From Magnetococcales bacterium (GTDB lineage Bacteria; Pseudomonadota; Magnetococcia; Magnetococcales; UBA8363), in contig JADGCV010000025.1 in assembly GCA_015228815.1 (NCBI GenBank), positions 1 to 64,000 of the forward strand: DNA of 64,000 nucleotides, in the 5' to 3' direction. The notes below the pieces were generated by a model. It did not search any database, was not told the DNA's origin, and saw nothing but the letters and a program-made list of their open reading frames with translations. The translations under genes were made by a program, and so were the position numbers. Every line of letters starts with the position of its first letter. Position 1 is the first letter of the stretch. Positions 1 through 64,000 of this stretch are shown here, piece by piece.

Positions 1-27
1 GAATTTCCGCAAAAACCGCGGAAATTC
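1..27. repeat. 10-bp perfect inverted repeat (hairpin)
   Basis: GAATTTCCGC at 1-10 is matched by its exact reverse complement at 18-27, with a 7-base A-rich loop. No T-tract follows directly. It begins at the window edge, so it may be part of a longer structure or belong to a gene outside the window. It is followed by about three A-rich 12-bp near-repeats (49-84). Confidence 0.55.
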
Positions 28-80
28 GCTTCGGGTGAAATGGCGCGTAAAAAACAAAGTCAAAAACAAAATCAAAAACA

Positions 81-154
81 AAACCCTGGGGGCAATCCCC
101 CAGACCCCTTTTTTCTTTCAATAACTAAACCCGGAGGGTACCTGGGCAGTTACC
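81..154 (+). repeat. Dispersed terminator-like repeat, copy A
   Basis: The sequence contains CTGGGGG CAAT CCCCCAG, a 7-bp stem with a 4-base loop, followed by ACCCC and a T-rich run, which is the form of an intrinsic terminator reading on the plus strand. A second part (about 135-154) holds TACCTGGGCAGTTACC, which reappears near 50031. guaA ends downstream on the opposite strand, so this copy would serve a plus-strand gene lying before the window. Related copies lie at about 3260, 3339, 23729, 38259, 50014 and 53977. Confidence 0.65.
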
Positions 155-176
155 AATAATTTCCACGATCCTTAAA

Positions 177-3375
<3,199 letters not shown>

Positions 3376-3387
<12 letters not shown>

Positions 3388-4029
3388 TACTCGGAATCCC
3401 ACCCCGACCATATAAAGCTCCGCGCTACGGCTCCGGCTGGCCTTGGGTTTGACCACCTTGACTCGCGTAAAATCAAGATGGGCCCGCCGCACCGTTTCGT
3501 GAAATCCCGGCCCCTGGAACAGTTTGACCACCAATACGCCACCCGGACTCAACGTGGCGCGGGCAAATTCATGCGCCGCCTCGGCCAAAAGTTCACCCCG
3601 CGCCTGATCGGCAGTGGCAATCCCCGACATGTTGGGGGCCATGTCGGAAAGGACCACGTCCACCATCCGCTCGGGCGCGATCGCCTCCCGCAACTGTAAA
3701 AGCCCCACCTCCCCAAGAAAATCACCCTGGATGAACACCACCCCGTCCAATGGCGGCATCGACAACAGATCCATCGCCACCACCCGACCCCGTTCACCCA
3801 CCAATCCCGTCGCCACCTGACTCCAACCACCAGGGGCCGATCCCAGATCGACCACCGTTTTCCCCGGACCCAGAATCGCTCTCCCCGCTTCTCCGAAGGG
3901 TTGGCCAGCGATTTCCAACAACTTGTAGGCGGCCCGCGATCGATAACCATCCCGTCGCGCCTGAAGCACAAACGGATCGTGATGATGCTCCTGCAACCAG
4001 CGGCTGCTGGAAGGTCGGCGTTTGGTCAT
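3376..4029 (-). CDS. rlmE: 23S rRNA (uridine-2'-O)-methyltransferase RlmE
   Basis: FtsJ/RrmJ family SAM-dependent methyltransferase that in E. coli modifies U2552 of 23S rRNA in the late 50S subunit. In 217 residues the SAM motif VVDLGSAPGGWSQVA is clear, followed by an acidic motif in the region DVVLSDMAPNMSG and the lysine of LVVKLFQGPGF, consistent with the K-D-K-E catalytic set of the family. The N-terminal region rich in basic residues (KRRPSSSRWLQEHHHDPFV) fits RNA binding. It lies 15 bases after greA, probably in the same transcript. The last codons lie inside a long inverted repeat. Confidence 0.95.
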
Positions 4030-4044
4030 CGAATCAGGCGGGGA

Positions 4045-4527
4045 TCAATGATAATGGATCTCAAGAATTTCAAAACGGCGAATGCCTCCCGGAGCGTGAA
4101 CCTGAACCCGATCTCCCTCCTCCTTGCCAATCATGCCGCGGGCCATCGGACTGGTGATCGAAATCATCCCCTGCTCCAGATTGGCTTCATCGACGCCGAC
4201 GATCTGATAGGTTGCCTCCTCGTCGGTTTCGACGTCGGTGACGGTAACCGTGGCACCAAAAACAACTTTGCTCGATTGAATCTTGGACGGGTCGATGATC
4301 TCCGCCTGGGCCAGACGGGTCTCAAGTTCCGTAATCCGCCCCTCGTTGAAGGATTGTTGTTCCTTTGCGGCATGATATTCCGCATTTTCCGACAAATCCC
4401 CGTGTTCGCGCGCCACCGAGATGGCTTCGACGATACGGGGCCTTTCGACCGATTTGAGCCGTTTCAACTCTTCTTTGAGTTTTTCGGCGCCACGAACGGT
4501 CATTGGGATCCTTTGGGACATGATCAA
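4045..4527 (-). CDS. greA: Transcription elongation factor GreA
   Basis: Stimulates the RNA-cleavage activity of backtracked RNA polymerase. The 160-residue protein has the N-terminal coiled coil with the conserved start [19 protein letters not shown], the acidic tip residues in the [19 protein letters not shown] segment, and a C-terminal FKBP-like domain ending with the family motif [14 protein letters not shown]. Translation may start at Met1 or Met3 (MSQRIP), two residues apart. It sits between carB (40 bases upstream) and rlmE (15 bases downstream); a carAB-greA neighbourhood is seen in many proteobacteria. Confidence 0.96.
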
Positions 4528-4567
4528 ACCATCCTTAACAAGTTGTCGCGCACCAACGCCTGGGTCA

Positions 4568-7500
4568 TCAGTACACGGTGATCATGGCTTCATGTTGGAT
4601 TTCCAGGTGATAGTCCTGGAGGGCCTTGCACCGAAAGCCCGATTCCTTGATGGCCGCCATGGCCGCCACCGCCGCCCTCATGCCGGCGATGGTCGTAAAA
4701 TAGGGAATGCGCCCCAACAGGGCACTCCGACGCATGGACAGCGAATCGGCAAGGGCCGACTTGCCGTGTGTGGTGTTGAACACCAGAAGAATGTCGCCGT
4801 TTTTCATCAGATCCACGATGTCGGGACGCCCCTGGTTGACCTTGTTGACCTGAGTGACCGGCAGCCCTTCACGTCGCAAAAAGTTGGCCGTCCCTTCCGT
4901 GGCGCAGAGGGTAAACCCCATCTCCACCAGACGCCGTGCCGGTTGCAGGACGGCCCGTTTGTCGTCATCGCGAACGGAAATACAGGCCATCCCCCTTCCA
5001 CCACTCCCCGGTCGCGGCAAAATGGTCCCGGCACTTTCCTGGGCCTTGGCAAATGCCAGGGCAAAGGAATCGGCCAAACCCATCACCTCGCCGGTCGATT
5101 TCATTTCGGGTCCCAGAATCGTATCGACGCCGGGAAATTTTTCGAACGGGAAGACCGCCTCCTTGACGGCCATGTGGGCGAAGCGTGGCTCCTTCCTTGG
5201 GCCGATGTCGGCCAGCCGCCCCCCCGCCATGATCCGCGCCCCCACCTTGGCCAGCGGCACCCCGGTGGCCTTGGAAACGAACGGCACCGTCCGGGAGGCC
5301 CGCGGGTTGACCTCCAAAATATAAACCGCTCCTTGACAAATGGCAAATTGAACGTTCATCAACCCGACAACATTCAGCGCCCTGGCGAGCAATACCGTCT
5401 GTCGTTTGATCTCATCGATCAGATCCTGGCCAATGGAATAGGGCGGAAGCGAACAGGCCGAATCGCCCGAATGGATCCCCGCCTCCTCGATGTGTTCCAT
5501 GACCCCCCCGACCAGGACATCCGTCCCGTCGGCCAGGCAATCGACATCGATTTCGATGGCATCCCGGAGAAAATGATCGAGCAGCACCGGATGGTCGGGA
5601 GAGGCGCGAACCGCGGTACGCATGTACCGTTCAAGGTCGTTGGCGGCATGAACGATCTCCATCGCCCGTCCCCCCAGGACATAGGAAGGACGCACCACGA
5701 TCGGATAACCCACCGACTCGGCCGAAGCCAGCGCCTCCCCCTCGGAACGGGCAATGGCATTCTTCGGTTGTCTGAGGCCCAACCGTTCCAGGAGAACCTG
5801 AAACCGTTCCCGATCCTCGGCCTCGTCAATGGCATCGGGGCTGGTGCCGATAATGGGCGCCCCCGCCGCTTCCAGGGGTTTGGCCAGCTTGAGCGGCGTC
5901 TGTCCCCCGAGTTGCACGATGATCCCCTCGGGTCGTTCGGTTTCGACAATGTTGAGCACATCCTCGAAGGTCAGCGGCTCGAAATAGAGGCGGTCGGAGG
6001 TATCGTAATCGGTGGAGACGGTTTCGGGATTGCAATTGACCATGATGGTCTCGAATCCCCCCTCCTTGAGGGCAAAGGCGGCGTGGACGCAGCAATAATC
6101 GAACTCGATCCCCTGACCGATCCGGTTCGGCCCTCCCCCCAGAATCATGATCTTGCGCCGGGAACTGGGTTGGGCTTCGCACTGGTGTTCGTAGGTGGAA
6201 TAGAGATAGGCGGTCTGCGACGCGAATTCGGCGGCACAGGTATCGACCCTCTTGAACACCGGGACAACCCCATGGCCTTTCCGGATGCCGCGAATGGTGG
6301 TTTCCTCCGAATTCATGATCCTGGCCAGGGTCGCATCGGAAAAACCCATCCGCTTCAAGTCCCACCAGGCCTCCCGCGTCAGGTCCTGGGGGCGACGGCC
6401 ATAAAGAAGCCGTTCCTTCTCGACGATCTGCTGAATCTGATCGAGAAACCAGGGATCGATGGCGGTCACCTTGTGAATCCACGCCAGCGAACGGCCCAGG
6501 CGAAAGGCATCCGCCACCAGAAGAATACGGTCGGGGCCGGCAAAATGAAGCTGCCGCTCCAGGGCGGCATCCCGTTCCTCCCGCGATTCGAATCGTTGCG
6601 CCGCAAAGATGGGATCAAACCCCGACAACCCCGTCTCCATCGAACGCAACGCCTTGTGCATCGATTCCTTGAAGGTCCGGCCAATGGCCATCGCCTCGCC
6701 CACCGATTTCATCTGCGTCGTCAGAATCGGTTCGGCCTGGGGAAATTTTTCGAAGGTGAACCGGGGAATCTTGGTGACGACATAGTCGATCGTCGGTTCG
6801 AAGGAGGCCGGAGTCACCCCGGTGATGTCGTTCATGATCTCCGGCAGGGTATAGCCGACCGCCAGTTTGGCCGCCACCTTGGCGATGGGAAACCCCGTCG
6901 CCTTGGAGGCCAGGGCCGAGGAACGCGACACCCGGGGATTCATTTCGATGACCACCATCCGGCCATTCTGGGGATTGATGGCAAACTGGACGTTCGATCC
7001 TCCGGTATCGACGCCGACCTCGCGCAGGATGGCGATGGAAGCGTCGCGCAGTTCCTGATATTCCTTGTCGGTCAAAGTCAGGGCAGGCGCCACGGTGATC
7101 GAATCGCCGGTATGGATTCCCATCGGATCGATGTTTTCGATCGAACAGACGATGATGGCGTTATCCATCCGGTCCCGGACCACCTCCATCTCGAATTCCT
7201 TCCAGCCGATCAACGATTCCTCGATCAGGACTTCGGCGGTCGGCGAGGCGGCCAGTCCCCTGCGGACGATGGTTTCGTATTCCTCCATGTTGTAGGCCAC
7301 CCCCCCTCCGGTCCCGCCGAGGGTATAGCTGGGGCGGATGATCAGGGGAAAATTGATCTGCCGTTGAATCGCCAGGGCATCGTCCCAATTGTGGGCAAAG
7401 CCGCTCAGCGCCATTTCCAGGCCGATCCGGGTCATCGCCTTCTTGAACAGTTCCCGGTCCTCCGCCTTGGCAATCGCTTCGCGCGAGGCGCCGATCAATT

Positions 7501-7849
7501 CGACGCCATAGCGTTCCAGGACCCCCTGCTGGGCCAGTTTCATTGCCAGATTCAACGCGGTCTGCCCCCCCATGGTCGGCAGCAGCGCCTGAGGCCGCTC
7601 CATGTCGATGATCCGGGTCAGTACCTCCACGGTCAACGGTTCGACATAGGTGCGATGGGCCAGTTCGGGATCGGTCATGATGGTGGCGGGATTGGAATTG
7701 ACCAGGACGACCTGGAATCCCTCCTCGCGCAGCGCCTTGCAGGCCTGGGCCCCGGAATAATCGAATTCACACGCCTGACCGATGACGATGGGACCGGCGC
7801 CGATGATAAATATTTTCTCGATATCCTGCCGTCTGGGCATGGCCGTCAC
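4568..7849 (-). CDS. carB: Carbamoyl-phosphate synthase, large subunit
   Basis: Makes carbamoyl phosphate from bicarbonate, ATP and ammonia delivered by CarA, for pyrimidines and arginine. The 1093-residue protein (E. coli about 1073) has the two homologous synthetase halves, each with an ATP-grasp fold: the first begins [22 protein letters not shown], here seen as [17 protein letters not shown], and the second [20 protein letters not shown]. The C-terminal 140 residues form the MGS-like allosteric domain, which in the family binds UMP/ornithine. It starts 4 bases after carA ends. A long reading frame on the opposite strand is a composition shadow. Confidence 0.97.
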
Positions 7850-7853
7850 CTTG

Positions 7854-9017
7854 TCATGAATGGCGGGCGTGACGCATCAGGGTCACAAAATCGCCAAAAA
7901 GATAATGGGCATCGTGCGGACCGGGACTCGCCTCGGGATGGTATTGCACCGAGAACACCGGCAATCGATTGTGACGCATCCCCTCGATCGTGCCATCGAA
8001 CAGGGATTCGTGGGTCACCGTCACGTCGGCGGGAAGGGTGTCGCGGGAGACGACGAATCCGTGATTCTGCGATGTGATCTCGACCAGTCCCGTCCCAAGA
8101 TGGCGCACCGGATGATTGCCGCCCCGATGGCCAAATTTCAACTTGGTCGTCGTCCCCCCCAAAGCGAGGGCGAGCATCTGGTGACCCAGGCAAATGCCGA
8201 ACGTGGGCTTTTTGGTTTCGAGGATTTTTTCGATCAGACCGATTCCGTGTCGAACCGCCTCGGGGTCGCCCGGACCATTGGAGAGAAAATATCCTTCGCA
8301 ACCGCTGTCCAACAACGTCGCCGGTTCCACCCGGGACGGCCAGACCTCCAGGGAGCATCCAGCCGACACCAGGGAACGCAGAATGTTGTGCTTGACCCCG
8401 AAATCCAGCACCGCCACCTTGAACGGTGGTCCAGACTCCGCCACCGGTTCCCTGTTCCAGGGCAGCCAGACGCTGTTTTTCCAGGGAACGAGGCCGTCGC
8501 GCCAGGGATAGGATTGCTCACAGGTCACCTCGTCGGTCAGGTCCATCCCCGCCAGGCCTGGCCAGGCCCTGGTCTTGGCCAGCAACGAAGCGCCGTCGAA
8601 ATCGACCGTCGAAAGAATGCCCCTCCGGGCGCCATGTGTACGCAGCCATCCCACCAGTTGCCGGGTATCGATCCCCTCGATGGCGGGAATCCGGTGGCGT
8701 GCGAGAAATCCCGACACATCCTCCTTGGACCGCCAGTTGGAGGGAATGCGGGAAGATTCGCGCAACACAAACCCCCGAAGCCAGGGACGACGCGACTCCA
8801 TGTCCAGGGGATTGACGCCGACATTGCCGATTTGCGAAGCGGTCATGGTGACGATCTGTCCGGCGTAGGAAGGATCGCTCATGATTTCCTGGTATCCGGT
8901 CATGGAGGTGTTGAAACACACCTCGCCCACCGCTTCCCCCTCGGCGCCGCAGGCGAAGCCGTCGAACCGGGTACCGTCATCCAACATCAATACCGCCCTG
9001 TCCACGCCATGGATCAT
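7854..9017 (-). CDS. carA: Carbamoyl-phosphate synthase, small (glutaminase) subunit
   Basis: Hydrolyses glutamine and channels ammonia to CarB. The chosen ATG at 9017 gives 387 residues beginning [15 protein letters not shown], matching the family; the open frame extends 26 codons further upstream to 9095, but that extension does not look like CarA. The N-terminal CarA-specific domain is followed by a class I glutamine amidotransferase domain with the nucleophilic Cys in GICLGHQM and the His/Glu pair in YHPEASPGP. First gene of the minus-strand run carA-carB-greA-rlmE. The region upstream to 9430 is divergent and should hold the promoter. Confidence 0.96.
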
Positions 9018-9430
9018 CGAAGACCATCCGTTCGATCGCTTTGAGTTAAGGCAAACCACCATCTTGAATCTAAACCGGTCCGGACCTTTTGCCAACCCAC
9101 AAAAAATTGTCGAAAGAATTCATCATCGACCCGTCCCACCCTTCGATCCTGTCAAACGGGGGCCGATTCCAGGAGCCGGATGCGGTATTCATCAATTTTT
9201 CCATTTTTTTTTCGTTTTCGACAATCCAGAGGCAAAACCATGTTTGATTTCCATGAATACAATTGGTTAATCTTGTTTTTTTTCCCATCGTGAACCGATC
9301 GCTTGACCGGGATGTCGCGGGCAGGAACGGGTGAACCGTTGGCGATGACATGCCAACAAGGTTATGATTCACCGACCCGGCAGCAGAAATTATGAATCGG
9401 ATCTTTCTTTTCTCCTTGAGAGGTGGTGCC
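9018..9430. other. Divergent intergenic region
   Basis: About 410 bases between carA (minus) and the cytochrome gene (plus). Open frames here are shadows and give no recognisable protein. The part 9180-9300 is AT-rich with T- and A-tracts and is the likely place for both promoters, but I could not assign boxes with confidence. No riboswitch or stable RNA was recognised. Confidence 0.5.
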
Positions 9431-9823
9431 ATGTCATCAATCGCACGCAGGACCATGCTTGGCGCATGGGTATTTCTGGGAATTTCCCTGGGGCATTCCG
9501 TGGCCGTCAATGCCGAAAACCGCGGCATGATCAGCTACAACGAGGATGTCCGACCCATTTTCCAGATTCGTTGCCTGGAATGCCATTCGGGCAACGGTTC
9601 CGGGGTCGTCGGCAGCGGCCTGAACATGGAGACCTACGAAAACCTGATGCGCGGCACCCGCTATGGACCGATCATCATTCCCGGAAACGCCATGGTCAGC
9701 AATCTCAACGTCCTGGTGGAAGGACGTGCCGGCATCCGCATGCCACACAACCGTAAACGCCTCACCACCTGCGAAATCGACATTCTGCGCGACTGGGTCA
9801 ATCAGGGGGCCAGGAACAATTAA
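9431..9823 (+). CDS. Small secreted c-type cytochrome-like protein
   Basis: Predicted periplasmic, about 130 residues. The ATG at 9431 follows GAGAGG by six bases; a further in-frame ATG lies at 9392. The N-terminus is basic and then hydrophobic (RRTMLGAWVFLGISL), ending near AVNAEN, like a Sec signal. The mature part holds one CxxCH heme-binding motif (CLECH) in the context VRPIFQIRCLECH, typical of the Planctomycete-type cytochrome C family (PSCyt), where DVRPI and a late RMP motif (here GIRMPH) recur. The Met of RMP could be the distal heme ligand. Partner and redox role are unknown; the neighbouring ugd gene gives no hint. Confidence 0.8.
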   Translation: MSSIARRTMLGAWVFLGISLGHSVAVNAENRGMISYNEDVRPIFQIRCLECHSGNGSGVVGSGLNMETYENLMRGTRYGPIIIPGNAMVSNLNVLVEGRAGIRMPHNRKRLTTCEIDILRDWVNQGARNN

Positions 9824-9915
9824 AGAGTCGTCGGCAACCCTGAACGTGTGCATGATCGCGGACCATTTCTTTATCGCAGGCAGCCATTTTCAGGTCTTGT
9901 TAAGGATTTGAACCC

Positions 9916-11232
9916 ATGCGCATCACCATGATCGGTACCGGTTATGTCGGATTGGTTTCCGGGGCCTGTTTCGCCGAATTCGGCGCCGAAGTCATCTGCG
10001 TGGATGTGGACCGTGAAAAAATCGATCGTCTGAACCAGGGAAAACTTCCCATTTTCGAAACCGGCCTGGAAGAACTGGTCCATCGCAACCACCGGGAGGG
10101 CCGCCTGCTGTTTCAGACCGATACCCGGGAAGCGGTCTCCCGAAGCGATCTGGTGTTCATCGCCGTGGGGACTCCGGAACGTCGTGGCGATGGCGCCGCC
10201 GATTTGCAGTATGTCCATCAGGCGGCGCGCGATGTGGCCCGGGGCATCGAGAAATTCACCGTGGTGGTCACCAAATCGACGGTACCGGTCGGTACCGGAC
10301 AACAGGTGGCCCGGATCATCCGCGAGGAAAACCCCGGGGCCGATTTCGAGATGGCCTCCAATCCCGAATTTTTGCGGGAAGGGGCGGCCATCGAGGATTT
10401 CATGAATCCCGACCGGGTGGTCATCGGCGTGGAATCGGAACGGGCGGCCCAGGCGCTCAAAAACCTTTACCGGCCCCTGTATCGCAGCGAAACCCCCATC
10501 CTGATCACCAACATCGCCACCGCCGAATTGACCAAGTATGCCGCCAACGCCTTTCTGGCCACCAAGATCACCTTCATCAACCAACTGGCCAATCTGTGTG
10601 AAGCCGTGGGGGCGGATGTACATCATGTGGCCAAGGGGATGGGACTGGACCGGCGGATCGGGGCACCCTTTCTGCAACCCGGACCCGGTTATGGCGGGTC
10701 CTGTTTTCCCAAGGATACCCAGGCCCTGGCCAAGACGGCCCGGGAACATGGCCAGCCGGTCGGCATCGTCGAAAAGGTGATCGAGGCCAACCAGCAGCAA
10801 AAACTGCGCATGGTAGACAAGATTGTCACGGCGCTCGGCGGGGAGGTCGCCGGTCGGCAACTGGCCATTCTTGGTCTTGCCTTCAAGCCCAACACCGACG
10901 ATTTACGCGATGCCCCCGCCCTGACCATCCTGCCCCGGCTGTTGCAACGGGGGGCGATCATCCGTGCCTTCGATCCCGAGGCGATGCGGGAAGCGGCCAA
11001 ATACCTTCCGGGAATCGAACTGGTTGCCGGTCCCTACGAAGCCTGCAAGGATGCCGATGCCGTCGTCATCCTGACCGAATGGAACCAGTTTCGCAATCTG
11101 CAACTTGACCGTCTCAAGGGATTGCTCAAACCACAACCGGACGGACGCCGTGTCTTTTGTGATTTACGCAACATCTACGAACCCAGCCTCATGAAGGAAC
11201 AGGGTTTCCACTACATCTGCGTAGGCCGTTGA
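9916..11232 (+). CDS. ugd: UDP-glucose 6-dehydrogenase
   Basis: Oxidises UDP-glucose to UDP-glucuronate with two NAD+, a precursor for capsule, exopolysaccharide or LPS sugars. The 438-residue protein starts with the Rossmann motif GTGYVGLVSGACFAEFG and contains the conserved catalytic Cys in PGPGYGGSCFPKDT, then the UDP-binding C-terminal domain (LGLAFKPNTDDLRDAP). AAGGATTT precedes the ATG. Only 3 bases separate it from the phosphomutase gene, so they are probably cotranscribed. Confidence 0.97.
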   Translation: MRITMIGTGYVGLVSGACFAEFGAEVICVDVDREKIDRLNQGKLPIFETGLEELVHRNHREGRLLFQTDTREAVSRSDLVFIAVGTPERRGDGAADLQYVHQAARDVARGIEKFTVVVTKSTVPVGTGQQVARIIREENPGADFEMASNPEFLREGAAIEDFMNPDRVVIGVESERAAQALKNLYRPLYRSETPILITNIATAELTKYAANAFLATKITFINQLANLCEAVGADVHHVAKGMGLDRRIGAPFLQPGPGYGGSCFPKDTQALAKTAREHGQPVGIVEKVIEANQQQKLRMVDKIVTALGGEVAGRQLAILGLAFKPNTDDLRDAPALTILPRLLQRGAIIRAFDPEAMREAAKYLPGIELVAGPYEACKDADAVVILTEWNQFRNLQLDRLKGLLKPQPDGRRVFCDLRNIYEPSLMKEQGFHYICVGR

Positions 11233-11235
11233 CCC

Positions 11236-12630
11236 ATGAATGCAATCAATCCGCACATTTTTCGCGAATACGACATCCGCGGCATCGCCGGAAGCGAATT
11301 GACCGAATCCCTGGTCTTCGATCTGGGCCGGATGTTTGCCAGCCGTCTGCGTGACGAGTTGGCGACGACCACGGCACCTCGGGTGGCGGTTGGTCGCGAT
11401 GGCCGTCTTTCCTCGCCACAACTGAGCCGGCAACTGGCCCTGGGGTTGGCCCAGGGGGGGGCCCGGGTCGATGATGTCGGCCTCGTCCCCAGTCCGGGGC
11501 TTTATTTCGCGATGCATCATTTCCAGGCAGACGCCGGCATCATGGTGACGGGAAGTCACAACCCATCCGACTACAATGGCCTGAAAATGGTCAAGGCAAG
11601 CCGGCCCGTCTATGGACAACAGATCCAGGATCTCAGGGAGGCCCTTGTTGCCGGAACTTTTCACGATCATCCGGGTGGTTCCATACGACAGGAGGATATT
11701 CTCGAACCGTATCTGCAACGACTCACCGCGGATTTCAGGCCGGGCCGCCGGGTCAAGGTGGTCCTTGATTGCGGCAACGGCGCCAGTGGCGTCATTGCGC
11801 CGCAATTGTTGCGGCATCTGCCCGGCATCGAGGGAGAGGCCATCCTTGCCGAGGTCGATGGTCGTTTTCCCAATCATCATCCCGATCCGACCCTGCCGGA
11901 AAATCTGCACCATCTGCGGCGGCGGATGGAGGAGACGGGCGCGGAACTGGGAATCGCCTATGATGGCGATGGGGATCGGATTGGCGCCCTGGACCACCAG
12001 GGACGGATTGTGTGGGGGGATCGGATGATGATCCTTTTTGCCCGGCAGATCCTGGCCACGCAACCCGGAGCGACCATCATCGGCGATGCCAAATGTTCGC
12101 AGGTCATGTTCGATGCCGTGGCCCGGGCCGGAGGGAAACCCTTGATGTGGAAAACGGGACATTCGCTGATCAAGACCAAGATGAAGGAAACAGGGGCACC
12201 GTTGGCGGGAGAGATGAGCGGGCATCTTTTCTTCGCCGACCGTTATCTGGGATTCGACGATGCCCTGTATGCGACGGTGCGTCTGATCGAAATCGTCGCC
12301 GAATCACCGCAAAACCTGGCGCAACGTCTTGCCGACCTGCCGGAGGTTTTTGCCACACCCGAATTGCGCATCGACTGTCCCGACGCCCGAAAATTTCAGG
12401 TCATGGCACGGATTCTCGAAGGGGAGAAAAAGAAAAAATCCGATTTTTCCGATGTCGATGGTGTTCGGGTCCGTTGTCCGGGGGGATGGTGGTTGTTGCG
12501 GGTTTCCAACACCCAACCGGCCCTCGTGGCCCGGGTCGAGGCGGAGAGTCGCCAACGGTTGTTGGAAATCCTCACGGGCCTGGAGGCCTTGTTGCAGCCG
12601 GAAGGAATCAGACTTCCCGTGTGGGAATAG
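11236..12630 (+). CDS. algC: Phosphomannomutase/phosphoglucomutase
   Basis: Alpha-D-phosphohexomutase that interconverts mannose-6-P/mannose-1-P and glucose-6-P/glucose-1-P. The 464-residue length matches the AlgC/PMM-PGM family of proteobacteria. Visible are the phospho-serine loop TGSHNPSDYNGLK, the metal-binding loop YDGDGDRIG, the sugar-specificity loop GEMSGHLFFADRYLGFDD and the C-terminal phosphate-binding region SNTQPALVARVEA. It pairs with ugd three bases upstream; together they feed nucleotide-sugar synthesis. The symbol algC is by family resemblance and manB would be an equivalent name. Confidence 0.93.
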   Translation: MNAINPHIFREYDIRGIAGSELTESLVFDLGRMFASRLRDELATTTAPRVAVGRDGRLSSPQLSRQLALGLAQGGARVDDVGLVPSPGLYFAMHHFQADAGIMVTGSHNPSDYNGLKMVKASRPVYGQQIQDLREALVAGTFHDHPGGSIRQEDILEPYLQRLTADFRPGRRVKVVLDCGNGASGVIAPQLLRHLPGIEGEAILAEVDGRFPNHHPDPTLPENLHHLRRRMEETGAELGIAYDGDGDRIGALDHQGRIVWGDRMMILFARQILATQPGATIIGDAKCSQVMFDAVARAGGKPLMWKTGHSLIKTKMKETGAPLAGEMSGHLFFADRYLGFDDALYATVRLIEIVAESPQNLAQRLADLPEVFATPELRIDCPDARKFQVMARILEGEKKKKSDFSDVDGVRVRCPGGWWLLRVSNTQPALVARVEAESRQRLLEILTGLEALLQPEGIRLPVWE

Positions 12631-12720
12631 AAGGTCGCAGCCTCGGAAAAAAGAGCGCGTGGCAAAAATCGTGACCGTTCAGCGCCCCCTCGTATTCTGG
12701 ATTGTGACTTAGGAGGCCAT

Positions 12721-12975
12721 ATGCCCGGTGCAATTGCTTTCGATACACACGTCTACGTCAAAAAACTCAAAGCCGTTGGAGTTTCCGAGGAACAAGCTGA
12801 AGTTCAGGCTGAAACCTTGGCACAACTGATTGATGAACGGTTGGCTACCAAACAGGATTTGGAACGCGGCCTTAAAGAGTTGGAAATGCGGTTAACCCAT
12901 ACATTGACCGTGCGACTTGGCGGTATGCTGGTGGTTGGCGTTACCGTAGTGGCTGCCTTGGTTAAAATTCTCTGA
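12721..12975 (+). CDS. Short DUF1640-like coiled-coil membrane protein
   Basis: 84 residues: a helical region rich in Glu/Gln/Leu (VSEEQAEVQAETLAQLID, ATKQDLERGLKELEMRL) predicted as a coiled coil, then one C-terminal membrane segment (LGGMLVVGVTVVAALVKIL). This matches the layout of DUF1640/CCDC90-like proteins, in which FD.H..V..L...G....QA at the N-terminus is typical. It is shorter than the usual 110-200 residues, so the coiled coil is abbreviated. A strong ribosome site AGGAGG precedes the ATG. In many genomes such genes lie beside mobile or toxin genes; here a BrnT-like remnant follows immediately. Confidence 0.75.
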   Translation: MPGAIAFDTHVYVKKLKAVGVSEEQAEVQAETLAQLIDERLATKQDLERGLKELEMRLTHTLTVRLGGMLVVGVTVVAALVKIL

Positions 12976-13088
12976 ACTTGTCTCCATTGAACATCGACGA
13001 ACAACGGTTTCTGACTCTGGGCCTGCTGTGCGGTCATGTGGTAGTCGTAGCGCACACCGAGCGGGACGAACATTGGCCTGCCGCATAG
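12975..13088 (+). pseudogene. Remnant of a BrnT-like toxin gene
   Basis: No start codon context is present, but the frame read from 12975 to the TAG at 13086 gives NIDEQRFLTLG, then a hydrophobic strand HVVVVAHTERDEH, which closely follows the core of BrnT ribonuclease toxins (EERW..LG...G..LLVVVHTERG). The first half of the protein is missing, and after DEH the frame ends at WPAA-stop instead of the usual IRIISARKA. I read it as a decayed toxin fragment with no adjacent BrnA antitoxin. The identification rests on a short stretch and was made by eye. Confidence 0.55.
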
Positions 13089-13091
13089 ATA

Positions 13092-13892
13092 TTATTTCAG
13101 TATGAGTTTGATGCCGACAGCAATCAAAAACAAACCAAAACCGCGTTTCAGGTGTTTTTGCGGCAGGGCATGCGCCAGACGAACGCCGATGGGGGTCGTG
13201 ATCAGGGTGCCGCAAACGATCCCGAGAAAGGCCTGGGGCAGGATGAAGCCAAAGGCACCCTCCGGTAGATGTGGATTGCCCCATCCCGCCTGGACATAGC
13301 CGATGGCCCCGGAAAAAGCGAGAAAAAATCCCATCGCGGAAGCGGAACCGACGGCACGGAGCATCGGCAATCCCCGGACAAGATTCAACACCGGGACCGC
13401 CAGAGTTCCGCCACCAATTCCGAACAGACTGGAAATGGCGCCGATGATCAAGCCGAGCAGGGGATTGAAAAGTTCGGCGATCAAAGGTTTTCCCGAACCA
13501 TCCCCTTTTTTTCCGCGCAACATTTCGATGCCGACGATGATTTCAAAACACCCGAAGAGAAGACGCAACAATCCGCCATTCATCAAAGCCGCCAGTTGCG
13601 ACCCGAACCAGGCGCCCAAAAAGATGCCGGGGATGAATTGAACGACATGCCGCCAATCGACGGCGCCACGGCGATGATGATTCAGGGTGGCGGAAATGTT
13701 GGTGATGACGATGGTCGCCAGAGAGGTCCCGACCGCCAGATGCATGATCACTTCGGATGCGATCTGGCTGTTGGCGAAAAGGACAAGGAGGGCGGGAACG
13801 ATGATGATGCCTCCACCCACGCCAAAAAGACCGGCAATGATGCCGGCGATCAGTCCAGTCAACAGGGCGGCAAGGAACAGGGTGAAACTCAT
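13092..13892 (-). CDS. TauE/SafE family sulfite/anion exporter
   Basis: Inner-membrane protein of 266 residues with about seven or eight hydrophobic segments and the two glycine-rich repeats of the family: GIIAGLFGVGGGIIIVPALL near the N-terminus and GAISSLFGIGGGTLAVPVL in the second half. Members export sulfite, sulfoacetate or other small organic anions, and the substrate cannot be told from sequence. The ATG follows CTGGAG. It lies downstream of gshA on the same strand, separated by about 70 bases, so a common transcript is possible. A link to sulfur or thiol metabolism is only suggested by that neighbour. Confidence 0.9.
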   Translation of the reverse strand: MSFTLFLAALLTGLIAGIIAGLFGVGGGIIIVPALLVLFANSQIASEVIMHLAVGTSLATIVITNISATLNHHRRGAVDWRHVVQFIPGIFLGAWFGSQLAALMNGGLLRLLFGCFEIIVGIEMLRGKKGDGSGKPLIAELFNPLLGLIIGAISSLFGIGGGTLAVPVLNLVRGLPMLRAVGSASAMGFFLAFSGAIGYVQAGWGNPHLPEGAFGFILPQAFLGIVCGTLITTPIGVRLAHALPQKHLKRGFGLFLIAVGIKLILK

Positions 13893-13960
13893 GTCCGCTT
13901 CTCCAGGGAAAAACGATTGTCGAACCGAACATCCAGGTCAATACGGTTCACGAAGTAGAT

Positions 13961-15361
13961 TCAACCACATTCACCATAGAAAGATTCGAATTCCTCCTCG
14001 GTGAACACCGGATCGACCCGCTCTCCCCAGCGTTCACGGTATGCCACGAGCAAACGATCCGCGGGAGACCGGCCCGATTCGGCCCATTGAAAGAGCACCT
14101 TGAGAAAGATTGATTCATCGCAACCATTCGGGTTGCGATGATCGAGGGTCCGCAGACCGTCACGGGCCAGCTCCAGGAGTTCGAGAGCCAGGGTCCGCAA
14201 CGTCCCCCCACCCGGCAGGGCCGTCCCGAGACCCGTCCGGGGCACCTCGGCGTGAAGGCGGCGACGTTGGGCCAAAGACCATTGGGCAACCCGGTCCCAT
14301 GCCCCCTCCAGAGCATCGTCGTCGTACAGCAATCCTTTCCAGAAGGCGGGCAAGGCACAGAGTGTCGCGGAGTTGCCGGCGTCGGCGCCCCGGGTCTCCA
14401 GATAGCGCTTGAGACGGACGTCGGGAAAGAGGGTTGAAAGGTGCAGCGCCCAGTCGTCAAGGGTGGGCCGCTGACCGGGAAGAAGGGGGAAACGTCCGGC
14501 GAAAAATTCGCCGAAGGGAACCCCTCCCGCCGGATGGTAACGGCCTTCACGATAATAAAACAACATGGGAACGTTCAAGGCGTATTCGACATAACGATCG
14601 AAGCCGAAGGTTTCATCGAAAACGAACGGCAGAAAACCGCATCGATCGGGATCGGTATGACGCCAGATTTCGGCCCGGTAGCTGGTGAATCCGTTGGGTC
14701 TGCCGTCGATGAAGGGGGAATTGGCGAAAAGGGCGGTGATGACGGGTTGCACAGCCATCATCAGGCGAAATTTGCGCACCATGTCCCGTTCATCGGCATA
14801 GTCAAGATTGGCCTGGACGGTGGTGGTTCGGGTCATCATGTCCAGACTGAGTTTTCCCCGGGTGGGCAGATAGTCGCGCATGACGCGGTAACGTCCCTTG
14901 GGCATCCAGGGAATTTGATCGAAACGCCATTTGGGCTGCACCCCGATCCCGAGAAAGGCAATGTCCAGGTCACGGCAGACAAGCCCCAATTGATGGAGGT
15001 GTTCGTTGATTTCATCTTGGGTTTCATGAATGGTTTCAAGAGGAGCGCCGGAAAGTTCCAGTTGACCACCCGGTTCCAGGGTGATCGCGGCAGGACCTCG
15101 GGTAAGGGCAATGGGAAGCCCGTCTTCGAAGACCGGTTCCCAACCAAATTTTTCCGCCATGAGGATCAGGACGGCTTTGATTCCGGCATCCCCTTCATAG
15201 GGGATGGGCGTCAGGTCTTTTTTGCGGAAGCCGAATTTTTCGTGCTCCGTGCCAATGCGCCACTGATGGCGCGGTTTGTTACCCTCATGAAACCAGGCGA
15301 TCAGGGTCTCCCTTGATTCTACCGGCGGATTTTCTTTTTCTGTTTCTTGGGACGTTTTCAA
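13961..15361 (-). CDS. gshA: Glutamate-cysteine ligase (GCS2 family)
   Basis: Joins glutamate and cysteine with ATP, the first step of glutathione synthesis. The 466-residue protein belongs to the alphaproteobacterial/plant-type GCS2 family rather than the E. coli GshA family: it has GTEHEKFGFRK near the N-terminus, the LELSGAPLETIH segment, and MTRTTTVQANLDYADERDMVRKFR in the middle (here the key run is TRTTTVQANLDYADE). No gshB lies in the window. Strand and spacing suggest possible cotranscription with the TauE-like exporter downstream. Confidence 0.93.
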   Translation of the reverse strand: MKTSQETEKENPPVESRETLIAWFHEGNKPRHQWRIGTEHEKFGFRKKDLTPIPYEGDAGIKAVLILMAEKFGWEPVFEDGLPIALTRGPAAITLEPGGQLELSGAPLETIHETQDEINEHLHQLGLVCRDLDIAFLGIGVQPKWRFDQIPWMPKGRYRVMRDYLPTRGKLSLDMMTRTTTVQANLDYADERDMVRKFRLMMAVQPVITALFANSPFIDGRPNGFTSYRAEIWRHTDPDRCGFLPFVFDETFGFDRYVEYALNVPMLFYYREGRYHPAGGVPFGEFFAGRFPLLPGQRPTLDDWALHLSTLFPDVRLKRYLETRGADAGNSATLCALPAFWKGLLYDDDALEGAWDRVAQWSLAQRRRLHAEVPRTGLGTALPGGGTLRTLALELLELARDGLRTLDHRNPNGCDESIFLKVLFQWAESGRSPADRLLVAYRERWGERVDPVFTEEEFESFYGECG

Positions 15362-15411
15362 ATAGATTCCCTTCGTGGAATGGAACGTTGCCGTGATCGG
15401 CCCGATAAGGC

Positions 15412-16296
15412 TCAGCGGACGCAGGTTCCCACCCCCTTGTCGGTGAAGACTTCCAACAACAGGGCATGTTCGATACGACCGTCGATGATGTGGGTCGAGA
15501 CGACGCCTCCCTCGATGGCCTTGACGCAGGTTTCGACCTTGGGGATCATGCCGCCGGTGACGGTTCCTTGATGGATCAAACCGCCGACATCGGTGGTGTG
15601 GAGTTCGCTGATCAGGCGGCCCGACTTGTCCTTGACTCCGAGGACATCGGTCAGGAGAATCAGTTTTTCCGCCTTCAGGGCGACGGCAATGGCCCCGGAA
15701 ACAGTATCGGCATTGATATTGTAGGTTTCACCCGCCTCGCCGACACCGACGGGGGCAATCACCGGGATCAAGGTGGAATGGGACAGAAGATCCAGCAGGG
15801 TGGTGTCGATCCGTTCGACATCGCCCACCCAACCCAGGTCGATGATTTCCGGAGTTTCCAGTTCCGGCCCCTGACGGATGTGCTGCCGCTTTCGCGCCTG
15901 GATGGTGTGACCATCCTTGCCGGACAATCCCACGGCACGACCACCGTTGAGATTGATCAGGCTGACGATGTCCTTGTTTACCTTGCCAGCCAGCACCATC
16001 TCCACTACATTGACGGTTTCCTGATCCGTCACCCTCAATCCATCGACAAAATGCGGTTTGAGCCCCATGCGACTCATGGTCTGACCAATCTGCGGGCCGC
16101 CGCCATGGACGACGACCGGCTTGATTCCCACCTGACGCATGAGGATGATGTCCTTGACGAAGGAAACCTTCAAAGCCTCGTCAACCATGGCATGGCCACC
16201 ATACTTGATGACGAAGGTCTTGCCATCGAAACGGCGCATGTAGGGGAGGGATTCGATGAGAACGCGCGCCTTGTCAACCCGATCTTCAAGAGGCAT
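15412..16296 (-). CDS. argB: Acetylglutamate kinase
   Basis: Phosphorylates N-acetylglutamate in arginine synthesis. The start chosen at 16296 ([19 protein letters not shown]) follows AAGGAG and gives 294 residues, the usual family length; the open frame runs 34 codons further upstream but with unlikely composition. Amino-acid kinase motifs are visible: [21 protein letters not shown], the sugar/nucleotide loop [20 protein letters not shown] and LTDVLGV. The region upstream is shared with the divergent SH3-domain gene. Confidence 0.96.
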
Positions 16297-16374
16297 GTCA
16301 ATCTCCTTCAAGGTTGGGGATGCGGTAACCTGGTTCGCAAAGCAATCGTGCAAACAACAAACCAACGTTGGTCC

Positions 16375-17061
16375 ATGATGGTTCACTTCCTTCGTCACCG
16401 CCCGGTCATGATCCGTCGCTTTGCCGCAATGTTGGCGACGATGGGGATCGGGTTGTGTTTCCTCGCGCCAGGACTGGCCGCTCCCGAGGGATCGGGCAAC
16501 ATGAGCTATGTTGCCGACAGCGTGGACATTTCCATGCGCAGCGGACCCGAAGTCAATTATCGAATCATTCGCATGCTCAAGAGCGGAATGAAATTGCGCG
16601 TTCTGGAAAAAAATGGCAATGGTTGGAGTCGGGTTCGCGACGAAAATGACAAGGAAGGCTGGATCCTCGACCGGTATCTGACCGACAAGGTTCCGGCGTC
16701 ACTGCGGGTGGCGGATCTGGAACTGGCGGTGGAGACCCTCCGGGGAGAAAGAGATGCCCTGGAGAAAAAATATAATGAAGTCCGGCAAAGCAACCTGAGC
16801 TTGAATCAGGACCGGGCAGAGTTGGAACGTCTGCGTTCCCTGATGCAGAATACCCTGAAGGTGGACAGTGAAAACAAACAGTTCAAGCAGAAGATCGATC
16901 AATTGAACAATGAATTGATGCAGGCCATGGATGAAAAACGATTGTTGGAACGTCAGTCGGACACTTCGTTTTTCGTTTCCGGGGCGACGGTGTTGGGGTT
17001 GGGGATGCTGGCAGGATTCATCCTCGCCAGGAAACGGCGCAATCCTTACAATTCTTTATGA
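16375..17061 (+). CDS. SH3-domain and C-terminal anchor protein (TIGR04211-like)
   Basis: About 228 residues. A signal sequence ([22 protein letters not shown]) is followed by a bacterial SH3 domain (about residues 45-110: [29 protein letters not shown]), a coiled coil with many Glu/Leu heptads (about 120-195) and a C-terminal membrane segment ([19 protein letters not shown]) followed by a basic tail. This is the architecture of the TIGR04211 family of proteobacterial envelope proteins, whose function is not firmly known. Starts at 16375 or 16408 are both possible; no strong ribosome site is visible. Its end overlaps the convergent nuclease gene by six bases. Confidence 0.85.
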
Positions 17062-17589
17062 TCCTGGAGAACCATTGCCAACAAAATGGTTTCCTCGGCG
17101 CCGATGATCGCGGCGCCATTCCCAGGGGGGAAGCGGATCGGGCATGGCCCAAAGGCCCCGCCGCTCGCTTCGCGCTTTCTTTTCCAATTTTTTCAACGTC
17201 GAATCCCTGGAATACCTCGGGTCCCGCCAGGCAAGTCCCGCCGCGACCAGTTCCCGATTCAGACTGTGGCCGTCGTTCAGGATGACCTCCGCGACGATCC
17301 GGTGATAGAGATCCAAACCCGACATCCGGAAGGTCACCGTGCGACCCATCACTTTTTTTTTGACGAAACGGGTCGCCTCCGTGGCAAACGGTTGACCTTT
17401 CTCCGGGGTATCGATCCCCTGGAGCCGCAGGGTCAGGAGACGACTGCCAACGGCAACTTTCATCGAATCCCCATCCTGGACAAAAACGACACGTCCTTGA
17501 CGGGAGGGCGTTTCCGTGGCAGCGCCGACGAGGGGCGAGGCGACGATGGAGGAGAGCGACAAACACACGATCTTCAACAATTTTTTCAT
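17056..17589 (-). CDS. Secreted thermonuclease (SNase-like)
   Basis: 177 residues with a signal peptide (KLLKIVCLSLSSIVASPLVGA) and a staphylococcal-nuclease OB fold. Visible family positions are VQDGDSMKV (metal-site Asp), LRLQGIDTPEKGQ (with the Arg and Asp of the active site) and YHRIVAEVIL (second Arg). It probably acts on DNA or RNA in the periplasm or outside the cell. The ATG overlaps the stop of the UbiD-family gene in an ATGA (17586-17589), so the two are translationally coupled despite unrelated functions. The C-terminal tail after LPPWEWRRDH is basic and glycine-rich. Confidence 0.9.
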   Translation of the reverse strand: MKKLLKIVCLSLSSIVASPLVGAATETPSRQGRVVFVQDGDSMKVAVGSRLLTLRLQGIDTPEKGQPFATEATRFVKKKVMGRTVTFRMSGLDLYHRIVAEVILNDGHSLNRELVAAGLAWRDPRYSRDSTLKKLEKKARSERRGLWAMPDPLPPWEWRRDHRRRGNHFVGNGSPGS

Positions 17590-19403
17590 TCTTGAAATCC
17601 GTATTCCCTCCAGCGTCGATCGACCTTCGCGACCGTTTCCGGGTCGGGATGCAAAGGTTTGCCCCAGTGGCGTCCTGTTTCGGCAAAGGTTTTCCAGGTG
17701 GCATCGATGACGAAACGCCCTGTCGTTTCATCGACCGACAGGTCCCGTCCCGGATCGGTCCGGGTGGCCATGGACCAGAGAAGGTCTTCCCATGAATCGA
17801 TGCGACAATCACTGTCGATGATCCAGAACTGCCTGGGCCCGGTCCGGGCATCGACCTGTCGCAAAAGGATTCGGGCCGTCGTCGCGCCGCGTTCGGGCGT
17901 TTTGCCATCGACGCGGACGACCGCCAGGGTTCCCTCGAACCACAGATGGATATTGTCGATGAAGCCGTGGGTGGCGACAAGATCGGCGACCCATTCGCCC
18001 GACCGCGCTTCACCTGGGAAGGATGGAATGGAATCACATTCGATGCCGGTTTTGGTCGTGGCATCCATGCCAAGTTTGCCACCCAGACCATTGTGGCAGG
18101 AAGCGAAATCAAGATAATCGATCGGCGTGTGCCGCAACAAAACCAGGTCCCGTTTGCCATGGCAGTGGCGCACCATCGCCGCCATGACCGCCGCCGGGTC
18201 CTCAAGGGAAACCGTGTCATCGACGACGATGACATATTTGGTATAGAGAAACTGCCGCAGAAAACCCCAGATGGCCATCATGACGCGAAAGGCGTGTCCG
18301 GGATAGCTTTTTTTCAAACCGACGAATGCCACCCGATAGGAAGCCGCGGCCATGGAAAGATGAAAACCGCTGATTTCAGGGAATTGTTTTTGCAGCAAGG
18401 GGGTAAAAATGCGGTTCAGGGCGACGGCCAGAATGGCCGGTTCATCCGGAGGTCGGCCGGTATAGGTACTGAGGTACAGGGGATCGTGACGCATGGTGAT
18501 CCGTTCCACCGTCATGACCGGAAAAAATTCCACCTCGTTGTAATATCCGGTGTGATCGCCGAAAGGCCCTTCCTGGGCCCGTTCGTCAAGATCGATGGTC
18601 CCTTCCAGGATGATTTCGGCGGTGGCGGGAACCGGAAGGCCGGGATACAACCCCTTGGTGGTTTCGACCCGTCGTTGCCGCAACAGGCCGGAGAAGGCAT
18701 ATTCGGACAGGTTTTCCGGAACCGGAGTGACGGCGGCAAGCATGGTCGCCGGATCACAGCCGATGGCGACCGCGACCGGCATCTTTTTTTCATATTCGGC
18801 AGAATGCAGGGCCCCCCCTCGATGTTTAAGCCAGCGCATGATGACTTTGTTTCGTCCGAGGACCTGCATGCGGTAGACCCCGATGTTGACCGGCCCGCCG
18901 CTCTGTCCGCGGGTGATGACCAGAGGCCAGGTGATCAGGCGACCCGCATCTTCGGGCCAGCAGGTCACAATCGGCAACAGACCAAGATCCACCCGATCGC
19001 CCGAAAGAATCGTTTGCCGGCAGGGTGGACGAAAGACCCGCTTGACCGGCATGAATCGACCCATCGCATAAAGCCGCGCCAGCCGAAGGAGGTCACCAGG
19101 ATTTTTGGGAGGATCGGGTTGTTTCAAACGTGCCAGCGCTTCGCCCAACGCATGCAGTTCTTCAGGCTCACGACCCAGGGCCATGCCGATCCGGCGGGCG
19201 CTCGCGAACAGATTGACGACGACCCGCATCGACGATCCGTTCACCCGGTGAAACATCACCGCCGGTCCCCCCGAAAGAAGCAATCGGCGACTGATTTCAA
19301 CGATTTCCAACCTCGGGTCAACCGCGACCTCGACATGGACCAGTTCGCCGTGGCATTCAAGAAAAGAAAGAAATTCCCTGAGATCGGAAAATGCCTTGGA
19401 CAT
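17586..19403 (-). CDS. UbiD-family prenylated-FMN decarboxylase
   Basis: The start at 19403 follows GGGAGG and gives 605 residues beginning MSKAFSDLREFLSFLE. UbiD enzymes use prenylated FMN to decarboxylate aromatic acids; E. coli UbiD (497 residues) acts on polyprenyl-4-hydroxybenzoate. The body shows family features: NIGVYRMQVLGRNKVIMRW, a conserved Glu-Arg pair in the E(F/Y)P..G/FFPVMTVERITMRHDPLY region, and VDDTVSLEDPAAVMAAM. About 100 residues longer than E. coli UbiD and nearer the length of the 600-residue forms linked to menaquinone synthesis. With ubiE, ubiJ-like and ubiB nearby, a quinone role is likely, but substrate is unproven. No UbiX is in the window. Confidence 0.85.
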   Translation of the reverse strand: MSKAFSDLREFLSFLECHGELVHVEVAVDPRLEIVEISRRLLLSGGPAVMFHRVNGSSMRVVVNLFASARRIGMALGREPEELHALGEALARLKQPDPPKNPGDLLRLARLYAMGRFMPVKRVFRPPCRQTILSGDRVDLGLLPIVTCWPEDAGRLITWPLVITRGQSGGPVNIGVYRMQVLGRNKVIMRWLKHRGGALHSAEYEKKMPVAVAIGCDPATMLAAVTPVPENLSEYAFSGLLRQRRVETTKGLYPGLPVPATAEIILEGTIDLDERAQEGPFGDHTGYYNEVEFFPVMTVERITMRHDPLYLSTYTGRPPDEPAILAVALNRIFTPLLQKQFPEISGFHLSMAAASYRVAFVGLKKSYPGHAFRVMMAIWGFLRQFLYTKYVIVVDDTVSLEDPAAVMAAMVRHCHGKRDLVLLRHTPIDYLDFASCHNGLGGKLGMDATTKTGIECDSIPSFPGEARSGEWVADLVATHGFIDNIHLWFEGTLAVVRVDGKTPERGATTARILLRQVDARTGPRQFWIIDSDCRIDSWEDLLWSMATRTDPGRDLSVDETTGRFVIDATWKTFAETGRHWGKPLHPDPETVAKVDRRWREYGFQE

Positions 19404-19488
19404 GTGATCCTCCCATTGATCGGCAAAGTAAAGAACAGAATCATTTCCGACTCTATCAAGCCAAAAAATAATACCTCGGGAGCGACCC

Positions 19489-20520
19489 ATGCGCCATTTC
19501 GGTTTTTCAATCATGGTCTCTCTCATGCTCCTTGCCGTGGCGGGAGGGTGGGGATTCCACAATGCCGGACTCGCAGGACTGGTCCACGCCCTTTGGATCA
19601 CCCTGATCCTGGGTGTCCTGGAGGTCTCGCTCTCTTTCGACAATGCGGTCGTCAATGCCTCGGTACTCAAACATTGGTCCCCGTTCTGGCAAAAGCTGTT
19701 TCTGGGTCTGGGCATCCTGGTGGCGGTGTTCGGCATGAGACTGCTGTTTCCCCTGGTCATCGTTTCCCAGGCCACCGGCCTGGAGTTGATGAAGGTCTGG
19801 AATCTGGCTCTGGTGGATCCACATGAATATTCGCGGCATCTTGGCGCAAGTCATGCGCAGGTGGCCGCCTTTGGCGGAATGTTTCTCCTTCTGGTTTTTT
19901 TGAACTTTTTTTTCAACCAGGAAAAGAAGATTCACTGGTTTTCCCCCCTTGAAAAACATCTGCCCCGTATCGGAAAAATGGGACCGGTAACGATCATCCT
20001 GGCATTGCTGTCCCTGCTTGGGACCGTTTCCCTTGTTTCCCAGGAGACTCAAGATTGTGTCCTTCGCTCCGGGGTATGGGGAATCGTGGTTTATGGCACG
20101 GTTCGACTCCTGAGCGATTTTCTCGAAGGCGATGAATCGGATGGCGGCGCCGGACATGTGCTCATGCGCGGAAGTCTCGGTGGTTTTCTCTATCTGGAAG
20201 TCCTCGATGCCTCCTTCAGCTTCGATGGCGTGATCGGCGCCTTTGCCATCACGACGGATGTGGTCCTCGTCATGATGGGATTGGGCATCGGCGCCATGTT
20301 CGTCCGGTCGCTGACCGTTTTTCTTGTCCATCGGAAAACCCTGGCCAGATACGTCTACCTCGAACACGGCGCCCATTATGCGATCGGCGCCCTGGCCGTC
20401 ATCATGCTGTCAAGCATCAACGTTCATGTCCCTGAAATGGTCACGGGATTGATCGGCCTGTTCCTTATCGGTCTTTCCCTGATTTCATCCTTCCACGCCC
20501 GAAAAGTGAATGGGGCATGA
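19489..20520 (+). CDS. TerC/DUF475 family integral membrane protein
   Basis: 343 residues with about eight or nine hydrophobic segments. The motif ILGVLEVSLSFDNAVVNASVL in the first part and VLDASFSFDGVIGAFAIT in the second are the paired acidic membrane motifs of the TerC superfamily, with Asp/Glu in place for metal ions. The length and the FFFNQEKKIHWFSPLEKHL loop fit DUF475. TerC proteins are tied to metal homeostasis and tellurite resistance; the specific ion here is unknown. It is divergent from the UbiD-family gene with 85 bases between starts, and ubiE follows 80 bases downstream. Confidence 0.88.
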   Translation: MRHFGFSIMVSLMLLAVAGGWGFHNAGLAGLVHALWITLILGVLEVSLSFDNAVVNASVLKHWSPFWQKLFLGLGILVAVFGMRLLFPLVIVSQATGLELMKVWNLALVDPHEYSRHLGASHAQVAAFGGMFLLLVFLNFFFNQEKKIHWFSPLEKHLPRIGKMGPVTIILALLSLLGTVSLVSQETQDCVLRSGVWGIVVYGTVRLLSDFLEGDESDGGAGHVLMRGSLGGFLYLEVLDASFSFDGVIGAFAITTDVVLVMMGLGIGAMFVRSLTVFLVHRKTLARYVYLEHGAHYAIGALAVIMLSSINVHVPEMVTGLIGLFLIGLSLISSFHARKVNGA

Positions 20521-20600
20521 AGGGATATTCCCAAAACGGGCGTATGTTGTGTTATCATATCGCGTTTGAATTTTGAACGTTGCATGAGGGAGTGCTCGAA

Positions 20601-21350
20601 ATGGCCGATAACCCGACGACCCACTTTGGATTCAGTGAAATACCCTTGAATGAAAAAGTGGATCGTGTCCGCCAGGTCTTCGATTCGGTGGTGGACCGAT
20701 ACGACCTGATGAACGACCTGATGTCCCTCGGGATTCATCGTCTGTGGAAGCGTTTTGCCATCCGTCGCCTGCGCATCCGTCCGGGACAGAAAATCCTCGA
20801 TGTCGCCGGCGGAACGGGAGATCTGACCCGATTGATGCATCCCCGTCTGGAAGGAAACGGAAGCATCATCGTCTACGACATCAATGCCAACATGCTCGAA
20901 AAGGGGCGCGCTCGACTGACCGATCAGGGGATCGTGACCGGCATCGAGTGGATTCAGGGCAACGCCGAAGAATTGCCGTTTGCCGACAATTCCTTCGATA
21001 TCGCCTGCATCGGCTTTGGCATCCGCAACGTCACCCAGATCGAGGCGGCCATTCAGGAAATGATTCGCGTCATCAAACCGGGTGGAACGTTTCTTTGTCT
21101 TGAATTTTCCAAAATCTCCATCTCCATCTTGCAACCCCTCTATGACGCTTATTCCTTTAAAATTTTGCCCGAACTGGGACAGCGAGTCGCCAACGATCGC
21201 GATTCCTATCAGTACCTGGTGGAATCGATTCGCCGTTTTCCCGATCAGGAAACCTTTGCCACCATGCTGAAAAATAATGGTTTATCGGGAGTGCGCCATC
21301 ATAATCTCACCGGCGGCATCGCCGCCGTTCATCATGGATGGAAGGTCTGA
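20601..21350 (+). CDS. ubiE: Ubiquinone/menaquinone C-methyltransferase UbiE
   Basis: SAM-dependent C-methylation of the demethoxy-ubiquinol or demethylmenaquinol ring. The ATG at 20601 follows GAGGGAG and gives 249 residues; an in-frame TTG at 20580 is a weaker alternative. Family motifs are visible: KVDRVRQVFDSVVDRYDLMND at the N-terminus (the run VFDSVVDRYDLMND), the SAM loop ILDVAGGTGDLTRL, NAEELPFADNSFDI, and GFGIRNVTQIEAAI. The C-terminus LTGGIAAVHHGWKV is the usual ending. It heads the tight run ubiE-ubiJ-ubiB. Confidence 0.96.
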   Translation: MADNPTTHFGFSEIPLNEKVDRVRQVFDSVVDRYDLMNDLMSLGIHRLWKRFAIRRLRIRPGQKILDVAGGTGDLTRLMHPRLEGNGSIIVYDINANMLEKGRARLTDQGIVTGIEWIQGNAEELPFADNSFDIACIGFGIRNVTQIEAAIQEMIRVIKPGGTFLCLEFSKISISILQPLYDAYSFKILPELGQRVANDRDSYQYLVESIRRFPDQETFATMLKNNGLSGVRHHNLTGGIAAVHHGWKV

Positions 21351-21353
21351 ATC

Positions 21354-22061
21354 ATGATCATGTCCCTGTTGTCGGCCCCATTGAAAATCATTCCCCAACC
21401 GGTCACGGCGGTCTCGCTCGGTATTGTCCTCAATCTGTTTTTTACCCGCTATCCAGAGTTAAAAAAACGTCTCGGAGAACTGGATGGAAAAATTTTTCAG
21501 TTTGAAATCGAAGATATGGCCGAATCATTGTTCATGAACGTCGATGAAAAAGGTGAATTGCGCATCCACACCTATTGCGACACCATTCCCCATGTCACCA
21601 TGTCGGGAAACGCGGCGGCATTTCTTTCGCTGTTGTTTCACACCTCGGATCCAGATTCATTGTTCTTTTCAAGACAGCTCAAATTATCGGGAGAGACCGA
21701 TACCGGACTTCGTTTCAAGAATCTTCTGGATAACGTCGAAATCGACTGGGAACGGGAGCTCGCTGTCCTGGTAGGCCGACGGGGGGCCAAAACCCTGATG
21801 GATCTGGCCCGGAAATCGCGTCAGGCGGGCCTTCAGGGAAAAGAACGGGTTGAATCGGAGGTGGAATCCTGGCTTCTGGGACAAGGATTTCCGTCGCGCA
21901 ACCAGTTGCAGGAATTCGCCAAGGAAGTCGATGTCCTGAACGAACGTTTTGAAAAGCTCGAAAAAAGCGTGACCCGCCTGGGGAGAAAGCGTGCCGTGGC
22001 CGGCAGTGGCGTGGCAACCGGCGGCAACGTTCCGGATGCTACCATCAACGCCCCTGACTGA
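21354..22061 (+). CDS. ubiJ: SCP2-domain ubiquinone accessory factor (UbiJ-like)
   Basis: 235 residues, placed between ubiE and ubiB exactly as ubiJ is in many proteobacteria. The N-terminal part (about 20-115) resembles the SCP2 lipid-binding domain (FFTRYPELKKRLGELDGKIF, FHTSDPDSLFFSRQLKLSGET), followed by the NVEIDWERELAVLVG segment typical of UbiJ and a C-terminal coiled coil (EFAKEVDVLNERFEKLEKSV). In E. coli, UbiJ helps the Ubi complex handle lipid intermediates. The start is 3 bases after ubiE. Symbol assigned from order plus domain. Confidence 0.88.
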   Translation: MIMSLLSAPLKIIPQPVTAVSLGIVLNLFFTRYPELKKRLGELDGKIFQFEIEDMAESLFMNVDEKGELRIHTYCDTIPHVTMSGNAAAFLSLLFHTSDPDSLFFSRQLKLSGETDTGLRFKNLLDNVEIDWERELAVLVGRRGAKTLMDLARKSRQAGLQGKERVESEVESWLLGQGFPSRNQLQEFAKEVDVLNERFEKLEKSVTRLGRKRAVAGSGVATGGNVPDATINAPD

Positions 22062-22066
22062 AAACG

Positions 22067-23701
22067 ATGATCATCCATTACCGCACCTTCAAACGATTGC
22101 TCGGCATCATCTGGGTTCTGGCCCGATACCGCATCGAATTTCTGAACGAACGGTTTCTCGTCTATCAATTCATCGCCTGGCTCGTGGGATTCAAGCCGGG
22201 CATCGAAAAAATGCGTCGGGAATTGAGTCCTCCGGCACGGCTGCGATGCGCCCTGGAAGAACTGGGACCCACCTTCATCAAATTTGGCCAGGCCCTCTCC
22301 ACCCGGATGGATGTGTTGCCGGAAGATGTGGGGCTGGAGATGAAAAAACTCCAGGATGATGTCCCGCCCTTTTCGTTTTCCATCGTCACCCAGATCGTCG
22401 AAGCGGATCTGGAAGGGACGTTGTCTCGTTTTTTTGTCGATTTCGATCCGGTTCCCGTCGCCTCCGCCTCCATCGCCCAGGTGCATCATGCCACCACCCA
22501 GGGGGGCCGGGATGTGGCAGTCAAGGTATTGCGTCCCAACGTCGCCGAGCTGGTCGAAACCGACATTCATCTGTTGACCACCCTGGCCAAGCAGATCGAT
22601 AAATATATTCCCGACTGGAAGCGATTTTGTTTGCGTCGCGTGGTGGAAGAGTTCGCAACTTCCATTCGCAATGAAATGAACTTTCAGGTCGAAGGTTCCC
22701 GGGCGCACAAATTCAGGGAAAATTTTCAGCTCGATCAGGAGTTGCGTGTGCCGACGGTCATCTGGGAATTGACGAGCACCCGGGTCTTGACCATGGAATG
22801 GCTCGATGGCATTCCCATCGACGAATTGACCCGTCAATCCCATCCCGATCTTGATCCGACCCAGGTATCGAAAAATTTGATCGTCAGTTTTTTCAAACAG
22901 GTCTTTCGCGACGGTTTTTTTCACGCCGACCTTCATCCGGGAAATATTTTTGTGCTTAAGGATGGGACGGTGGCCATTTTCGATTTTGGCATCGTCGGTC
23001 GCATTTCGGTGCAGGATCGGATTTGGCTTGCGGAATTGTTGCAGGGGTTCATCATTCGCGACTACCGCAAGGTGGCCGAGATTCATCTGGCGGCGGGATT
23101 TGTTCCGCGGCATACCAATATTGATGAATTCGAGGATGCCTGCCGTCAGATTGCCGAGCCTATTTTCGGGCAACCGCTCAAGGATATTTCCATTGCCCGA
23201 TTGTTGGCGCAATTGTTCAAGGTGACCGAGCGGTTCGACATGGCGGTCCAGCCGCATCTTTTATTGTTGCAAAAAACCATGTTGACCCTGGAAGGGGTGG
23301 GGCGCGAGATCAATCCCGAATTGAACATGTGGGTTTTGGCCGAACCCCTGATCCGTGACTGGATGGTGGACAACATGGGTCCGAAGGGGAAGATCCGGTC
23401 GGTTCGCGAGCGGTTTCGCACTTTTTCCACGGCGGCGGTGCAATTGCCGGAACTGGCGATGCGCAGCGTGGAAAAACTTGCCAATGACCAACTGGCCATC
23501 GAGGTGTATGGCGAATCGTTGGAACGGTTGGAACGGCGTTTGTCCACGGGGTTGAAGCGGTTGAGCATGGCGGTGACGGGGGCCGGTTTGTTCATGGGGG
23601 GGGCGATCATGGCGGGTTCCGATCTGCCGATTGCCTGGTTTGGTCCGCCACTCATGCTGGCGGCGTGCTATTTTTTCCTGGCGGTCATGCCCAACCGATG
23701 A
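22067..23701 (+). CDS. ubiB: UbiB family ATPase/kinase-like protein of ubiquinone synthesis
   Basis: 544 residues, as usual for UbiB/ADCK proteins, which have an atypical kinase fold with ATPase activity needed for ubiquinone synthesis. Visible are the KxGQ motif (FIKFGQALSTR, 72-75), the Ala-rich nucleotide loop VASASIAQVH, VAVKVLRP with its lysine, the catalytic-loop region FFHADLHPGN and the IFDFG motif. Two hydrophobic C-terminal segments (about 505-540) anchor it in the inner membrane. It follows ubiJ by 5 bases. A degenerate copy of the terminator-like repeat lies just after the stop. Confidence 0.96.
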   Translation: MIIHYRTFKRLLGIIWVLARYRIEFLNERFLVYQFIAWLVGFKPGIEKMRRELSPPARLRCALEELGPTFIKFGQALSTRMDVLPEDVGLEMKKLQDDVPPFSFSIVTQIVEADLEGTLSRFFVDFDPVPVASASIAQVHHATTQGGRDVAVKVLRPNVAELVETDIHLLTTLAKQIDKYIPDWKRFCLRRVVEEFATSIRNEMNFQVEGSRAHKFRENFQLDQELRVPTVIWELTSTRVLTMEWLDGIPIDELTRQSHPDLDPTQVSKNLIVSFFKQVFRDGFFHADLHPGNIFVLKDGTVAIFDFGIVGRISVQDRIWLAELLQGFIIRDYRKVAEIHLAAGFVPRHTNIDEFEDACRQIAEPIFGQPLKDISIARLLAQLFKVTERFDMAVQPHLLLLQKTMLTLEGVGREINPELNMWVLAEPLIRDWMVDNMGPKGKIRSVRERFRTFSTAAVQLPELAMRSVEKLANDQLAIEVYGESLERLERRLSTGLKRLSMAVTGAGLFMGGAIMAGSDLPIAWFGPPLMLAACYFFLAVMPNR

Positions 23702-23942
23702 GAACATGATGCCCTTCGGGAAAAAATAAAAACCCTGGGAAAAATCCCTGGAGACTTTTTTTCTTAAAAAGGTTGCTTTTCCGATACGTAAACAGAGGAT
23801 TCTTCCTCTTCGATCGCCGGCTCATCTTGGCCTTTGGGTTTTTCTTTCCGTTCGGCTTTCGATTGTGCAAATCGCCGCTTTCCTGATCCGCTTCGATGAG
23901 ATCCTGGGACGAATCATTAACGGAAAAAGAGTTCACAATCAT
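23685..23942 (-). CDS. Possible small basic protein, coupled to the upstream gene
   Basis: 85-codon frame whose ATG overlaps the stop of the upstream small gene in an ATGA (23939-23942), which is the main reason to list it. The translation is Lys/Arg-rich (NRKPNGKKNPKAKMSRRSKRKNP cut short here to its basic character) and its last third is encoded by the terminator-like repeat and runs 17 bases into the 3' end of ubiB, which argues against a conserved protein. No family recognised. It may be a decayed gene. Confidence 0.28.
   Translation of the reverse strand: MIVNSFSVNDSSQDLIEADQESGDLHNRKPNGKKNPKAKMSRRSKRKNPLFTYRKSNLFKKKSLQGFFPGFLFFPEGHHVLIGWA
23729..23770 (+). repeat. Dispersed terminator-like repeat, copy D (degenerate)
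   Basis: AACCCTGGGAAAAATCCCTGGAGA followed by a nine-base T-rich run lies 28 bases after the ubiB stop (quoted here as the stem CCTGGG and ATCCCTGG). The stem is weaker than in other copies, but place and T-tract suit an intrinsic terminator for the ubiE-ubiJ-ubiB transcript. Confidence 0.55.
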
Positions 23943-24337
23943 GTTCTTCTTGAAGGTTCCAACGGAAGAAGATTTTTCCGTTTTTGGTTCAGGTCTCTTC
24001 GGGATTCCTGGAGGTCCTTCACAACAGATCTACCTGCCACACGAGCAGCTGCCTGCATCACCTTCCTGCCATCCTGGTAAATCCGCGAACCATCCTGCGA
24101 CAACGCAGCGATTGCCATCTTTATCGATGCGTCATGCAGCGTGTTGCGCATGGAGGCGGCATACAGCGTGTCGCACTGCGGAAGTGTGTTCTCCACATCG
24201 GAAAAAACCAGCCCGCCCTTTTTGAAGGATGGCACTTTGATCGTGACTGAGCCGTCCTTTCGATGCTCTACCCGTTCCCTTGTTTCGGGAGCCAGGTTCA
24301 GGATGCTGCTCATTCCCTCAAGAAAAGCCCGATTCAT
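23939..24337 (-). CDS. Small uncharacterised cytoplasmic protein
   Basis: The ATG at 24337 is preceded by GAGGTGAC and gives 132 residues starting MNRAFLEGMSSILNLAPE. The N-terminal third (ETRERVEHRKDGSVTIKV) looks like a short beta segment; the rest is helical and Arg/Lys-rich toward the end (SVVKDLQESRRDLNQKRKN). No signal or membrane segment, and no family recognised. It lies downstream of the HlyD-type adaptor genes on the same strand, but 125 bases separate them, so membership in that operon is not shown. Confidence 0.6.
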   Translation of the reverse strand: MNRAFLEGMSSILNLAPETRERVEHRKDGSVTIKVPSFKKGGLVFSDVENTLPQCDTLYAASMRNTLHDASIKMAIAALSQDGSRIYQDGRKVMQAAARVAGRSVVKDLQESRRDLNQKRKNLLPLEPSRRT

Positions 24338-24462
24338 GACTGTCACCTCAAAAAATTCGTCCCTCCGCGGCAAGCCGCAATGCATATCAGGATACCACTT
24401 GGACCCAATAAAATCACTGGGGTTCCCGCATCATCCTTTGCAAATGCAGTGCCTGGATTATT

Positions 24463-25851
24463 CTACCATCCCGTCTTCTGACGCAGGAAGGCCAGGGGGC
24501 GGCGCAACAGATAATACCACAGCCGCACCCGCGCCCCCTCGATCCGTGCGGCGCCCCGCAATCCCAACCGCACCCCGTCCACCTCCCCCTCGAATCGGGC
24601 GCGAAAACGAAATCCCAACAACCCTTCCGGAGAAGGACGCGCTTCGAAATCGGCCATCACAAGTCGGGCCGCCAATGGTTGATGCGGATGAATGTTCAAG
24701 AACATCCCAACCCTTGTCCCCCGTTCCAGGGCGATGGCATCGGCAACGGGAATCCACCCCTCCACTTCCACCTTTCCCGGATCGGCCAGAACCATCACCG
24801 ATTCACCTACCCGGACCGGTCGTCCCAGCCATTGGTTGGGATCGTTGAAGACGGCCACCCCGTCACGCAAGGCACGGACTTCGACCAGGGCCAATTGTCC
24901 CGCCGCAAACCGAACCTCCGCCTCCTTCATCGCCACCGCAGCCTCCAATAAAGCGACTTCGAAACGGCTCCGATCATCATGAAAACCTTTTCGTCGCGCA
25001 TTTTCCAGATTGGCCGCTTCCACCTCCAATCCTTTCAGGGCAATTGCATGACGGTTTTCAAGTTCCGTGTCCTCAAGGCGAAAAAGTGAAGTTCCCTCGC
25101 GGACTTCCTGATTGGGCTGGACGAAAATGCGCGCCACGACGCCATCCAGGGGTGCGTTCATGGCCACCGGATCGATCGGGACGATCCGCGCCGGGGCCAG
25201 GACCGTCAGGTGGACCGGAATGAAAGCAAACACCGTCACGACCGTCAACGTCAGGAAAACGGCCCCTCCCGGCTTCAAACGTCGCAACCAACGTCCGGGA
25301 TGAAGAAGACATCGCCCGACGACAAACCGTTCCCAGGTCTCCCCGAAACTGCCCCCCAGATGCCCGAGGAGCCACAATTGACGTGGGGAAAGCGGTGTGT
25401 CGCAAAACCAGATGATTCCCGCCATGGGGGGACCGGAAGGAGAAACCAGGAACACCCAATACCCATGGGGCGGCAACCATTGTTCCCACAAAAAACGCTG
25501 CGCCGCCGAAAGACGGGTGGTATCGATGCGTTGCGGCTGGAAAAGAGGTTCCTCGAAGGTCCATTGGTGCAACAGGGCGGTCAGCCATGAAAGAAACGGT
25601 CCCTGCGGGTCGGGATCGACAACATGCGACGCCCCCTGGACCCGCCAGCGCTTTCCCGCGAAACGCCCGAACAAAACCGCCATCCGAAAGGAAAACAGGT
25701 TCCGGGTTTCGTCGAGCATGATGCGAACCGCCACCTCCCGGGTCGGCGCTTTTCTCAAGGAATGTTCCAGGCCGAGCAATGACTCCAACCATGCCGCTTC
25801 GTCGGCTCCGGTTCCGGGATGGAGCGAACGACGATCATCGACCATGGGCAT
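24463..25851 (-). CDS. HlyD-family adaptor with N-terminal cytoplasmic domain
   Basis: 462 residues. The first 190 residues are soluble, with a GAF-like appearance (LFSFRMAVLFGRFAGKRW, HGYWVFLVSPSGPPMAGIIWF). One membrane segment follows at about 203-225 (AVFLTLTVVTVFAFIPVHL), then the periplasmic HlyD part: a lipoyl-like half (PLDGVVARIFVQPNQEVREG), a helical hairpin (LEVEAANLENARRKG to FAAGQLALVEVRAL), the second lipoyl half (DGVAVFNDPNQWLGRPV) and beta-barrel domains. Such adaptors bridge inner-membrane pumps and TolC. It overlaps the preceding adaptor gene by 11-17 bases. A GAF-like domain on an adaptor suggests sensing or docking in the cytoplasm; that is inference. Confidence 0.82.
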   Translation of the reverse strand: MPMVDDRRSLHPGTGADEAAWLESLLGLEHSLRKAPTREVAVRIMLDETRNLFSFRMAVLFGRFAGKRWRVQGASHVVDPDPQGPFLSWLTALLHQWTFEEPLFQPQRIDTTRLSAAQRFLWEQWLPPHGYWVFLVSPSGPPMAGIIWFCDTPLSPRQLWLLGHLGGSFGETWERFVVGRCLLHPGRWLRRLKPGGAVFLTLTVVTVFAFIPVHLTVLAPARIVPIDPVAMNAPLDGVVARIFVQPNQEVREGTSLFRLEDTELENRHAIALKGLEVEAANLENARRKGFHDDRSRFEVALLEAAVAMKEAEVRFAAGQLALVEVRALRDGVAVFNDPNQWLGRPVRVGESVMVLADPGKVEVEGWIPVADAIALERGTRVGMFLNIHPHQPLAARLVMADFEARPSPEGLLGFRFRARFEGEVDGVRLGLRGAARIEGARVRLWYYLLRRPLAFLRQKTGW

Positions 25852-26692
25852 CGACTTCTGGAGATGTCGGTCCCGGAAAAAAGGCCATGCCGCTCATTCC
25901 CGCCAGAAGTTCGGGGAAAACCCCCTTGATCGAACCCCAGACCCCCAGGGTTTGACTGGCCGGATCGACACGCGCCCCAATGGCGGTCACCCGTGCCGGA
26001 TAACCCGGTCCCCCCTCCTTGAGACGAAATTCAAACGGAATGTCGGGCCGGAGCCATGAAGACCAGGCCCACGGGACATACATGGAGATTCCGAGGGGAC
26101 CAAGGGCGATGATGTCGAGAAGCGGCGCTCCCGCGGCGACGCCATCGAAGGGCTGGACATGCCGTTTGCCGACCCGACCGTCGAACGGGGCGTGAAGATC
26201 GCATTGCCGCACCAGAACCTGGGCCATGCCGACATCGGCGCGCGATTTTTGCACCATCGCCTCGGACAAGGCCAGTTCCATTTGGCTGGCGCTATCGAGT
26301 TCCGCCATGCGGCGGTTGACCGCATGTTTTTTTTCCGCAATGTGCAGATCGGCCTGGTCCTTGGCCAATTGCGCCTTGGGCATCGCGCAGTCGAAAACCA
26401 CCAGAAGATCCCCTTTCGAAAACGAACCTCCCTCCCGGACATGGATCACCTCGATCCGCCCCGCCATGCGGCTCGAAAGGGTGGCAAAGGCGGCAGGTTC
26501 CAGCATGGCCCGCTGCACACCGGATTCAGACTGGGCCGACGTTGGGAAAAAAATTCCCGAAAAGAAAATCAAGGACACCCAGGCATGACGACCTGAAGAA
26601 AAACAGCGACGATCCGTCCGTAAAGAGGTCTTTCCCCCCCGGCGGGATGTGTGACAAAATCCAAGGATTTTCAAGGATGACCTCTTGTTCAA
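25835..26692 (-). CDS. Periplasmic adaptor (RND/HlyD membrane-fusion family)
   Basis: Short membrane-fusion protein of roughly 245-285 residues. A hydrophobic signal-like stretch (VSLIFFSGIFFPTSAQS) is followed by a lipoyl half (RMAGRIEVIHVREGGSFSKG), a helical hairpin (AKDQADLHIAEKKHAVNRR to EAMVQKSRADVGMAQVLV) and the second half (CDLHAPFDGRVGKRHV), then a beta-barrel domain. The start is uncertain: a TTG at 26692 overlaps the stop of the FlgO-like gene, while a GTG at 26578 would put the signal sequence at the N-terminus. It is cotranscribed with the second adaptor, with which its end overlaps. Confidence 0.8.
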   Translation of the reverse strand: MNKRSSLKILGFCHTSRRGGKTSLRTDRRCFSSGRHAWVSLIFFSGIFFPTSAQSESGVQRAMLEPAAFATLSSRMAGRIEVIHVREGGSFSKGDLLVVFDCAMPKAQLAKDQADLHIAEKKHAVNRRMAELDSASQMELALSEAMVQKSRADVGMAQVLVRQCDLHAPFDGRVGKRHVQPFDGVAAGAPLLDIIALGPLGISMYVPWAWSSWLRPDIPFEFRLKEGGPGYPARVTAIGARVDPASQTLGVWGSIKGVFPELLAGMSGMAFFPGPTSPEVDAHGR

Positions 26693-27273
26693 TATTCCGG
26701 ACGTTGCCAATCATCATAACGCCCCTTGACGGAGCGTTCGACGAGATGACTTCTGGGAATGGCAAAATCATGTGCCGCAAGGACATGTCCGTCACTACGG
26801 ACGATTTTCGCGGTGACATAGACATGATCCTGCACGACCGAATAGGTCCCCACCAACAGGGCCTGGGCATTCTGTTCGCGGCTGATGTGTTTCAGGGAGC
26901 GTGACAGGGCAAATTCTCCGGAAGTCGAATGGATGTACAATTGTTCCCGCAATTTAAGTTCGATGAAGGCAAACCCCTTCTGCGTTAAACGCGAAGCGAT
27001 CTGCTCGGCGATCAACCGGCCAAAAGTCGAGGTTTTATCAAGATTGTCCAGTTCGACGAAACTGGCCACCAGCAACGGTTTGTCGCTCTGAAGGGGATTG
27101 AGTTTTTGATCGATTCCCTGACCCAGGTTGTCTACCAGACGGTCCGCCGCCGGATGGGTGAATTCGATAAGGGAGGGTTTGTAACTTTCGGTGACGCATC
27201 CCGAGAGAAATCCGACCATCATCAGTGTCAGAAACCATCGAAAAGATGCCAGTAAACCCATTGAAAGAGTCAT
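26689..27273 (-). CDS. FlgO-domain lipoprotein
   Basis: 194 residues from the ATG at 27273, which overlaps the stop of the TolC-like gene (ATGA). A lipoprotein signal is visible: LTLMMVGFLSGC, with the lipidated Cys in SGCVTES. The mature part matches the FlgO domain (LLVASFVELDNLDKTSTFGRLIAEQIASRL, here its core FVELDNLDKTSTFGRLIAEQ), first named from a Vibrio outer-membrane flagellar protein. No flagellar genes are nearby; its place between a TolC-like channel and two adaptors suggests an outer-membrane or periplasmic part of that assembly. Confidence 0.82.
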   Translation of the reverse strand: MTLSMGLLASFRWFLTLMMVGFLSGCVTESYKPSLIEFTHPAADRLVDNLGQGIDQKLNPLQSDKPLLVASFVELDNLDKTSTFGRLIAEQIASRLTQKGFAFIELKLREQLYIHSTSGEFALSRSLKHISREQNAQALLVGTYSVVQDHVYVTAKIVRSDGHVLAAHDFAIPRSHLVERSVKGRYDDWQRPEY

Positions 27274-29036
27274 TGATCGACAAGAATCCATTTTTTTGTC
27301 CCCTCTGAAGAGTTCGAGGCGGCGGGTGACGCGAAGCCCCTGACGGTTTTGCCGGAGGCGTCCGCAGCGGATGGAGCGGGAATATTGGGGTTCGTGTCTT
27401 GATCCCCCACCAGCGGCCAGCGGCGTGGACTCAGAGGACGCGGTGGCGGTGCGGAACGTCCAAACCAGGGCATGATGGCGTCAAACCGGTCTGTGCCCGT
27501 GGCGGGAGGAGTCCATTCGAGGGGTCGATCGGGATGGCGTTCCTCATGAACAAACCGGGCCAGGGCGCGCAGATCCCCCCCATGCACCACTTCGGGAGGG
27601 GGAAGTTGTTCGAGTCCGACCGAATGAAGAATCATGCCGTAGGCGTTTTGCAGTTCGGCGTAGGAACGGTCCCGTTGAATGGCCGCCACCAACCCTTCGA
27701 CCTGCCGCCGTTCCAGGGCAAGGGAGGCCCCGCCCCGAACTGATTTGGCTGCCGATTCACGCAGCGTCTGCCGTTTTTTCAGGGCATACAATTCATCGGC
27801 AAGGGCGAAATCGCTTTTGGCCTGTTGGAAATCCTGAACCGCCAGATTGACCTGTGTCAAAATTGTCATGGCCATCGCCAGACGGCGGGCCATGGCCAAT
27901 TGTTCGCCGATCCGGGCCGTCTGGAAACGTTCCGGAGCGGCGAACAGATCGTTGAGGCTGTAACTGAGTTCCCAGGCGACCTCGCCCCATCCCGAATGCC
28001 TGAGATAGCGGTTGTCATCGGCGCGGCCTGCGAGGGTGGTTTCCAGTCCGGGAAGGATCTTGAGCAATGCCACCCGGGTTTCCATGGCGCTGATCCGCTG
28101 TCGATAATCCTCTTCGAGCAGTTCCGGACGGCTGACCATGGCCAGCTCTTCCAACTGCCCGGTTGAAAAACCAACTTCGGGGACCTCAAGATGGTCCCGA
28201 ACCGAAAGATCCAGCAGCCAGGGGGTCCCCGGACGAATGTTCATGAGCGAGGCCAGACGTGTCTTGGCCTGAAGCAACTGTTTTTGCAGTTCCACCATGA
28301 ACTGGATCTGCCGCAGCAATTCTTCCTGATCGTCCATTGTTTCATCGGAAGATCGCAACCGTTCCCGTTCCAGCCGTCGTGATTTTTCGAGCGCCAGTCG
28401 CGCCGTTTGCAGCCCCGATTCCACTTCCGGAAGGAGCGCTTCGGCGCTGAGAGCCTGCCAAAAGGCAAAGCGAACGTCGCGAACGATGTCGAGGGCCACC
28501 TTGCGCTGCCGTTGCGCCGCGATCAGCAGGTCGTCCGCCTGCTGGTGGGCATGGATGTAACTGACGCCGAAATCGAGCAGATTCCAGACCAGGGTCGCAT
28601 CGCCCGAGGTGTAGATTTTTTCCAGGGAGGTGGAAAAACCGCTGGCCGTGGTCCCACCCTCGATGGGATCGCTGAAACTGGCAGCATCCCGGGTCCGCTC
28701 ATGGCGGGTCAACGAGCCGCCGATCACGGGCAAAAGTTGTTGCAATGCCAGATTCAGCCGGCCATGCGCCAGGGCGGCCTCGACCATTTTGACCCGTTGT
28801 TCCAGATTATGGTTCAAGGCCATCTTCAAGGCATGTTCCAGGGTGACGGGTTGTCCGGGCCGGGGGGCCTCGATCTGCAATTGTTCCTGATCATGCAGCG
28901 CCCGATCGGCGATGGCCTGTGCCGGCAAGGGAGATGGTTGTACCGAACAGGCGTTGATCAGCAGCGACACCCATCCAAGAACCAAAAGACGCGGCAGGTG
29001 AAGTGATGATGTCGGGTGTCTGTCGAAAGCGATCAC
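27270..29036 (-). CDS. TolC-family outer-membrane channel protein
   Basis: About 588 residues from a GTG at 29036 preceded by GGAGATCGAGG; an ATG 60 bases upstream (29096) is possible but lacks a ribosome site. A lipoprotein-type signal (LLVLGWVSLLINACS) is followed by an Ala/Gln/Leu-rich helical body with two related halves, as in TolC (VTLEHALKMALNHNLEQRV; LAMAMTILTQVNLAVQDFQQA). The C-terminal 120 residues are Pro-rich (PWFGRSAPPPRPLSPRRWPL), an unusual tail that could lie in the periplasm. Cluster position ahead of the FlgO-like and adaptor genes supports a trans-envelope conduit. Confidence 0.83.
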   Translation of the reverse strand: MIAFDRHPTSSLHLPRLLVLGWVSLLINACSVQPSPLPAQAIADRALHDQEQLQIEAPRPGQPVTLEHALKMALNHNLEQRVKMVEAALAHGRLNLALQQLLPVIGGSLTRHERTRDAASFSDPIEGGTTASGFSTSLEKIYTSGDATLVWNLLDFGVSYIHAHQQADDLLIAAQRQRKVALDIVRDVRFAFWQALSAEALLPEVESGLQTARLALEKSRRLERERLRSSDETMDDQEELLRQIQFMVELQKQLLQAKTRLASLMNIRPGTPWLLDLSVRDHLEVPEVGFSTGQLEELAMVSRPELLEEDYRQRISAMETRVALLKILPGLETTLAGRADDNRYLRHSGWGEVAWELSYSLNDLFAAPERFQTARIGEQLAMARRLAMAMTILTQVNLAVQDFQQAKSDFALADELYALKKRQTLRESAAKSVRGGASLALERRQVEGLVAAIQRDRSYAELQNAYGMILHSVGLEQLPPPEVVHGGDLRALARFVHEERHPDRPLEWTPPATGTDRFDAIMPWFGRSAPPPRPLSPRRWPLVGDQDTNPNIPAPSAADASGKTVRGFASPAASNSSEGTKKWILVDQ

Positions 29037-29114
29037 GGTACCTCGATCTCCAGAACGGATGCGCTTGAAAGAGTATGGAATGGCAAAAGGTTGCATGCCG
29101 ATCTTTTCAGGATT

Positions 29115-32100
29115 TCATCCCTGAACCGCAATCGTTGCCATCATCGCCGAAATCTGCCGGGAAAACCCGGGACGACCCGAAAGGGGAAGACTTGATCGTT
29201 CCCCGAAAGAGACAGGTTCAGAGGATGGTTCCCGAGTCTCCGTGGCAGATGGAACCGAAGTCTTGGTCGGGTCGAAAAGGTTTTGTTCCAGGGTGTCGCC
29301 TCCTTCTTGCGTTGGTGGTGCGGCGGTGACGGGCGTGGATCCGTTGGCGGGGGGCGCCGCGGACAATGGGATCGAACCTTGATGTTTCGTTTCTTCCAGC
29401 AAGGGATCGAAGGAAAGAATTCTGTTCCATGGCAACCCGCCACTGTCCCGGAAAAATGTCGCAAGGGAGGGGGACGGAAGGTTGATCATGGAAGATTCGT
29501 TTCCAGGAAAAAGGCTTATCGTGGTCCGGGAAGAAATCGCCCCAGGGGCCGGTACTCCTTGAATCCCCGAAAAAGAGAATTCAAGGTTCGTCGGTCGGAC
29601 AATATCCGGGCGATGGGACTGAAGCGCACGGGTCCATTCCCGCCGGGGGGCGGAAACGAGGGTAGACGACACGAGGGACGAGGATTGCGTCGATGTCGGG
29701 GATCCCTTTGTCCCGGAAAGGGTCGTTGTGGAAGGAGGATCCTGAAAACGATCCGGATCGGGCGGAACGGGACCGGGGGTCAGCGGATCCTGAATCCTCC
29801 AGACGATGGTGTGCGACTGTTGGCCGATGGCGGTGGCCCCGCCGATGAATTCCAGGGTGATGCCGCCCTGGCCATTGCGTCCCCAGGTTCCATCCCAGGG
29901 GTGAAAAACGAGGGTGGCATCGGAACGGGAAGACAGGGTGTCGGGAACGAAACGCAGACGGGTCCGACCGTCATCCATCAACAGGGTCGCCGCCGATTCC
30001 ATCCAGGAATCCGCATCGGACGCATGGGCCAACTCCGACCAGTTGGCCCCGTTGTCGGTGGAAAATTGCCACGAACCGTTTCCTCCGGTCCGGGTGATTG
30101 CGATGCCCCGGTCGTCATCGGAATTGACGTCGATCAATCCTCCTCGCAAAACATCGGCGATGGTCAATCCCCGCTCCAGCTCCCCCGTGCCGATGATGTG
30201 TTCGGAGGGGATGCGTTCCAGGTCAAGGCGGGGAGAAATGTTGACCTCGGTCAAAAAAAGATGATGCACGACCGTTGCCACCAAGGCATCATCGACCAGA
30301 TTGCCGCCGGTCGAGACGTGGGAAACCAGATGTCCGTCGCCGCTGATGCCGGGACGCATCATTTCCGCCCCATTGGAACCCGCTCCCGAGGCATTCCGGG
30401 AAAGACGCACCGTCTGACCGGTTTCGACGCTGTGATGAAACAGATCGACGGCCTCATTGCTGTCCACGGTGATGATGCCCGGATTGTCAAGGTCGGTGGC
30501 CTGGGAGAGAAAGACAACGAACCGGCCATCGGCGCTGATGACAGGATCGAAACTGTCCCCGTTGGCGCCGTTGCCCTGGCGATCGAGCGACAGGATGCGA
30601 CAGGGTCCGGTTTGGTCTCGTTGATAAAGAAAAACATCTCCGGCTTCGTTGACATCGTTCTCGGACAGATTGGTGGCGTGGGAGGCAAAGACGATGAGAC
30701 GGCCATCGGCGCTGATGTCGGGAGTGCGGCTGGGGCCATCGGCTGGTGCGGTCCCCTGGAGGCGTTGCGCGGTCGTGCCTCCCTGGGCGGATACGAGAAA
30801 AATGTCCGTGACGCCGTTGTGATCGAGCAAAGCAAGATTGGAAGCATCGGATGCAAATACGACCCATTGACCATCGGCACTGATGGCAGGATCGAAACTG
30901 GCGCCGTTGGCCGATCCAAGGTCCATGGCGACCGAAAGGCGAACGGTCGTTTTCAAGGTTGCGTCGCGCAGGAACAGATCCTGAACCCGGTTGTCGTCGC
31001 CGGCACTCAAATTGGTGGCGCGGGAAATGAAAACGATCCGATCGCCGGCGGCGGAAACATCGGGAGCGAAACTGGCATCGTTGCCTTCGATACCGTCGGA
31101 ACGGACCGAAACCCGGTCGAGACGGTTGTCGGCAAGGGAAAAGCGAAACACATCGGCGCGAAAATTGTTGTCGCCCGATACCAGGTTGGCGGCGGCGGAA
31201 ACAAAAACAACGGTGCTGCCATCGCCGCTGATCACCGGATCGTCGCTCGGGCCATTGGCCTGCCCGGTGGCGGGTGTGGAAATCTTCCGTATTTCACCGG
31301 TTTGGTTGTCGCGCAAAAAGACATCCCTGAAACCGTTGCGATCATCAGCGACCAGATTGGTGGCATCGGAAGAAAAAACCAAAAATCGACCATCATCGCT
31401 CAGTGAAGATTCCTGATTGTCGGCGTTGCCCGGAATCAGGCGGATCGCGGAACTGTCAAACCCCGTGGAAACAAGCTCATTGGCAAGGGTAACCGTGCCA
31501 CCGGGAACGATGGAAGCGGTCCAGCGCGCAATTTCGCTGCTGAAGGGGGTGGTGCCGCCATTGTCCAGGGTATCGACCCCCATCGTTCCCGAGATCATCT
31601 CATCAGTGGCACGCACGTCCCAGGCACGAAATTCAATGCTGGTCTCGCCGATGAATCCGGGGTTGGGGACAAAACGGATCCGATCCTCGGTGGTGGCGGT
31701 CAAGAGCAGGGCCGACTCGGGGGAAACCTCGGTTATTTCACGCCAATGGCTGCCGCCATCGGTCGCATGAAACCACCGGCCATTGGCATCATCGCGGGCA
31801 ACGATGGCCATCCCCTGATACCTTACCTTGTTTTCCGGGTCATTGTCCTCCTCGATGTCGGGATCATCGACACGATTCCCGAGAATGTTGGCGACAAGGT
31901 GTCCCACCTCGGTCAACATGGAAGCGGGATCGGTCTGTTCAAGTTTGGGATCCTTGACGAAATAGCGGTCGGGAAGGAGTACCGCATCGCCCCATGCCTG
32001 CTGGGTCGGAGCAAAATCAAGCCCGGTCCTGGCGGCAATGGCGGAATCCTGTTTCAAGGTCAGGATCAGAGTGGCGTCGCGGTCGTCGGCGTCGGTAACC

Positions 32101-32645
32101 GTCACCCGAAGGGTGCGATCCTCAAGGGTCAGGGAGGATTCGCTTCCGGTATGACGATACAGATAACGAACCGCGTTCAGGGCCGTCTGAAATTCCGCCG
32201 CCGCAAGGGGTTGACCTTCCCTGGGAGACAAGGTCAAAACGCCATCGTCCCAGCGACCAATCATGGAAGTATTGTCTGAATAATCAAGTTTATCGGCCAT
32301 GGCGTCGTGCGGGCCGATGAATTCAAGGCGCGCCTCGACCAGTTGGCCATGCCCTTCGTCCCCAAGCGTCATCGCGGGAAGGGTGATCGCAATCCCGTCC
32401 GTGGCAAAGGTGCGAGAGGAATCCTGGGTCTTCAGGTCCGGGGGCTTGGAAGTCGGTTCGCCATCGCCTTCCTGGAATTGGAGTGCAAGCGCATCGGAAA
32501 ATCCGGCGGCATCGAACATCATTCGCGGTTCCAACGCCAGAAGACCTCCGCCAACGGAAGACCATCGGCGCAAACCATGGCGCTCAATGCCACGAAGTCG
32601 TCGAAACATTCGCAACAAACCATCAAGAAGGCGCGGCATTTCCAT
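29115..32645 (-). CDS. Large LEPR-motif protein with seven-repeat beta-propeller
   Basis: 1176 residues. The N-terminus is basic and then carries GGGLLALEPRMMFDAAG (about 33-48), the LEPR-type motif known from very large bacterial surface or secreted proteins; there is no ordinary Sec signal. Residues about 410-800 hold seven PD40/WD40-like repeats with the pattern P.ISADGR.VVF.S.A.NL, six clear and the seventh degenerate. The propeller is flanked by two copies of another module (about 278-345 and 847-925) with G.W..STD.G..W.E and RFVP. The last 220 residues are Ser/Pro/Thr-rich. First gene of the cluster with the TolC-like, FlgO-like and adaptor genes; probably exported or displayed. AGGA precedes the ATG. 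Confidence 0.8.
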   Translation of the reverse strand: MEMPRLLDGLLRMFRRLRGIERHGLRRWSSVGGGLLALEPRMMFDAAGFSDALALQFQEGDGEPTSKPPDLKTQDSSRTFATDGIAITLPAMTLGDEGHGQLVEARLEFIGPHDAMADKLDYSDNTSMIGRWDDGVLTLSPREGQPLAAAEFQTALNAVRYLYRHTGSESSLTLEDRTLRVTVTDADDRDATLILTLKQDSAIAARTGLDFAPTQQAWGDAVLLPDRYFVKDPKLEQTDPASMLTEVGHLVANILGNRVDDPDIEEDNDPENKVRYQGMAIVARDDANGRWFHATDGGSHWREITEVSPESALLLTATTEDRIRFVPNPGFIGETSIEFRAWDVRATDEMISGTMGVDTLDNGGTTPFSSEIARWTASIVPGGTVTLANELVSTGFDSSAIRLIPGNADNQESSLSDDGRFLVFSSDATNLVADDRNGFRDVFLRDNQTGEIRKISTPATGQANGPSDDPVISGDGSTVVFVSAAANLVSGDNNFRADVFRFSLADNRLDRVSVRSDGIEGNDASFAPDVSAAGDRIVFISRATNLSAGDDNRVQDLFLRDATLKTTVRLSVAMDLGSANGASFDPAISADGQWVVFASDASNLALLDHNGVTDIFLVSAQGGTTAQRLQGTAPADGPSRTPDISADGRLIVFASHATNLSENDVNEAGDVFLYQRDQTGPCRILSLDRQGNGANGDSFDPVISADGRFVVFLSQATDLDNPGIITVDSNEAVDLFHHSVETGQTVRLSRNASGAGSNGAEMMRPGISGDGHLVSHVSTGGNLVDDALVATVVHHLFLTEVNISPRLDLERIPSEHIIGTGELERGLTIADVLRGGLIDVNSDDDRGIAITRTGGNGSWQFSTDNGANWSELAHASDADSWMESAATLLMDDGRTRLRFVPDTLSSRSDATLVFHPWDGTWGRNGQGGITLEFIGGATAIGQQSHTIVWRIQDPLTPGPVPPDPDRFQDPPSTTTLSGTKGSPTSTQSSSLVSSTLVSAPRREWTRALQSHRPDIVRPTNLEFSFSGIQGVPAPGAISSRTTISLFPGNESSMINLPSPSLATFFRDSGGLPWNRILSFDPLLEETKHQGSIPLSAAPPANGSTPVTAAPPTQEGGDTLEQNLFDPTKTSVPSATETREPSSEPVSFGERSSLPLSGRPGFSRQISAMMATIAVQG

Positions 32646-32976
32646 GAAATGTCCTGGAGGACTTCATCGTGGGCATCGTTCGACCATTTTTCAGCAAGAT
32701 CCATGCACAAACGCCCGACCAGGATAAAACCGCCACGGCCACGATCGTCCGGGCACTCGGGCAACAAACGGGCGAATGTCTTGGATGCATCATTTTTTCA
32801 TGATGATATCGAAGAATCAAATGGCGAATTATGTCTTGATAAAAATTTCCCTGGAGGGTGCTGTCAGGTTTCACCTTCCAAGTTTCCCGGGTCGGTGATA
32901 GAGTTAATGCGCTTTACAAGTTGTTGAAAAATATTGTAAATTTCGTAAGTCATTGTTTTGCTGGAGGTAACGGTTC
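32646..32976. other. Divergent intergenic region before nrdJa
   Basis: About 330 bases between the propeller-protein gene (minus) and nrdJa (plus). Short frames on both strands give no recognisable protein. The last 80 bases are AT-rich and should hold the nrdJa promoter. I looked for a cobalamin riboswitch (B12-box-like core with conserved helices) and did not see one. GGAGG at 32963 is the nrdJa ribosome site. Confidence 0.5.
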
Positions 32977-35100
32977 ATGGCCGTCCGCGCTGTTCAAACC
33001 CTTCCCTTGAACCTGGAGGAGACTGCCCTGCAACCCGCTTCGTTGGACATCTGGGACAGCAAATACCGTCTGAAAAAGCAGGATGGAACTCCGGTCGATC
33101 ACACCGTGGCGGACACCTATCGACGGGTGGCGCGGGCGTTGGCAGATGTCGAGGAACCAACGGTACGCGAAACATGGTATGAAAAATTTTTCTGGGCATT
33201 GGAAAACGGTGCCATACCCGCGGGACGGATCATTTCCAATGCAGGGGCCCAGGAATACAAACCTGCCACCAGCACCATCAATTGCACGGTCTCCGGCATC
33301 ATCGACGATTCCATGATCGGGATTCTCGACAAGGTGCGGGAGGCGGGACTGACGTTGAAGGCGGGATGTGGCATTGGATATGAATTTTCCACGTTGCGAC
33401 CGCGGGGCGCCTTTGTGGCGGGAGCGGGGGCGAGCACTTCGGGACCGCTTTCCTTCATGGATATTTTCGACGCCATGTGCCGCACTGTCTCTTCGGCCGG
33501 CGGACGGCGGGGGGCGCAGATGGCCACCTTCGACATCAGTCATCCCGACATCCGCGAGTTCGTTCGGGCCAAAAGAGAGGATGGACGTCTCAGGCAGTTC
33601 AATCTTTCCTGCCTGATCAGCGACGCCTTCATTCAGGCGGTTCGGGACAATGCCGACTGGAATCTGGTGTTTCCCGCCAATGCCAATGAGATTGAAGATC
33701 CCGATTGTCCCAAGATGTATGGCCCCTGGCCGGTGCGGGAAGGGTATCGCCAGAACGACCAGGGGGACGTGGCCTGTCGCATTTATGCCTCGATTCCGGC
33801 GCGACGGTTGTGGGATTCGATCATGCGCTCCACCTATGATTTTGCCGAACCGGGGTTCATTCTCGTGGATCGGGTCAACGAGATGAACAATAACTGGTTT
33901 TGTGAGAACATTCGTTCGACCAATCCCTGCGGAGAACAACCGCTCCCCCCGTATGGCGCCTGCCTTCTGGGGTCGATCAACCTGACCTGTTTCGTCAAGA
34001 ATCCCTTTGCCGCCAATGCCACGTTCGACTTTCCCAAATTTCGCGAGGTTGTGGCGATTTTTACCCGAATGATGGACAATGTGGTGGCCATTCATGGCCT
34101 GCCTCTGGCAGAGCAGGGGCAGGAATTGATGCGCAAGCGCCGTCATGGCATGGGTTTTCTCGGATTGGGCTCGTGCATGGTCATGCTGGGAATGACCTAT
34201 GGGGACGAGGCGTCCATCCGGTTGACCGAGGATGTGACGCGCGAACTGGCCATCACCGGATGGCAGGTGGGGGTGGAATTGGCCCGGGAGAAGGGACCGG
34301 CGCCGATCATGGAAGAATTGTTCGAGATCACTCCCGCCATGATCGCCCGGCGTCCGCAGTTGGTCCGGGATGGTCATTCGGTGGGCGACAGGGTTCCGGG
34401 AAAGGTTTTGATGGCCCGGTACAGTCGGTATCTGCAACAGTTTCCCGAAAAACTGCGAGAGCGGATCGCCGAGTCGGGGTGCCGTTTCACCCACCATTCC
34501 TCGATCGCTCCGACCGGAACCATCTCTCTTTCCCTGGCCAACAATGCCTCCAATGGCATTGAGCCCAGTTTTTCGCACAAGTACAGCCGCAACGTGATTC
34601 GCCAGGGGCGCAAGACCAAGGAAAAGGTGGATGTCCTGTCCCACGAACTCTATTGCTATCGGGCCATGATCAATCCCGACGCCGATCCCGAGGCCATGGA
34701 GACCGAAAACCGATTGCCGCGGCAGTTCGTCGATACCAATGCCATCGATCCCAAGGCCCATGTCGATATTCAGGCGGCGGCGCAAAAATGGATCGATTCC
34801 TCGATTTCCAAGACCATCAATGTCGCAACCGACTATCCTTTTGAAAAATTCAAGGAAATCTATCTTTATGCCCATGAACGGGGGTTGAAGGGGTGTACCA
34901 CCTTCCGTTTCAACCCGGAGGCTTTCCAGGGCGTCCTGGTCAAAAAGGAGGATCTGGCGGCGACGACCTATCGTTTTGTCCTGGAGGATGGTGGCACCGT
35001 CGAGGTCCGGGGCAATGAAACGATCGAATACGACGGCGAAACGCATACCGCCGCCAATCTTTACGATGCCCTCAAGGAGGGCTATTACGGCAAGCTGTGA
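32977..35100 (+). CDS. nrdJa: Class II (adenosylcobalamin-dependent) ribonucleotide reductase, large part
   Basis: Reduces ribonucleotides to deoxyribonucleotides with a B12-derived radical, independent of oxygen. The 707-residue protein carries the ten-stranded barrel: INCTVSG (one redox Cys), the catalytic loop NPCGEQPLPPYG with Cys318, and SIAPTGTISL near the phosphate site. It ends after a Gly/Glu-rich region (TVEVRGNETIEYDGE) and lacks the C-terminal part, which is encoded by the next gene 28 bases downstream. The split matches the nrdJa-nrdJb arrangement known in Pseudomonas aeruginosa. GGAGG precedes the ATG. Confidence 0.93.
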   Translation: MAVRAVQTLPLNLEETALQPASLDIWDSKYRLKKQDGTPVDHTVADTYRRVARALADVEEPTVRETWYEKFFWALENGAIPAGRIISNAGAQEYKPATSTINCTVSGIIDDSMIGILDKVREAGLTLKAGCGIGYEFSTLRPRGAFVAGAGASTSGPLSFMDIFDAMCRTVSSAGGRRGAQMATFDISHPDIREFVRAKREDGRLRQFNLSCLISDAFIQAVRDNADWNLVFPANANEIEDPDCPKMYGPWPVREGYRQNDQGDVACRIYASIPARRLWDSIMRSTYDFAEPGFILVDRVNEMNNNWFCENIRSTNPCGEQPLPPYGACLLGSINLTCFVKNPFAANATFDFPKFREVVAIFTRMMDNVVAIHGLPLAEQGQELMRKRRHGMGFLGLGSCMVMLGMTYGDEASIRLTEDVTRELAITGWQVGVELAREKGPAPIMEELFEITPAMIARRPQLVRDGHSVGDRVPGKVLMARYSRYLQQFPEKLRERIAESGCRFTHHSSIAPTGTISLSLANNASNGIEPSFSHKYSRNVIRQGRKTKEKVDVLSHELYCYRAMINPDADPEAMETENRLPRQFVDTNAIDPKAHVDIQAAAQKWIDSSISKTINVATDYPFEKFKEIYLYAHERGLKGCTTFRFNPEAFQGVLVKKEDLAATTYRFVLEDGGTVEVRGNETIEYDGETHTAANLYDALKEGYYGKL

Positions 35101-35128
35101 GTCTGGGTTCATTCATCCAAGGGGAGTT

Positions 35129-35776
35129 GTGAAGGCTGTGAAGATCGAGAAAAAGATTGTCGGTTACGAGGTGGTGTCCCGGAAAGGGGAGGACAAACCT
35201 GCCGTGTCCACTCCCGAAGCGAAATCCCGGGAGGGCGCCGAGGTCATCATGATGCAACCCTTGCTCAAACGACCGACGGAACTTGAAGGATCCACCTACC
35301 GCATTCGCACCCCGCTTTCGGAGCATGCCCTTTATGTGACCATCAACGACATCGTGGTCAACGGCAAGCGGCGTCCTTTCGAAATTTTCATCAATTCCAA
35401 GAATATGGAAAATTTCGCCTGGATCGTGGCGCTGACCCGCATCTTGTCGGCGGTTTTTCGTCATGGTGGCGATGCGACTTTTCTGGTGGAGGAATTGCGT
35501 TCGGTGTTCGATCCCCGCGGTGGATATTTCAAGCCAGGGGGAAAATACATGCCCAGCCTGGTGGCGGAGATTGGCGAGTGCATTGAAAATCATCTGATCA
35601 AGATCGGCCTGATCAAACCGCCGGAGATTTCCCACGAATTGGCCGACAAACGGGAACGGGCGCAGTCGGTTGGCATTCTTGGGGCTGACCAGTGTCCCAA
35701 GTGTGGACAATTGGCCGTGGCACGCCTGGATGGCTGTGATACCTGCCTGGAGTGTGGTTATTCCAAATGTGGTTGA
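35129..35776 (+). CDS. nrdJb: Class II ribonucleotide reductase, C-terminal part (TSCPD domain)
   Basis: About 215 residues from a GTG at 35129 (a GTG at 35138 has better spacing from GGGGAG). The central part (YRIRTPLSEHALYVTINDIV) to NMENFAWIVALTRILSAVFRHGG resembles the TSCPD domain found at the C-terminus of fused class II reductases. The end has a cysteine-rich knuckle CPKCGQLAV...CDTCLECGYSKCG, suitable for metal binding or for passing reducing equivalents to the active site. Follows nrdJa in the same direction and must act with it. Confidence 0.88.
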   Translation: MKAVKIEKKIVGYEVVSRKGEDKPAVSTPEAKSREGAEVIMMQPLLKRPTELEGSTYRIRTPLSEHALYVTINDIVVNGKRRPFEIFINSKNMENFAWIVALTRILSAVFRHGGDATFLVEELRSVFDPRGGYFKPGGKYMPSLVAEIGECIENHLIKIGLIKPPEISHELADKRERAQSVGILGADQCPKCGQLAVARLDGCDTCLECGYSKCG

Positions 35777-35796
35777 TCCAACGACCATGTCACGGG

Positions 35797-37014
35797 TCAA
35801 GTAACAATAATCCAGGCAAATTTACGCTTTCCCGCCCGAACCAAATAACGCCCCCCCGCCGCCAAGGTCATCCGTGCATCTTCCACACGAACTTCATCGA
35901 CACGGACAGCACTCTGCCGAATCAAACGCATCCCATCACCATTGGAAGCCACCAAGCCCGCCAAACGCATGGCGGTCGCCAAACCAAGATACCCGTTTTC
36001 CGATGCGAGGGTCACCTCCACAACCTCCTCGGGAACCTCGCCATGCCTGAAAACCGATTCGAAGGATTCCCTGGCCTTGAGTGCCGCCTCATCACCGTGA
36101 TAACGGGCCGTCAATTCCATGGCAAGTTGTTTCTTGCACTCCATGGGATGCAGACGGTCCGCCACAACCGCCTGTTGTGCCTCCCGAATGTCCACCATCG
36201 ACCGGGAAGACAACAATTCATAATACCGCCACATGAGCGGATCGGACAACGACATCACCTTGCCAAAGATTTCTCCCGGAGGATCCATGATGGCAATGGT
36301 GTTGTTCAATGACTTGGACATTTTATTGACGCCATCCAACCCTTCAAGAATGGGTACCGTCAAAATGCACTGCGCTTCTTGACCATATTCCCGTTGCAAC
36401 TCCCGCCCGACCAATAAATTGAACGTCTGGTCCGTCCCACCCAATTCGACATCCGCCTTCAAGGCGACCGAATCATATCCCTGAACCAAAGGATAGAGAA
36501 ATTCATGGATCGCAATGGGCTTGTTGTCACGGTAGCGTTTGGCAAAATCATCACGCTCCAACATACGGGCGACGGTATGATGCGAGGCCAGTTGAATCAT
36601 GTCGGCGGCGCTGAAAGGCTTCATCCAGGTGCTGTTGAACACGACCCGGGTGGTCTCGGGGTCGAGAATTCGAAATGCCTGCGTCTTGTAGGTTTCGGCG
36701 TTGACAGCCACCTGCTGCGGAGTCAACGGTTTGCGGGTTTCACTTTTCCCGGTGGGGTCACCGATGAGACCGGTAAAATCACCGATAAGAAAAAAAACTT
36801 CATGCCCCAATTCCTGAAACTGGCGCATTTTTTGGATCAACACCGTGTGGCCCAAATGAAGGTCGGGAGCCGTCGGATCGAATCCAGCCTTGATGCGAAG
36901 CGGCTGTCCCGTCTTGCGACTGCGCTCCAGTTTTTCTTCGAGTGCAGACTCCTGAATGATGGCCACCGTCCCACGGCGAATAAGATCCATTTGTTCCGCA
37001 ACCGGTTTGAACAT
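35797..37014 (-). CDS. tyrS: Tyrosyl-tRNA synthetase
   Basis: Charges tRNA-Tyr. From the ATG at 37014 the protein has 405 residues ([15 protein letters not shown]), the usual length; the frame is open 30 codons further upstream without family similarity. Class I motifs are visible: [11 protein letters not shown] in the HIGH position and KMSKSLNN in the KMSKS position, with an S4-like C-terminal RNA-binding domain ([16 protein letters not shown]). Belongs to the TyrS2-type proteins judged from the KMSKS form. Its 5' end is divergent from anmK, with about 70-80 bases between starts. Confidence 0.95.
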
Positions 37015-37082
37015 GTTTTTTTCCAGACAGATGACAGGTTGGATCCACAAGGCGAACGGATATTCTAACACAAAGCGATGGG

Positions 37083-38243
37083 ATGGAACGAGACATGGAG
37101 ACAATCTACCGCGCCATCGGACTCATGTCAGGAACATCGGCGGATGGCGTCGATGCAGTCCTGCTCGAAACCGACGGAACCACGGCACCGCGAGTTTTGG
37201 CCCATGCCCCCCTCCCCTACCCCGATCCCCTGCGTCGCCGTATCCTGGCCCTCTATGAACCGGCGGACAACGAAGTGGACCGCCTGGGCGTCCTGGATCG
37301 AGATCTGGGAGATTTTTTTGCGACCGCCGCCCTTGAAGTCTGCCGGAAGGGCACGATTTCCCCCCATCAGGTCGATGTCGTGGGAAGCCACGGTCAGACG
37401 GTACGCCATCGTCCCCCGGATTTTTCCATTCAGATCGGCAATCCGTTCATGATCGCCCACCGAACCGGCATTCTGACGATCGCCGATTTCCGCAGAGCCG
37501 ACATGGTACGCGGTGGTGAAGGGGCTCCGTTGGTCCCGTTGTATCATCGACTCCTGTTCGGCGATCCCCGACGCAACACGGCGGTGGTCAATCTGGGTGG
37601 CATCGCCAATGTGTCCGCCTTGCCCATCGCCGGCCCCATCGTCGCTGGAGACACCGGACCCGCCAACACCCTGATCGACCACTGGGCCGAACGGGTCAGC
37701 GATGGCCGCGATCAGTGCGATCGCGATGGATGTCATGCGGCCCAGGGACGGGTCGATCCAGACGCCCTGAAATGGTTGCTGCGCCATCCCTACTTTGAAC
37801 GCGCTTTTCCAAAATCAACCGGCAGGGAAATGTTTGGCGCCCGGTTTTTGGATGAATTTCTCGCCGCCTTCCCGCAAATGGAATCGGTTGACCGTTTCCG
37901 TACCTTGACCCAATTGACGGTGGAAACAGTCGCGACGGCCTGTGAACGCCTTCTTCCCCCCCAACCCGATCGAATGGTCCTTTGTGGCGGTGGCGCCGAC
38001 AATCCGGTCATCGTGGCGGCCCTGAAGGAGCGGATGGCTCCAGCCGAAGTGGTGTCAAGCAGCAGCCTGGGTGTCGATACCGCTTTTCTCGAAGCGGAAG
38101 CCTTCGCCTGGTTTGCAGTCCGGACCTTGATCGGACACGCCTCGAACCTGCCCGAAGCCACAGGCGCGGATGGACCGGCCATCCTGGGTTCGATCCATGT
38201 CCCCGGGCCGGGGTATCGATGCCAGAAGGTGTTACAATTTTGA
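37083..38243 (+). CDS. anmK: Anhydro-N-acetylmuramic acid kinase
   Basis: Phosphorylates and opens 1,6-anhydro-MurNAc to MurNAc-6-P in peptidoglycan recycling. 386 residues, slightly longer than E. coli AnmK (about 369). Motifs: [15 protein letters not shown] at the N-terminus, [31 protein letters not shown] and [11 protein letters not shown]. The start could be 37083 or the ATG four codons later at 37095. The small insertion with several Asp/Cys ([15 protein letters not shown]) is a lineage feature. Divergent from tyrS, and a terminator-like repeat follows its stop. Confidence 0.95.
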
Positions 38244-38258
38244 CTTCAAACAAAACCA

Positions 38259-38323
38259 AAATCCTGGGGCAATTCCCCGTCATTCCCTGCTACGGCGGAA
38301 ACCCCTTTTTTCTTTCAATAGTT
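38259..38323 (+). repeat. Dispersed terminator-like repeat, copy E (with insertion)
   Basis: ATCCTGGGGCAATTCCCC lies at the left and ACCCCTTTTTTCTTTCAATA at the right, separated by about 22 bases that are absent in copies A and C. It lies between the convergent anmK and rpe genes. The T-tract direction suits termination of anmK; its end touches the rpe stop codon. Confidence 0.65.
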
Positions 38324-38999
38324 ATTTTCCGCGTGCCGCCGATCCCGCCTCGGCGTTGCTCCTGAGTTGGGCAATGACCGTCCGATAATCGGGCTTGGAA
38401 AAAACAGCCGAACCCGCGACGAAAAAATCAGCCCCTGCCTGGGCCGCCTGAAAAATGTTGTCCGGCTTGATCCCCCCATCAACCTGCAATTCCACCGACA
38501 AACCACGTTCATCGATCATCCGTCGCACCGCCCGAATTTTCTCCAGCGCCCTGGGGATGAAGGATTGCCCGCCAAAACCAGGATTGACACTCATGATCAA
38601 CACCAGATCGGTCAGATGCAACAGGTCCTCAAGAACCGCCACCGGCGTCCCCGGATTGATGGCCAATCCCGGTCGGGCCCCCAGCTCGCGAATCAGGTTG
38701 AGCGACCGGTCGGCATGATGGGTCGCTTCGGCATGAATCGTCAGGATGGCAGCCCCCGCCGTGACATAATCGGCCACAGCGTGGTCGATCGGCGCGGCCA
38801 TGACATGGACATCCAACGGACGTGTCGCCACCCTGGCCAGACTGGCGATGACGGGTGGTCCCAAGGTCAGATTGGGGACGAAATGACCATCCATGACATC
38901 GACATGGATGGCATCGGCGCCGGCCTGCTCGACCGCCTTGATCTCTTCGCCCAAACGGGCAAAATCGGCGGACAGAATGGAGGGGGATATTTTGATCAT
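38322..38999 (-). CDS. rpe: Ribulose-phosphate 3-epimerase
   Basis: Interconverts ribulose-5-P and xylulose-5-P in the pentose phosphate and Calvin routes. From the ATG at 38999 the protein has 225 residues ([16 protein letters not shown]). TIM-barrel active-site motifs are visible: [34 protein letters not shown] and VDGGI. The ATG overlaps the htpX stop in an ATGA, so the genes are coupled. Upstream in-frame sequence is inside htpX and should not be included. Confidence 0.96.
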
Positions 39000-39862
39000 A
39001 GAGTTTTGGCCATGAGTTGCAGACGGTGAATCCGTTCCTCCATCGGAGGATGGGTCGAAAACAACCCCGCCAGGGCCCCCCCCGACAAGGGATTGACGAT
39101 AAACAGATGCGAAGACGCAGGATGGGCCTGGGCCGACCCCATGAGCAAACGCCTGCTTCCGGAATCCAGCTTGTCGAGGGCCGAGGCCAACCACAGGGGA
39201 TTGCCACAAATATGTGCCCCCCGTTCATCGGCGCCATATTCCCGTGAACGGGAAACCGCCATCTGGATGATCATGGCCGCCAGTGGCGCCAACAACATCA
39301 TCAGAATGCCACTCAAACCCCCACCTTGATTCTCCCCCTGCTCGTCGGAACGCCCCATCCCCAACAAAGCCCCCCACTGCGCCATGTTGGCCAGGGTGGT
39401 GATGGCTCCGGCAAAGGTGGCGGTAATGGTGCTGATCAGAATATCGCGGTTTTGTACATGGGCCAACTCATGCGCCATGACCCCGGCCAGTTCCTCCCGA
39501 TTGAGAATACGCAACAATCCGGTTGTCGCCGCCACCGCCGCATGCTCGGGATCACGCCCGGTCGCGAAGGCATTCGGAGACGCATCCTCCATGATGTATA
39601 CCCGCGGCATGGGCAGCCCCGCCCGCCGCGCCAACTCCTCGACAATACGATAGTATTCGGGGGCATTTTCAGGTCCCACCTCATGGGCATGATGCATCCG
39701 CAAGACCATTTGATCGGAATTCCAATAAGCCCAGGCATTGAGCGCCACCGCCATGATCAACGCCATGATCATGCCGTTGTGACCACCCAGCGCCTGGCCC
39801 GCCACCAGAAACAAGGCAGTCATTCCCGCCAAAAGAATAAATGTTCGCATGTCGGTCATCAT
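38996..39862 (-). CDS. htpX: Membrane zinc protease HtpX
   Basis: Inner-membrane M48 metalloprotease for quality control of membrane proteins. From the ATG at 39862 (GGGAGG upstream) it has 288 residues. The HEXXH zinc motif HELAH is at 131-135, with the third ligand region [11 protein letters not shown] later. Four hydrophobic segments: two at the N-terminus ([35 protein letters not shown]) and two in the middle ([38 protein letters not shown]). Overlaps rpe by four bases and lies 51 bases after the end of the glycan operon. Confidence 0.95.
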
Positions 39863-39913
39863 TTTTTTCCTCCCGGCATTGGGTCTGGATCGGAGCTCCA
39901 TTCGATTTTGTTG

Positions 39914-40774
39914 TCACTGTTTCAAAGTATCGCCAAAAAACACCTCATGGGGAAAATGACCGATCCAGTCCGGATCGGAAAGGGTCCCGGGAAATCCGGG
40001 CAGCCCAAGGATTCTACGCATGCGATAAAGGGCAAGTATTTTGCTCAGTTGCAGGACGTAACGCCATGGAACAACCGTCGAAGCCACGTCCGAATCATGC
40101 CAGTGCAAGGGGATCTCGACGATGCGAACCCCTGGCGTCCGATACATCAAAATATTCAGCATTGGATTGAATTGCAGATTCGAGGTCAGATTGGCAAAAG
40201 GAATCCGACGCAACAGTTCACTCTTGATCATCATGATCCCCGTACCCGCGTCGGACATGCGAACCCCTGCCAGGAGTGTCGTCAACAGGTTGAAAAACAG
40301 ATTGCCCCAGATCCGCTTTCGGTCATATCCGCGCAAATCGGATCCCGCCACAAAGCGGCTGGCCACGATCAGATCCCAGTGTTTTTCCAGGCAGGCACGT
40401 TGAATGAATCCGCCGGCAATCTGTTCGTTGTCCCCCTGTCCATCGCTGTGAAGAATCATGAAGGCATCGTGCCCCCGGTTCAATACATGCGCAATCCCCA
40501 CCTTGAGACTGCCACCAAGACCAAAATTACGCTTGTTGTCGATTACCGTCAAGCGCCCCCCAAGCCCATCCTTTTCCCCCTGCATGGCGCGAACGGTTGC
40601 CAAGGTTTCGTCCTGGCTGTGGTTGTTGATGAACACGATTTCGGCAACGGCATCGAGCGTCGCTGGCGAAAAATTACCCAAAGCTTGGCGCACCGTGCTT
40701 GCGACATTGTATCCCGGCATCACAATCGCGAGGGTTTGGCAACCCGGCCCGACTGGAGGAAAAGCAGGTTCCAT
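39914..40774 (-). CDS. Family 2 glycosyltransferase (DPM1/GtrB-like)
   Basis: 286 residues with a GT-A fold: LAIVMPGYNVASTVRQAL at the N-terminus, EIVFINNHSQDETL, then ILHSDGQGD where the family usually has DADGQ or similar, and a conserved late region MSDAGTGIMMIKSELL. The form resembles polyprenyl-phosphate sugar transferases but no C-terminal membrane segments are seen, so it may use another acceptor. Last gene of the eight-gene run, starting 6 bases after the NTF2-like gene. The His-Ser in the metal motif is unusual. Confidence 0.82.
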   Translation of the reverse strand: MEPAFPPVGPGCQTLAIVMPGYNVASTVRQALGNFSPATLDAVAEIVFINNHSQDETLATVRAMQGEKDGLGGRLTVIDNKRNFGLGGSLKVGIAHVLNRGHDAFMILHSDGQGDNEQIAGGFIQRACLEKHWDLIVASRFVAGSDLRGYDRKRIWGNLFFNLLTTLLAGVRMSDAGTGIMMIKSELLRRIPFANLTSNLQFNPMLNILMYRTPGVRIVEIPLHWHDSDVASTVVPWRYVLQLSKILALYRMRRILGLPGFPGTLSDPDWIGHFPHEVFFGDTLKQ

Positions 40775-40780
40775 GGACCC

Positions 40781-41113
40781 TTATCCTTTGTAGGCGCGGA
40801 TGGAACGGATGACTCCCGTTTCATCAAACGTGATCACATCCACCACTTTCAGCCGCAAAGCCCCACGGTTCAACAGGATTTCCAATTCCCCAACCACCGT
40901 CGATCCGGCCTCGTGCAGATGAAGAAGGTTGACCTTGATTTCCTCGAAGGATTCGAACACCCCCCGATCAAGGGCCAGCACGGCATCGCGACCCTGAACA
41001 TGATGTTCCCAGTCGGTCACTACCACCCCGGGATGGAACATCCGCGCCAGGACATCGATGTCCTTGCGTGCAAACGCCTGGAAATAATTGTTTGCCAGTT
41101 TGGAATAATCCAT
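40781..41113 (-). CDS. NTF2/SnoaL-like small protein
   Basis: 110 residues with a cone-shaped NTF2-like fold: an N-terminal helix set (YSKLANNYFQAFARKDIDVLA), then MFHPGVVVTDWEHHVQGRDAVL, and strands ending VVDVITFDETGVIRSIRAYKG. Members bind small ligands or act as isomerases, cyclases and hydrolases; function here is unknown. It lies 5 bases after the methyltransferase and 6 before the glycosyltransferase, which suggests a step on the operon's sugar or a fidelity role. Confidence 0.78.
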   Translation of the reverse strand: MDYSKLANNYFQAFARKDIDVLARMFHPGVVVTDWEHHVQGRDAVLALDRGVFESFEEIKVNLLHLHEAGSTVVGELEILLNRGALRLKVVDVITFDETGVIRSIRAYKG

Positions 41114-41118
41114 GATTT

Positions 41119-42045
41119 TCAGGCCCCTCGTTCAGGTCGTTTGACGGCCAACAATGTAATCCGTTTCTGCGGAATCCGGTCCATCCCACGAACGACCCGA
41201 AAATCCTGGCACCATTCTTCATAAGCGGACCTTGGGGTTCCGATTTCATGATACAACGTGTATCGCAAATTTTCGAACAGGGCGCGATATTCACTCAGGG
41301 TCATGTATTGATGAATTTCCATCCGCTCGGTAGCCCAGCGTGCTTCGTCCTTGTTTTTGATTTTGTTGTATTGCGTCAACAAGATACAGAAGTCACGGGC
41401 ATTGATGGCAAACCGGTTGGAATCCAGCCATTGGCAAGGAATGTGGCGCGTGGCATATTCGGCAAAAAAACGCACCAGGGCCTGTTTCACCGCCGCATGC
41501 AACACTTCGACCTCGACAGTCCCGTTCTCTTCGCACAACACATTGTCGGTAATCACGATTCCCCCTCCCGGATTGACCACCTGGGAAATCCGGGTCACGG
41601 CCTTTTCCACCGCCTTCATGCCCCGTTGATGATCCACCGGACGTTCCATATCCAGCTCGGGCCTGCCATGAAACGAATAGACCTCATGCAACATGTCGAG
41701 AAAAAAAACCAGATCGAAGCGACCCTTCACCGGCGATGACAGAATGTCCGCCACCTGAAAATCGATGCCCGCACCCTGATTTTTTTGTCGCATGCGTTGA
41801 ATGATGTGTTCATCGTAATCCAGAAAGGTCACGGAAGAAGCCCGGGTCCGATCCCGAAACGCAAGGATGAACGCACTCGAACCACATCCGATATCCAACA
41901 AAGCGCCGCCTGAAAGTTCCAGATGCTCATGCACCAGTTTTTCGATCCACGCCTCCTTGTAACGACCGGTGGTGCCATTGACCAGGTCGTCCCAGTAGGC
42001 GCTTTGTTTGGTGCGTTTATGCTGGTTGGAAAAAGAGTTGTCCAT
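41119..42045 (-). CDS. SAM-dependent class I methyltransferase
   Basis: 308 residues. The SAM motif ALLDIGCGSSAFILAF lies near residues 52-68, followed by VTFLDYDEHIIQRMR (acidic residue for the ribose hydroxyls) and FDLVFFLDMLHEVY. The C-terminal part is not typical of small-molecule methyltransferases and ends basic. It overlaps the nucleotidyltransferase-kinase gene by 29 bases. Given context, a sugar or sugar-nucleotide O- or N-methyltransferase is the simplest inference. Confidence 0.82.
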   Translation of the reverse strand: MDNSFSNQHKRTKQSAYWDDLVNGTTGRYKEAWIEKLVHEHLELSGGALLDIGCGSSAFILAFRDRTRASSVTFLDYDEHIIQRMRQKNQGAGIDFQVADILSSPVKGRFDLVFFLDMLHEVYSFHGRPELDMERPVDHQRGMKAVEKAVTRISQVVNPGGGIVITDNVLCEENGTVEVEVLHAAVKQALVRFFAEYATRHIPCQWLDSNRFAINARDFCILLTQYNKIKNKDEARWATERMEIHQYMTLSEYRALFENLRYTLYHEIGTPRSAYEEWCQDFRVVRGMDRIPQKRITLLAVKRPERGA

Positions 42046-43603
42046 GATCCTGATCGGCCATTCCCTGAAGGAGATAACGTCCCAGATGGTAGAGATAGGT
42101 TGCCATCACATCATCGTAAAGTGGCGCCATGTTCAAAAAGATCAACGCATCGATGATCCTGATCCGGGCAAGATCATATCCACGACGCTTCACGAATTCC
42201 TCGAACGCCATCATGGCATCCCATTGACTGAAGTCCATCCGGTGTTCCAGACGAACGCCCCCCTCCGACCAGGTCCATTCGTACCCGCCCCCGTCCATGA
42301 CCGCGACACTCAATTCCAGGGTATGAAGAAACTTGGCCAGGTCGTAGTGGCAATCACCGACATGAACCAACGGTCCGAACCCGTCGCGCCAATCGATGAG
42401 GCGATAGCTTCCCGTCGCATCGATCAAAATATTGTCCCCATGGAGGTCGCCGTGATACCCCGAGGCCACCCCGGAATCGTAAAACTTTGGCAGCAACCGT
42501 GCCACCAGTGTCCGTACCGGTTGACAGGGACGATCATTGATCCGCACATCGCGGTTCGCCTCGTGTTCTGGAAAGCGTTTGTCATACGCGGCCAGTCTGA
42601 GAAGTGTTTTTTCACCATAAAATTCCTTGCACGCCTGGTACAGATCGACCGATTCCGCCTGCGCGGGACGCCACAAGGATGTTTCGGCCCACTCCAGAAA
42701 GTGGCGGATGGTGGCATGGTTCAATCTTGAGGAAAACAAACGGGCGTCAGCGACATACCTCATGCTGAAGAAACAGCCCCGCGTTTCCAAAACCTCGACG
42801 AACGCCGCGCTCTGGCCCTGGCCCCGTTCAAATCGCTTTCTCGCCAAACCCGGAGGTTTGAAATATTTGATGATCCGATCATCGATGCGATAGGTGATGT
42901 CGGTGGTTTTTCCATGAAACGTGAAATTTTTTTCAAACCGGTCCAGCGCCTGACGATAACTTTCGGCAGTGCCGGTATCCACCCATTCGACGGAAACGCC
43001 CCGCAACCCATGGGGAATCAATCCCGCCAGCCCCTGATTGACCTGTTTTTCCCCGCGATGCAAGGTGGAATCATGTTGCAACGCCTCCCAGAACGGCTGG
43101 AAATCCCGGACAAAGGCCAAACCGACAAAGGCCTGCCGCGAGCGCATCCCCCCGTTTTCCACGGCAATGACCTGCCGTTGCCGATCCAGAACGACGGTAC
43201 AAAACCTTTCCGGATGATCGACCTCCCGGATCCCCAGCCAATTTTCATCACCAGCCGGGAGCGGTCCGGTCACGATGGTATCGCAGGCAACGAAATAAAA
43301 AGGCTCCTGCAACCGATGACGGCATTCGTACAACGATTGTCCCGGTCCCGAGCCTGGACCTGTGTATTGTTGAACGGTCACGATTTCCAGATTCAGCGAC
43401 GGGTGGGCAAGCGCCAGATAATCATGAATGATCTCGCCACTCCCTGGGGCAACCGCAACCACGTAGGTCAAATGTTCGCCCAAGGCACGGATGATGTGCG
43501 ACAGGACCGCCCGGTTGCCCAGCGGCAACAGCCCCTTGTGGACCACCTCGCCCATTGGTCCCATCCGTTTTCCCTGTCCCGCCGCCAGGATGCACACGTT
43601 CAT
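42017..43603 (-). CDS. Sugar nucleotidyltransferase-kinase fusion protein
   Basis: 528 residues, two domains. Residues 1-230 are a nucleotidyltransferase: ILAAGQGKRMGPMGEVVHKGLLPLGN carries the nucleotide-binding loop (key run AAGQGKRMG and the lysine of HKGLLPLG), and FVACDTIVTG the metal Asp. Residues about 240-520 resemble APH/choline-kinase-type phosphotransferases: SGYHGDLHGDNILID (catalytic Asp and Asn) and YRLIDWRDGFG (metal Asp). Like the MurU/AmgK or HddA/HddC pairs fused, it could first phosphorylate a free sugar or alcohol and then transfer a nucleotide. Starts 3 bases after the cupin gene. Confidence 0.82.
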   Translation of the reverse strand: MNVCILAAGQGKRMGPMGEVVHKGLLPLGNRAVLSHIIRALGEHLTYVVAVAPGSGEIIHDYLALAHPSLNLEIVTVQQYTGPGSGPGQSLYECRHRLQEPFYFVACDTIVTGPLPAGDENWLGIREVDHPERFCTVVLDRQRQVIAVENGGMRSRQAFVGLAFVRDFQPFWEALQHDSTLHRGEKQVNQGLAGLIPHGLRGVSVEWVDTGTAESYRQALDRFEKNFTFHGKTTDITYRIDDRIIKYFKPPGLARKRFERGQGQSAAFVEVLETRGCFFSMRYVADARLFSSRLNHATIRHFLEWAETSLWRPAQAESVDLYQACKEFYGEKTLLRLAAYDKRFPEHEANRDVRINDRPCQPVRTLVARLLPKFYDSGVASGYHGDLHGDNILIDATGSYRLIDWRDGFGPLVHVGDCHYDLAKFLHTLELSVAVMDGGGYEWTWSEGGVRLEHRMDFSQWDAMMAFEEFVKRRGYDLARIRIIDALIFLNMAPLYDDVMATYLYHLGRYLLQGMADQDHGQLFFQPA

Positions 43604-43606
43604 CGA

Positions 43607-43975
43607 TCAAACCCTGTTATAATCGTCGGCATGACGGATGACATCATGCAGCTGCGGTGTCGAAACCTCGTACAACGTGCAATCGGCAAGCACGGTCACC
43701 CGATGCAGGACACCCGGATTCAAATGATAGGCCTCGTTGGGACCATAATCCCGGACTTCCAGTCGTGTCACATCGTCACCGATTTCCAACCGGATCGACC
43801 CGGAGTGGACAAAGATGGTCTCCACCTTTTTTTCATGCGATTGCAACGAGGAGCGGGTTCCGGCGACCATTTCGATTCTCTTGAAGGCATAATGTTCATT
43901 GCATGCCACCAGTTTTTCCCGTCCCCATGGTTTCTCCACCGTGGGCATCCGACTGATCAAGACATGCTGATGCAT
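43607..43975 (-). CDS. Cupin (mannose-6-phosphate isomerase type II C-terminal-like)
   Basis: 122 residues, one cupin barrel. The start region VEKPWGREKLVACNEHYAFKRIEM and the metal motif SSLQSHEKKVETIFVHSGSIRLEIG (His and Glu ligands; key run QSHEKKVETIFVHSG), with the second motif YHLNPGVLHRVTV, fit sugar-phosphate isomerase cupins such as ManC's C-terminal domain. A stand-alone domain beside a nucleotidyltransferase is a common pairing in nucleotide-sugar pathways, where it isomerises the sugar phosphate. Confidence 0.83.
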   Translation of the reverse strand: MHQHVLISRMPTVEKPWGREKLVACNEHYAFKRIEMVAGTRSSLQSHEKKVETIFVHSGSIRLEIGDDVTRLEVRDYGPNEAYHLNPGVLHRVTVLADCTLYEVSTPQLHDVIRHADDYNRV

Positions 43976-44001
43976 GATCCCATCCTCTGCGAATGTTCGA
44001 T

Positions 44002-44829
44002 TTATATTCTGTATTTACGGTATTGGGGAAACAGCTTGAAAAAAAGATCATAGAAACCCTTGGAATAAAGTTGCATGTTCCACCGGCTCTTGAATCCATA
44101 CTTGCGCCGCATCCACAATTCTCCCTCCGCGACCGCCAAGCGAAGATTATCCTGATAGGATTCGGTGTTGATCGTCTCGTGTCGTTCCTTCAGATGAGTC
44201 TCATTCTCCTCCGACCATACCCGGCGGGTCAGAGCCGTTGCCCAATCATTGGCATAGCCCTTGGCAATCAACTCCAATTCCGTTCCATAACCTCTAAAAT
44301 TTGAACCATCGTAAATAAAATTATTATAATCAGGGGTATCGGGCGTCATGACCGACTCGATGAATTCGCGCCGCAAGAGCAAGGCGGTATTCAACACATA
44401 CCAAAAATAAAGGGTTGTCTGTTCCTTCAATAGAAACCATTCGCCCCAGTATTTCGAACACGGCGACAAAATTCCGACCCGGGGATGTTTTTCGAGTTCG
44501 TCCAACAATGCTTCGAGGTACGGACTTTCATCGAATTCGGTATCATTGGTAAGCAGAAAGAAAAAATCGTAGGAAGAAAATTTTCCCTCTTCCCACAATC
44601 GCGTCAGACCATAATTGAATCCCCGAGGAGTCCGCAATCCTTCCCGGCGCGCCTGATCCCAACGGGCATGCCAGGAATGGTTTCGTGCCAGTTTGTCATC
44701 ATCGGACCCTGCTTCGACAATGTATACATCGGTAAGGTGTCCATTGTTTCTGACCAGGGAATCATAAAGTTTGTCGGTCACTTCCGGAAGGTTCCGGTTC
44801 AGAATGATCGTCGCGGTCTTTTTCATCAA
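44002..44829 (-). CDS. Family 2-like glycosyltransferase
   Basis: 275 residues with a GT-A-like N-terminus: TATIILNRNLPEVTDKLYDS, VYIVEAGSDDDK and LLTNDTEFDES, where TNDTEF takes the place of the metal-binding DxD motif. The acceptor region includes the aromatic stretch YWGEWFLLKEQTTLYFWYVL. The C-terminal 40 residues are basic and aromatic, perhaps for membrane association. Its ATG overlaps the stop of the GatZ/KbaZ-like gene (ATGA). The region is less GC-rich than its neighbours. Confidence 0.82.
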   Translation of the reverse strand: MMKKTATIILNRNLPEVTDKLYDSLVRNNGHLTDVYIVEAGSDDDKLARNHSWHARWDQARREGLRTPRGFNYGLTRLWEEGKFSSYDFFFLLTNDTEFDESPYLEALLDELEKHPRVGILSPCSKYWGEWFLLKEQTTLYFWYVLNTALLLRREFIESVMTPDTPDYNNFIYDGSNFRGYGTELELIAKGYANDWATALTRRVWSEENETHLKERHETINTESYQDNLRLAVAEGELWMRRKYGFKSRWNMQLYSKGFYDLFFKLFPQYRKYRI

Positions 44830-45986
44830 GGCCCCGTCAAATGAAAGAATTTCATGTAGCGGAACAGCGTCTTTTTGACCTCGTTTTTCAGGATATCATC
44901 GATGCGGATGTTGGGAAGCCTGGATTGAACCCTGTTCTTGATATCGATACACACGGGATCGGAAAAGACATAATGTCCGGCAATGATGGCGCGTTGGGTA
45001 TCGTCGGCAGAGGTCTGGTCCATCATCCATTTCGCCCATTTTCCGGAACGGAGGGCCAGTTCCAGGAAGGCATCGCATTCCTCGTACAGGGCATGGCGCC
45101 GCATCAACTGGACGAAAGCCCTGGTTTCGGCGACACCAAATTCCGGGGCCACATTGGCGGCATGGATGCCCAGCTTGGGATGCCAGGAAAGCGCCTCGTC
45201 GGACAGATAATCGGCATTGTGTTCCTTGAGCCAGACCCCATGGCGATCACACAGATCGACGATTCGCGGTACCTGAATCCCTGCGGGCAGTTCATAAGGA
45301 AGGCGTATCGGGGATTCGAAGGACCCCACATTCCGGGTTTCCATGACCCGGGTGCCGGTTTGGGAAACGACGAAAGTTGGAAAGGGTAGATTGTTTTTCT
45401 TGCAAAATGTTTTGACCTCGTTCAAAACATAAGCCAGATAATCGATATGATGGGTCGCGCCGCTTTGTTCCTCGGTGCCGATTTCGAACAGAATTTTGCG
45501 CCGATGGTCCTGAGCGACGCTCCAGCAATATTCATAAAGCTCGAAGATACGCTGCAATACCTCATCGACGTCAGGTTCGCCGTGTATATCGATGCTGGGA
45601 TCGATATGGATGAGGTCAAAGCCCGATTCGATATCGGCCTTGAACGATTTCTTGGCGGAATCCATCGCCTGACGCAAACTCAAACCTGCTTTTCGTTCCT
45701 GGTCGTTCTGCCACGGCCCACCGTGGTCCCTGGCAAGGATGACACGCCCCTTCTTGTCCTGACCGATGACATATTCGGCAAAACGCCGTGTGGACCAACG
45801 ATTGACATAACCCCCGCCGAAATCATCGGCATCGATCTGCCGGCGACTGGCCACCAGCATGATGAGGGAATCATGCTCGTTGGCCAGTTCAATGGCGGCA
45901 TCGACGCAATTGAGGCTCATCGGACCGACACCCAGCAACGTGCAACGACGATTGGCGGTAAACGCCTGCAATTTACGCCGAATCAT
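44826..45986 (-). CDS. GatZ/KbaZ-like class II aldolase-associated protein
   Basis: About 386 residues from the ATG at 45986, which overlaps the stop of the phosphatase gene (ATGA); an ATG three codons earlier (45995) is possible. It resembles the non-catalytic subunit of tagatose-1,6-bisphosphate aldolase (GatZ/KbaZ), a TIM-barrel protein: TLLGVGPMSLNCVDAAIELA, ARDHGGPWQ, GFDLIHIDPSIDI, ILFEIGTEEQSGATHH and the segment LKEHNADYLSDEALSWHPKLGIHAANVAPEFG (key run IHAANVAPEFG). No GatY/KbaY catalytic partner is in the window, so it may itself be an aldolase or epimerase on the pathway sugar. Confidence 0.8.
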   Translation of the reverse strand: MIRRKLQAFTANRRCTLLGVGPMSLNCVDAAIELANEHDSLIMLVASRRQIDADDFGGGYVNRWSTRRFAEYVIGQDKKGRVILARDHGGPWQNDQERKAGLSLRQAMDSAKKSFKADIESGFDLIHIDPSIDIHGEPDVDEVLQRIFELYEYCWSVAQDHRRKILFEIGTEEQSGATHHIDYLAYVLNEVKTFCKKNNLPFPTFVVSQTGTRVMETRNVGSFESPIRLPYELPAGIQVPRIVDLCDRHGVWLKEHNADYLSDEALSWHPKLGIHAANVAPEFGVAETRAFVQLMRRHALYEECDAFLELALRSGKWAKWMMDQTSADDTQRAIIAGHYVFSDPVCIDIKNRVQSRLPNIRIDDILKNEVKKTLFRYMKFFHLTGP

Positions 45987-46516
45987 ACCGCCCATTCCCC
46001 CGAGAGTTTGATCTGTTCATTGGGAAGGGCCTCGGGATTGTAGGGTTCGAAAAATTTTTCCAACACATGCAGACAGGCCTCCGCCACGGCACGGTTTCCC
46101 CCGGTACGACGGGTCACATAATGGGCATGCTCGATGGCAAGGGGATCGGCATCCGCGGTGGCAATGGCATAGGCGACCTTCTTCATGACGTAATGATCAA
46201 AAATTCCATCACCCATGTAGATGACCTGATCCAAAGCATACCGTTGGGCAATCCATTCGACACGGCGGATGGTACTGACCAGGTGGAGCGGGAAGTGCAT
46301 GTCATCCTGGATTCTTTTTTTGGTGATTTCAAATCCTTTACGATCTCCGGTAACAAAGCACACCTCGATATAAGGCTTGAGCAGGGAAAGACCGTCATTG
46401 TCATCGGGACCGAATTGTTTCATTATCTTTCCATCCCTGGAATAGAAAAACTTTCCATCCGTCATGACGCCATCGACATCGAGTATGAACACGTTCACGT
46501 TCGGTTCTTCTTTCAT
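45983..46516 (-). CDS. KdsC-like HAD phosphatase
   Basis: About 177 residues from the ATG at 46516; a TTG two codons upstream is possible. HAD subfamily motifs: FILDVDGVMTDGKFF with the two catalytic Asp, FVTGDRKG with the Thr, the conserved Lys in RIQDD...HLVSTIRRVEWI, and YMGDGIFDHYVMKKV with the acidic motif IV. KdsC and related enzymes remove phosphate from 9- or 8-carbon sugar acids. The usual KdsC run ...RDGxG is replaced here by PDDNDGLSLL, which points to another substrate. First gene of the eight-gene operon. Confidence 0.85.
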   Translation of the reverse strand: MKEEPNVNVFILDVDGVMTDGKFFYSRDGKIMKQFGPDDNDGLSLLKPYIEVCFVTGDRKGFEITKKRIQDDMHFPLHLVSTIRRVEWIAQRYALDQVIYMGDGIFDHYVMKKVAYAIATADADPLAIEHAHYVTRRTGGNRAVAEACLHVLEKFFEPYNPEALPNEQIKLSGEWAV

Positions 46517-46710
46517 AAACAATATTTATTTTCCAGAACGACACATTCTCTCATGCTACCACATTCACACATCCGGAATCCATGGCACCGTGCCGCCGCA
46601 ACAAATAAAAAGAGGCAGGACAACGGTATCGAAACCGGGTCCAGATGCGGATGAAGTCATTTTGGTTTTGCTGTTGACTTCTGGTCGCGAAAAGATTCAA
46701 GTTCGTCCCC

Positions 46711-47697
46711 ATGATCGAAATTTCCCAACCTCATGACAGCCTGTTCAAGATTCTCCTGTCGTCACCAGAAACGGCGGGTGCCTTGTTGCGCGAGCGGCTG
46801 CCACCCGAGGTAGCCAGGCTCCTGGCTCCCGAACCGCCACTATTGGTCGAAGGGACCTTTGTCGAGGAGAACCTGCGCTCTTGTTATTCCGACCGCCTGT
46901 TCCAGGCCCGGACGATCACCGGCAAGCCCGTGTTGTTCTATGTCCTGATCGAGCATAAAAGTTACCAGGATGATCGGGTCGGCTGGCAGCTTTTTCGTGG
47001 AATTTCAGGTTTTTTAGAACAAAAGGCCCGGGAGGATGGAAACTGGCAACGGCTTCCGGCGGTGCTGCCCCTGCTCGTTTATCATGGCGAAAAGGAATGG
47101 CGGTCATCAAATGAATTCCTGAGCCTGATCGATGCCGACGCAGCCATGCATCCCTGGCTTGTGAACTTTCGGTTCGCGATGGTCGATCTGGGTCCTATTC
47201 CGGACCGGGAGCTTTCCCGGCATGCCCATTTGCGGGTCGGTTTGATGGTGCTCAAATATGGCACCCGTGACCCGGAAACCCAGATGGCCGCGCTGGAGGA
47301 AATCATCTCCATCCTGGTAGAAACACCGGAACTCCAGTTTTCGGTGTTGTTGTATCTGTTGACGACATTCTCCCGCCTGGACGAAACATCCGTGCGGCAA
47401 ATCGTGCGCCGTGTCAAACCCGAGGAGGAACTGAACATGATGTCCATCTTTGCACAGGAACATTTCACCAAAGGGCTACAGGAAGGCGAGCGGAAAGGGC
47501 TACAGGAAGGCGAGCGGAAAGGGCTACAGGAAGGCGAAGCAACGTCGCTACGCCGTTTGCTGCAACGCCGTTTCGGGCCGTTGCCGGAATGGGCCACTAC
47601 CCGGATTGCCAAAGCCAACATCGCAACCCTTGAAACATGGATCGACCGTGTCCTGGATGCCCGAACCCTGGAAGAGGCGTTGGCGCTTCGGAATTGA
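46711..47697 (+). CDS. Rpn-family PD-(D/E)XK nuclease (transposase_31-like)
   Basis: 328 residues. Rpn/YhgA-like proteins are nucleases that raise recombination in E. coli and are often scored as putative transposases; they are also linked to phage defence. Residues 1-200 carry the family core: PHDSLFKILLSSPETAGALL, SCYSDRLFQARTITGKPVLFYVLIEHKSYQDD with the E-x-K motif (EHK), VYHGEKEWR-like LLVYHGEKEW. The region about 255-277 has GLQEGERK repeated nearly three times; the last 45 residues match the DUF4351-like tail. Orientation is opposite to both neighbours, as expected for an inserted gene. Confidence 0.85.
   Translation: MIEISQPHDSLFKILLSSPETAGALLRERLPPEVARLLAPEPPLLVEGTFVEENLRSCYSDRLFQARTITGKPVLFYVLIEHKSYQDDRVGWQLFRGISGFLEQKAREDGNWQRLPAVLPLLVYHGEKEWRSSNEFLSLIDADAAMHPWLVNFRFAMVDLGPIPDRELSRHAHLRVGLMVLKYGTRDPETQMAALEEIISILVETPELQFSVLLYLLTTFSRLDETSVRQIVRRVKPEEELNMMSIFAQEHFTKGLQEGERKGLQEGERKGLQEGEATSLRRLLQRRFGPLPEWATTRIAKANIATLETWIDRVLDARTLEEALALRN
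47473..47538 (+). repeat. 24-bp tandem repeat within the Rpn-type gene
   Basis: Two full identical 24-base units (47473-47496, 47497-47520) and a third of 18 bases (47521-47538). They encode GLQEGERK repeats. A multiple of three in length keeps the frame open, so copy number can change without destroying the gene. Confidence 0.9.
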
Positions 47698-47757
47698 GCG
47701 TTTACGGCTCATTTGGGTATGCCGAAATTTCCAGAACAAAAGAGAACGCCATGCCAA

Positions 47758-49980
47758 TCAATGCCGATCCTGCCTGATGACCCGGGCCAACGACAATCCA
47801 TTCTGAAACGTCATCATGACCTCATGAGGTCCCGGTTCCAGCGCGACCCCACGGTACAGATGATCCACCGGGAACAGCTTTTGTTCTCTGCCATCGACCC
47901 AGACACGCCACAACACGTCATAGTTGTCCGTCAATACCAGAATGGATGACGCCTCGGCGCGGCACCGGATCCGTACCCGGTCGGGACGGGGATAAAAAAC
48001 ATGTGCCTTGAACCCCGCCAATGGCGCCCGATAGCGGGATGGATTCTCGATCACCCCCTCCTCGACCAGTCCAATCCGGGAAAGTTCGGACACCGGCATC
48101 CCTTCCAAAGTATCAAGCAAAGCGGTCTGATCCGAAAACGTCCTCACCTGTCCCACCATGAACACCCGAGGCAAAACGGAAATGTTTTCGTAGATATGGA
48201 GTGCCTGTGGTGGCAGGTCTCCATGCAATGCCCGCCAAATCATCTCCCGTTTCCGGAACCCTTCCCATTTTCCACGCACCTTTTTTTCTTCCACGGGATC
48301 ATGAACAAGGCGCAGCTCGGGATGGCTCAAGGGCCAATGGGAAAAAATAAAACGAGTATTGGATAATGACAGGAGATTGAGCCGATACCATCTTGAAAAA
48401 TCAATGGGATCAGGATTGGCCACGGGAATCATCGCCTGACTTCTGTCGAAGCCATGAGAAGCGGGCGTGAAAAGATATTGGTAGAATTTTATTTTTTCTC
48501 CCAAAACGGGGCGCTCCTCGATGACTTTTAAAATGACCCGCCGCCAATATTGATAAAGGCGTTGGGGATACATGCGATAAAAGCCGTCGATCGATGCAAA
48601 ACCATAGACAAGTTGATAATTGGGATAAAAATTATGCCCTGAGGCACTGCTGGTGGTCGCACCATGGGCAACAAGGCTTGCGACACGAAACGGTGGATCA
48701 TTCCTGGTTTTCTCAGCCAGTTCCAGTAACGCAGGATTTTCAAAAATGGCCTGATAATTGTCGGAATGGATACGCCGGGCAAGATTGACCACGACTGCCT
48801 GGCCCGCATGCACGACCAATAAAAAACATGCCGTCAAGATCATCCATTCCATTCTTGATTTCCATACGGTCGGCACAAGGCCCGATTCCTTGATGCCCTC
48901 CAAAAACCGATGCAATCCGACCGTCACGATGACGACCGTGGAGAAAAATAAAAATTGTTTCAGATCATAAATACTTGCCCCAGTAAATGGGAGTTTTTTT
49001 CCGGACAGAAACAGAAACCATTGGCATACAGGTTGAAACAACAGGAAAAACGAAAAAATCAGGAAGGACCTGCCAAACAATCCGCGGTCGGCGCGGCCAA
49101 GGATCATGCCAAACAACGACAACGACAGAAGAATGATCATTGACATTGGAAAAATATTATTAAAATAATTCCATGTACCATCCAGCATATCGATCAATCC
49201 GGGGTCATCGTTGTCGCGGACAAGGACACGTGCGGAACGAAGCGCAAAGAAAAACAATGCGATGACCTCGGGTGCTTCCATCAACAGGGCGCCACCGGCA
49301 AACAAAAGATAAAAAGGCCAGAGTTGCCGCAACGGAGTCTTGCGCACGACGACAAACCACAATGGCAAGAACAATAAAAAAAAAGAGGTATAATAGGCCG
49401 CCGAAGCCCCAAGACCGACCGCCATCCCCAGAGCCACCGATAAAGCCATGGCGACTTTCCTGGATGACAGACCCAGCAATCGATCGAACAGGTAAAGGTA
49501 CATCGGGGTCGCCGGGGGTCCGAAGGCGTCCATCAACCTCCAGTCATCAGAACTCCAATTATTGAAAGAAAAAATGATACCCCCAAGCAGACTGACGCCA
49601 GGGCTGCAATTCAATCTTCGAAAAAGAAGGTAGGAAAAATATCCGGCGACAAACCGCTGCAACTGCAAGATCAACCCCAGGGCGGCCCAGGGGGGAAGGA
49701 AGAAAAATGGCATGGCCAGCAACAGACTGTCCACCTGATGCGACCACCAGGCTGGCAATCCACCGCTGGCATGTGGATTCCAGAATGTGGCACCATGAAT
49801 CAGAAAATCTCTGGAGGCTATTATTTGCAGCGCAAGATCGGAATCCGCCGCATCGCGAATTCTGAGGTAGGAGCCGGGACCCAAAATCCAATAGACACTG
49901 GAAATGGCCAATGACCAGAGCATCCAGAAAAGAAACCATTTTCCGTTGGTTCCGGAGCGAGTGAAATCCTGTTTCATCAC
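47758..49980 (-). CDS. YfhO-like polytopic membrane protein
   Basis: 740 residues. About twelve hydrophobic segments in the first 430 residues, with a GT-C-like start (DAADSDLALQIIASRDFLIHGATFWNP: acidic residues in the first loop), then a soluble C-terminal part. The late segment SILVLTDNYDVLWRVWVDG matches the recurring S.Y..GW....DG motif of YfhO/bacterial membrane family proteins, which are linked to glycosylation of lipoteichoic acid or surface glycans. It lies beyond the Rpn gene from the glycan operon and is on the same strand, so the nuclease gene may have separated it from that operon. Stop and start are clear. Confidence 0.8.
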   Translation of the reverse strand: MMKQDFTRSGTNGKWFLFWMLWSLAISSVYWILGPGSYLRIRDAADSDLALQIIASRDFLIHGATFWNPHASGGLPAWWSHQVDSLLLAMPFFFLPPWAALGLILQLQRFVAGYFSYLLFRRLNCSPGVSLLGGIIFSFNNWSSDDWRLMDAFGPPATPMYLYLFDRLLGLSSRKVAMALSVALGMAVGLGASAAYYTSFFLLFLPLWFVVVRKTPLRQLWPFYLLFAGGALLMEAPEVIALFFFALRSARVLVRDNDDPGLIDMLDGTWNYFNNIFPMSMIILLSLSLFGMILGRADRGLFGRSFLIFSFFLLFQPVCQWFLFLSGKKLPFTGASIYDLKQFLFFSTVVIVTVGLHRFLEGIKESGLVPTVWKSRMEWMILTACFLLVVHAGQAVVVNLARRIHSDNYQAIFENPALLELAEKTRNDPPFRVASLVAHGATTSSASGHNFYPNYQLVYGFASIDGFYRMYPQRLYQYWRRVILKVIEERPVLGEKIKFYQYLFTPASHGFDRSQAMIPVANPDPIDFSRWYRLNLLSLSNTRFIFSHWPLSHPELRLVHDPVEEKKVRGKWEGFRKREMIWRALHGDLPPQALHIYENISVLPRVFMVGQVRTFSDQTALLDTLEGMPVSELSRIGLVEEGVIENPSRYRAPLAGFKAHVFYPRPDRVRIRCRAEASSILVLTDNYDVLWRVWVDGREQKLFPVDHLYRGVALEPGPHEVMMTFQNGLSLARVIRQDRH

Positions 49981-50013
49981 GAAAAATCCGATCCTGATTG
50001 GTTACGTTTAAAA

Positions 50014-50075
50014 ATTATTAAAAGAAAAAAGGTAACTGCCCAGGAGGATACCTGGACAATTATCAATATTTTTTC
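50014..50075 (-). repeat. Terminator-like repeat, copy F, between divergent genes
   Basis: Reading on the minus strand, a stem around CCTGGGCAGTTACC is followed by a T-rich tract; the plus strand has GGTAACTGCCCAGG near 50031-50044 and TACCTGGACAATTATC near 50060-50075. This resembles the second part of copy A. Unlike the other copies it lies between divergent genes (47758-49980 minus, 50093-52249 plus), where a terminator is not expected. It could act as an attenuator in the leader of the YfhO-like gene. Confidence 0.55.
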
Positions 50076-50092
50076 CCGGAGGGGAGTTTTCA

Positions 50093-52249
50093 ATGAAGAA
50101 AGTAAAGATCGGCACCAAAATAATGCTACTGGTGGGAATGGCCATTCTTCTGACCCTGTCGGGCCTTCTTTTTTTTCATATTCGACACCAGGAGGAAAGC
50201 ATCCTCGAACACAACCGCCGCGCTCAATTACAAATGATCGATACCGCCATTCAAGGACTCAAAACCGTCATGCTTTCCGGTTCGGCCCGCAATGCCCAAC
50301 TCTATGCCGATTCCTTGAAAATGGTTCCAGAAATCGTCCAGTTTCAAATACTGCGTACCGATGGCACCGAAGCCTTTCATGACAACCAAACCATCGATGC
50401 GGTCAACCAACAAAACAACCACCATCCGTTTCCCCGAAAACCACGTCAACAGTCGGTGCCAATCCTCTCCAAGAATGATCCCGATCTTCTCAAAGTGCTC
50501 TCAAGCCATGAGACCACTTTCCATGATCATGTCGATCCCCAGGGACACCGTCTTCTGACCTTTCTCGCGCCCATCCTGTCCGACCCCTCCTGCCATGATT
50601 GCCACGACACTGCACGACCGATTCTGGGATTGATCCAATTGACCACCAGCCTCGATCCCGCTTTGAAATCGATCGCCACCACCGGAAAATTCTCGGCGCA
50701 ACTGTCGTTACTGGCATTCATCATCATGATGGCAATCATCCACTTCGGCATGCGCCGACATCTGGAAATTCCCCTGCAAGAGGTCTGCCGCACCATGGAA
50801 CGGGTCCGCGACGGCGATCTGAACCAGAGGGTTGCAACACAGGAAAGCCTGGAACTGGAATCGGTCGGAGAAACCTTCAATCACATGCTCTCCCGGCTTC
50901 AGGAAAACTATCAGTTGATCGGCAGGAATGAAACCCGTCTCTCCACCATCATGGACAATGTCAACGAAGCCATCATCACCACCGACAAACAGGGAATCAT
51001 CCGCACTGCCAATCGGGCAGTCGCCGACATTTTTCTCCACTCTTCCGAGGAGTTGACCGGAAAACACGTCAACATTCTGATCCCTGCCGATTTTCGCAAG
51101 GAGCTTCATACGATGATCGCACGGTATCTTTCCTTTCATGAACACCACGTCCAGAACCGGATCGACCAGCATCTTCGGGGAGAGGTAATGGCCAACCGCG
51201 AGTTTCCAGGAGAACGAAAGGATGGCAGTCGTGTTTTTCTCGAATTGTCCATCACCCATGTACGCATGGGCGAGGAGATACAATTCATCACCACCGCGCG
51301 CGACGTGACTCAACGAAAGGAATCAGAAGAAAAACTTAAAAGATATTCAGAGCAACTCGAAACCATGGTCACCGAACGGACCCGGCAACTGGTACACGCC
51401 GAACGGTTGGCGACCCTGGGAACCTTTTCCGCCGGCATGGCCCATGAAATCAACAACCCCAACTCCTTCATCGCCGGCAATATCTATTTTCTCAAACAAT
51501 TCTGGCACGAAGCCCGCCCCATCCTCGAACGATCGCTCAACCGGGAAAATCTGCCGCGTCTCAGTGCCTTTGTCGGGGAAGTGGATCATACCCTCGATGA
51601 AATCATGATCGGATCACAACGAATCTCCAAGATTGTCGATAGTCTGAAAACATACTCCAAGGGGGGAGTGGAAACCGATCGCATCTGCTGTCGCGTCATC
51701 GACCCGATCAAGGATGCGGAAATCCTCCTCAACCACCGCCTGAAAAAAGGATTCCGCCTGGAATTCGACGTTGCTCACGATTTGATGATCTATTGTGACC
51801 GGCAACAAATGTCACAGGTGTTCATCAACCTGATCAACAATGCCATGGATGCCCTGGAAACATCTCATACCCGGGAAAAACAGATCATGATCCAGGGCCA
51901 CCTTCGGGACCGACACCTTTGGATCGCCGTCATGGACAACGGACCCGGAATTCCTTCCACCCTGATCGACAAGATTTTCGACCCCTTCTTCACCACCAAG
52001 GGAAAAACCAAAGGGACCGGTTTGGGACTGGCCATCGTCGATGGCATCATCAAGGATCATTTCGGCCAGATCAGCGCCCATTCCCCCGCAACATCGGCGC
52101 CGATGGCGACGGAATTTCTGATCGTGTTGCCGACACAGGAACTCTACCAGGAACAATTGGAGAAAAAAAAGTCGGCGGGAGAAAACAATGAAGGAACGGG
52201 AATCGTGACACGACAACCACGGCAACACAACAAGGGGAACAATTCATAG
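50093..52249 (+). CDS. Membrane sensor histidine kinase with CxxCH sensor region
   Basis: 718 residues: membrane segment 1 at about 9-29, a periplasmic or outer-face region to about residue 203, membrane segment 2 at about 204-220 (LSLLAFIIMMAIIHFGM), HAMP (about 220-275), a PAS domain (about 285-405: DNVNEAIITTDKQGIIRTAN) and a HisKA/HATPase core. The H-box is GTFSAGMAHEINNPNS with the phospho-acceptor His, then NLINNAMDAL, DNGPGIP and GTGLGLAIVDGII. The sensor region contains CHDCH at 167-171, a c-type heme motif, preceded by SDPS. No response regulator gene adjoins. GGAGGGGAG precedes the ATG. A heme-based redox or gas sensor is inferred. Confidence 0.9.
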   Translation: MKKVKIGTKIMLLVGMAILLTLSGLLFFHIRHQEESILEHNRRAQLQMIDTAIQGLKTVMLSGSARNAQLYADSLKMVPEIVQFQILRTDGTEAFHDNQTIDAVNQQNNHHPFPRKPRQQSVPILSKNDPDLLKVLSSHETTFHDHVDPQGHRLLTFLAPILSDPSCHDCHDTARPILGLIQLTTSLDPALKSIATTGKFSAQLSLLAFIIMMAIIHFGMRRHLEIPLQEVCRTMERVRDGDLNQRVATQESLELESVGETFNHMLSRLQENYQLIGRNETRLSTIMDNVNEAIITTDKQGIIRTANRAVADIFLHSSEELTGKHVNILIPADFRKELHTMIARYLSFHEHHVQNRIDQHLRGEVMANREFPGERKDGSRVFLELSITHVRMGEEIQFITTARDVTQRKESEEKLKRYSEQLETMVTERTRQLVHAERLATLGTFSAGMAHEINNPNSFIAGNIYFLKQFWHEARPILERSLNRENLPRLSAFVGEVDHTLDEIMIGSQRISKIVDSLKTYSKGGVETDRICCRVIDPIKDAEILLNHRLKKGFRLEFDVAHDLMIYCDRQQMSQVFINLINNAMDALETSHTREKQIMIQGHLRDRHLWIAVMDNGPGIPSTLIDKIFDPFFTTKGKTKGTGLGLAIVDGIIKDHFGQISAHSPATSAPMATEFLIVLPTQELYQEQLEKKKSAGENNEGTGIVTRQPRQHNKGNNS

Positions 52250-52261
52250 CCTCGGAGAGGA

Positions 52262-52297
52262 GGATTCCGGAACGAGGACAACCACTTTCCGGAATCC
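52262..52297. repeat. 11-bp perfect inverted repeat between convergent genes
   Basis: GGATTCCGGAA at 52262-52272 and its exact reverse complement TTCCGGAATCC at 52287-52297, 14-base loop. It lies between the convergent kinase and DsrE-like genes. No clear T-tract on either side, so it may be a weak two-way terminator or an RNA-stabilising hairpin. Confidence 0.6.
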
Positions 52298-52309
52298 CGC
52301 AGTCAAAAA

Positions 52310-52780
52310 TCAGATGAACAGGGTAATATCGGCATCCTGCGCAATTTCGAAGAACCGGGCAGCACCGGCAAACTCCAGGCCGTCGATCAACTCGGAATGT
52401 TTGAAATCGAACAAATCGACCGTCATTTGACAGGCGATCATCTTGACATCCGCTTCCAGAGCCATTTCCAACAGGCTGTCGATGGTCGCCACCCCTTTGC
52501 TCGACATTTTCTGTTTCATCATGACGGTGGCCATGGCCTCCATCCCGGGAAGGATCTGGACCAGGACCGGCATGGGGACCGGCATGGGCATGCCCGGGTT
52601 GCCAAGGGGAGAAATTTTAAGATCTCGCTCCTTCTTGACGACCTGGAGTCCATAGAAGGTCCAGAAAATGGTCACGTCATAGTCGAGCGCCGCGGCGGTC
52701 GTGGCAAGGATCAACGGTGGATAGGCGAAATCAAGGGTCCCCTTGGTCGCGATGATCGCCAGCTTTTTTTGATTGGCCAT
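52310..52780 (-). CDS. DsrE/DsrF/DrsH-like sulfur-transfer protein
   Basis: 156 residues. Rossmann-like start LAIIATKGTLDFAYPPLILATTAAAL, then the Met/Pro-rich loop (GMPMPVPMPVLVQILPGM), and the conserved Cys117 in DVKMIACQMTVDLF, which in DsrE-type proteins carries persulfide or is near the partner interface. With tusA immediately upstream the pair looks like the DsrE3-TusA modules known to move sulfane sulfur in sulfur oxidisers. The start is 12 bases after tusA ends. A rhodanese or Hdr-like cluster is not present here. Confidence 0.86.
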   Translation of the reverse strand: MANQKKLAIIATKGTLDFAYPPLILATTAAALDYDVTIFWTFYGLQVVKKERDLKISPLGNPGMPMPVPMPVLVQILPGMEAMATVMMKQKMSSKGVATIDSLLEMALEADVKMIACQMTVDLFDFKHSELIDGLEFAGAARFFEIAQDADITLFI

Positions 52781-52792
52781 GATCCCGCTCCC

Positions 52793-53020
52793 TTATCCGT
52801 TTTTCTGGATTTCGTAATAGAAAACGCCGTTGTTTTCGGAGGCCTTGACCAGTTTGTTTCCGGTTTGGGCACAGAAGGACTCGAAGTCCTTGGCGGAGCC
52901 GGGATCGGTTGCTTCGATGGCCAGAATCTGACCGTCCGTCATCCCCTTCAAGGATTTTTTGGCGCGCAAAATGGGCAGGGGACAATTCAATCCTTTGGCG
53001 TCAAGGGTAGCGTCAGCCAT
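52793..53020 (-). CDS. tusA: TusA-type sulfur carrier protein
   Basis: 75 residues from the ATG at 53020, preceded by GGAGG. SirA/TusA fold with the persulfide-carrying Cys13 in LNCPLPILRAKKSL and the usual second strand pattern DGQILAIEATDPGSAKDFESF. It hands sulfur to partners, for tRNA thiolation in E. coli and for sulfur oxidation in other bacteria. Paired with the DsrE-like gene downstream. The longer frame to 53224 lacks family similarity and is not used. An 11-bp palindrome lies 67 bases upstream. Confidence 0.92.
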   Translation of the reverse strand: MADATLDAKGLNCPLPILRAKKSLKGMTDGQILAIEATDPGSAKDFESFCAQTGNKLVKASENNGVFYYEIQKNG

Positions 53021-53086
53021 GTTTTTTGACCTCCAGATCGGTTTTCGCGGGAGTTTGTTGGAAAAATTTGTTAACCTTTCACTTTT

Positions 53087-53109
53087 TCCGGCTTGAGTCT
53101 CAAGCCGGA
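53087..53109. promoter_or_regulatory. Perfect 23-base palindrome upstream of tusA
   Basis: TCCGGCTTGAG, T, CTCAAGCCGGA: 11-bp arms with a one-base centre. Symmetry with almost no loop suits a dimeric regulator's operator better than an RNA hairpin. It is between tusA (minus, start 53020) and the single-span protein gene (plus, start 53353). No regulator gene adjoins, so the binder is unknown. Confidence 0.45.
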
Positions 53110-53352
53110 GTGTCCTTTTCGGCCCATGCATTCCGCGACCCGAACGGACACGATAAAAAGTCCATTGTGCATGTTTTGCCGTCCTCTGCCAAGGATTGTT
53201 TTTCAGTTGCCCCGTTCGCGCCAACCCGGTCGTCCCTGGATGGATTTACTTGTGACCCTTTGCCCAATCCATCTGGAAATGCGCCACGAAAAGACCTATC
53301 CTTCCAGACGGCTGATCCCAAACCTTCCCTCTCGAACCCCGACGATGTCATC

Positions 53353-53955
53353 ATGACCGCCATCCTTATCCTTCTGCTGATTCTGGCCATCGTCTTCTGG
53401 CTTCTGTTGCGCCTGCGCCGCATGAGAGAACGCCTGGTGGACCAGGAACTCCCTCCCGACAAAACCACCATCCTTGTCGGTCTGTTTTACACCCTGAGTC
53501 GCGCCTGCATTCAGCATTACCGGGATAAAAATTACTATCCACGGACCATTACCGGCACGGAAGGTTCTCTGATGGAACTGGGTTATCTCAAGGAAGACAC
53601 CCTGGCCAAAATCACTTCCGCCACCAAGCTGTTTTCCATCGCCATCTCCGATCGGGCAGGATTCGGCATTTGCCTGGCGCATACGCCCGCCACCATGGCC
53701 AACGAAATCATCGGTCGCATCCGGGAAAACGATTGGCCAGGCACATTCGTCGATTACAAGAACGGACAGTTCGCCCCCCTGGAAACACCGGTCACCCGCG
53801 CCATGGTCAATCTGACGCTTCCTCTTCCCGTCCAGCCGGTGGGAACCAAACCGGTCATTCTTGAAAGCACGGAACCGGCGAAAAAAACGCCAGAGGTCAT
53901 CTTCGACGATGACGCGGATGAGGAAGAAACGGAGGATGAAAAGAAGATGGATTGA
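53353..53955 (+). CDS. Single-span membrane protein of unknown function
   Basis: 200 residues from the ATG at 53353. The N-terminal segment ILILLLILAIVFWLLLRL is a membrane anchor, followed by a soluble domain (VGLFYTLSRACIQHYRDKNYYP, GTEGSLMELGYL, AISDRAGFGICLAHTP) and an acidic tail (DDDADEEETEDEKKMD). The domain resembles minor pilin or secretion accessory domains only loosely; I do not assign it. The frame continues upstream to 53026 but that part lacks coding character. Leader region 53021-53352 holds the palindrome and no recognisable gene. Confidence 0.7.
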   Translation: MTAILILLLILAIVFWLLLRLRRMRERLVDQELPPDKTTILVGLFYTLSRACIQHYRDKNYYPRTITGTEGSLMELGYLKEDTLAKITSATKLFSIAISDRAGFGICLAHTPATMANEIIGRIRENDWPGTFVDYKNGQFAPLETPVTRAMVNLTLPLPVQPVGTKPVILESTEPAKKTPEVIFDDDADEEETEDEKKMD

Positions 53956-53976
53956 TGTTCGGGAAGAGATAAAAAA

Positions 53977-54016
53977 CGACCCCCCCTCCCCCAGACCCCT
54001 TTTTTCTTTCAATAAC
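53977..54016 (+). repeat. Dispersed terminator-like repeat, copy G
   Basis: CCCCCCTCCCCCAGACCCC and a long T-rich tract, then CTTTCAATAACA. The left arm of the stem is missing or altered compared with copies A and C, so the hairpin is weak. It lies 25 bases after the single-span protein gene. A separate GC stem CCCGCCC TAA GGGCGGG follows at 54021-54037 and spans the stop codon of the convergent DUF3576 gene. Confidence 0.55.
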
Positions 54017-54020
54017 AAGA

Positions 54021-54037
54021 CCCGCCCTAAGGGCGGG
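54021..54037. terminator. GC-rich hairpin at the convergent gene ends
   Basis: Seven-base arms CCCGCCC and GGGCGGG with a 3-base loop TAA. It overlaps the stop codon of the DUF3576 gene. Stable, but no strong T-tract follows on the minus strand; on that strand copy G reads as A-rich. A modest terminator or end-stabilising structure is the best reading. Confidence 0.4.
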
Positions 54038-54584
54038 CCTCTTCCGCCAGTTTCCTGATCTTCTTGGCAATATGGTCTCCCATGGTCGGATCGGCGGCAA
54101 CATCCTCCCACACACCATTTCTCAAGGATTGTTTGAGAACAGCCACCTTGACCTCCCCGTAAGGATCCCTGCCCGACACACGAATATTAAGACGATACCG
54201 ATCATTATTGTTTTCCGGATCGATCTTCCAATCGGTACTGACCAACCCCCCCTCGCGACTGGCTACCTGAATCGGCAATCCCAAGGCGACATCCAAGGCC
54301 CCGGCAAACAATTTGTCGGCACGAACTTGCTCCTTGCGCTTGCCCGAACCTCGGCCCAAAAGCCCCCCTTCCTCACTGCCAAAACTGAACAGGCTTTCGC
54401 TCCCCGCTTCATGCGCCGAATTGGGTGACCCGCTCTCCTTGGCGTCATCAAGTTCCTTCTTGTGGCCAAATTTGGCCAATGGATGCTCATCCAGCTTGTT
54501 GCGACTGGTCCAAACATCCTTCGAGCAACCCGCCACACCCCATGCCAGAAGGGCAACAAAAATGATTTTAATCGTTCCTTTCAT
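54027..54584 (-). CDS. DUF3576 lipoprotein
   Basis: 185 residues. Lipoprotein signal IKIIFVALLAWGVAGCSKD with the lipidated Cys at about residue 20. The conserved domain is in the second half: FAGALDVALGLPIQVASREGGLVSTDWK and RYRLNIRVSGRDPYGEVKVAVLKQ, which I recognise as DUF3576, a family mainly seen in Alphaproteobacteria. In between is a linker with Ser/Gly/Glu. Function unknown; by type it should sit in the periplasmic face of an envelope membrane. No operon partner: neighbours are convergent or far. Confidence 0.85.
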   Translation of the reverse strand: MKGTIKIIFVALLAWGVAGCSKDVWTSRNKLDEHPLAKFGHKKELDDAKESGSPNSAHEAGSESLFSFGSEEGGLLGRGSGKRKEQVRADKLFAGALDVALGLPIQVASREGGLVSTDWKIDPENNNDRYRLNIRVSGRDPYGEVKVAVLKQSLRNGVWEDVAADPTMGDHIAKKIRKLAEEARP

Positions 54585-54690
54585 GATTTTCCTGTCACGT
54601 TCAAGGTTTCGGAATTTTTTCCACTTTATCAGAATCCCGCGAAACCGCCAATGATGTCGTTAATTTTTTATCCATCCGTTGCAAAATCAA

Positions 54691-54730
54691 TAAAAAAAAG
54701 GGGGTGACCCCGCAGAGCCACCCCCTTTTG
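54691..54730 (-). terminator. Rho-independent terminator after porin 1
   Basis: On the minus strand AAAAGGGGGTGGC pairs with the GGTCACCCCC side and is followed by TTTTTTTTATT. Strong GC stem plus eight U residues directly downstream of the porin stop at 54760. A textbook intrinsic terminator. Confidence 0.9.
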
Positions 54731-54759
54731 TCGATGCAACCTTGGCGCTTGAAAAATGT

Positions 54760-56112
54760 TCAGAAGGCCATCTTGATGCCCGCCTGAGCATAGAAAGCAC
54801 CATCTTCGTCGGTCCGATTGATCCCCTCGGGGCTGACCACCGCCGCTTCCAACAACAAGGTGGTGTCCTTCTGGATGTCGGTGGAAAGGAGCAGACTGCC
54901 ACCCGTCGCCGAATCCCAGGTGCCGCCCGTCTGGGCCTCGGTCACTTCGGCATAGTCGATCATGGGGTTGATGGTCCAGCCCATCGCCTTGATTTTCAGA
55001 CCGACACCGATACCGGTCATGTTTTCGCTCGGAGAGGTGTTGGTGCCGGCACCAATGGCAAAGTTGTTGAGCAGATCGATACCATTGGGTCCGGATTGAT
55101 CCCAGGTCGCCGACCACACCATGTTGTCGTTGGTGATGTTGTTGAAATCCTCGGAGGCGACAAAGCCGTAGGCGTTCCACTCGCCAAAACTCAGGTTTCC
55201 GCTCAACCGCAAAGCACCAAGAATGCCGGAGCTGGACCACAGGTTGGAAATCTTGGAACCGGTGGCATCCTGCGACAGGTCGTAGCCATCTTCATAGATC
55301 AAGGTACCGACGGCGTTGACATAACCCAGTTTGCCACTCATGGTCAGAGCCGCCCAGATGTTGCTCGCATCGGTCGTGGTGCAGGTGGTCGCGCCACAGA
55401 CAGTCTCCAGAACTTCCATGAAATCGGAAGCTTCCTGAAGGTCGGCATAGGCCAGGGTAAAGTTGTAATCAGCCAGACCCACCTTGCCAAAGAGGCTCAA
55501 GGCCCACAGGTTGGCATCATCACTGTCGGCGCCTTTGGTGGCTCCGTCATTGGCGGCGGTGCCGGCGTTCACGTCTTCATTGATGCGAATGTTGCCCAAA
55601 ACCGCCGTCACGTTGCCAAACGTCTTGGAAAGCAACAAGCCACCGTTGGCGGAAGTGTCATCACCCACCAGGATGCTGTCGTTCAACATCAAAGGCATTT
55701 CGCCAAACTTGATGCCAATGCCCCAGGCTTCGGTTTCCAACCACATTTGCCGGATTTCCCAGGGGTCGGCCAGATTGACGACGTTGGAAACCTGGGTGTT
55801 GGACACGCCACCCGCAGCGCCCGTGTCGGAAGAAACCGAGCCCAGATCGGCCCCTTCGATCACCGCCGAATCGAGGACCATGACGCGCATGTGGGCATGG
55901 CTTTTTTCCGAGGCGATCATGTCGGCGTTCAACATCAGTTCATGAACATACCCCTCGCCACGATCCGCCGGGGCCACTTCATCCACCATATTGGCATCAT
56001 ACATCTGCCACCGGCCCATGTACCCCCCTCCCAGTTTGACTTCACCGGCGTCGGCGGAAGGAATCCAGGCAGCGGCAACAGCGGCCAAACCAAGAATCAA
56101 CGTTTTCTTCAT
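54760..56112 (-). CDS. Outer-membrane porin-like beta-barrel (copy 1)
   Basis: 450 residues. Signal peptide KKTLILGLAAVAAAWIPSADAG with cleavage near ADA-G. The mature protein is rich in Gly, Asp, Asn and aromatic residues in alternating strands and ends in GIKMAF, the C-terminal Phe expected for BAM-assembled barrels. A Cys pair in ETVCGATTCTTTD probably forms a disulfide in an external loop. Highly similar to the gene at 56744-58099. Family of poorly characterised alphaproteobacterial porins; substrate unknown. Terminator follows directly; monocistronic. Confidence 0.88.
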   Translation of the reverse strand: MKKTLILGLAAVAAAWIPSADAGEVKLGGGYMGRWQMYDANMVDEVAPADRGEGYVHELMLNADMIASEKSHAHMRVMVLDSAVIEGADLGSVSSDTGAAGGVSNTQVSNVVNLADPWEIRQMWLETEAWGIGIKFGEMPLMLNDSILVGDDTSANGGLLLSKTFGNVTAVLGNIRINEDVNAGTAANDGATKGADSDDANLWALSLFGKVGLADYNFTLAYADLQEASDFMEVLETVCGATTCTTTDASNIWAALTMSGKLGYVNAVGTLIYEDGYDLSQDATGSKISNLWSSSGILGALRLSGNLSFGEWNAYGFVASEDFNNITNDNMVWSATWDQSGPNGIDLLNNFAIGAGTNTSPSENMTGIGVGLKIKAMGWTINPMIDYAEVTEAQTGGTWDSATGGSLLLSTDIQKDTTLLLEAAVVSPEGINRTDEDGAFYAQAGIKMAF

Positions 56113-56743
56113 CAGCTTTTTCCTTGTCGAAAGAGTCTGTTTCCGGATATCCCGGATCGAATGTCACTGAATCCCAAGGGATTTACAGGTGACGACATCT
56201 CAATGGGATGGAACGCGACCGATCATGCCCCAAAGTCAAACCCATCTCCCACACATCGGCCAGGAACCATCGACACTTGCCACACATACTGTCATAGGTA
56301 CTTGCAAACCAGAGGCCAACAATCAAAAGCAACGATCAATGAAAGAAAACCGATTGAATTCATTGAAATTTTACAAGTGGCTCCACATGTTGCCAAATAA
56401 ACACACCCTGTCATAATCCTGCCACAAACGCATGAAAAACAGGGGCTGCCCAATGTTGCATCAGCAGTGCATTCGATTCGGGCATCATGGCGTTCTTTAC
56501 GGCATTATTTTTGACTTTTTTGTGAAAACAATAAAAAATGCCTTTCTATTCAATGAAAACAAAAACCAAAAAGATTTGACGCAAAGACCAGATTCCAGGA
56601 GACGATTGCCGCTAAAACCGACCTCTCCATCCATCAGCGCATGTTGCATATTAGCATCATTTCCCAAAACAAGAAAAGGGGCGGCGATCGCTCGCCACCC
56701 CTTTTTGGTCATACCTTGCGAAACGGTATGTCAATCAAACCGA
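56113..56743. other. Intergenic region between the two porins
   Basis: About 630 bases. It holds the leader and promoter of porin 1 (nearest the 56113 end), an AT-rich stretch (about 56500-56600) with no convincing gene, and the terminator of porin 2 at 56676-56706. Short frames on both strands do not look coding. Its length and AT content suggest regulated expression; no operator assigned. Confidence 0.5.
56676..56706 (-). terminator. Rho-independent terminator after porin 2
   Basis: On the minus strand GGGGTGGCGAGC pairs with the GATCGCCGCCCC side and is followed by TTTTCTTGTTTT, about 38 bases after the porin 2 stop at 56744. A strong stem with an imperfect U-tract. Confidence 0.85.
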
Positions 56744-58099
56744 TCAGAAGTTCATCTTGATGCCCGCCTGAGCGAAGTAGGCGTTGTCCTCGTTGGTAAT
56801 GTTGATTCCTTCGGGATTCACCATTGCCGCTTCGAGCAGCAGGGTGGTGTCCTTTTGAATCTGGGTCGAGAGGAGCAGGCTGCCACCGATCGCGGAATCC
56901 CAGGTACCGCCCGTTTGCGCTTCGGTCACTTCGGCGTAGTCCAGGTTGGGATTGATGGTCCAGCCCGCCGCCTTGACCTTCAGCCCAACGCCGATGCCGG
57001 TCATGTTTTCGCTGGGGGAAGTATTGGTGCCACCGCCCGTCGCGAAGGTATTGAGAAGATCAATGCCACCCGGTCCACTCATATCCCAGGTCGGAGACCA
57101 CTCCGCACGATCGTTGGTGATGTTGTTGAAATCCTCGGAAGCGACAAAGCCGTAGGCATTCCATTCACCGAACCCGGTAGCGCCACTCAAGCGCAACGCA
57201 CCGAGAATGCCGGAACTGGACCACAGGTTGGAAATCTTGGAACCGGTGGTGTCCTGCGACAGATCATAGCCGTCTTCGTAGATCAAGGTGCCGACGGCGT
57301 TGACATAACCCAGCTTGCCGCTCAGGGTCAGAGCCGCCCAGATGTTGCTCGCATCGGTGGTGGTGCAGGTGGTCGCGCCGCAGACGGTTTCCAGGACTTC
57401 CATGAAGTCCGACGCTTCCTGGAGATCGGCATAGGCCAGGGTGAAGTTGTAGTCGGCCAGACCCACCTTGCCAAAGAGGCTCGCGGCCCACAGATTGGCA
57501 TCGTCACTGTCGGCGCCCTTGGTGGCGGCGTCATTGGTGGCGGTGCCGGCGTTCACGTCCTCGTTGATCCGAATGTTGCCAACGACAGCGGTGATGTTGC
57601 CGAAGGTTTTGGAGAGCAGCAGACCGCCATGGGAGGAGGTGTCATCCCCGACAAGGATCTTGTCGTTGAGGGAGATCGGCATTTCACCAAACTTGATCCC
57701 GACGCCCCAGGCTTCGGTTTCCAACCACATCTGACGGATTTCCCAGGGATCGGCCAGATTGGCCACATTGGAAACCTGGGTGTCGGCAACACCACCCGCC
57801 GCACCCGTGTCGGAAGAGGCGGAACCCAGATCCGCACCTTCGATCGCGGCTGTGTCGAGGACCCGGACCACCATGTGGGCATGGCTTTTTTCCGAAGCGA
57901 TCATGTCCGCTTTCAGTTGCAGACGATGGACATAACGCTCGCCGGTATCGGCAGGCGCCACTTCGTCGGTCATGTTGGCGTCATACATCTGCCAACGGCC
58001 CATGTAATAACCACCCAGTTTGACTTCACCGGCGTCGGCCAGAGGAGCCCAGGCAGCGGCGGCCAGAGCGGCCGCACCAAGAATCAATGTCTTCTTCAT
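56744..58099 (-). CDS. Outer-membrane porin-like beta-barrel (copy 2)
   Basis: 451 residues, paralogue of copy 1. Signal peptide KKTLILGAAALAAAAWAPLADAG; mature part with the same strand pattern, the same ETVCGATTCTTTD loop and ending GIKMNF. Differences from copy 1 cluster in the first 100 residues (YVHRLQLKADMIAS versus YVHELMLNADMIAS) and in the loops around DRAEWSPTWDMSGPGG. AAGGAGAG precedes the ATG, a much better ribosome site than copy 1 (GGAAAAAG). The pair could be differently expressed porins. Confidence 0.88.
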   Translation of the reverse strand: MKKTLILGAAALAAAAWAPLADAGEVKLGGYYMGRWQMYDANMTDEVAPADTGERYVHRLQLKADMIASEKSHAHMVVRVLDTAAIEGADLGSASSDTGAAGGVADTQVSNVANLADPWEIRQMWLETEAWGVGIKFGEMPISLNDKILVGDDTSSHGGLLLSKTFGNITAVVGNIRINEDVNAGTATNDAATKGADSDDANLWAASLFGKVGLADYNFTLAYADLQEASDFMEVLETVCGATTCTTTDASNIWAALTLSGKLGYVNAVGTLIYEDGYDLSQDTTGSKISNLWSSSGILGALRLSGATGFGEWNAYGFVASEDFNNITNDRAEWSPTWDMSGPGGIDLLNTFATGGGTNTSPSENMTGIGVGLKVKAAGWTINPNLDYAEVTEAQTGGTWDSAIGGSLLLSTQIQKDTTLLLEAAMVNPEGINITNEDNAYFAQAGIKMNF

Positions 58100-58769
58100 G
58101 CTTCTCTCCTTAGTTTTAGATCCCGCTCCCGGAGTCTCCGGAAACTTCGTCTGTCCACCTTAACTCGAAAAATCCGTGTGCAAAAACCCGAACGCAATCA
58201 ACAAAAACTCTCGACAGCGACTATTCTTTTCGTAATCCAAAACCATCCCCTCGATCCGGCAACCCGCAAGGCCCCAGCACGCAGTCCTGCGGACGTTGTC
58301 TGGCCTGTTTACCACACTGTTGCCGAATCGCAACAACCCCATGGGATGCCTTATAAACGAACTTCGAGATTCCGTCAAGAAAAAAAATACGCCGCTTCAA
58401 TCCTCGAAGAACCGGCCCCTCCTCGTTTCAATCGAAAAAATTCTTTATTTTCCGTTATCGAAGGGCGCCTCCAGGGCATCTGCCCGGAGATTGTGCAACA
58501 CCGGGGCCAGATTTGCTTAACAAATGGATAATTTTAATATCATATTGTTTTTAAATGATTTTTAATATATGTCCCACTGTTGCGCCTTTGCATCGACTGT
58601 CCTGCCCGTGCGACAGCCGGGTGGCGGTGTTGCTTTTCCGCCATTCCCATGGGAAGAAAGAATGAAGTATGATGGGGCACGCGGTTCATTGTCATGATCA
58701 CTCAGGCGGTCCGATCGTCTCGAACGGACGGTACGATCCGCCGGATATCCGGGGGGAAGGATCGAGTTC
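58100..58769. other. Divergent intergenic region before pyrR
   Basis: About 670 bases. Contains the porin 2 promoter side and the leader of the pyr operon. AT-rich at about 58380-58600. I looked for a PyrR-type attenuator (terminator/antiterminator with a conserved PyrR-binding loop) and see only short inverted repeats such as GATCGT/ACGATC near 58710-58735, not a clear case. No gene recognised. Confidence 0.5.
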
Positions 58770-59318
58770 ATGTCCAAGGATCAACCAATCGTCGTGTTGT
58801 CTCCCCAGGAAACCTTGGTCACCCTGGACACCCTGGCTGACCGCCTCGCCCAATCGATTGCCCGTCCCGAAAAACGGGTGGTCGTGGGAATACGCCGCGG
58901 GGGCGCGTTGGTGGCGCGAATGCTTCGCGAACGGCTCAACCGCCTCCTCGACCACAACCTTCCCCTGGGCTTCCTCGACATCTCCTTCTACCGCGACGAC
59001 CTCGACACCGTCGGTCCCAATCCCGTCGTCGCCCCGACCGATCTGGAAATGGATCTCGACGACAAACGGATCATCCTGATCGACGATGTCCTTTTCACCG
59101 GACGCACCATCCGGGCGGGACTCAATGCCCTCTTCGACTACGGTCGTCCCGAACGGGTCGATCTGGTGGTCCTGGTCGATCGGGGATGCCGGCAACTTCC
59201 GATTCAACCCGACTTCGCCGGAGTGGTCCTGGAAGCGGGACGCAACGAAACCGTCAAACTGGTCGAAAGTCCCGAAGGGTGGATGGTGGTCCTGAAACAC
59301 ATTACCAAAGCGTCATGA
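58770..59318 (+). CDS. pyrR: PyrR, pyr-operon regulator / uracil phosphoribosyltransferase
   Basis: 182 residues. PRPP-binding motif [17 protein letters not shown] near the middle, the N-terminal [15 protein letters not shown], and family C-terminus [18 protein letters not shown]. In Bacillus, PyrR binds pyr mRNA to cause attenuation and also makes UMP from uracil. Here it is the first gene of pyrR-pyrB-pyrC-pyrK, with GGAAGG upstream of the ATG. Whether it keeps RNA-binding in this lineage cannot be told from sequence. Confidence 0.92.
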
Positions 59319-59361
59319 TTCCGACACAAGTCTTGCAAAAGGACTTCATGGAAACAATCGA

Positions 59362-60333
59362 ATGGCAACCGCGATGAAAGCCAATCTCTGGAATCGAAAA
59401 CACCTGCTCAGCATGCGGGATATCGGACGGGGAGAAATTCTTTCCATCCTCGATACCGCCGCTTCGTTTCGTGAGGTCAACCACCGCGACATCAAAAAAG
59501 TCCCGACCCTGCGCGGCAAGACGATCATCAATCTGTTCTACGAAAATTCGACCCGGACCCGAACCTCCTTCGAACTGGCGGGCAAAAGGATGTCGGCGGA
59601 CGTCATCAACATGAGCGTCGCCTCCAGTTCGGTCAAGAAAGGGGAAACCCTGATCGACACCTTGGCCACCCTTCAGGCGATGAATCCCGACGTCGTCGTG
59701 GTCCGTCATTCCGAATCGGGGGCCCAGGAGTTTCTTGCCAGAAATCTCAACGCCGCCATCATCAACGCCGGTGACGGACGCCATGCCCATCCCACCCAGG
59801 CCCTCCTGGACATCCTCACCATCCACGACCACCTTCCCATCATGGGCCGCGAGGATTTTCAGGGACTCAAGGTGGCCATCTGCGGTGACATCCTTCATTC
59901 CCGGGTCGCCCGCTCCAATGCCCAGGGCCTGGCGACCATGGGCGCCCAGGTCCGTTTCGTCGGACCGCCGACCCTGATGCCGTCGAAAGTGGAAGAGGCG
60001 TTCAATGTCAAGGTTTTCCACCACATGGAAGAAGGAATCGAAGGGGTCAATGTCGTCATGATGCTCCGTCTGCAACAGGAACGGATGGCCAAGGCCTACA
60101 TTCCGAGCGTCCGCGAATATTTCCACTATTGGGGACTGACCCGGAAACGATTGGCCCTGGCTTCGGAAACCGCCATCGTCATGCATCCCGGACCGATGAA
60201 TCGCGGGGTGGAGATCGCCTCGGAGGTGGCGGACGATCTGGAGCGTTCGGTCATCCTGGAACAGGTGGCCAATGGTCTGGCCATCCGCATGGCGGTCCTC
60301 TACCGCCTGTGTACCCCCGGATCGAGGAGTTGA
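59362..60333 (+). CDS. pyrB: Aspartate carbamoyltransferase catalytic subunit
   Basis: Condenses carbamoyl phosphate with aspartate, the first committed step of pyrimidine synthesis. 323 residues with the carbamoyl-phosphate loop [24 protein letters not shown] and the aspartate-domain motifs [11 protein letters not shown] and [10 protein letters not shown]. No PyrI regulatory subunit lies in the window, so it is probably a simple trimer. 4 bases separate its stop from pyrC. Confidence 0.95.
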
Positions 60334-60337
60334 AATC

Positions 60338-61627
60338 ATGGCCGCGGAAACATCCTGGTTGATCAAGGGAGGCCGCGTGATCGATCCGGCCAATGGTCGG
60401 GACGAAACGGCCGATGTCTGGATCCAGGAGGGGCGCATCATGGAGGTGGGCCGTCCGGAAGTCCCCGGAGACTGTCGCATCATCGACGCCGATGGCCTGG
60501 TCGTGGCCCCGGGCCTGGTGGACATGCATGTTCATCTGCGCGAACCGGGCTACGAATACAAGGGAACCATCGCCAGTGGCACCCTCTCGGCAGCGGCGGG
60601 CGGAGTGACTTCGGTCGCCGCCATGCCCAACACCCGTCCGGTCACCGACGATCCAAGCGTGGTGGGCCATGTCCTGGAAAAGGCGCGAGTCGGCGGATTC
60701 GTCAACGTTTTCCCCATCGGCGCCATCACCAAAGGGCTCAAGGGGGTGGAACTGACCGAGTTTGGCTTGATGCTCGAAGCAGGATGCGTCGCCTTCTCCG
60801 ATGATGGGGCGACGGTGGCGGATACCGGGGTCATGCGCCGGGCGCTGGAATATGCCCGGGCCTTCGGGGCGCTCCTCATCCAGCACGCCGAAGATCCAAG
60901 CCTTGTGTCGGGTGGCTGCATGAATGAAGGGGTCACCTCCAGCCGCCTCGGATTGCCGGGAATCCCGGCGGAATCGGAATCGATCATGGTGGACCGGGAC
61001 ATCCGCCTGGTGCAACTGACGGGAGGACGCTACCATGTCGCCCATCTTTCCACCGCCGGCGCCCTCGAAGCGGTGGCGGGGGCCCAGGCCAAGGGATTGG
61101 CGGTCACCTGCGAAGTGGCGCCGCATCACTTTTCCCTGACCGAGGAGGCGGTCAACGGCTATGACACCTACGCCAAAATGGCCCCCCCCCTGCGCAGCGA
61201 ATTCGACAGAAACGCCCTCCTGGAAGGATTGGCCCGTGGCACCGTCACCGCCATCGCCACCGATCACGCCCCCCACGACGAAGACAGCAAAAAAGTGGAA
61301 TTCTGCTGTGCCGCCAATGGTGTCGTCGGTTTGGAAACACTCCTTCCCGTCAGTCTGGAGCTGGTTTCGGGCGGTGTCATGACCTTGTCGTCGTGCCTTT
61401 CCCTCATGACCTGGAAACCGGCGCGTCTTCTGGGGATCCGAAGGGGAGAACTGACCCCGGGATTCGCCGCCGACGTGGTCCTGTTCGACCTGAACGAGGG
61501 ATGGCAGGTCGATTCGAATCGACTGCACGGCAGCGCCCGCAATACCCCCTTTCATGGACGCCGGGTGCGGGGACGGGTCAAAAAAACCCTCGTCGGCGGT
61601 CGGATCGTCTTTGAGGAAGGACAGTGA
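60338..61627 (+). CDS. pyrC: Dihydroorotase
   Basis: Closes carbamoyl-aspartate to dihydroorotate. From the ATG at 60338 (GAGGAG upstream) the protein has 429 residues. Zinc ligands are visible in DMHVHLREPG and later HVAHLSTAGALE and ATDHAPHDE; ligand Lys is not evident, as expected in this class that resembles the PyrC/PyrX group of Gram-positive and CAD-type enzymes. Its stop overlaps the pyrK GTG start (GTGA). Confidence 0.94.
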   Translation: MAAETSWLIKGGRVIDPANGRDETADVWIQEGRIMEVGRPEVPGDCRIIDADGLVVAPGLVDMHVHLREPGYEYKGTIASGTLSAAAGGVTSVAAMPNTRPVTDDPSVVGHVLEKARVGGFVNVFPIGAITKGLKGVELTEFGLMLEAGCVAFSDDGATVADTGVMRRALEYARAFGALLIQHAEDPSLVSGGCMNEGVTSSRLGLPGIPAESESIMVDRDIRLVQLTGGRYHVAHLSTAGALEAVAGAQAKGLAVTCEVAPHHFSLTEEAVNGYDTYAKMAPPLRSEFDRNALLEGLARGTVTAIATDHAPHDEDSKKVEFCCAANGVVGLETLLPVSLELVSGGVMTLSSCLSLMTWKPARLLGIRRGELTPGFAADVVLFDLNEGWQVDSNRLHGSARNTPFHGRRVRGRVKKTLVGGRIVFEEGQ

Positions 61628-62565
61628 TTTCCTCCCTGGCCCCCTGTCACATCCTGGCCCGGGTCCGCGAAAACCGCCCCCTGGGCGATCGTTTTTTTCT
61701 ATTGATCCTGGAAGCCCCGGAAATCGCCTTGCGCGCCACTCCGGGTCGGTTTCTCCAGGTGGACTGTGATCCATCACTGACATTGCCGCGTCCCTTTTCC
61801 ATCATGGCGGTCGATCGCGAGGGGGGGACGGTCGCAGTGTTCTATAAAGTCGTGGGGACGGGGACACGATTCATGCAACAGTGGCCTTCGGGGACCAAGG
61901 TTTGGGTCCTGGGTCCCCTGGGATCCTCCTTTTCCCCGCCGCCGCCTGGACGAACGCCATTGATGGTGGCGGGCGGCGTGGGATTGGCGCCATTGCGTTT
62001 TCTCGGGGAACGCTTGTCACAAGGAAACAATGACAGGCCCCTGCTGTTATGGGGCGTGGAGGCGGAAACGATTCCCTGGGCCACAACCGCGCCACGCCTG
62101 AAATTTCCCGAAGATCCGATCACCCATCCGGTGGCCCTGGCCTGGGAGGAAGAACAGGGTATCGTTTCGCGCCTGGCCTCCCTGAAGGAACGGGATGGTT
62201 TTTTCCACGGACGGGTTGGTGATCTTCTCGACCGGATCCTGGCCGGCATCCCTGATTCGGGATCAAGATTTTTTCTCTATGTCTGTGGTCCCTGGGCCAT
62301 GATGGCGGCGGTGGCGCAAACGGCAGCCCGTTGGCATATTCCGGGAGAGGTTTCGCTGGAAGGGACCATGGCCTGTGGTTTTGGCGGTTGCGCCGGATGC
62401 GCGGTCCCGGTATATCAGGAAGAAAACAGGGAAAACGAATGGCGTTACGTCCGTAGTTGCACCGAAGGCCCGGTTTTGCCCATGGAGCGGATCGTGTGGC
62501 ACACACACCGGCATCCGGACACGATGGCTGCAACAAAGAAGGGGAAAGGAGATCCGAGTCTCTGA
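61624..62565 (+). CDS. pyrK: Dihydroorotate dehydrogenase electron-transfer subunit PyrK
   Basis: 313 residues from a GTG that overlaps the pyrC stop. FAD-binding N-terminal barrel (TLPRPFSIMAVD), NAD-binding region (PLMVAGGVGLAPLRFL) and the C-terminal [2Fe-2S] site CGFGGCAGCAVPVYQ with a further Cys in RSCTEGP. PyrK serves class 1B PyrD, linking dihydroorotate oxidation to NAD; the pyrD gene is not in this window. The stop overlaps the next start (TGATG). Confidence 0.92.
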   Translation: MISSLAPCHILARVRENRPLGDRFFLLILEAPEIALRATPGRFLQVDCDPSLTLPRPFSIMAVDREGGTVAVFYKVVGTGTRFMQQWPSGTKVWVLGPLGSSFSPPPPGRTPLMVAGGVGLAPLRFLGERLSQGNNDRPLLLWGVEAETIPWATTAPRLKFPEDPITHPVALAWEEEQGIVSRLASLKERDGFFHGRVGDLLDRILAGIPDSGSRFFLYVCGPWAMMAAVAQTAARWHIPGEVSLEGTMACGFGGCAGCAVPVYQEENRENEWRYVRSCTEGPVLPMERIVWHTHRHPDTMAATKKGKGDPSL

Positions 62566-63083
62566 TGCGTACCTTTTCATTGATGCTGTGTTCCTTTTTC
62601 CTGACCCTTGTCGTCGGAACAAGTCCGGGTTTTGCCGACGAAAAAGCCTCCCTGCGCCAACCTGCCTACATCAGCAACGCCTACTTCTCCGACAAAATGG
62701 TGGAACAGGGCGACGCGGTTCAACCCACTTCGGTCGTCAAATCGCTGCAACCACGATCACGCGGGGTGGCGGGATATTTCATTCTCGATCTTGTCCTGAC
62801 CAGTTCCGGCTCACACCATTTCAAAGTCAACATTTTCGATCACAAGGGAGACAAGGTCACCGATCTGGACTTTCCCCCGGTCCAGGCCCGCAAGGATGAT
62901 ACCCTGCCACTCTATACCGCGGCGGGTGGGCTGTCGGGGGCGTTTTTCCCTGGATTGTGGTTCTTCAAGGTTTACGATCAGCTCGATGGCGGTCTGTGGG
63001 ATCACCTGGGCACTTTTTCCATCATGATGATCGCTCCCGATGCCGAAAAAGAAGAACAGCCGTTGCAACCCAAGAAACTGTGA
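62565..63083 (+). CDS. Secreted protein of unknown function, coupled to pyrK
   Basis: 172 residues from the ATG at 62565, which overlaps the pyrK stop by one base. Signal peptide RTFSLMLCSFFLTLVVGTSPGFADE. The mature part looks like a beta-sandwich (GYFILDLVLTSSGSHHFKVNIFD, KVTDLDFPPVQ, GLWFFKVYDQLDGGLWDHLG) resembling periplasmic Ig-like proteins. No named family recognised. Its place at the end of the pyr run is likely incidental. Confidence 0.72.
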   Translation: MRTFSLMLCSFFLTLVVGTSPGFADEKASLRQPAYISNAYFSDKMVEQGDAVQPTSVVKSLQPRSRGVAGYFILDLVLTSSGSHHFKVNIFDHKGDKVTDLDFPPVQARKDDTLPLYTAAGGLSGAFFPGLWFFKVYDQLDGGLWDHLGTFSIMMIAPDAEKEEQPLQPKKL

Positions 63084-63259
63084 TGTATCAAGAACGGTGA
63101 TGCGGCTGGATATGAATCTTTCATGGATGCGGCCTTCCTGATCCCCATTCTTCCCCTTCTTTTTCCAGGGATGCCGCCGGTCGCGGAGAATCGCGAGGGC
63201 GTGGGGAAGCGATCCGTAAAAAAATTGTCGTGGAGGACGTCCTGTTCCAACGGATTTCC

Positions 63260-63338
<79 letters not shown>

Positions 63339-63358
63339 TTCCGATGGTGGCTTGACCA

Positions 63359-63434
<76 letters not shown>

Positions 63435-63512
63435 GGTCCGTGTCCTTCGATGATCGTTGAAAAAGCTGTTTCTCGCCCCTTGGGTATGGTATGGTATTCA
63501 CCGCTTGGTCAT

Positions 63513-63589
63513 GGCGAACGTAGCTCAGTCGGTAGAGCCCCGGATTGTGATTCCGGTTGTCGCGGGTTCAAGTCCCGTCGTTCGCCCCA
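63513..63589 (+). tRNA. tRNA-His (anticodon GTG) with encoded G-1
   Basis: 77 bases counting the encoded G-1 at 63513. Acceptor GCGAACG (63514-63520) pairs with CGTTCGC; the discriminator is C73 followed by CCA. Anticodon loop TTGTGAT with GTG; T-arm GGTTCAAGTCC. Canonical G-1:C73 pair is encoded. Confidence 0.96.
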
Positions 63590-63637
63590 ATTGTTACAGA
63601 CCGTAAAAATTGTTTGGAGTTCGATCGGGCCAATGAG

Positions 63638-63910
63638 TCACCAAGATCGGGAGGTATGAAGAACTCTAAGAATGATGACTTTTTTACCGATGACTTTGTA
63701 AGGAACGAGGTAGGGGCCATCGGTAATCACCAGTTCCCGTGTTCCTGGTACTCTACCCGGCCTTCCTTGGGCCGGAAATTCTTTTAGTTTGGCAACTGAT
63801 TCCCTTATCCGAGTCGCGACAACTTCAGCCGCTTTGGAATTGCGCTGGTCGATATATTGGCGGACGTTTTCCAAGTCCAAAATCGCCCTTTTATACCAAA
63901 CCAACTTCAT
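63638..63910 (-). CDS. ParE/RelE-family toxin
   Basis: 90 residues. Typical RelE/ParE fold sequence: VWYKRAILDLENVRQYIDQ, AEVVATRIRESVAKLKEFP, GRPGRVPGTRELVI and YLVPYKVIGKKVIILRVLHTSRSW, the usual C-terminal pattern of ParE (HT.R.W). These toxins act on gyrase or ribosome-bound mRNA; target unproven. Coupled to the preceding antitoxin by an ATGA overlap, 49 bases after the tRNA-His gene and convergent to it. Confidence 0.9.
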   Translation of the reverse strand: MKLVWYKRAILDLENVRQYIDQRNSKAAEVVATRIRESVAKLKEFPAQGRPGRVPGTRELVITDGPYLVPYKVIGKKVIILRVLHTSRSW

Positions 63911-64000
63911 CGGGACAGTTCCACTTCATCCTCGGAACCCCAGGATGCCAGCCAGTCATCTACCTTTCCATGCTCAATGAAATCCTCCTCGGAAGCGGTC
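63907..64000 (-). CDS. Antitoxin of the ParE-type toxin (C-terminal end only)
   Basis: Only the last 30 codons are in the window: EEDFIEHGKVDDWLASWGSED to the stop overlapping the toxin ATG (quoted key run HGKVDDWLASWG). This acidic C-terminus is the form seen in CopG/RHH-type antitoxins that bind ParE. The DNA-binding N-terminus lies beyond the window. Confidence 0.7.
   Translation of the reverse strand, partial: TASEEDFIEHGKVDDWLASWGSEDEVELSR

Follow-up and report, generated by a model that had tools for sequence, protein, structure and literature searches.

The gene cluster at positions 24463-32645 of the window, a 64,000-nucleotide stretch of DNA from a Magnetococcales bacterium (GCA_015228815.1, JADGCV010000025.1:1-64000), probably encodes the cargo, the outer-membrane channel and the adaptors of an exporter that carries proteins across two membranes. 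The inner-membrane component, a fusion of a PqqD-like domain, an M50 protease core and an HlyD domain (M50-HlyD), would be supplied in trans by a gene at C1:221575-223689 of the same genome; we place the probability of this reading at roughly two in three. The architecture of the exporter, whose function is predicted, appears to be categorically new, because no pump was found where type I secretion and tripartite pumps have one by definition, while the duct parts are the same. We found no description of LEPR, M50, HlyD and SecA combinations in the open-access literature searched, and the architecture is apparently undescribed.

The cluster consists of five minus-strand open reading frames, as a preliminary description of this DNA had stated. 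Four of them, encoding a TolC-type protein, an FlgO-like protein, a short adaptor and an HlyD adaptor with a GAF-like domain (GAF-HlyD), overlap by 22, 22 and 17 bp, and an 18-bp gap separates the cargo gene from the TolC gene. The features are as follows:

29115..32645, minus strand: cargo, a 1176-aa LEPR protein with a TolB-like PD40 propeller (Pfam PD40, 2e-15) and a proline-rich tail
32508..32534, minus strand: N-terminal LEPRMMFDA of the cargo, residues 38-46 (from the alignment; 57 bits in its own genome)
29151..29165, minus strand: C-terminal motif FSRQI of the cargo, residues 1161-1165, matching [FL]xxQ[LIVMF]
27270..29096, minus strand: TolC-type outer-membrane factor with the lipobox-like signal LLINAC (Pfam OEP, 1.6e-17)
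26689..27291, minus strand: FlgO-like lipoprotein (PF17680, 2.5e-38)
25835..26710, minus strand: short periplasmic HlyD/RND-type adaptor with a Sec-like signal (TIGR01730, 99.9 bits against a cut-off of 94.9; Pfam HlyD_3)
24463..25851, minus strand: GAF-HlyD, a GAF-like cytoplasmic domain followed by a TM helix and an HlyD adaptor (Pfam HlyD_3, AlphaFold2, Foldseek)
25306..25806, minus strand: GAF-like alpha/beta domain of GAF-HlyD, residues 16-182 (secondary structure of the model)
23939..24385, minus strand: small gene separating the cluster from ubiB, outside the system (no family match)
32977..35776, plus strand: nrdJ-type ribonucleotide reductase gene with a TSCPD gene, a synteny anchor (in the sister genome G002 the M50 gene comes straight after)

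Pfam matches to the TolC channel, the adaptors and the LEPR protein support the earlier suggestion of an envelope-spanning conduit encoded together with its cargo. The AlphaFold2 model of GAF-HlyD reached a mean pLDDT of 92 and matched MacA/MexA in Foldseek (3e-15); the GAF label stems from the secondary structure of this model together with a Pfam GAF match of 5e-5 in a sister-system homologue. Orthologues of the cargo occur in three further loci (L139, L141 and L142), and the SVQP lipobox context of the window TolC is found in the same three. FlgO was rejected as a core part, as among the M50 loci its presence beside the cluster is confined to the window's genus; one further FlgO gene, at a greater distance from the cluster, is found in L099. 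Two FlgO-like genes in tandem were also seen at L027:9006-10249 (G000:C23), far from any TolC or M50 gene.

No gene for an ATPase, a pump or an inner-membrane protease is linked to the window cluster. The preliminary description was borne out in noting that no ABC, RND or other ATPase gene accompanies the cluster, there being none among its genes and no conserved ATPase gene in 80 related loci. Its further statement that an inner-membrane protease is lacking applies to the window and not to the genome as a whole, which carries four genes of about 700 aa in which an M50 core is flanked by a PqqD-like N-terminus and an HlyD domain (A-type), and one of a sister type. The A-type genes on C3 and C28 lie in full TolC-adaptor-GAF/HlyD-M50 sets, the one on C43 comes after a GAF-HlyD gene where the contig ends, and the fourth, at C1:221575-223689, is solitary. 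The search for a distant M50 partner of the window cluster thus led to this gene, and the claim that the M50 gene is absent and replaced by a small gene does not hold: the M50 gene was relocated to C1, and the small gene is unrelated.

Of the eight genomes in the genus, five (G000, G002, G004, G005 and G007) carry a GAF-HlyD of the window type. These same five also have the solitary M50, the five M50 proteins forming one clade with a support of 100, and G006 (97% complete) has neither. The gene order of G002 links the two parts on one contig: petB is followed at some distance by an AMP-binding gene, M50, nrdJb and nrdJ, then by the divergent LEPR-TolC-FlgO-HlyD-GAF/HlyD cluster, ubiB and SCP2, and the M50 and cargo genes are 3.4 kb apart with nrdJ between them. 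In the window, nrdJ/nrdJb, the cluster, ubiB and SCP2 are arranged as in G002, and C1 of the window genome holds petB (97% identical), the AMP-binding gene (71%) and M50. The simplest reading of this arrangement is a single ancestral locus that would have been split in the window genome at the M50-nrdJb junction. As a substitute for M50, the small gene at 23939-24385 was rejected, since it matches no family and is absent from L139 and the other fetched loci; in G002, no gene and just about 43 bp separate GAF-HlyD from ubiB, and the small gene is an unrelated insertion. Co-occurrence and synteny together suggest that the lone M50 on C1 serves the window cluster. A locus that has been split and has no linked M50 might alternatively be a decaying, non-working copy. 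We regard this as highly improbable, as its five open reading frames are intact, the G002 orthologues are 58% (cargo) and 68% (adaptor) identical, and a matching intact M50 is retained in all five genomes. A split of this kind also means that operon-based annotation can miss a key part of the system.

An AMP-binding enzyme of 833-858 aa adjoins the solitary M50 in four genomes (L009:4531-7107, L174:3948-6455, L175:5170-7671 and L177:4288-6795) and is a possible functional partner of it.

When the M50 protein was used as query against the genome collection, 577 relatives were obtained, of which the best 80 come from many proteobacterial genera. GAF-HlyD stands beside M50 in 77 of these 80 loci, and in most cases the short adaptor and TolC precede it, in agreement with the mention of similar clusters with an M50-adaptor fusion in the preliminary description. 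A Thiomargarita M50-HlyD (L038:5789-7930) has no GAF-HlyD neighbour, with upstream DNA present. The set of M50-HlyD, GAF-HlyD, adaptor and TolC is widespread in Proteobacteria, and full sets are also found on plasmids:

L219, NZ_CP104683.1: E. coli
L216, NZ_CP012916.1: Azospirillum brasilense Sp7 plasmid p2, genes AMK58_RS22620-22640
L218, NC_009353.1: Magnetospirillum gryphiswaldense MSR-1 (pMSR-1)
L220, NZ_CP107078.1: Kosakonia

These plasmid sets are annotated piecemeal; those of E. coli reside on IncF plasmids, and among 5426 genomes of this species 24 have the M50 gene of the E. coli set.

Across 61 relatives, 108 GAF-HlyD genes face 106 M50 genes, with unequal counts in just six genomes, and neighbour-less GAF-HlyD and M50 occur together in 18 genomes (Fisher, p = 3e-7), part of this unlinked set being due to contig breaks in draft genomes. 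The window genome itself has four LEPR-MFD cargos, four A-type M50 and four GAF-HlyD genes. Among 269 genomes outside the window's order, the LEPR cargo was found in 25 and M50 in 30, with both in 25 and LEPR alone in none. LEPR is hence present in 25/30 M50 genomes vs 0/239 M50-less ones (Fisher, p = 1e-30), a comparison favoured by the origin of the LEPR model, most of whose input came from M50 loci; this bias does not explain the zero in the 239. The genomes are also interrelated, so that the p-values overstate independence. The five other M50 genomes gave no LEPR match, and 28 of the 31 LEPR genes in the 269-genome set lie at most 25 kb from an M50. A lack of co-occurrence, which would have spoken against the proposed association of these genes, was clearly not what we observed.

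The duct resembles type I secretion (HlyB-HlyD-TolC) in its TolC-type channel, its HlyD-fold adaptors and a large repeat-rich cargo encoded beside channel genes. It differs in that an M50 core fused to an adaptor is found instead of an ABC exporter, the cargo carries an N-terminal LEPR motif and three different adaptor proteins are present. With regard to a C-terminal secretion signal as in type I cargos, a conserved C-terminal [FL]xxQ[LIVM] motif of putative function is seen. An unlinked ABC exporter could still push the cargo through the TolC/adaptor set by ordinary type I secretion in trans, as the window genome has eight ABC_membrane genes, several of them of sufficient length for a type I exporter, along with canonical type I adaptors at other places such as C4, C5 and C15. 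We consider this improbable: no ABC_membrane match was found in the window contig, near LEPR genes or beside the genome's M50 loci, and the window adaptors score 24.2 and 17.8 bits against TIGR01843 (cut-off 208.65). Moreover, five genomes (G064, G095, G113, G199 and G261) have the system and no type I adaptor that reaches the curated cut-off, and all of these but G113 have a LEPR cargo. Tripartite pumps (MacAB-TolC, AcrAB-TolC) share the adaptor fold (MacA/MexA in Foldseek), with TIGR01730 exceeded by the short adaptor only; they differ in having an RND, MFS or ABC pump where M50-HlyD stands here, and in that the operon here includes a protein cargo.

The cargo was correctly recognized as a LEPR protein without a Sec signal, LEPRMMFDA starting at residue 38 of 1176 and a Sec-like hydrophobic stretch being absent. 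Only 4% of 28 LEPR proteins exceeded the hydrophobicity threshold vs 97% of Sec-type adaptors and 94% of TolC proteins. A 23-row alignment gave the N-terminal signature [AS]-LE[PQS]R-x-[ML]-[FY]-D-[AG], with L15, E16, R18 and D22 invariant, and no conserved twin-arginine motif in the LEPR N-termini. At the other end, [FL]xxQ[LIVMF] was found within the last 50 residues of 14/16 LEPR cargos; the rate was 9% in shuffled sequences and 8% in the remaining cluster proteins, the motif having been picked by eye on the very sequences counted. Both end motifs were present in 3/3 held-out full-length cargos (A. brasilense, E. coli and Kosakonia). In the pMSR-1 cargo, the N-terminal motif is missing and a C-terminal FQEEL is retained. 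LEPR is present in all 13 giant ORFs adjoining the set whose N-terminus is visible, and most remaining M50 loci have an open-ended giant ORF in the cargo position. LEPR-XLL (NF012209, LEPR-8K) likewise describes long proteins that bear a short LEPR motif at the N-terminus; the window cargo scores 14.5 against its cut-off of 17 bits and has LEPRxMFD[AG] rather than LEPRxLL, and the record names a motif, no export system.

In G004 and G005, LEPR cargo and TolC form a single uninterrupted ORF of 1892 and 1977 aa, respectively:

L141:3021-8954 (G005): cargo-TolC fusion ORF
L142:3109-8787 (G004): cargo-TolC fusion ORF

As these two genomes are close, the fusion counts as one event. Its junction retains the C-terminal cargo motif and the TolC lipobox, and an in-frame TTG present there could allow a separate TolC start. 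An apparent fusion of TolC to a giant ORF in Rhizobacter (L105) was dismissed as a spurious frame in GC-rich DNA. A 7484-aa open frame starting with the motif MEPRFLLS was observed on G000:C14 from about 64600 (L021, L022); after it come DUF3467 and, where the contig ends, a GAF-HlyD-like gene of 622 aa.

The M50-HlyD protein may act through both its protease core and its PqqD-like domain. Across 81 M50 sequences, H200, E201, H204 and D302 (HExxH and the distal Asp) do not vary, and protease activity is therefore probably needed. Over residues 33-391, the protein matches the daptide protease NF041824 (8e-45; 153.5 bits against a cut-off of 300), and the PqqD match (2e-4) is to a sister-type M50 protein, the PqqD-like label of the N-terminal domain resting on profile matches only. 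Daptide and YydH/LiaK epipeptide proteases share the PqqD-like N-terminus and M50 core; they differ from M50-HlyD, which has an HlyD adaptor domain and apparently a large protein as substrate. The PqqD-like domain and these protease matches suggest recognition of an N-terminal leader. Since the nearest characterised M50 models are RiPP-maturation proteases, the set might instead export a peptide or small molecule, with M50 freeing LEPR as a leader, in the manner of RiPP pathways, and with an incidental large protein. We find this decidedly improbable, as in many species the LEPR region precedes large repeat domains, hundreds to thousands of residues long, the C-terminal cargo motif is conserved as well, and the giant cargo is the only conserved flanking family beyond the duct parts in the 80 loci.

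For the predicted protein exporter, we propose that the cytoplasmic PqqD-like domain would recognise the LEPR leader, which the M50 core would clip at or in the membrane, and that the HlyD parts of three proteins may build a periplasmic duct to TolC. The cargo would thereby reach the outside or the cell surface, where the C-terminal motif possibly holds it. An intramembrane protease-adaptor would then stand in for the pump of a TolC-dependent exporter. If true, such an export route, with an adaptor-fused intramembrane protease in the pump's place, would explain the exit of LEPR-tagged giant adhesins and propeller proteins across Proteobacteria.

The A-type clusters have no ATPase gene to account for the energy step. 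SecA was rejected as a part of A-type loci, with no match in the loci examined and no accessory SecA in 19/44 A-type genomes. The sister-type M50-HlyD genes are adjoined by a SecA paralogue of roughly 670 aa in 35/43 cases. This is reminiscent of accessory SecA2 systems; they differ from the systems here, which are Gram-negative, have TolC/HlyD parts and, in A-type clusters, lack a SecA gene. Because the sister system has its own SecA paralogue, housekeeping SecA is our best guess for the motor, weakly favoured. Tentatively, a SecA-type ATPase (housekeeping here, dedicated in the sister type) may drive LEPR proteins via a gating and trimming PqqD-like/site-2-protease/adaptor fusion straight into the TolC duct; the C-terminal motif would then be a second signal, for sorting or retention. 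The dedicated SecA paralogue also fits a different route, in which Sec or Tat would carry the cargo across the inner membrane with an atypical signal, M50 would only process the leader, in keeping with M50 proteases being processing enzymes by family, and HlyD/TolC would only carry the periplasmic form out. This route seems doubtful to us, given LEPR N-termini without a Sec-like hydrophobic segment or conserved twin-arginine motif and an M50-adaptor fusion that suggests an additional structural role.

Further variation was noted among M50-HlyD loci. Eight distant members have no adjoining SecA paralogue (G022:C133, G023:C14, G024:C73, G036:C38, G039:C133, G041:C503, G043:C38 and G025:C19). Sister-system loci were seen in G000:C22 (L202:2465-9486), G018 (L206) and G002 (L201); that of G018 also has TolC, an adaptor, GAF-HlyD and a giant LEDRILLS protein, and that of G002 a TpsB/FhaC-like gene.

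Follow-up and report, generated by a model that had tools for sequence, protein, structure and literature searches.

A conserved five-gene core with a GatZ-like protein, found in Magnetococcales and other bacteria, may encode a nucleotide-sugar pathway

In heptose activation, GmhA, HldE and GmhB provide the isomerase, C1 kinase, phosphatase and nucleotidyltransferase; the PfkB kinase and the adenylyltransferase are fused in HldE, and GmhB is a separate HAD phosphatase. In MurNAc recycling, the APH-type anomeric kinase AmgK acts before the sugar-1-phosphate nucleotidyltransferase MurU, and in AlgA/ManC a phosphomannose isomerase (PMI) cupin is fused to mannose-1-phosphate guanylyltransferase. 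GatZ and KbaZ were formerly called aldolase chaperones. The E. coli proteins are C4 epimerases that convert fructose 6-phosphate to tagatose 6-phosphate, and in models of GatZ the base and metal ligands are D87, H88, E171 and H257, while C20, E44 and K279 are family-specific (PMC11907403). The nearest logic to that of the locus described here is found in HldE/GmhB and AmgK/MurU, but the enzyme families differ.

The locus lies in a window of 64,000 nucleotides (positions 1 to 64,000 of contig JADGCV010000025.1) from a Magnetococcales bacterium. A preliminary description had placed eight ORFs on the minus strand, and this run was confirmed from 46516, where the first start codon (ATG) is located, to 39914. 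In the 5' to 3' direction the genes encode a KdsC-like phosphatase, a GatZ-like protein, a GT-A-fold glycosyltransferase, a cupin, a nucleotidyltransferase-kinase fusion, a methyltransferase, an NTF2-like protein and a family 2 glycosyltransferase (GT2). The junctions nearly fit the overlaps or gaps of 3 to 26 bases given earlier, with overlaps of 13 bp (kdsC/gatZ) and 4 bp (gatZ/GT-A) and gaps of 26 bp (GT-A/cupin), 3 bp (cupin/fusion), 5 bp (methyltransferase/NTF2) and 6 bp (NTF2/GT2), but the fusion and methyltransferase genes overlap by 29 bp. The family names first given to the genes held in Pfam and NCBIfam, and the GT-A fold was recovered with AlphaFold2 and Foldseek; the support is at family level, with scores that mostly fall far short of the curated thresholds set for named enzymes. 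The operon is fully syntenic in a genus-mate (G002; 69-91% protein identity), and dN/dS against this genome was 0.05-0.23 across all eight genes, indicating purifying selection; the phosphatase, GatZ-like and GT-A genes were the most constrained (0.05-0.08; 0.05 for the KdsC-like gene). Scans for promoters and terminators gave about the chance number of matches and no useful operon boundary. An htpX gene lies 12 bp downstream of the operon in the window and does not adjoin the syntenic operons examined in relatives.

When 84,980 species genomes were searched with a small GatZ-like alignment, 332 relatives were obtained and the best 80 were kept with their flanks; the locus counts below refer to these closest 80, which are no random sample. 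Of the 80 loci, 44 held, inside 10 kb, all five genes for the KdsC-like phosphatase, the GatZ-like protein, the GT-A enzyme, the PMI-like cupin and the fusion; in 37 of the 44, the gene order was the same and all five were on one strand. The core loci represent at least 12 phyla. Taken singly, the cupin was present in 67 loci, the fusion in 63, the phosphatase in 60 and the GT-A enzyme in 51, and the 13-bp overlap of the phosphatase and GatZ-like genes was found again in 24. Outside the genus, identity to the window proteins was mostly 45-73% for the phosphatase, 41-62% for the GatZ-like protein, mostly 47-62% for the GT-A enzyme and mostly 22-42% for the fusion, and by sequence comparison every core enzyme retains its catalytic residues. 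Genes next to the core loci are of O-antigen or exopolysaccharide type, and no transporter or regulator was found within the core at these loci. High-GC loci were analysed by homology search, as automatic ORF calls produced antisense artefacts in them.

These findings show that the conserved core consists of these five genes and that the other three are accessory. A conserved unit of all eight had to be dropped, since the window-type methyltransferase occurred in 3 of the 80 loci, all Magnetococcales, the NTF2-like protein in 11, Prochlorococcus included, and GT2 in 10. The full set of eight is confined to part of one Magnetococcales genus. The accessory products are a class I SAM methyltransferase of 308 aa (41119..42045; Pfam Methyltransf_31/25/11), an NTF2/SnoaL-like protein of 110 aa (40781..41113; SnoaL_2, 53.8 bits) and the GT2 of 286 aa (39914..40774; Glycos_transf_2, 41 bits), all on the minus strand like the core genes below. 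In 36 of the 80 loci, a methyltransferase of about 378 aa, unrelated to that of the window, was found, usually right after the fusion gene.

Co-occurrence extended beyond the gene neighbourhood. Among 398 Pseudomonadota genomes, six had the GatZ clade, five of them from one genus, and the fusion, at E below 1e-100, matched exactly these six; a seventh genome carried a distant fusion alone. In a genome from another family of the order (G022), the phosphatase and GatZ-like genes were on one contig and the cupin, fusion, methyltransferase, NTF2 and GT2 genes on a separate one, where the methyltransferase homologue adjoins the fusion and a GT2 56% identical to that of the window adjoins the cupin-fusion-methyltransferase set. 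In another genome (G007), the core genes were split over separate contigs and the second half was a variant with a double cupin, the fusion, a shikimate-dehydrogenase-like protein, GT2 and a radical SAM/B12 protein. In a Bdellovibrionales locus (L111), a double cupin and the fusion form a single polypeptide. For the 17 loci without a nearby fusion gene, four genomes had a true fusion at distant sites. No true fusion accompanied the GatZ-like members from Balneolota, CPR, Amycolatopsis and Sinorhizobium, and the GatZ-like clade therefore has other uses too; such close relatives were linked to SusCD genes in Balneolota and to aminotransferase genes in Sinorhizobium and Amycolatopsis. The genes thus co-occur widely, and the earlier reservation that they might not do so in other genomes falls away. 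A quick tree separated the GatZ-like clade from PTS-linked proteins with full support and intermixed the phyla, forcing at least six changes for Pseudomonadota alone, which suggests horizontal transfer, single cases being unproven. The GT-A enzyme had no match in a search of plasmids.

The GatZ-like protein (44826..45995; 389 aa), a predicted metal-dependent sugar-phosphate C4 epimerase, passed the broad Pfam GatZ_KbaZ-like model with 35 bits and failed the curated agaZ_gatZ model (37.5 bits against a cut-off of 568.8). In the family-wide alignment that the preliminary description had proposed, the metal and base residues were kept and the three family-specific residues were changed. Residues D90, H91, E175 and H259 of the window protein correspond to D87, H88, E171 and H257 of E. 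coli GatZ; D90, H91 and H259 were invariant in 81 of 81 clade members, and E175 was E or D in 80 of 81. In contrast, every clade member for which the column is present has G for C20, I or V for E44 and N for K279, a three-residue change also found in PTS-linked proteins of Listeria, Klebsiella and Enterococcus. The clade thus shares with GatZ/KbaZ (PF08013) the fold family and the D/H/E/H set but differs in these changes, in having no GatY/KbaY and in its biosynthetic setting. Because the base and metal positions are kept and the other three are changed, it is probably a distinct subfamily of catalytic epimerases or aldolases whose substrate may differ; as C20, E44 and K279 differ clade-wide, fructose 6-phosphate may not be that substrate. 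No GatY-type gene was found in the window operon or among the frequent neighbours inspected. This had been regarded as an anomaly, but a GatZ-like protein without GatY is not odd, since GatZ and KbaZ are themselves C4 epimerases (PMC11907403). Proteins of this type are now annotated as 'non-catalytic aldolase subunit' or 'tagatose-6-phosphate kinase'.

The KdsC-like HAD phosphatase (45983..46516; 177 aa) also failed its curated model, reaching 81 bits where NCBIfam KdsC requires 208. It shares with KDO-8-phosphate phosphatase the HAD family and the catalytic Asp, Thr and GDxxxD motifs (D13, D15, T56, G102-D103, D107). In contrast to KdsC, it has lost the tail arginine equivalent to E. coli R167. 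The altered KdsC motif noticed at the outset proved real in the family alignment: GGRGAVRE is GGxRAVAE in most members, and the KdsC pattern GGxGAxRE is not matched. A better KdsC (145.7 bits) is encoded at another site of the same genome, and the window gene was dropped as a candidate for the cell's KDO phosphatase. With the tail arginine lost and the better KdsC elsewhere, the protein is unlikely to act on KDO 8-phosphate.

The cupin (43607..43975; 122 aa) belongs to the mannose-6-phosphate isomerase type II group, with a Pfam MannoseP_isomer domain (32.9 bits against a cut-off of 23.6), the metal set and a tail that is a variant of the DDxxRxxDxYxR type; Q45, H47, E52, H91 and the tail STPxxxDVxRxxDDxxR were conserved in about 66 of 69 proteins. 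The fusion (42017..43603; 528 aa; Pfam NTP_transf_3 and APH) consists of an RmlA-type sugar-1-phosphate nucleotidylyltransferase (residues about 1-230) and an APH-type kinase (about 235-528). The first half has the GxGxR...K motif, the metal Asp, a WxDTG-type motif and the RmlA fold, and the second has the HGD...N...D motif, with H384, G385, D386 and D404 invariant and N391 nearly so. Across 47 homologues G9, G11, R13, K23, D108, D209, H384, D386 and D404 were invariant, and in nearly all loci the protein was full length (about 520-560 aa) with all catalytic motifs. Structure prediction, also proposed earlier, gave a confident AlphaFold2 model of the fusion (pLDDT 90) whose first half matched RmlA in Foldseek (E 6e-16). 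The GT-A enzyme (44002..44829; 275 aa) was scarcely detected by Pfam; its AlphaFold2 model (pLDDT 95) had TarP, SpsA and WrtF as best PDB matches at 11-14% identity, placing it in the GT-A fold, and its invariant N95-D96 is a predicted acidic metal site.

Phage copies bear on which steps belong together. Among viral contigs, the fusion used alone as query had no match, and the GatZ alignment had three. An IMG/VR contig carries four core genes (cupin, fusion, KdsC-like and GatZ-like), and phage L129 carries the fusion, the GatZ-like gene and a small HAD gene, with a KdsC-type gene further off. In Marine virus AG-345-E15, genes for a small HAD, a cupin, the fusion and a compact GatZ-like protein all overlap, and the cupin slot is filled by a canonical PMI domain (103 bits) whose gene directly overlaps that of the fusion. 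The phage GatZ-like proteins retain the catalytic residues of the clade. In L129 and AG-345-E15, the HAD gene that adjoins the fusion or the GatZ-like gene encodes a protein unlike the KdsC-like type, and this direct adjacency of an unrelated small HAD to the set in two phages suggests that the pathway needs a dephosphorylation. Together with the cupin-fusion polypeptide of L111, the phage gene sets argue that isomerisation, dephosphorylation, the kinase step and nucleotidyl transfer form one pathway.

We favour the reading that the operon encodes a nucleotide-sugar pathway from a C4 epimerase to an NDP-sugar, plus its transferases, with a probability of roughly 0.6. That the genes make, activate and transfer a sugar had been suggested at the start and is supported by the kept catalytic residues and the wide co-occurrence; the substrates, the order of steps, the nucleotide and the product are those that we infer. 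The GatZ-like enzyme would invert C4 of a ketose phosphate through metal-dependent retro-aldol/aldol chemistry, in the simplest case fructose 6-phosphate to tagatose 6-phosphate. The PMI-like cupin would then turn the ketose into an aldose, tagatose 6-phosphate into talose 6-phosphate, on the model of PMI, which converts fructose to mannose as phosphates. The kinase half of the fusion would phosphorylate C1 and the KdsC-like phosphatase would take the terminal phosphate, in either order, and the nucleotidyltransferase half would yield the NDP-sugar, which the GT-A enzyme may transfer into a surface glycan. Methylation of the sugar or glycan and the action of the second glycosyltransferase are probable further steps in this genus, and substrate binding is a possible role of the NTF2-like protein. 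NDP-talose is the leading candidate product but unproven, being guessed from what these families are known to do. The variant that has a double cupin and also encodes a shikimate-dehydrogenase-like enzyme speaks against a plain hexose route and suggests related products. The fuller proposal is tentative, with the odds somewhat against it: an undescribed nucleotide-sugar pathway, present in marine phages and in at least 12 phyla, with SAR11 and Prochlorococcus among the bacteria, would begin with a C4 aldolase-type epimerase and make an activated rare hexose such as NDP-D-talose. A search of the open-access full-text literature, with subscription papers and preprints outside its scope, found no description of the gene set, which agrees with the first impression that it matches no known pathway.

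The combination of kinase, phosphatase and nucleotidyltransferase also follows heptose logic, and the active site of the GatZ-like enzyme differs from GatZ at three positions, so that sedoheptulose 7-phosphate might be carried to an unusual NDP-heptose in steps parallel to GmhA/HldE/GmhB. As in HldE plus GmhB, the kinase is fused to the nucleotidyltransferase and the HAD phosphatase is separate; however, the halves here are an APH kinase and an RmlA-type nucleotidyltransferase, an epimerase is added and a PMI cupin replaces GmhA. This cupin is of the fructose/mannose phosphate isomerase family and not of the SIS type, no heptose-specific gene was conserved with the core among the neighbours inspected, and fructose-type PTS genes adjoin related GatZ-like genes, so we consider a heptose product unlikely. 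An activated ketose, tagatose or similar, would arise if the epimerised sugar were dephosphorylated and the free ketose then phosphorylated and activated by the fusion, the cupin being mutarotase-like or regulatory. Small cupins are sometimes non-catalytic and not invariably isomerases. Moreover, epimerisation to tagatose 6-phosphate followed by dephosphorylation is the established E. coli D-tagatose route (PMC11907403). With about 66 of 69 cupins retaining the PMI tail and metal set, and one phage having a canonical PMI, this ketose product is distinctly improbable.

A catabolic or salvage operon is suggested by the nearest outgroups of the GatZ-like clade, which lie in PTS operons, and by the Balneolota members near SusCD genes, but the conserved glycosyltransferase and nucleotidyltransferase, the O-antigen-type neighbours and a core free of transporters and regulators leave it a very small probability. 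The least probable reading, at close to negligible, is a MurNAc-recycling kit in which the fusion is AmgK-MurU and the HAD a MupP-like phosphatase. The enzyme classes are the same, and an AnmK-like ORF, identified by reading, lies at 37083-38243 on the strand opposite to the operon. The analogy to AmgK/MurU drawn earlier stands as a functional likeness, a kinase followed by a nucleotidyltransferase, but not as identity: the two are fused in one protein here, the partner genes are others, and the fusion scores 22-24 bits with the MurU model (cut-off 250), against 170.8 bits for a candidate elsewhere in the genome (C74). Recycling, moreover, needs no GatZ, PMI or glycosyltransferase, and this reading was dropped. 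The preferred nucleotide-sugar pathway resembles AlgA/ManC in that a PMI-type cupin is tied to a nucleotidyltransferase, as in the cupin-fusion protein of the Bdellovibrionales locus, but a kinase and a phosphatase are used here with no mutase, and the epimerase comes first.

Nucleotide-sugar pathways set bacterial surface chemistry, and new ones are usually found organism by organism. The five-gene core occurs in abundant marine bacteria, and partly in marine phages, and is small enough to be rebuilt in vitro. It could reveal a common glycan component, and the GatZ-like proteins would gain a biosynthetic role. In Prochlorococcus, SAR11 and phages, the core would offer a way to test whether surface glycans and phage infection are linked.

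Upstream of the eight-gene operon, the window carries a probable Rpn/PD-(D/E)XK transposase-like ORF (46711-47697), within which an LQEGERKG stretch is repeated, and a large DUF6044/YfhO-like membrane protein (47758-49980). A DUF6044/YfhO-like membrane protein was likewise found close to the operon in the genus-mate genome that has all eight genes in synteny. In several Magnetococcales genomes, a radical SAM/B12-binding protein adjoins the gene for the accessory family 2 glycosyltransferase or the core genes; such a protein was located at 4585-6234 in locus L045, at 11554-13074 in L023 and upstream of position 1738 in L049.

The proposed sugar-activation set was also present in three marine phage genomes, at 5782-8954 in Marine virus AG-345-E15, 7491-11023 in L128 and 7775-11277 in L129. 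In AG-345-E15 and L129, a small HAD phosphatase of an unrelated type adjoins the nucleotidyltransferase-kinase fusion or the GatZ-like gene. Candidate purposes of the phage-borne set are virion, host surface or DNA modification. Variant modules, in which the cupin is double-length and a fusion of a second type occurs, were found in L045 (7138-10594), L064 (12044-15211), L099 (12784-15158) and L111 (11128-13443), with a shikimate-dehydrogenase-like protein as a frequent companion; in L099 both fusion types are adjacent to each other.

The nearest outgroup GatZ-like proteins (L018, L139 and L016) come from plasmids of Listeria, Enterococcus and Klebsiella, where their genes belong to fructose-type PTS operons and are accompanied by a HAD hydrolase and, in two of the three loci, by a transaldolase or Fsa. 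These proteins are annotated as a "non-catalytic aldolase subunit", yet their catalytic residues are intact. In Sinorhizobium and Amycolatopsis, a GatZ-like gene adjoins one for a DegT aminotransferase (L015, 10016-13492; L127, 9917-12742), joined in Sinorhizobium by a cupin, and these loci possibly represent an amino-sugar pathway. Balneolota GatZ-like genes without the fusion (L088, L090, L093, L097, L107 and L113), several of them close to SusC/SusD, GMC oxidoreductase or phosphodiesterase-type genes, are a further use of the same GatZ-like enzyme clade.
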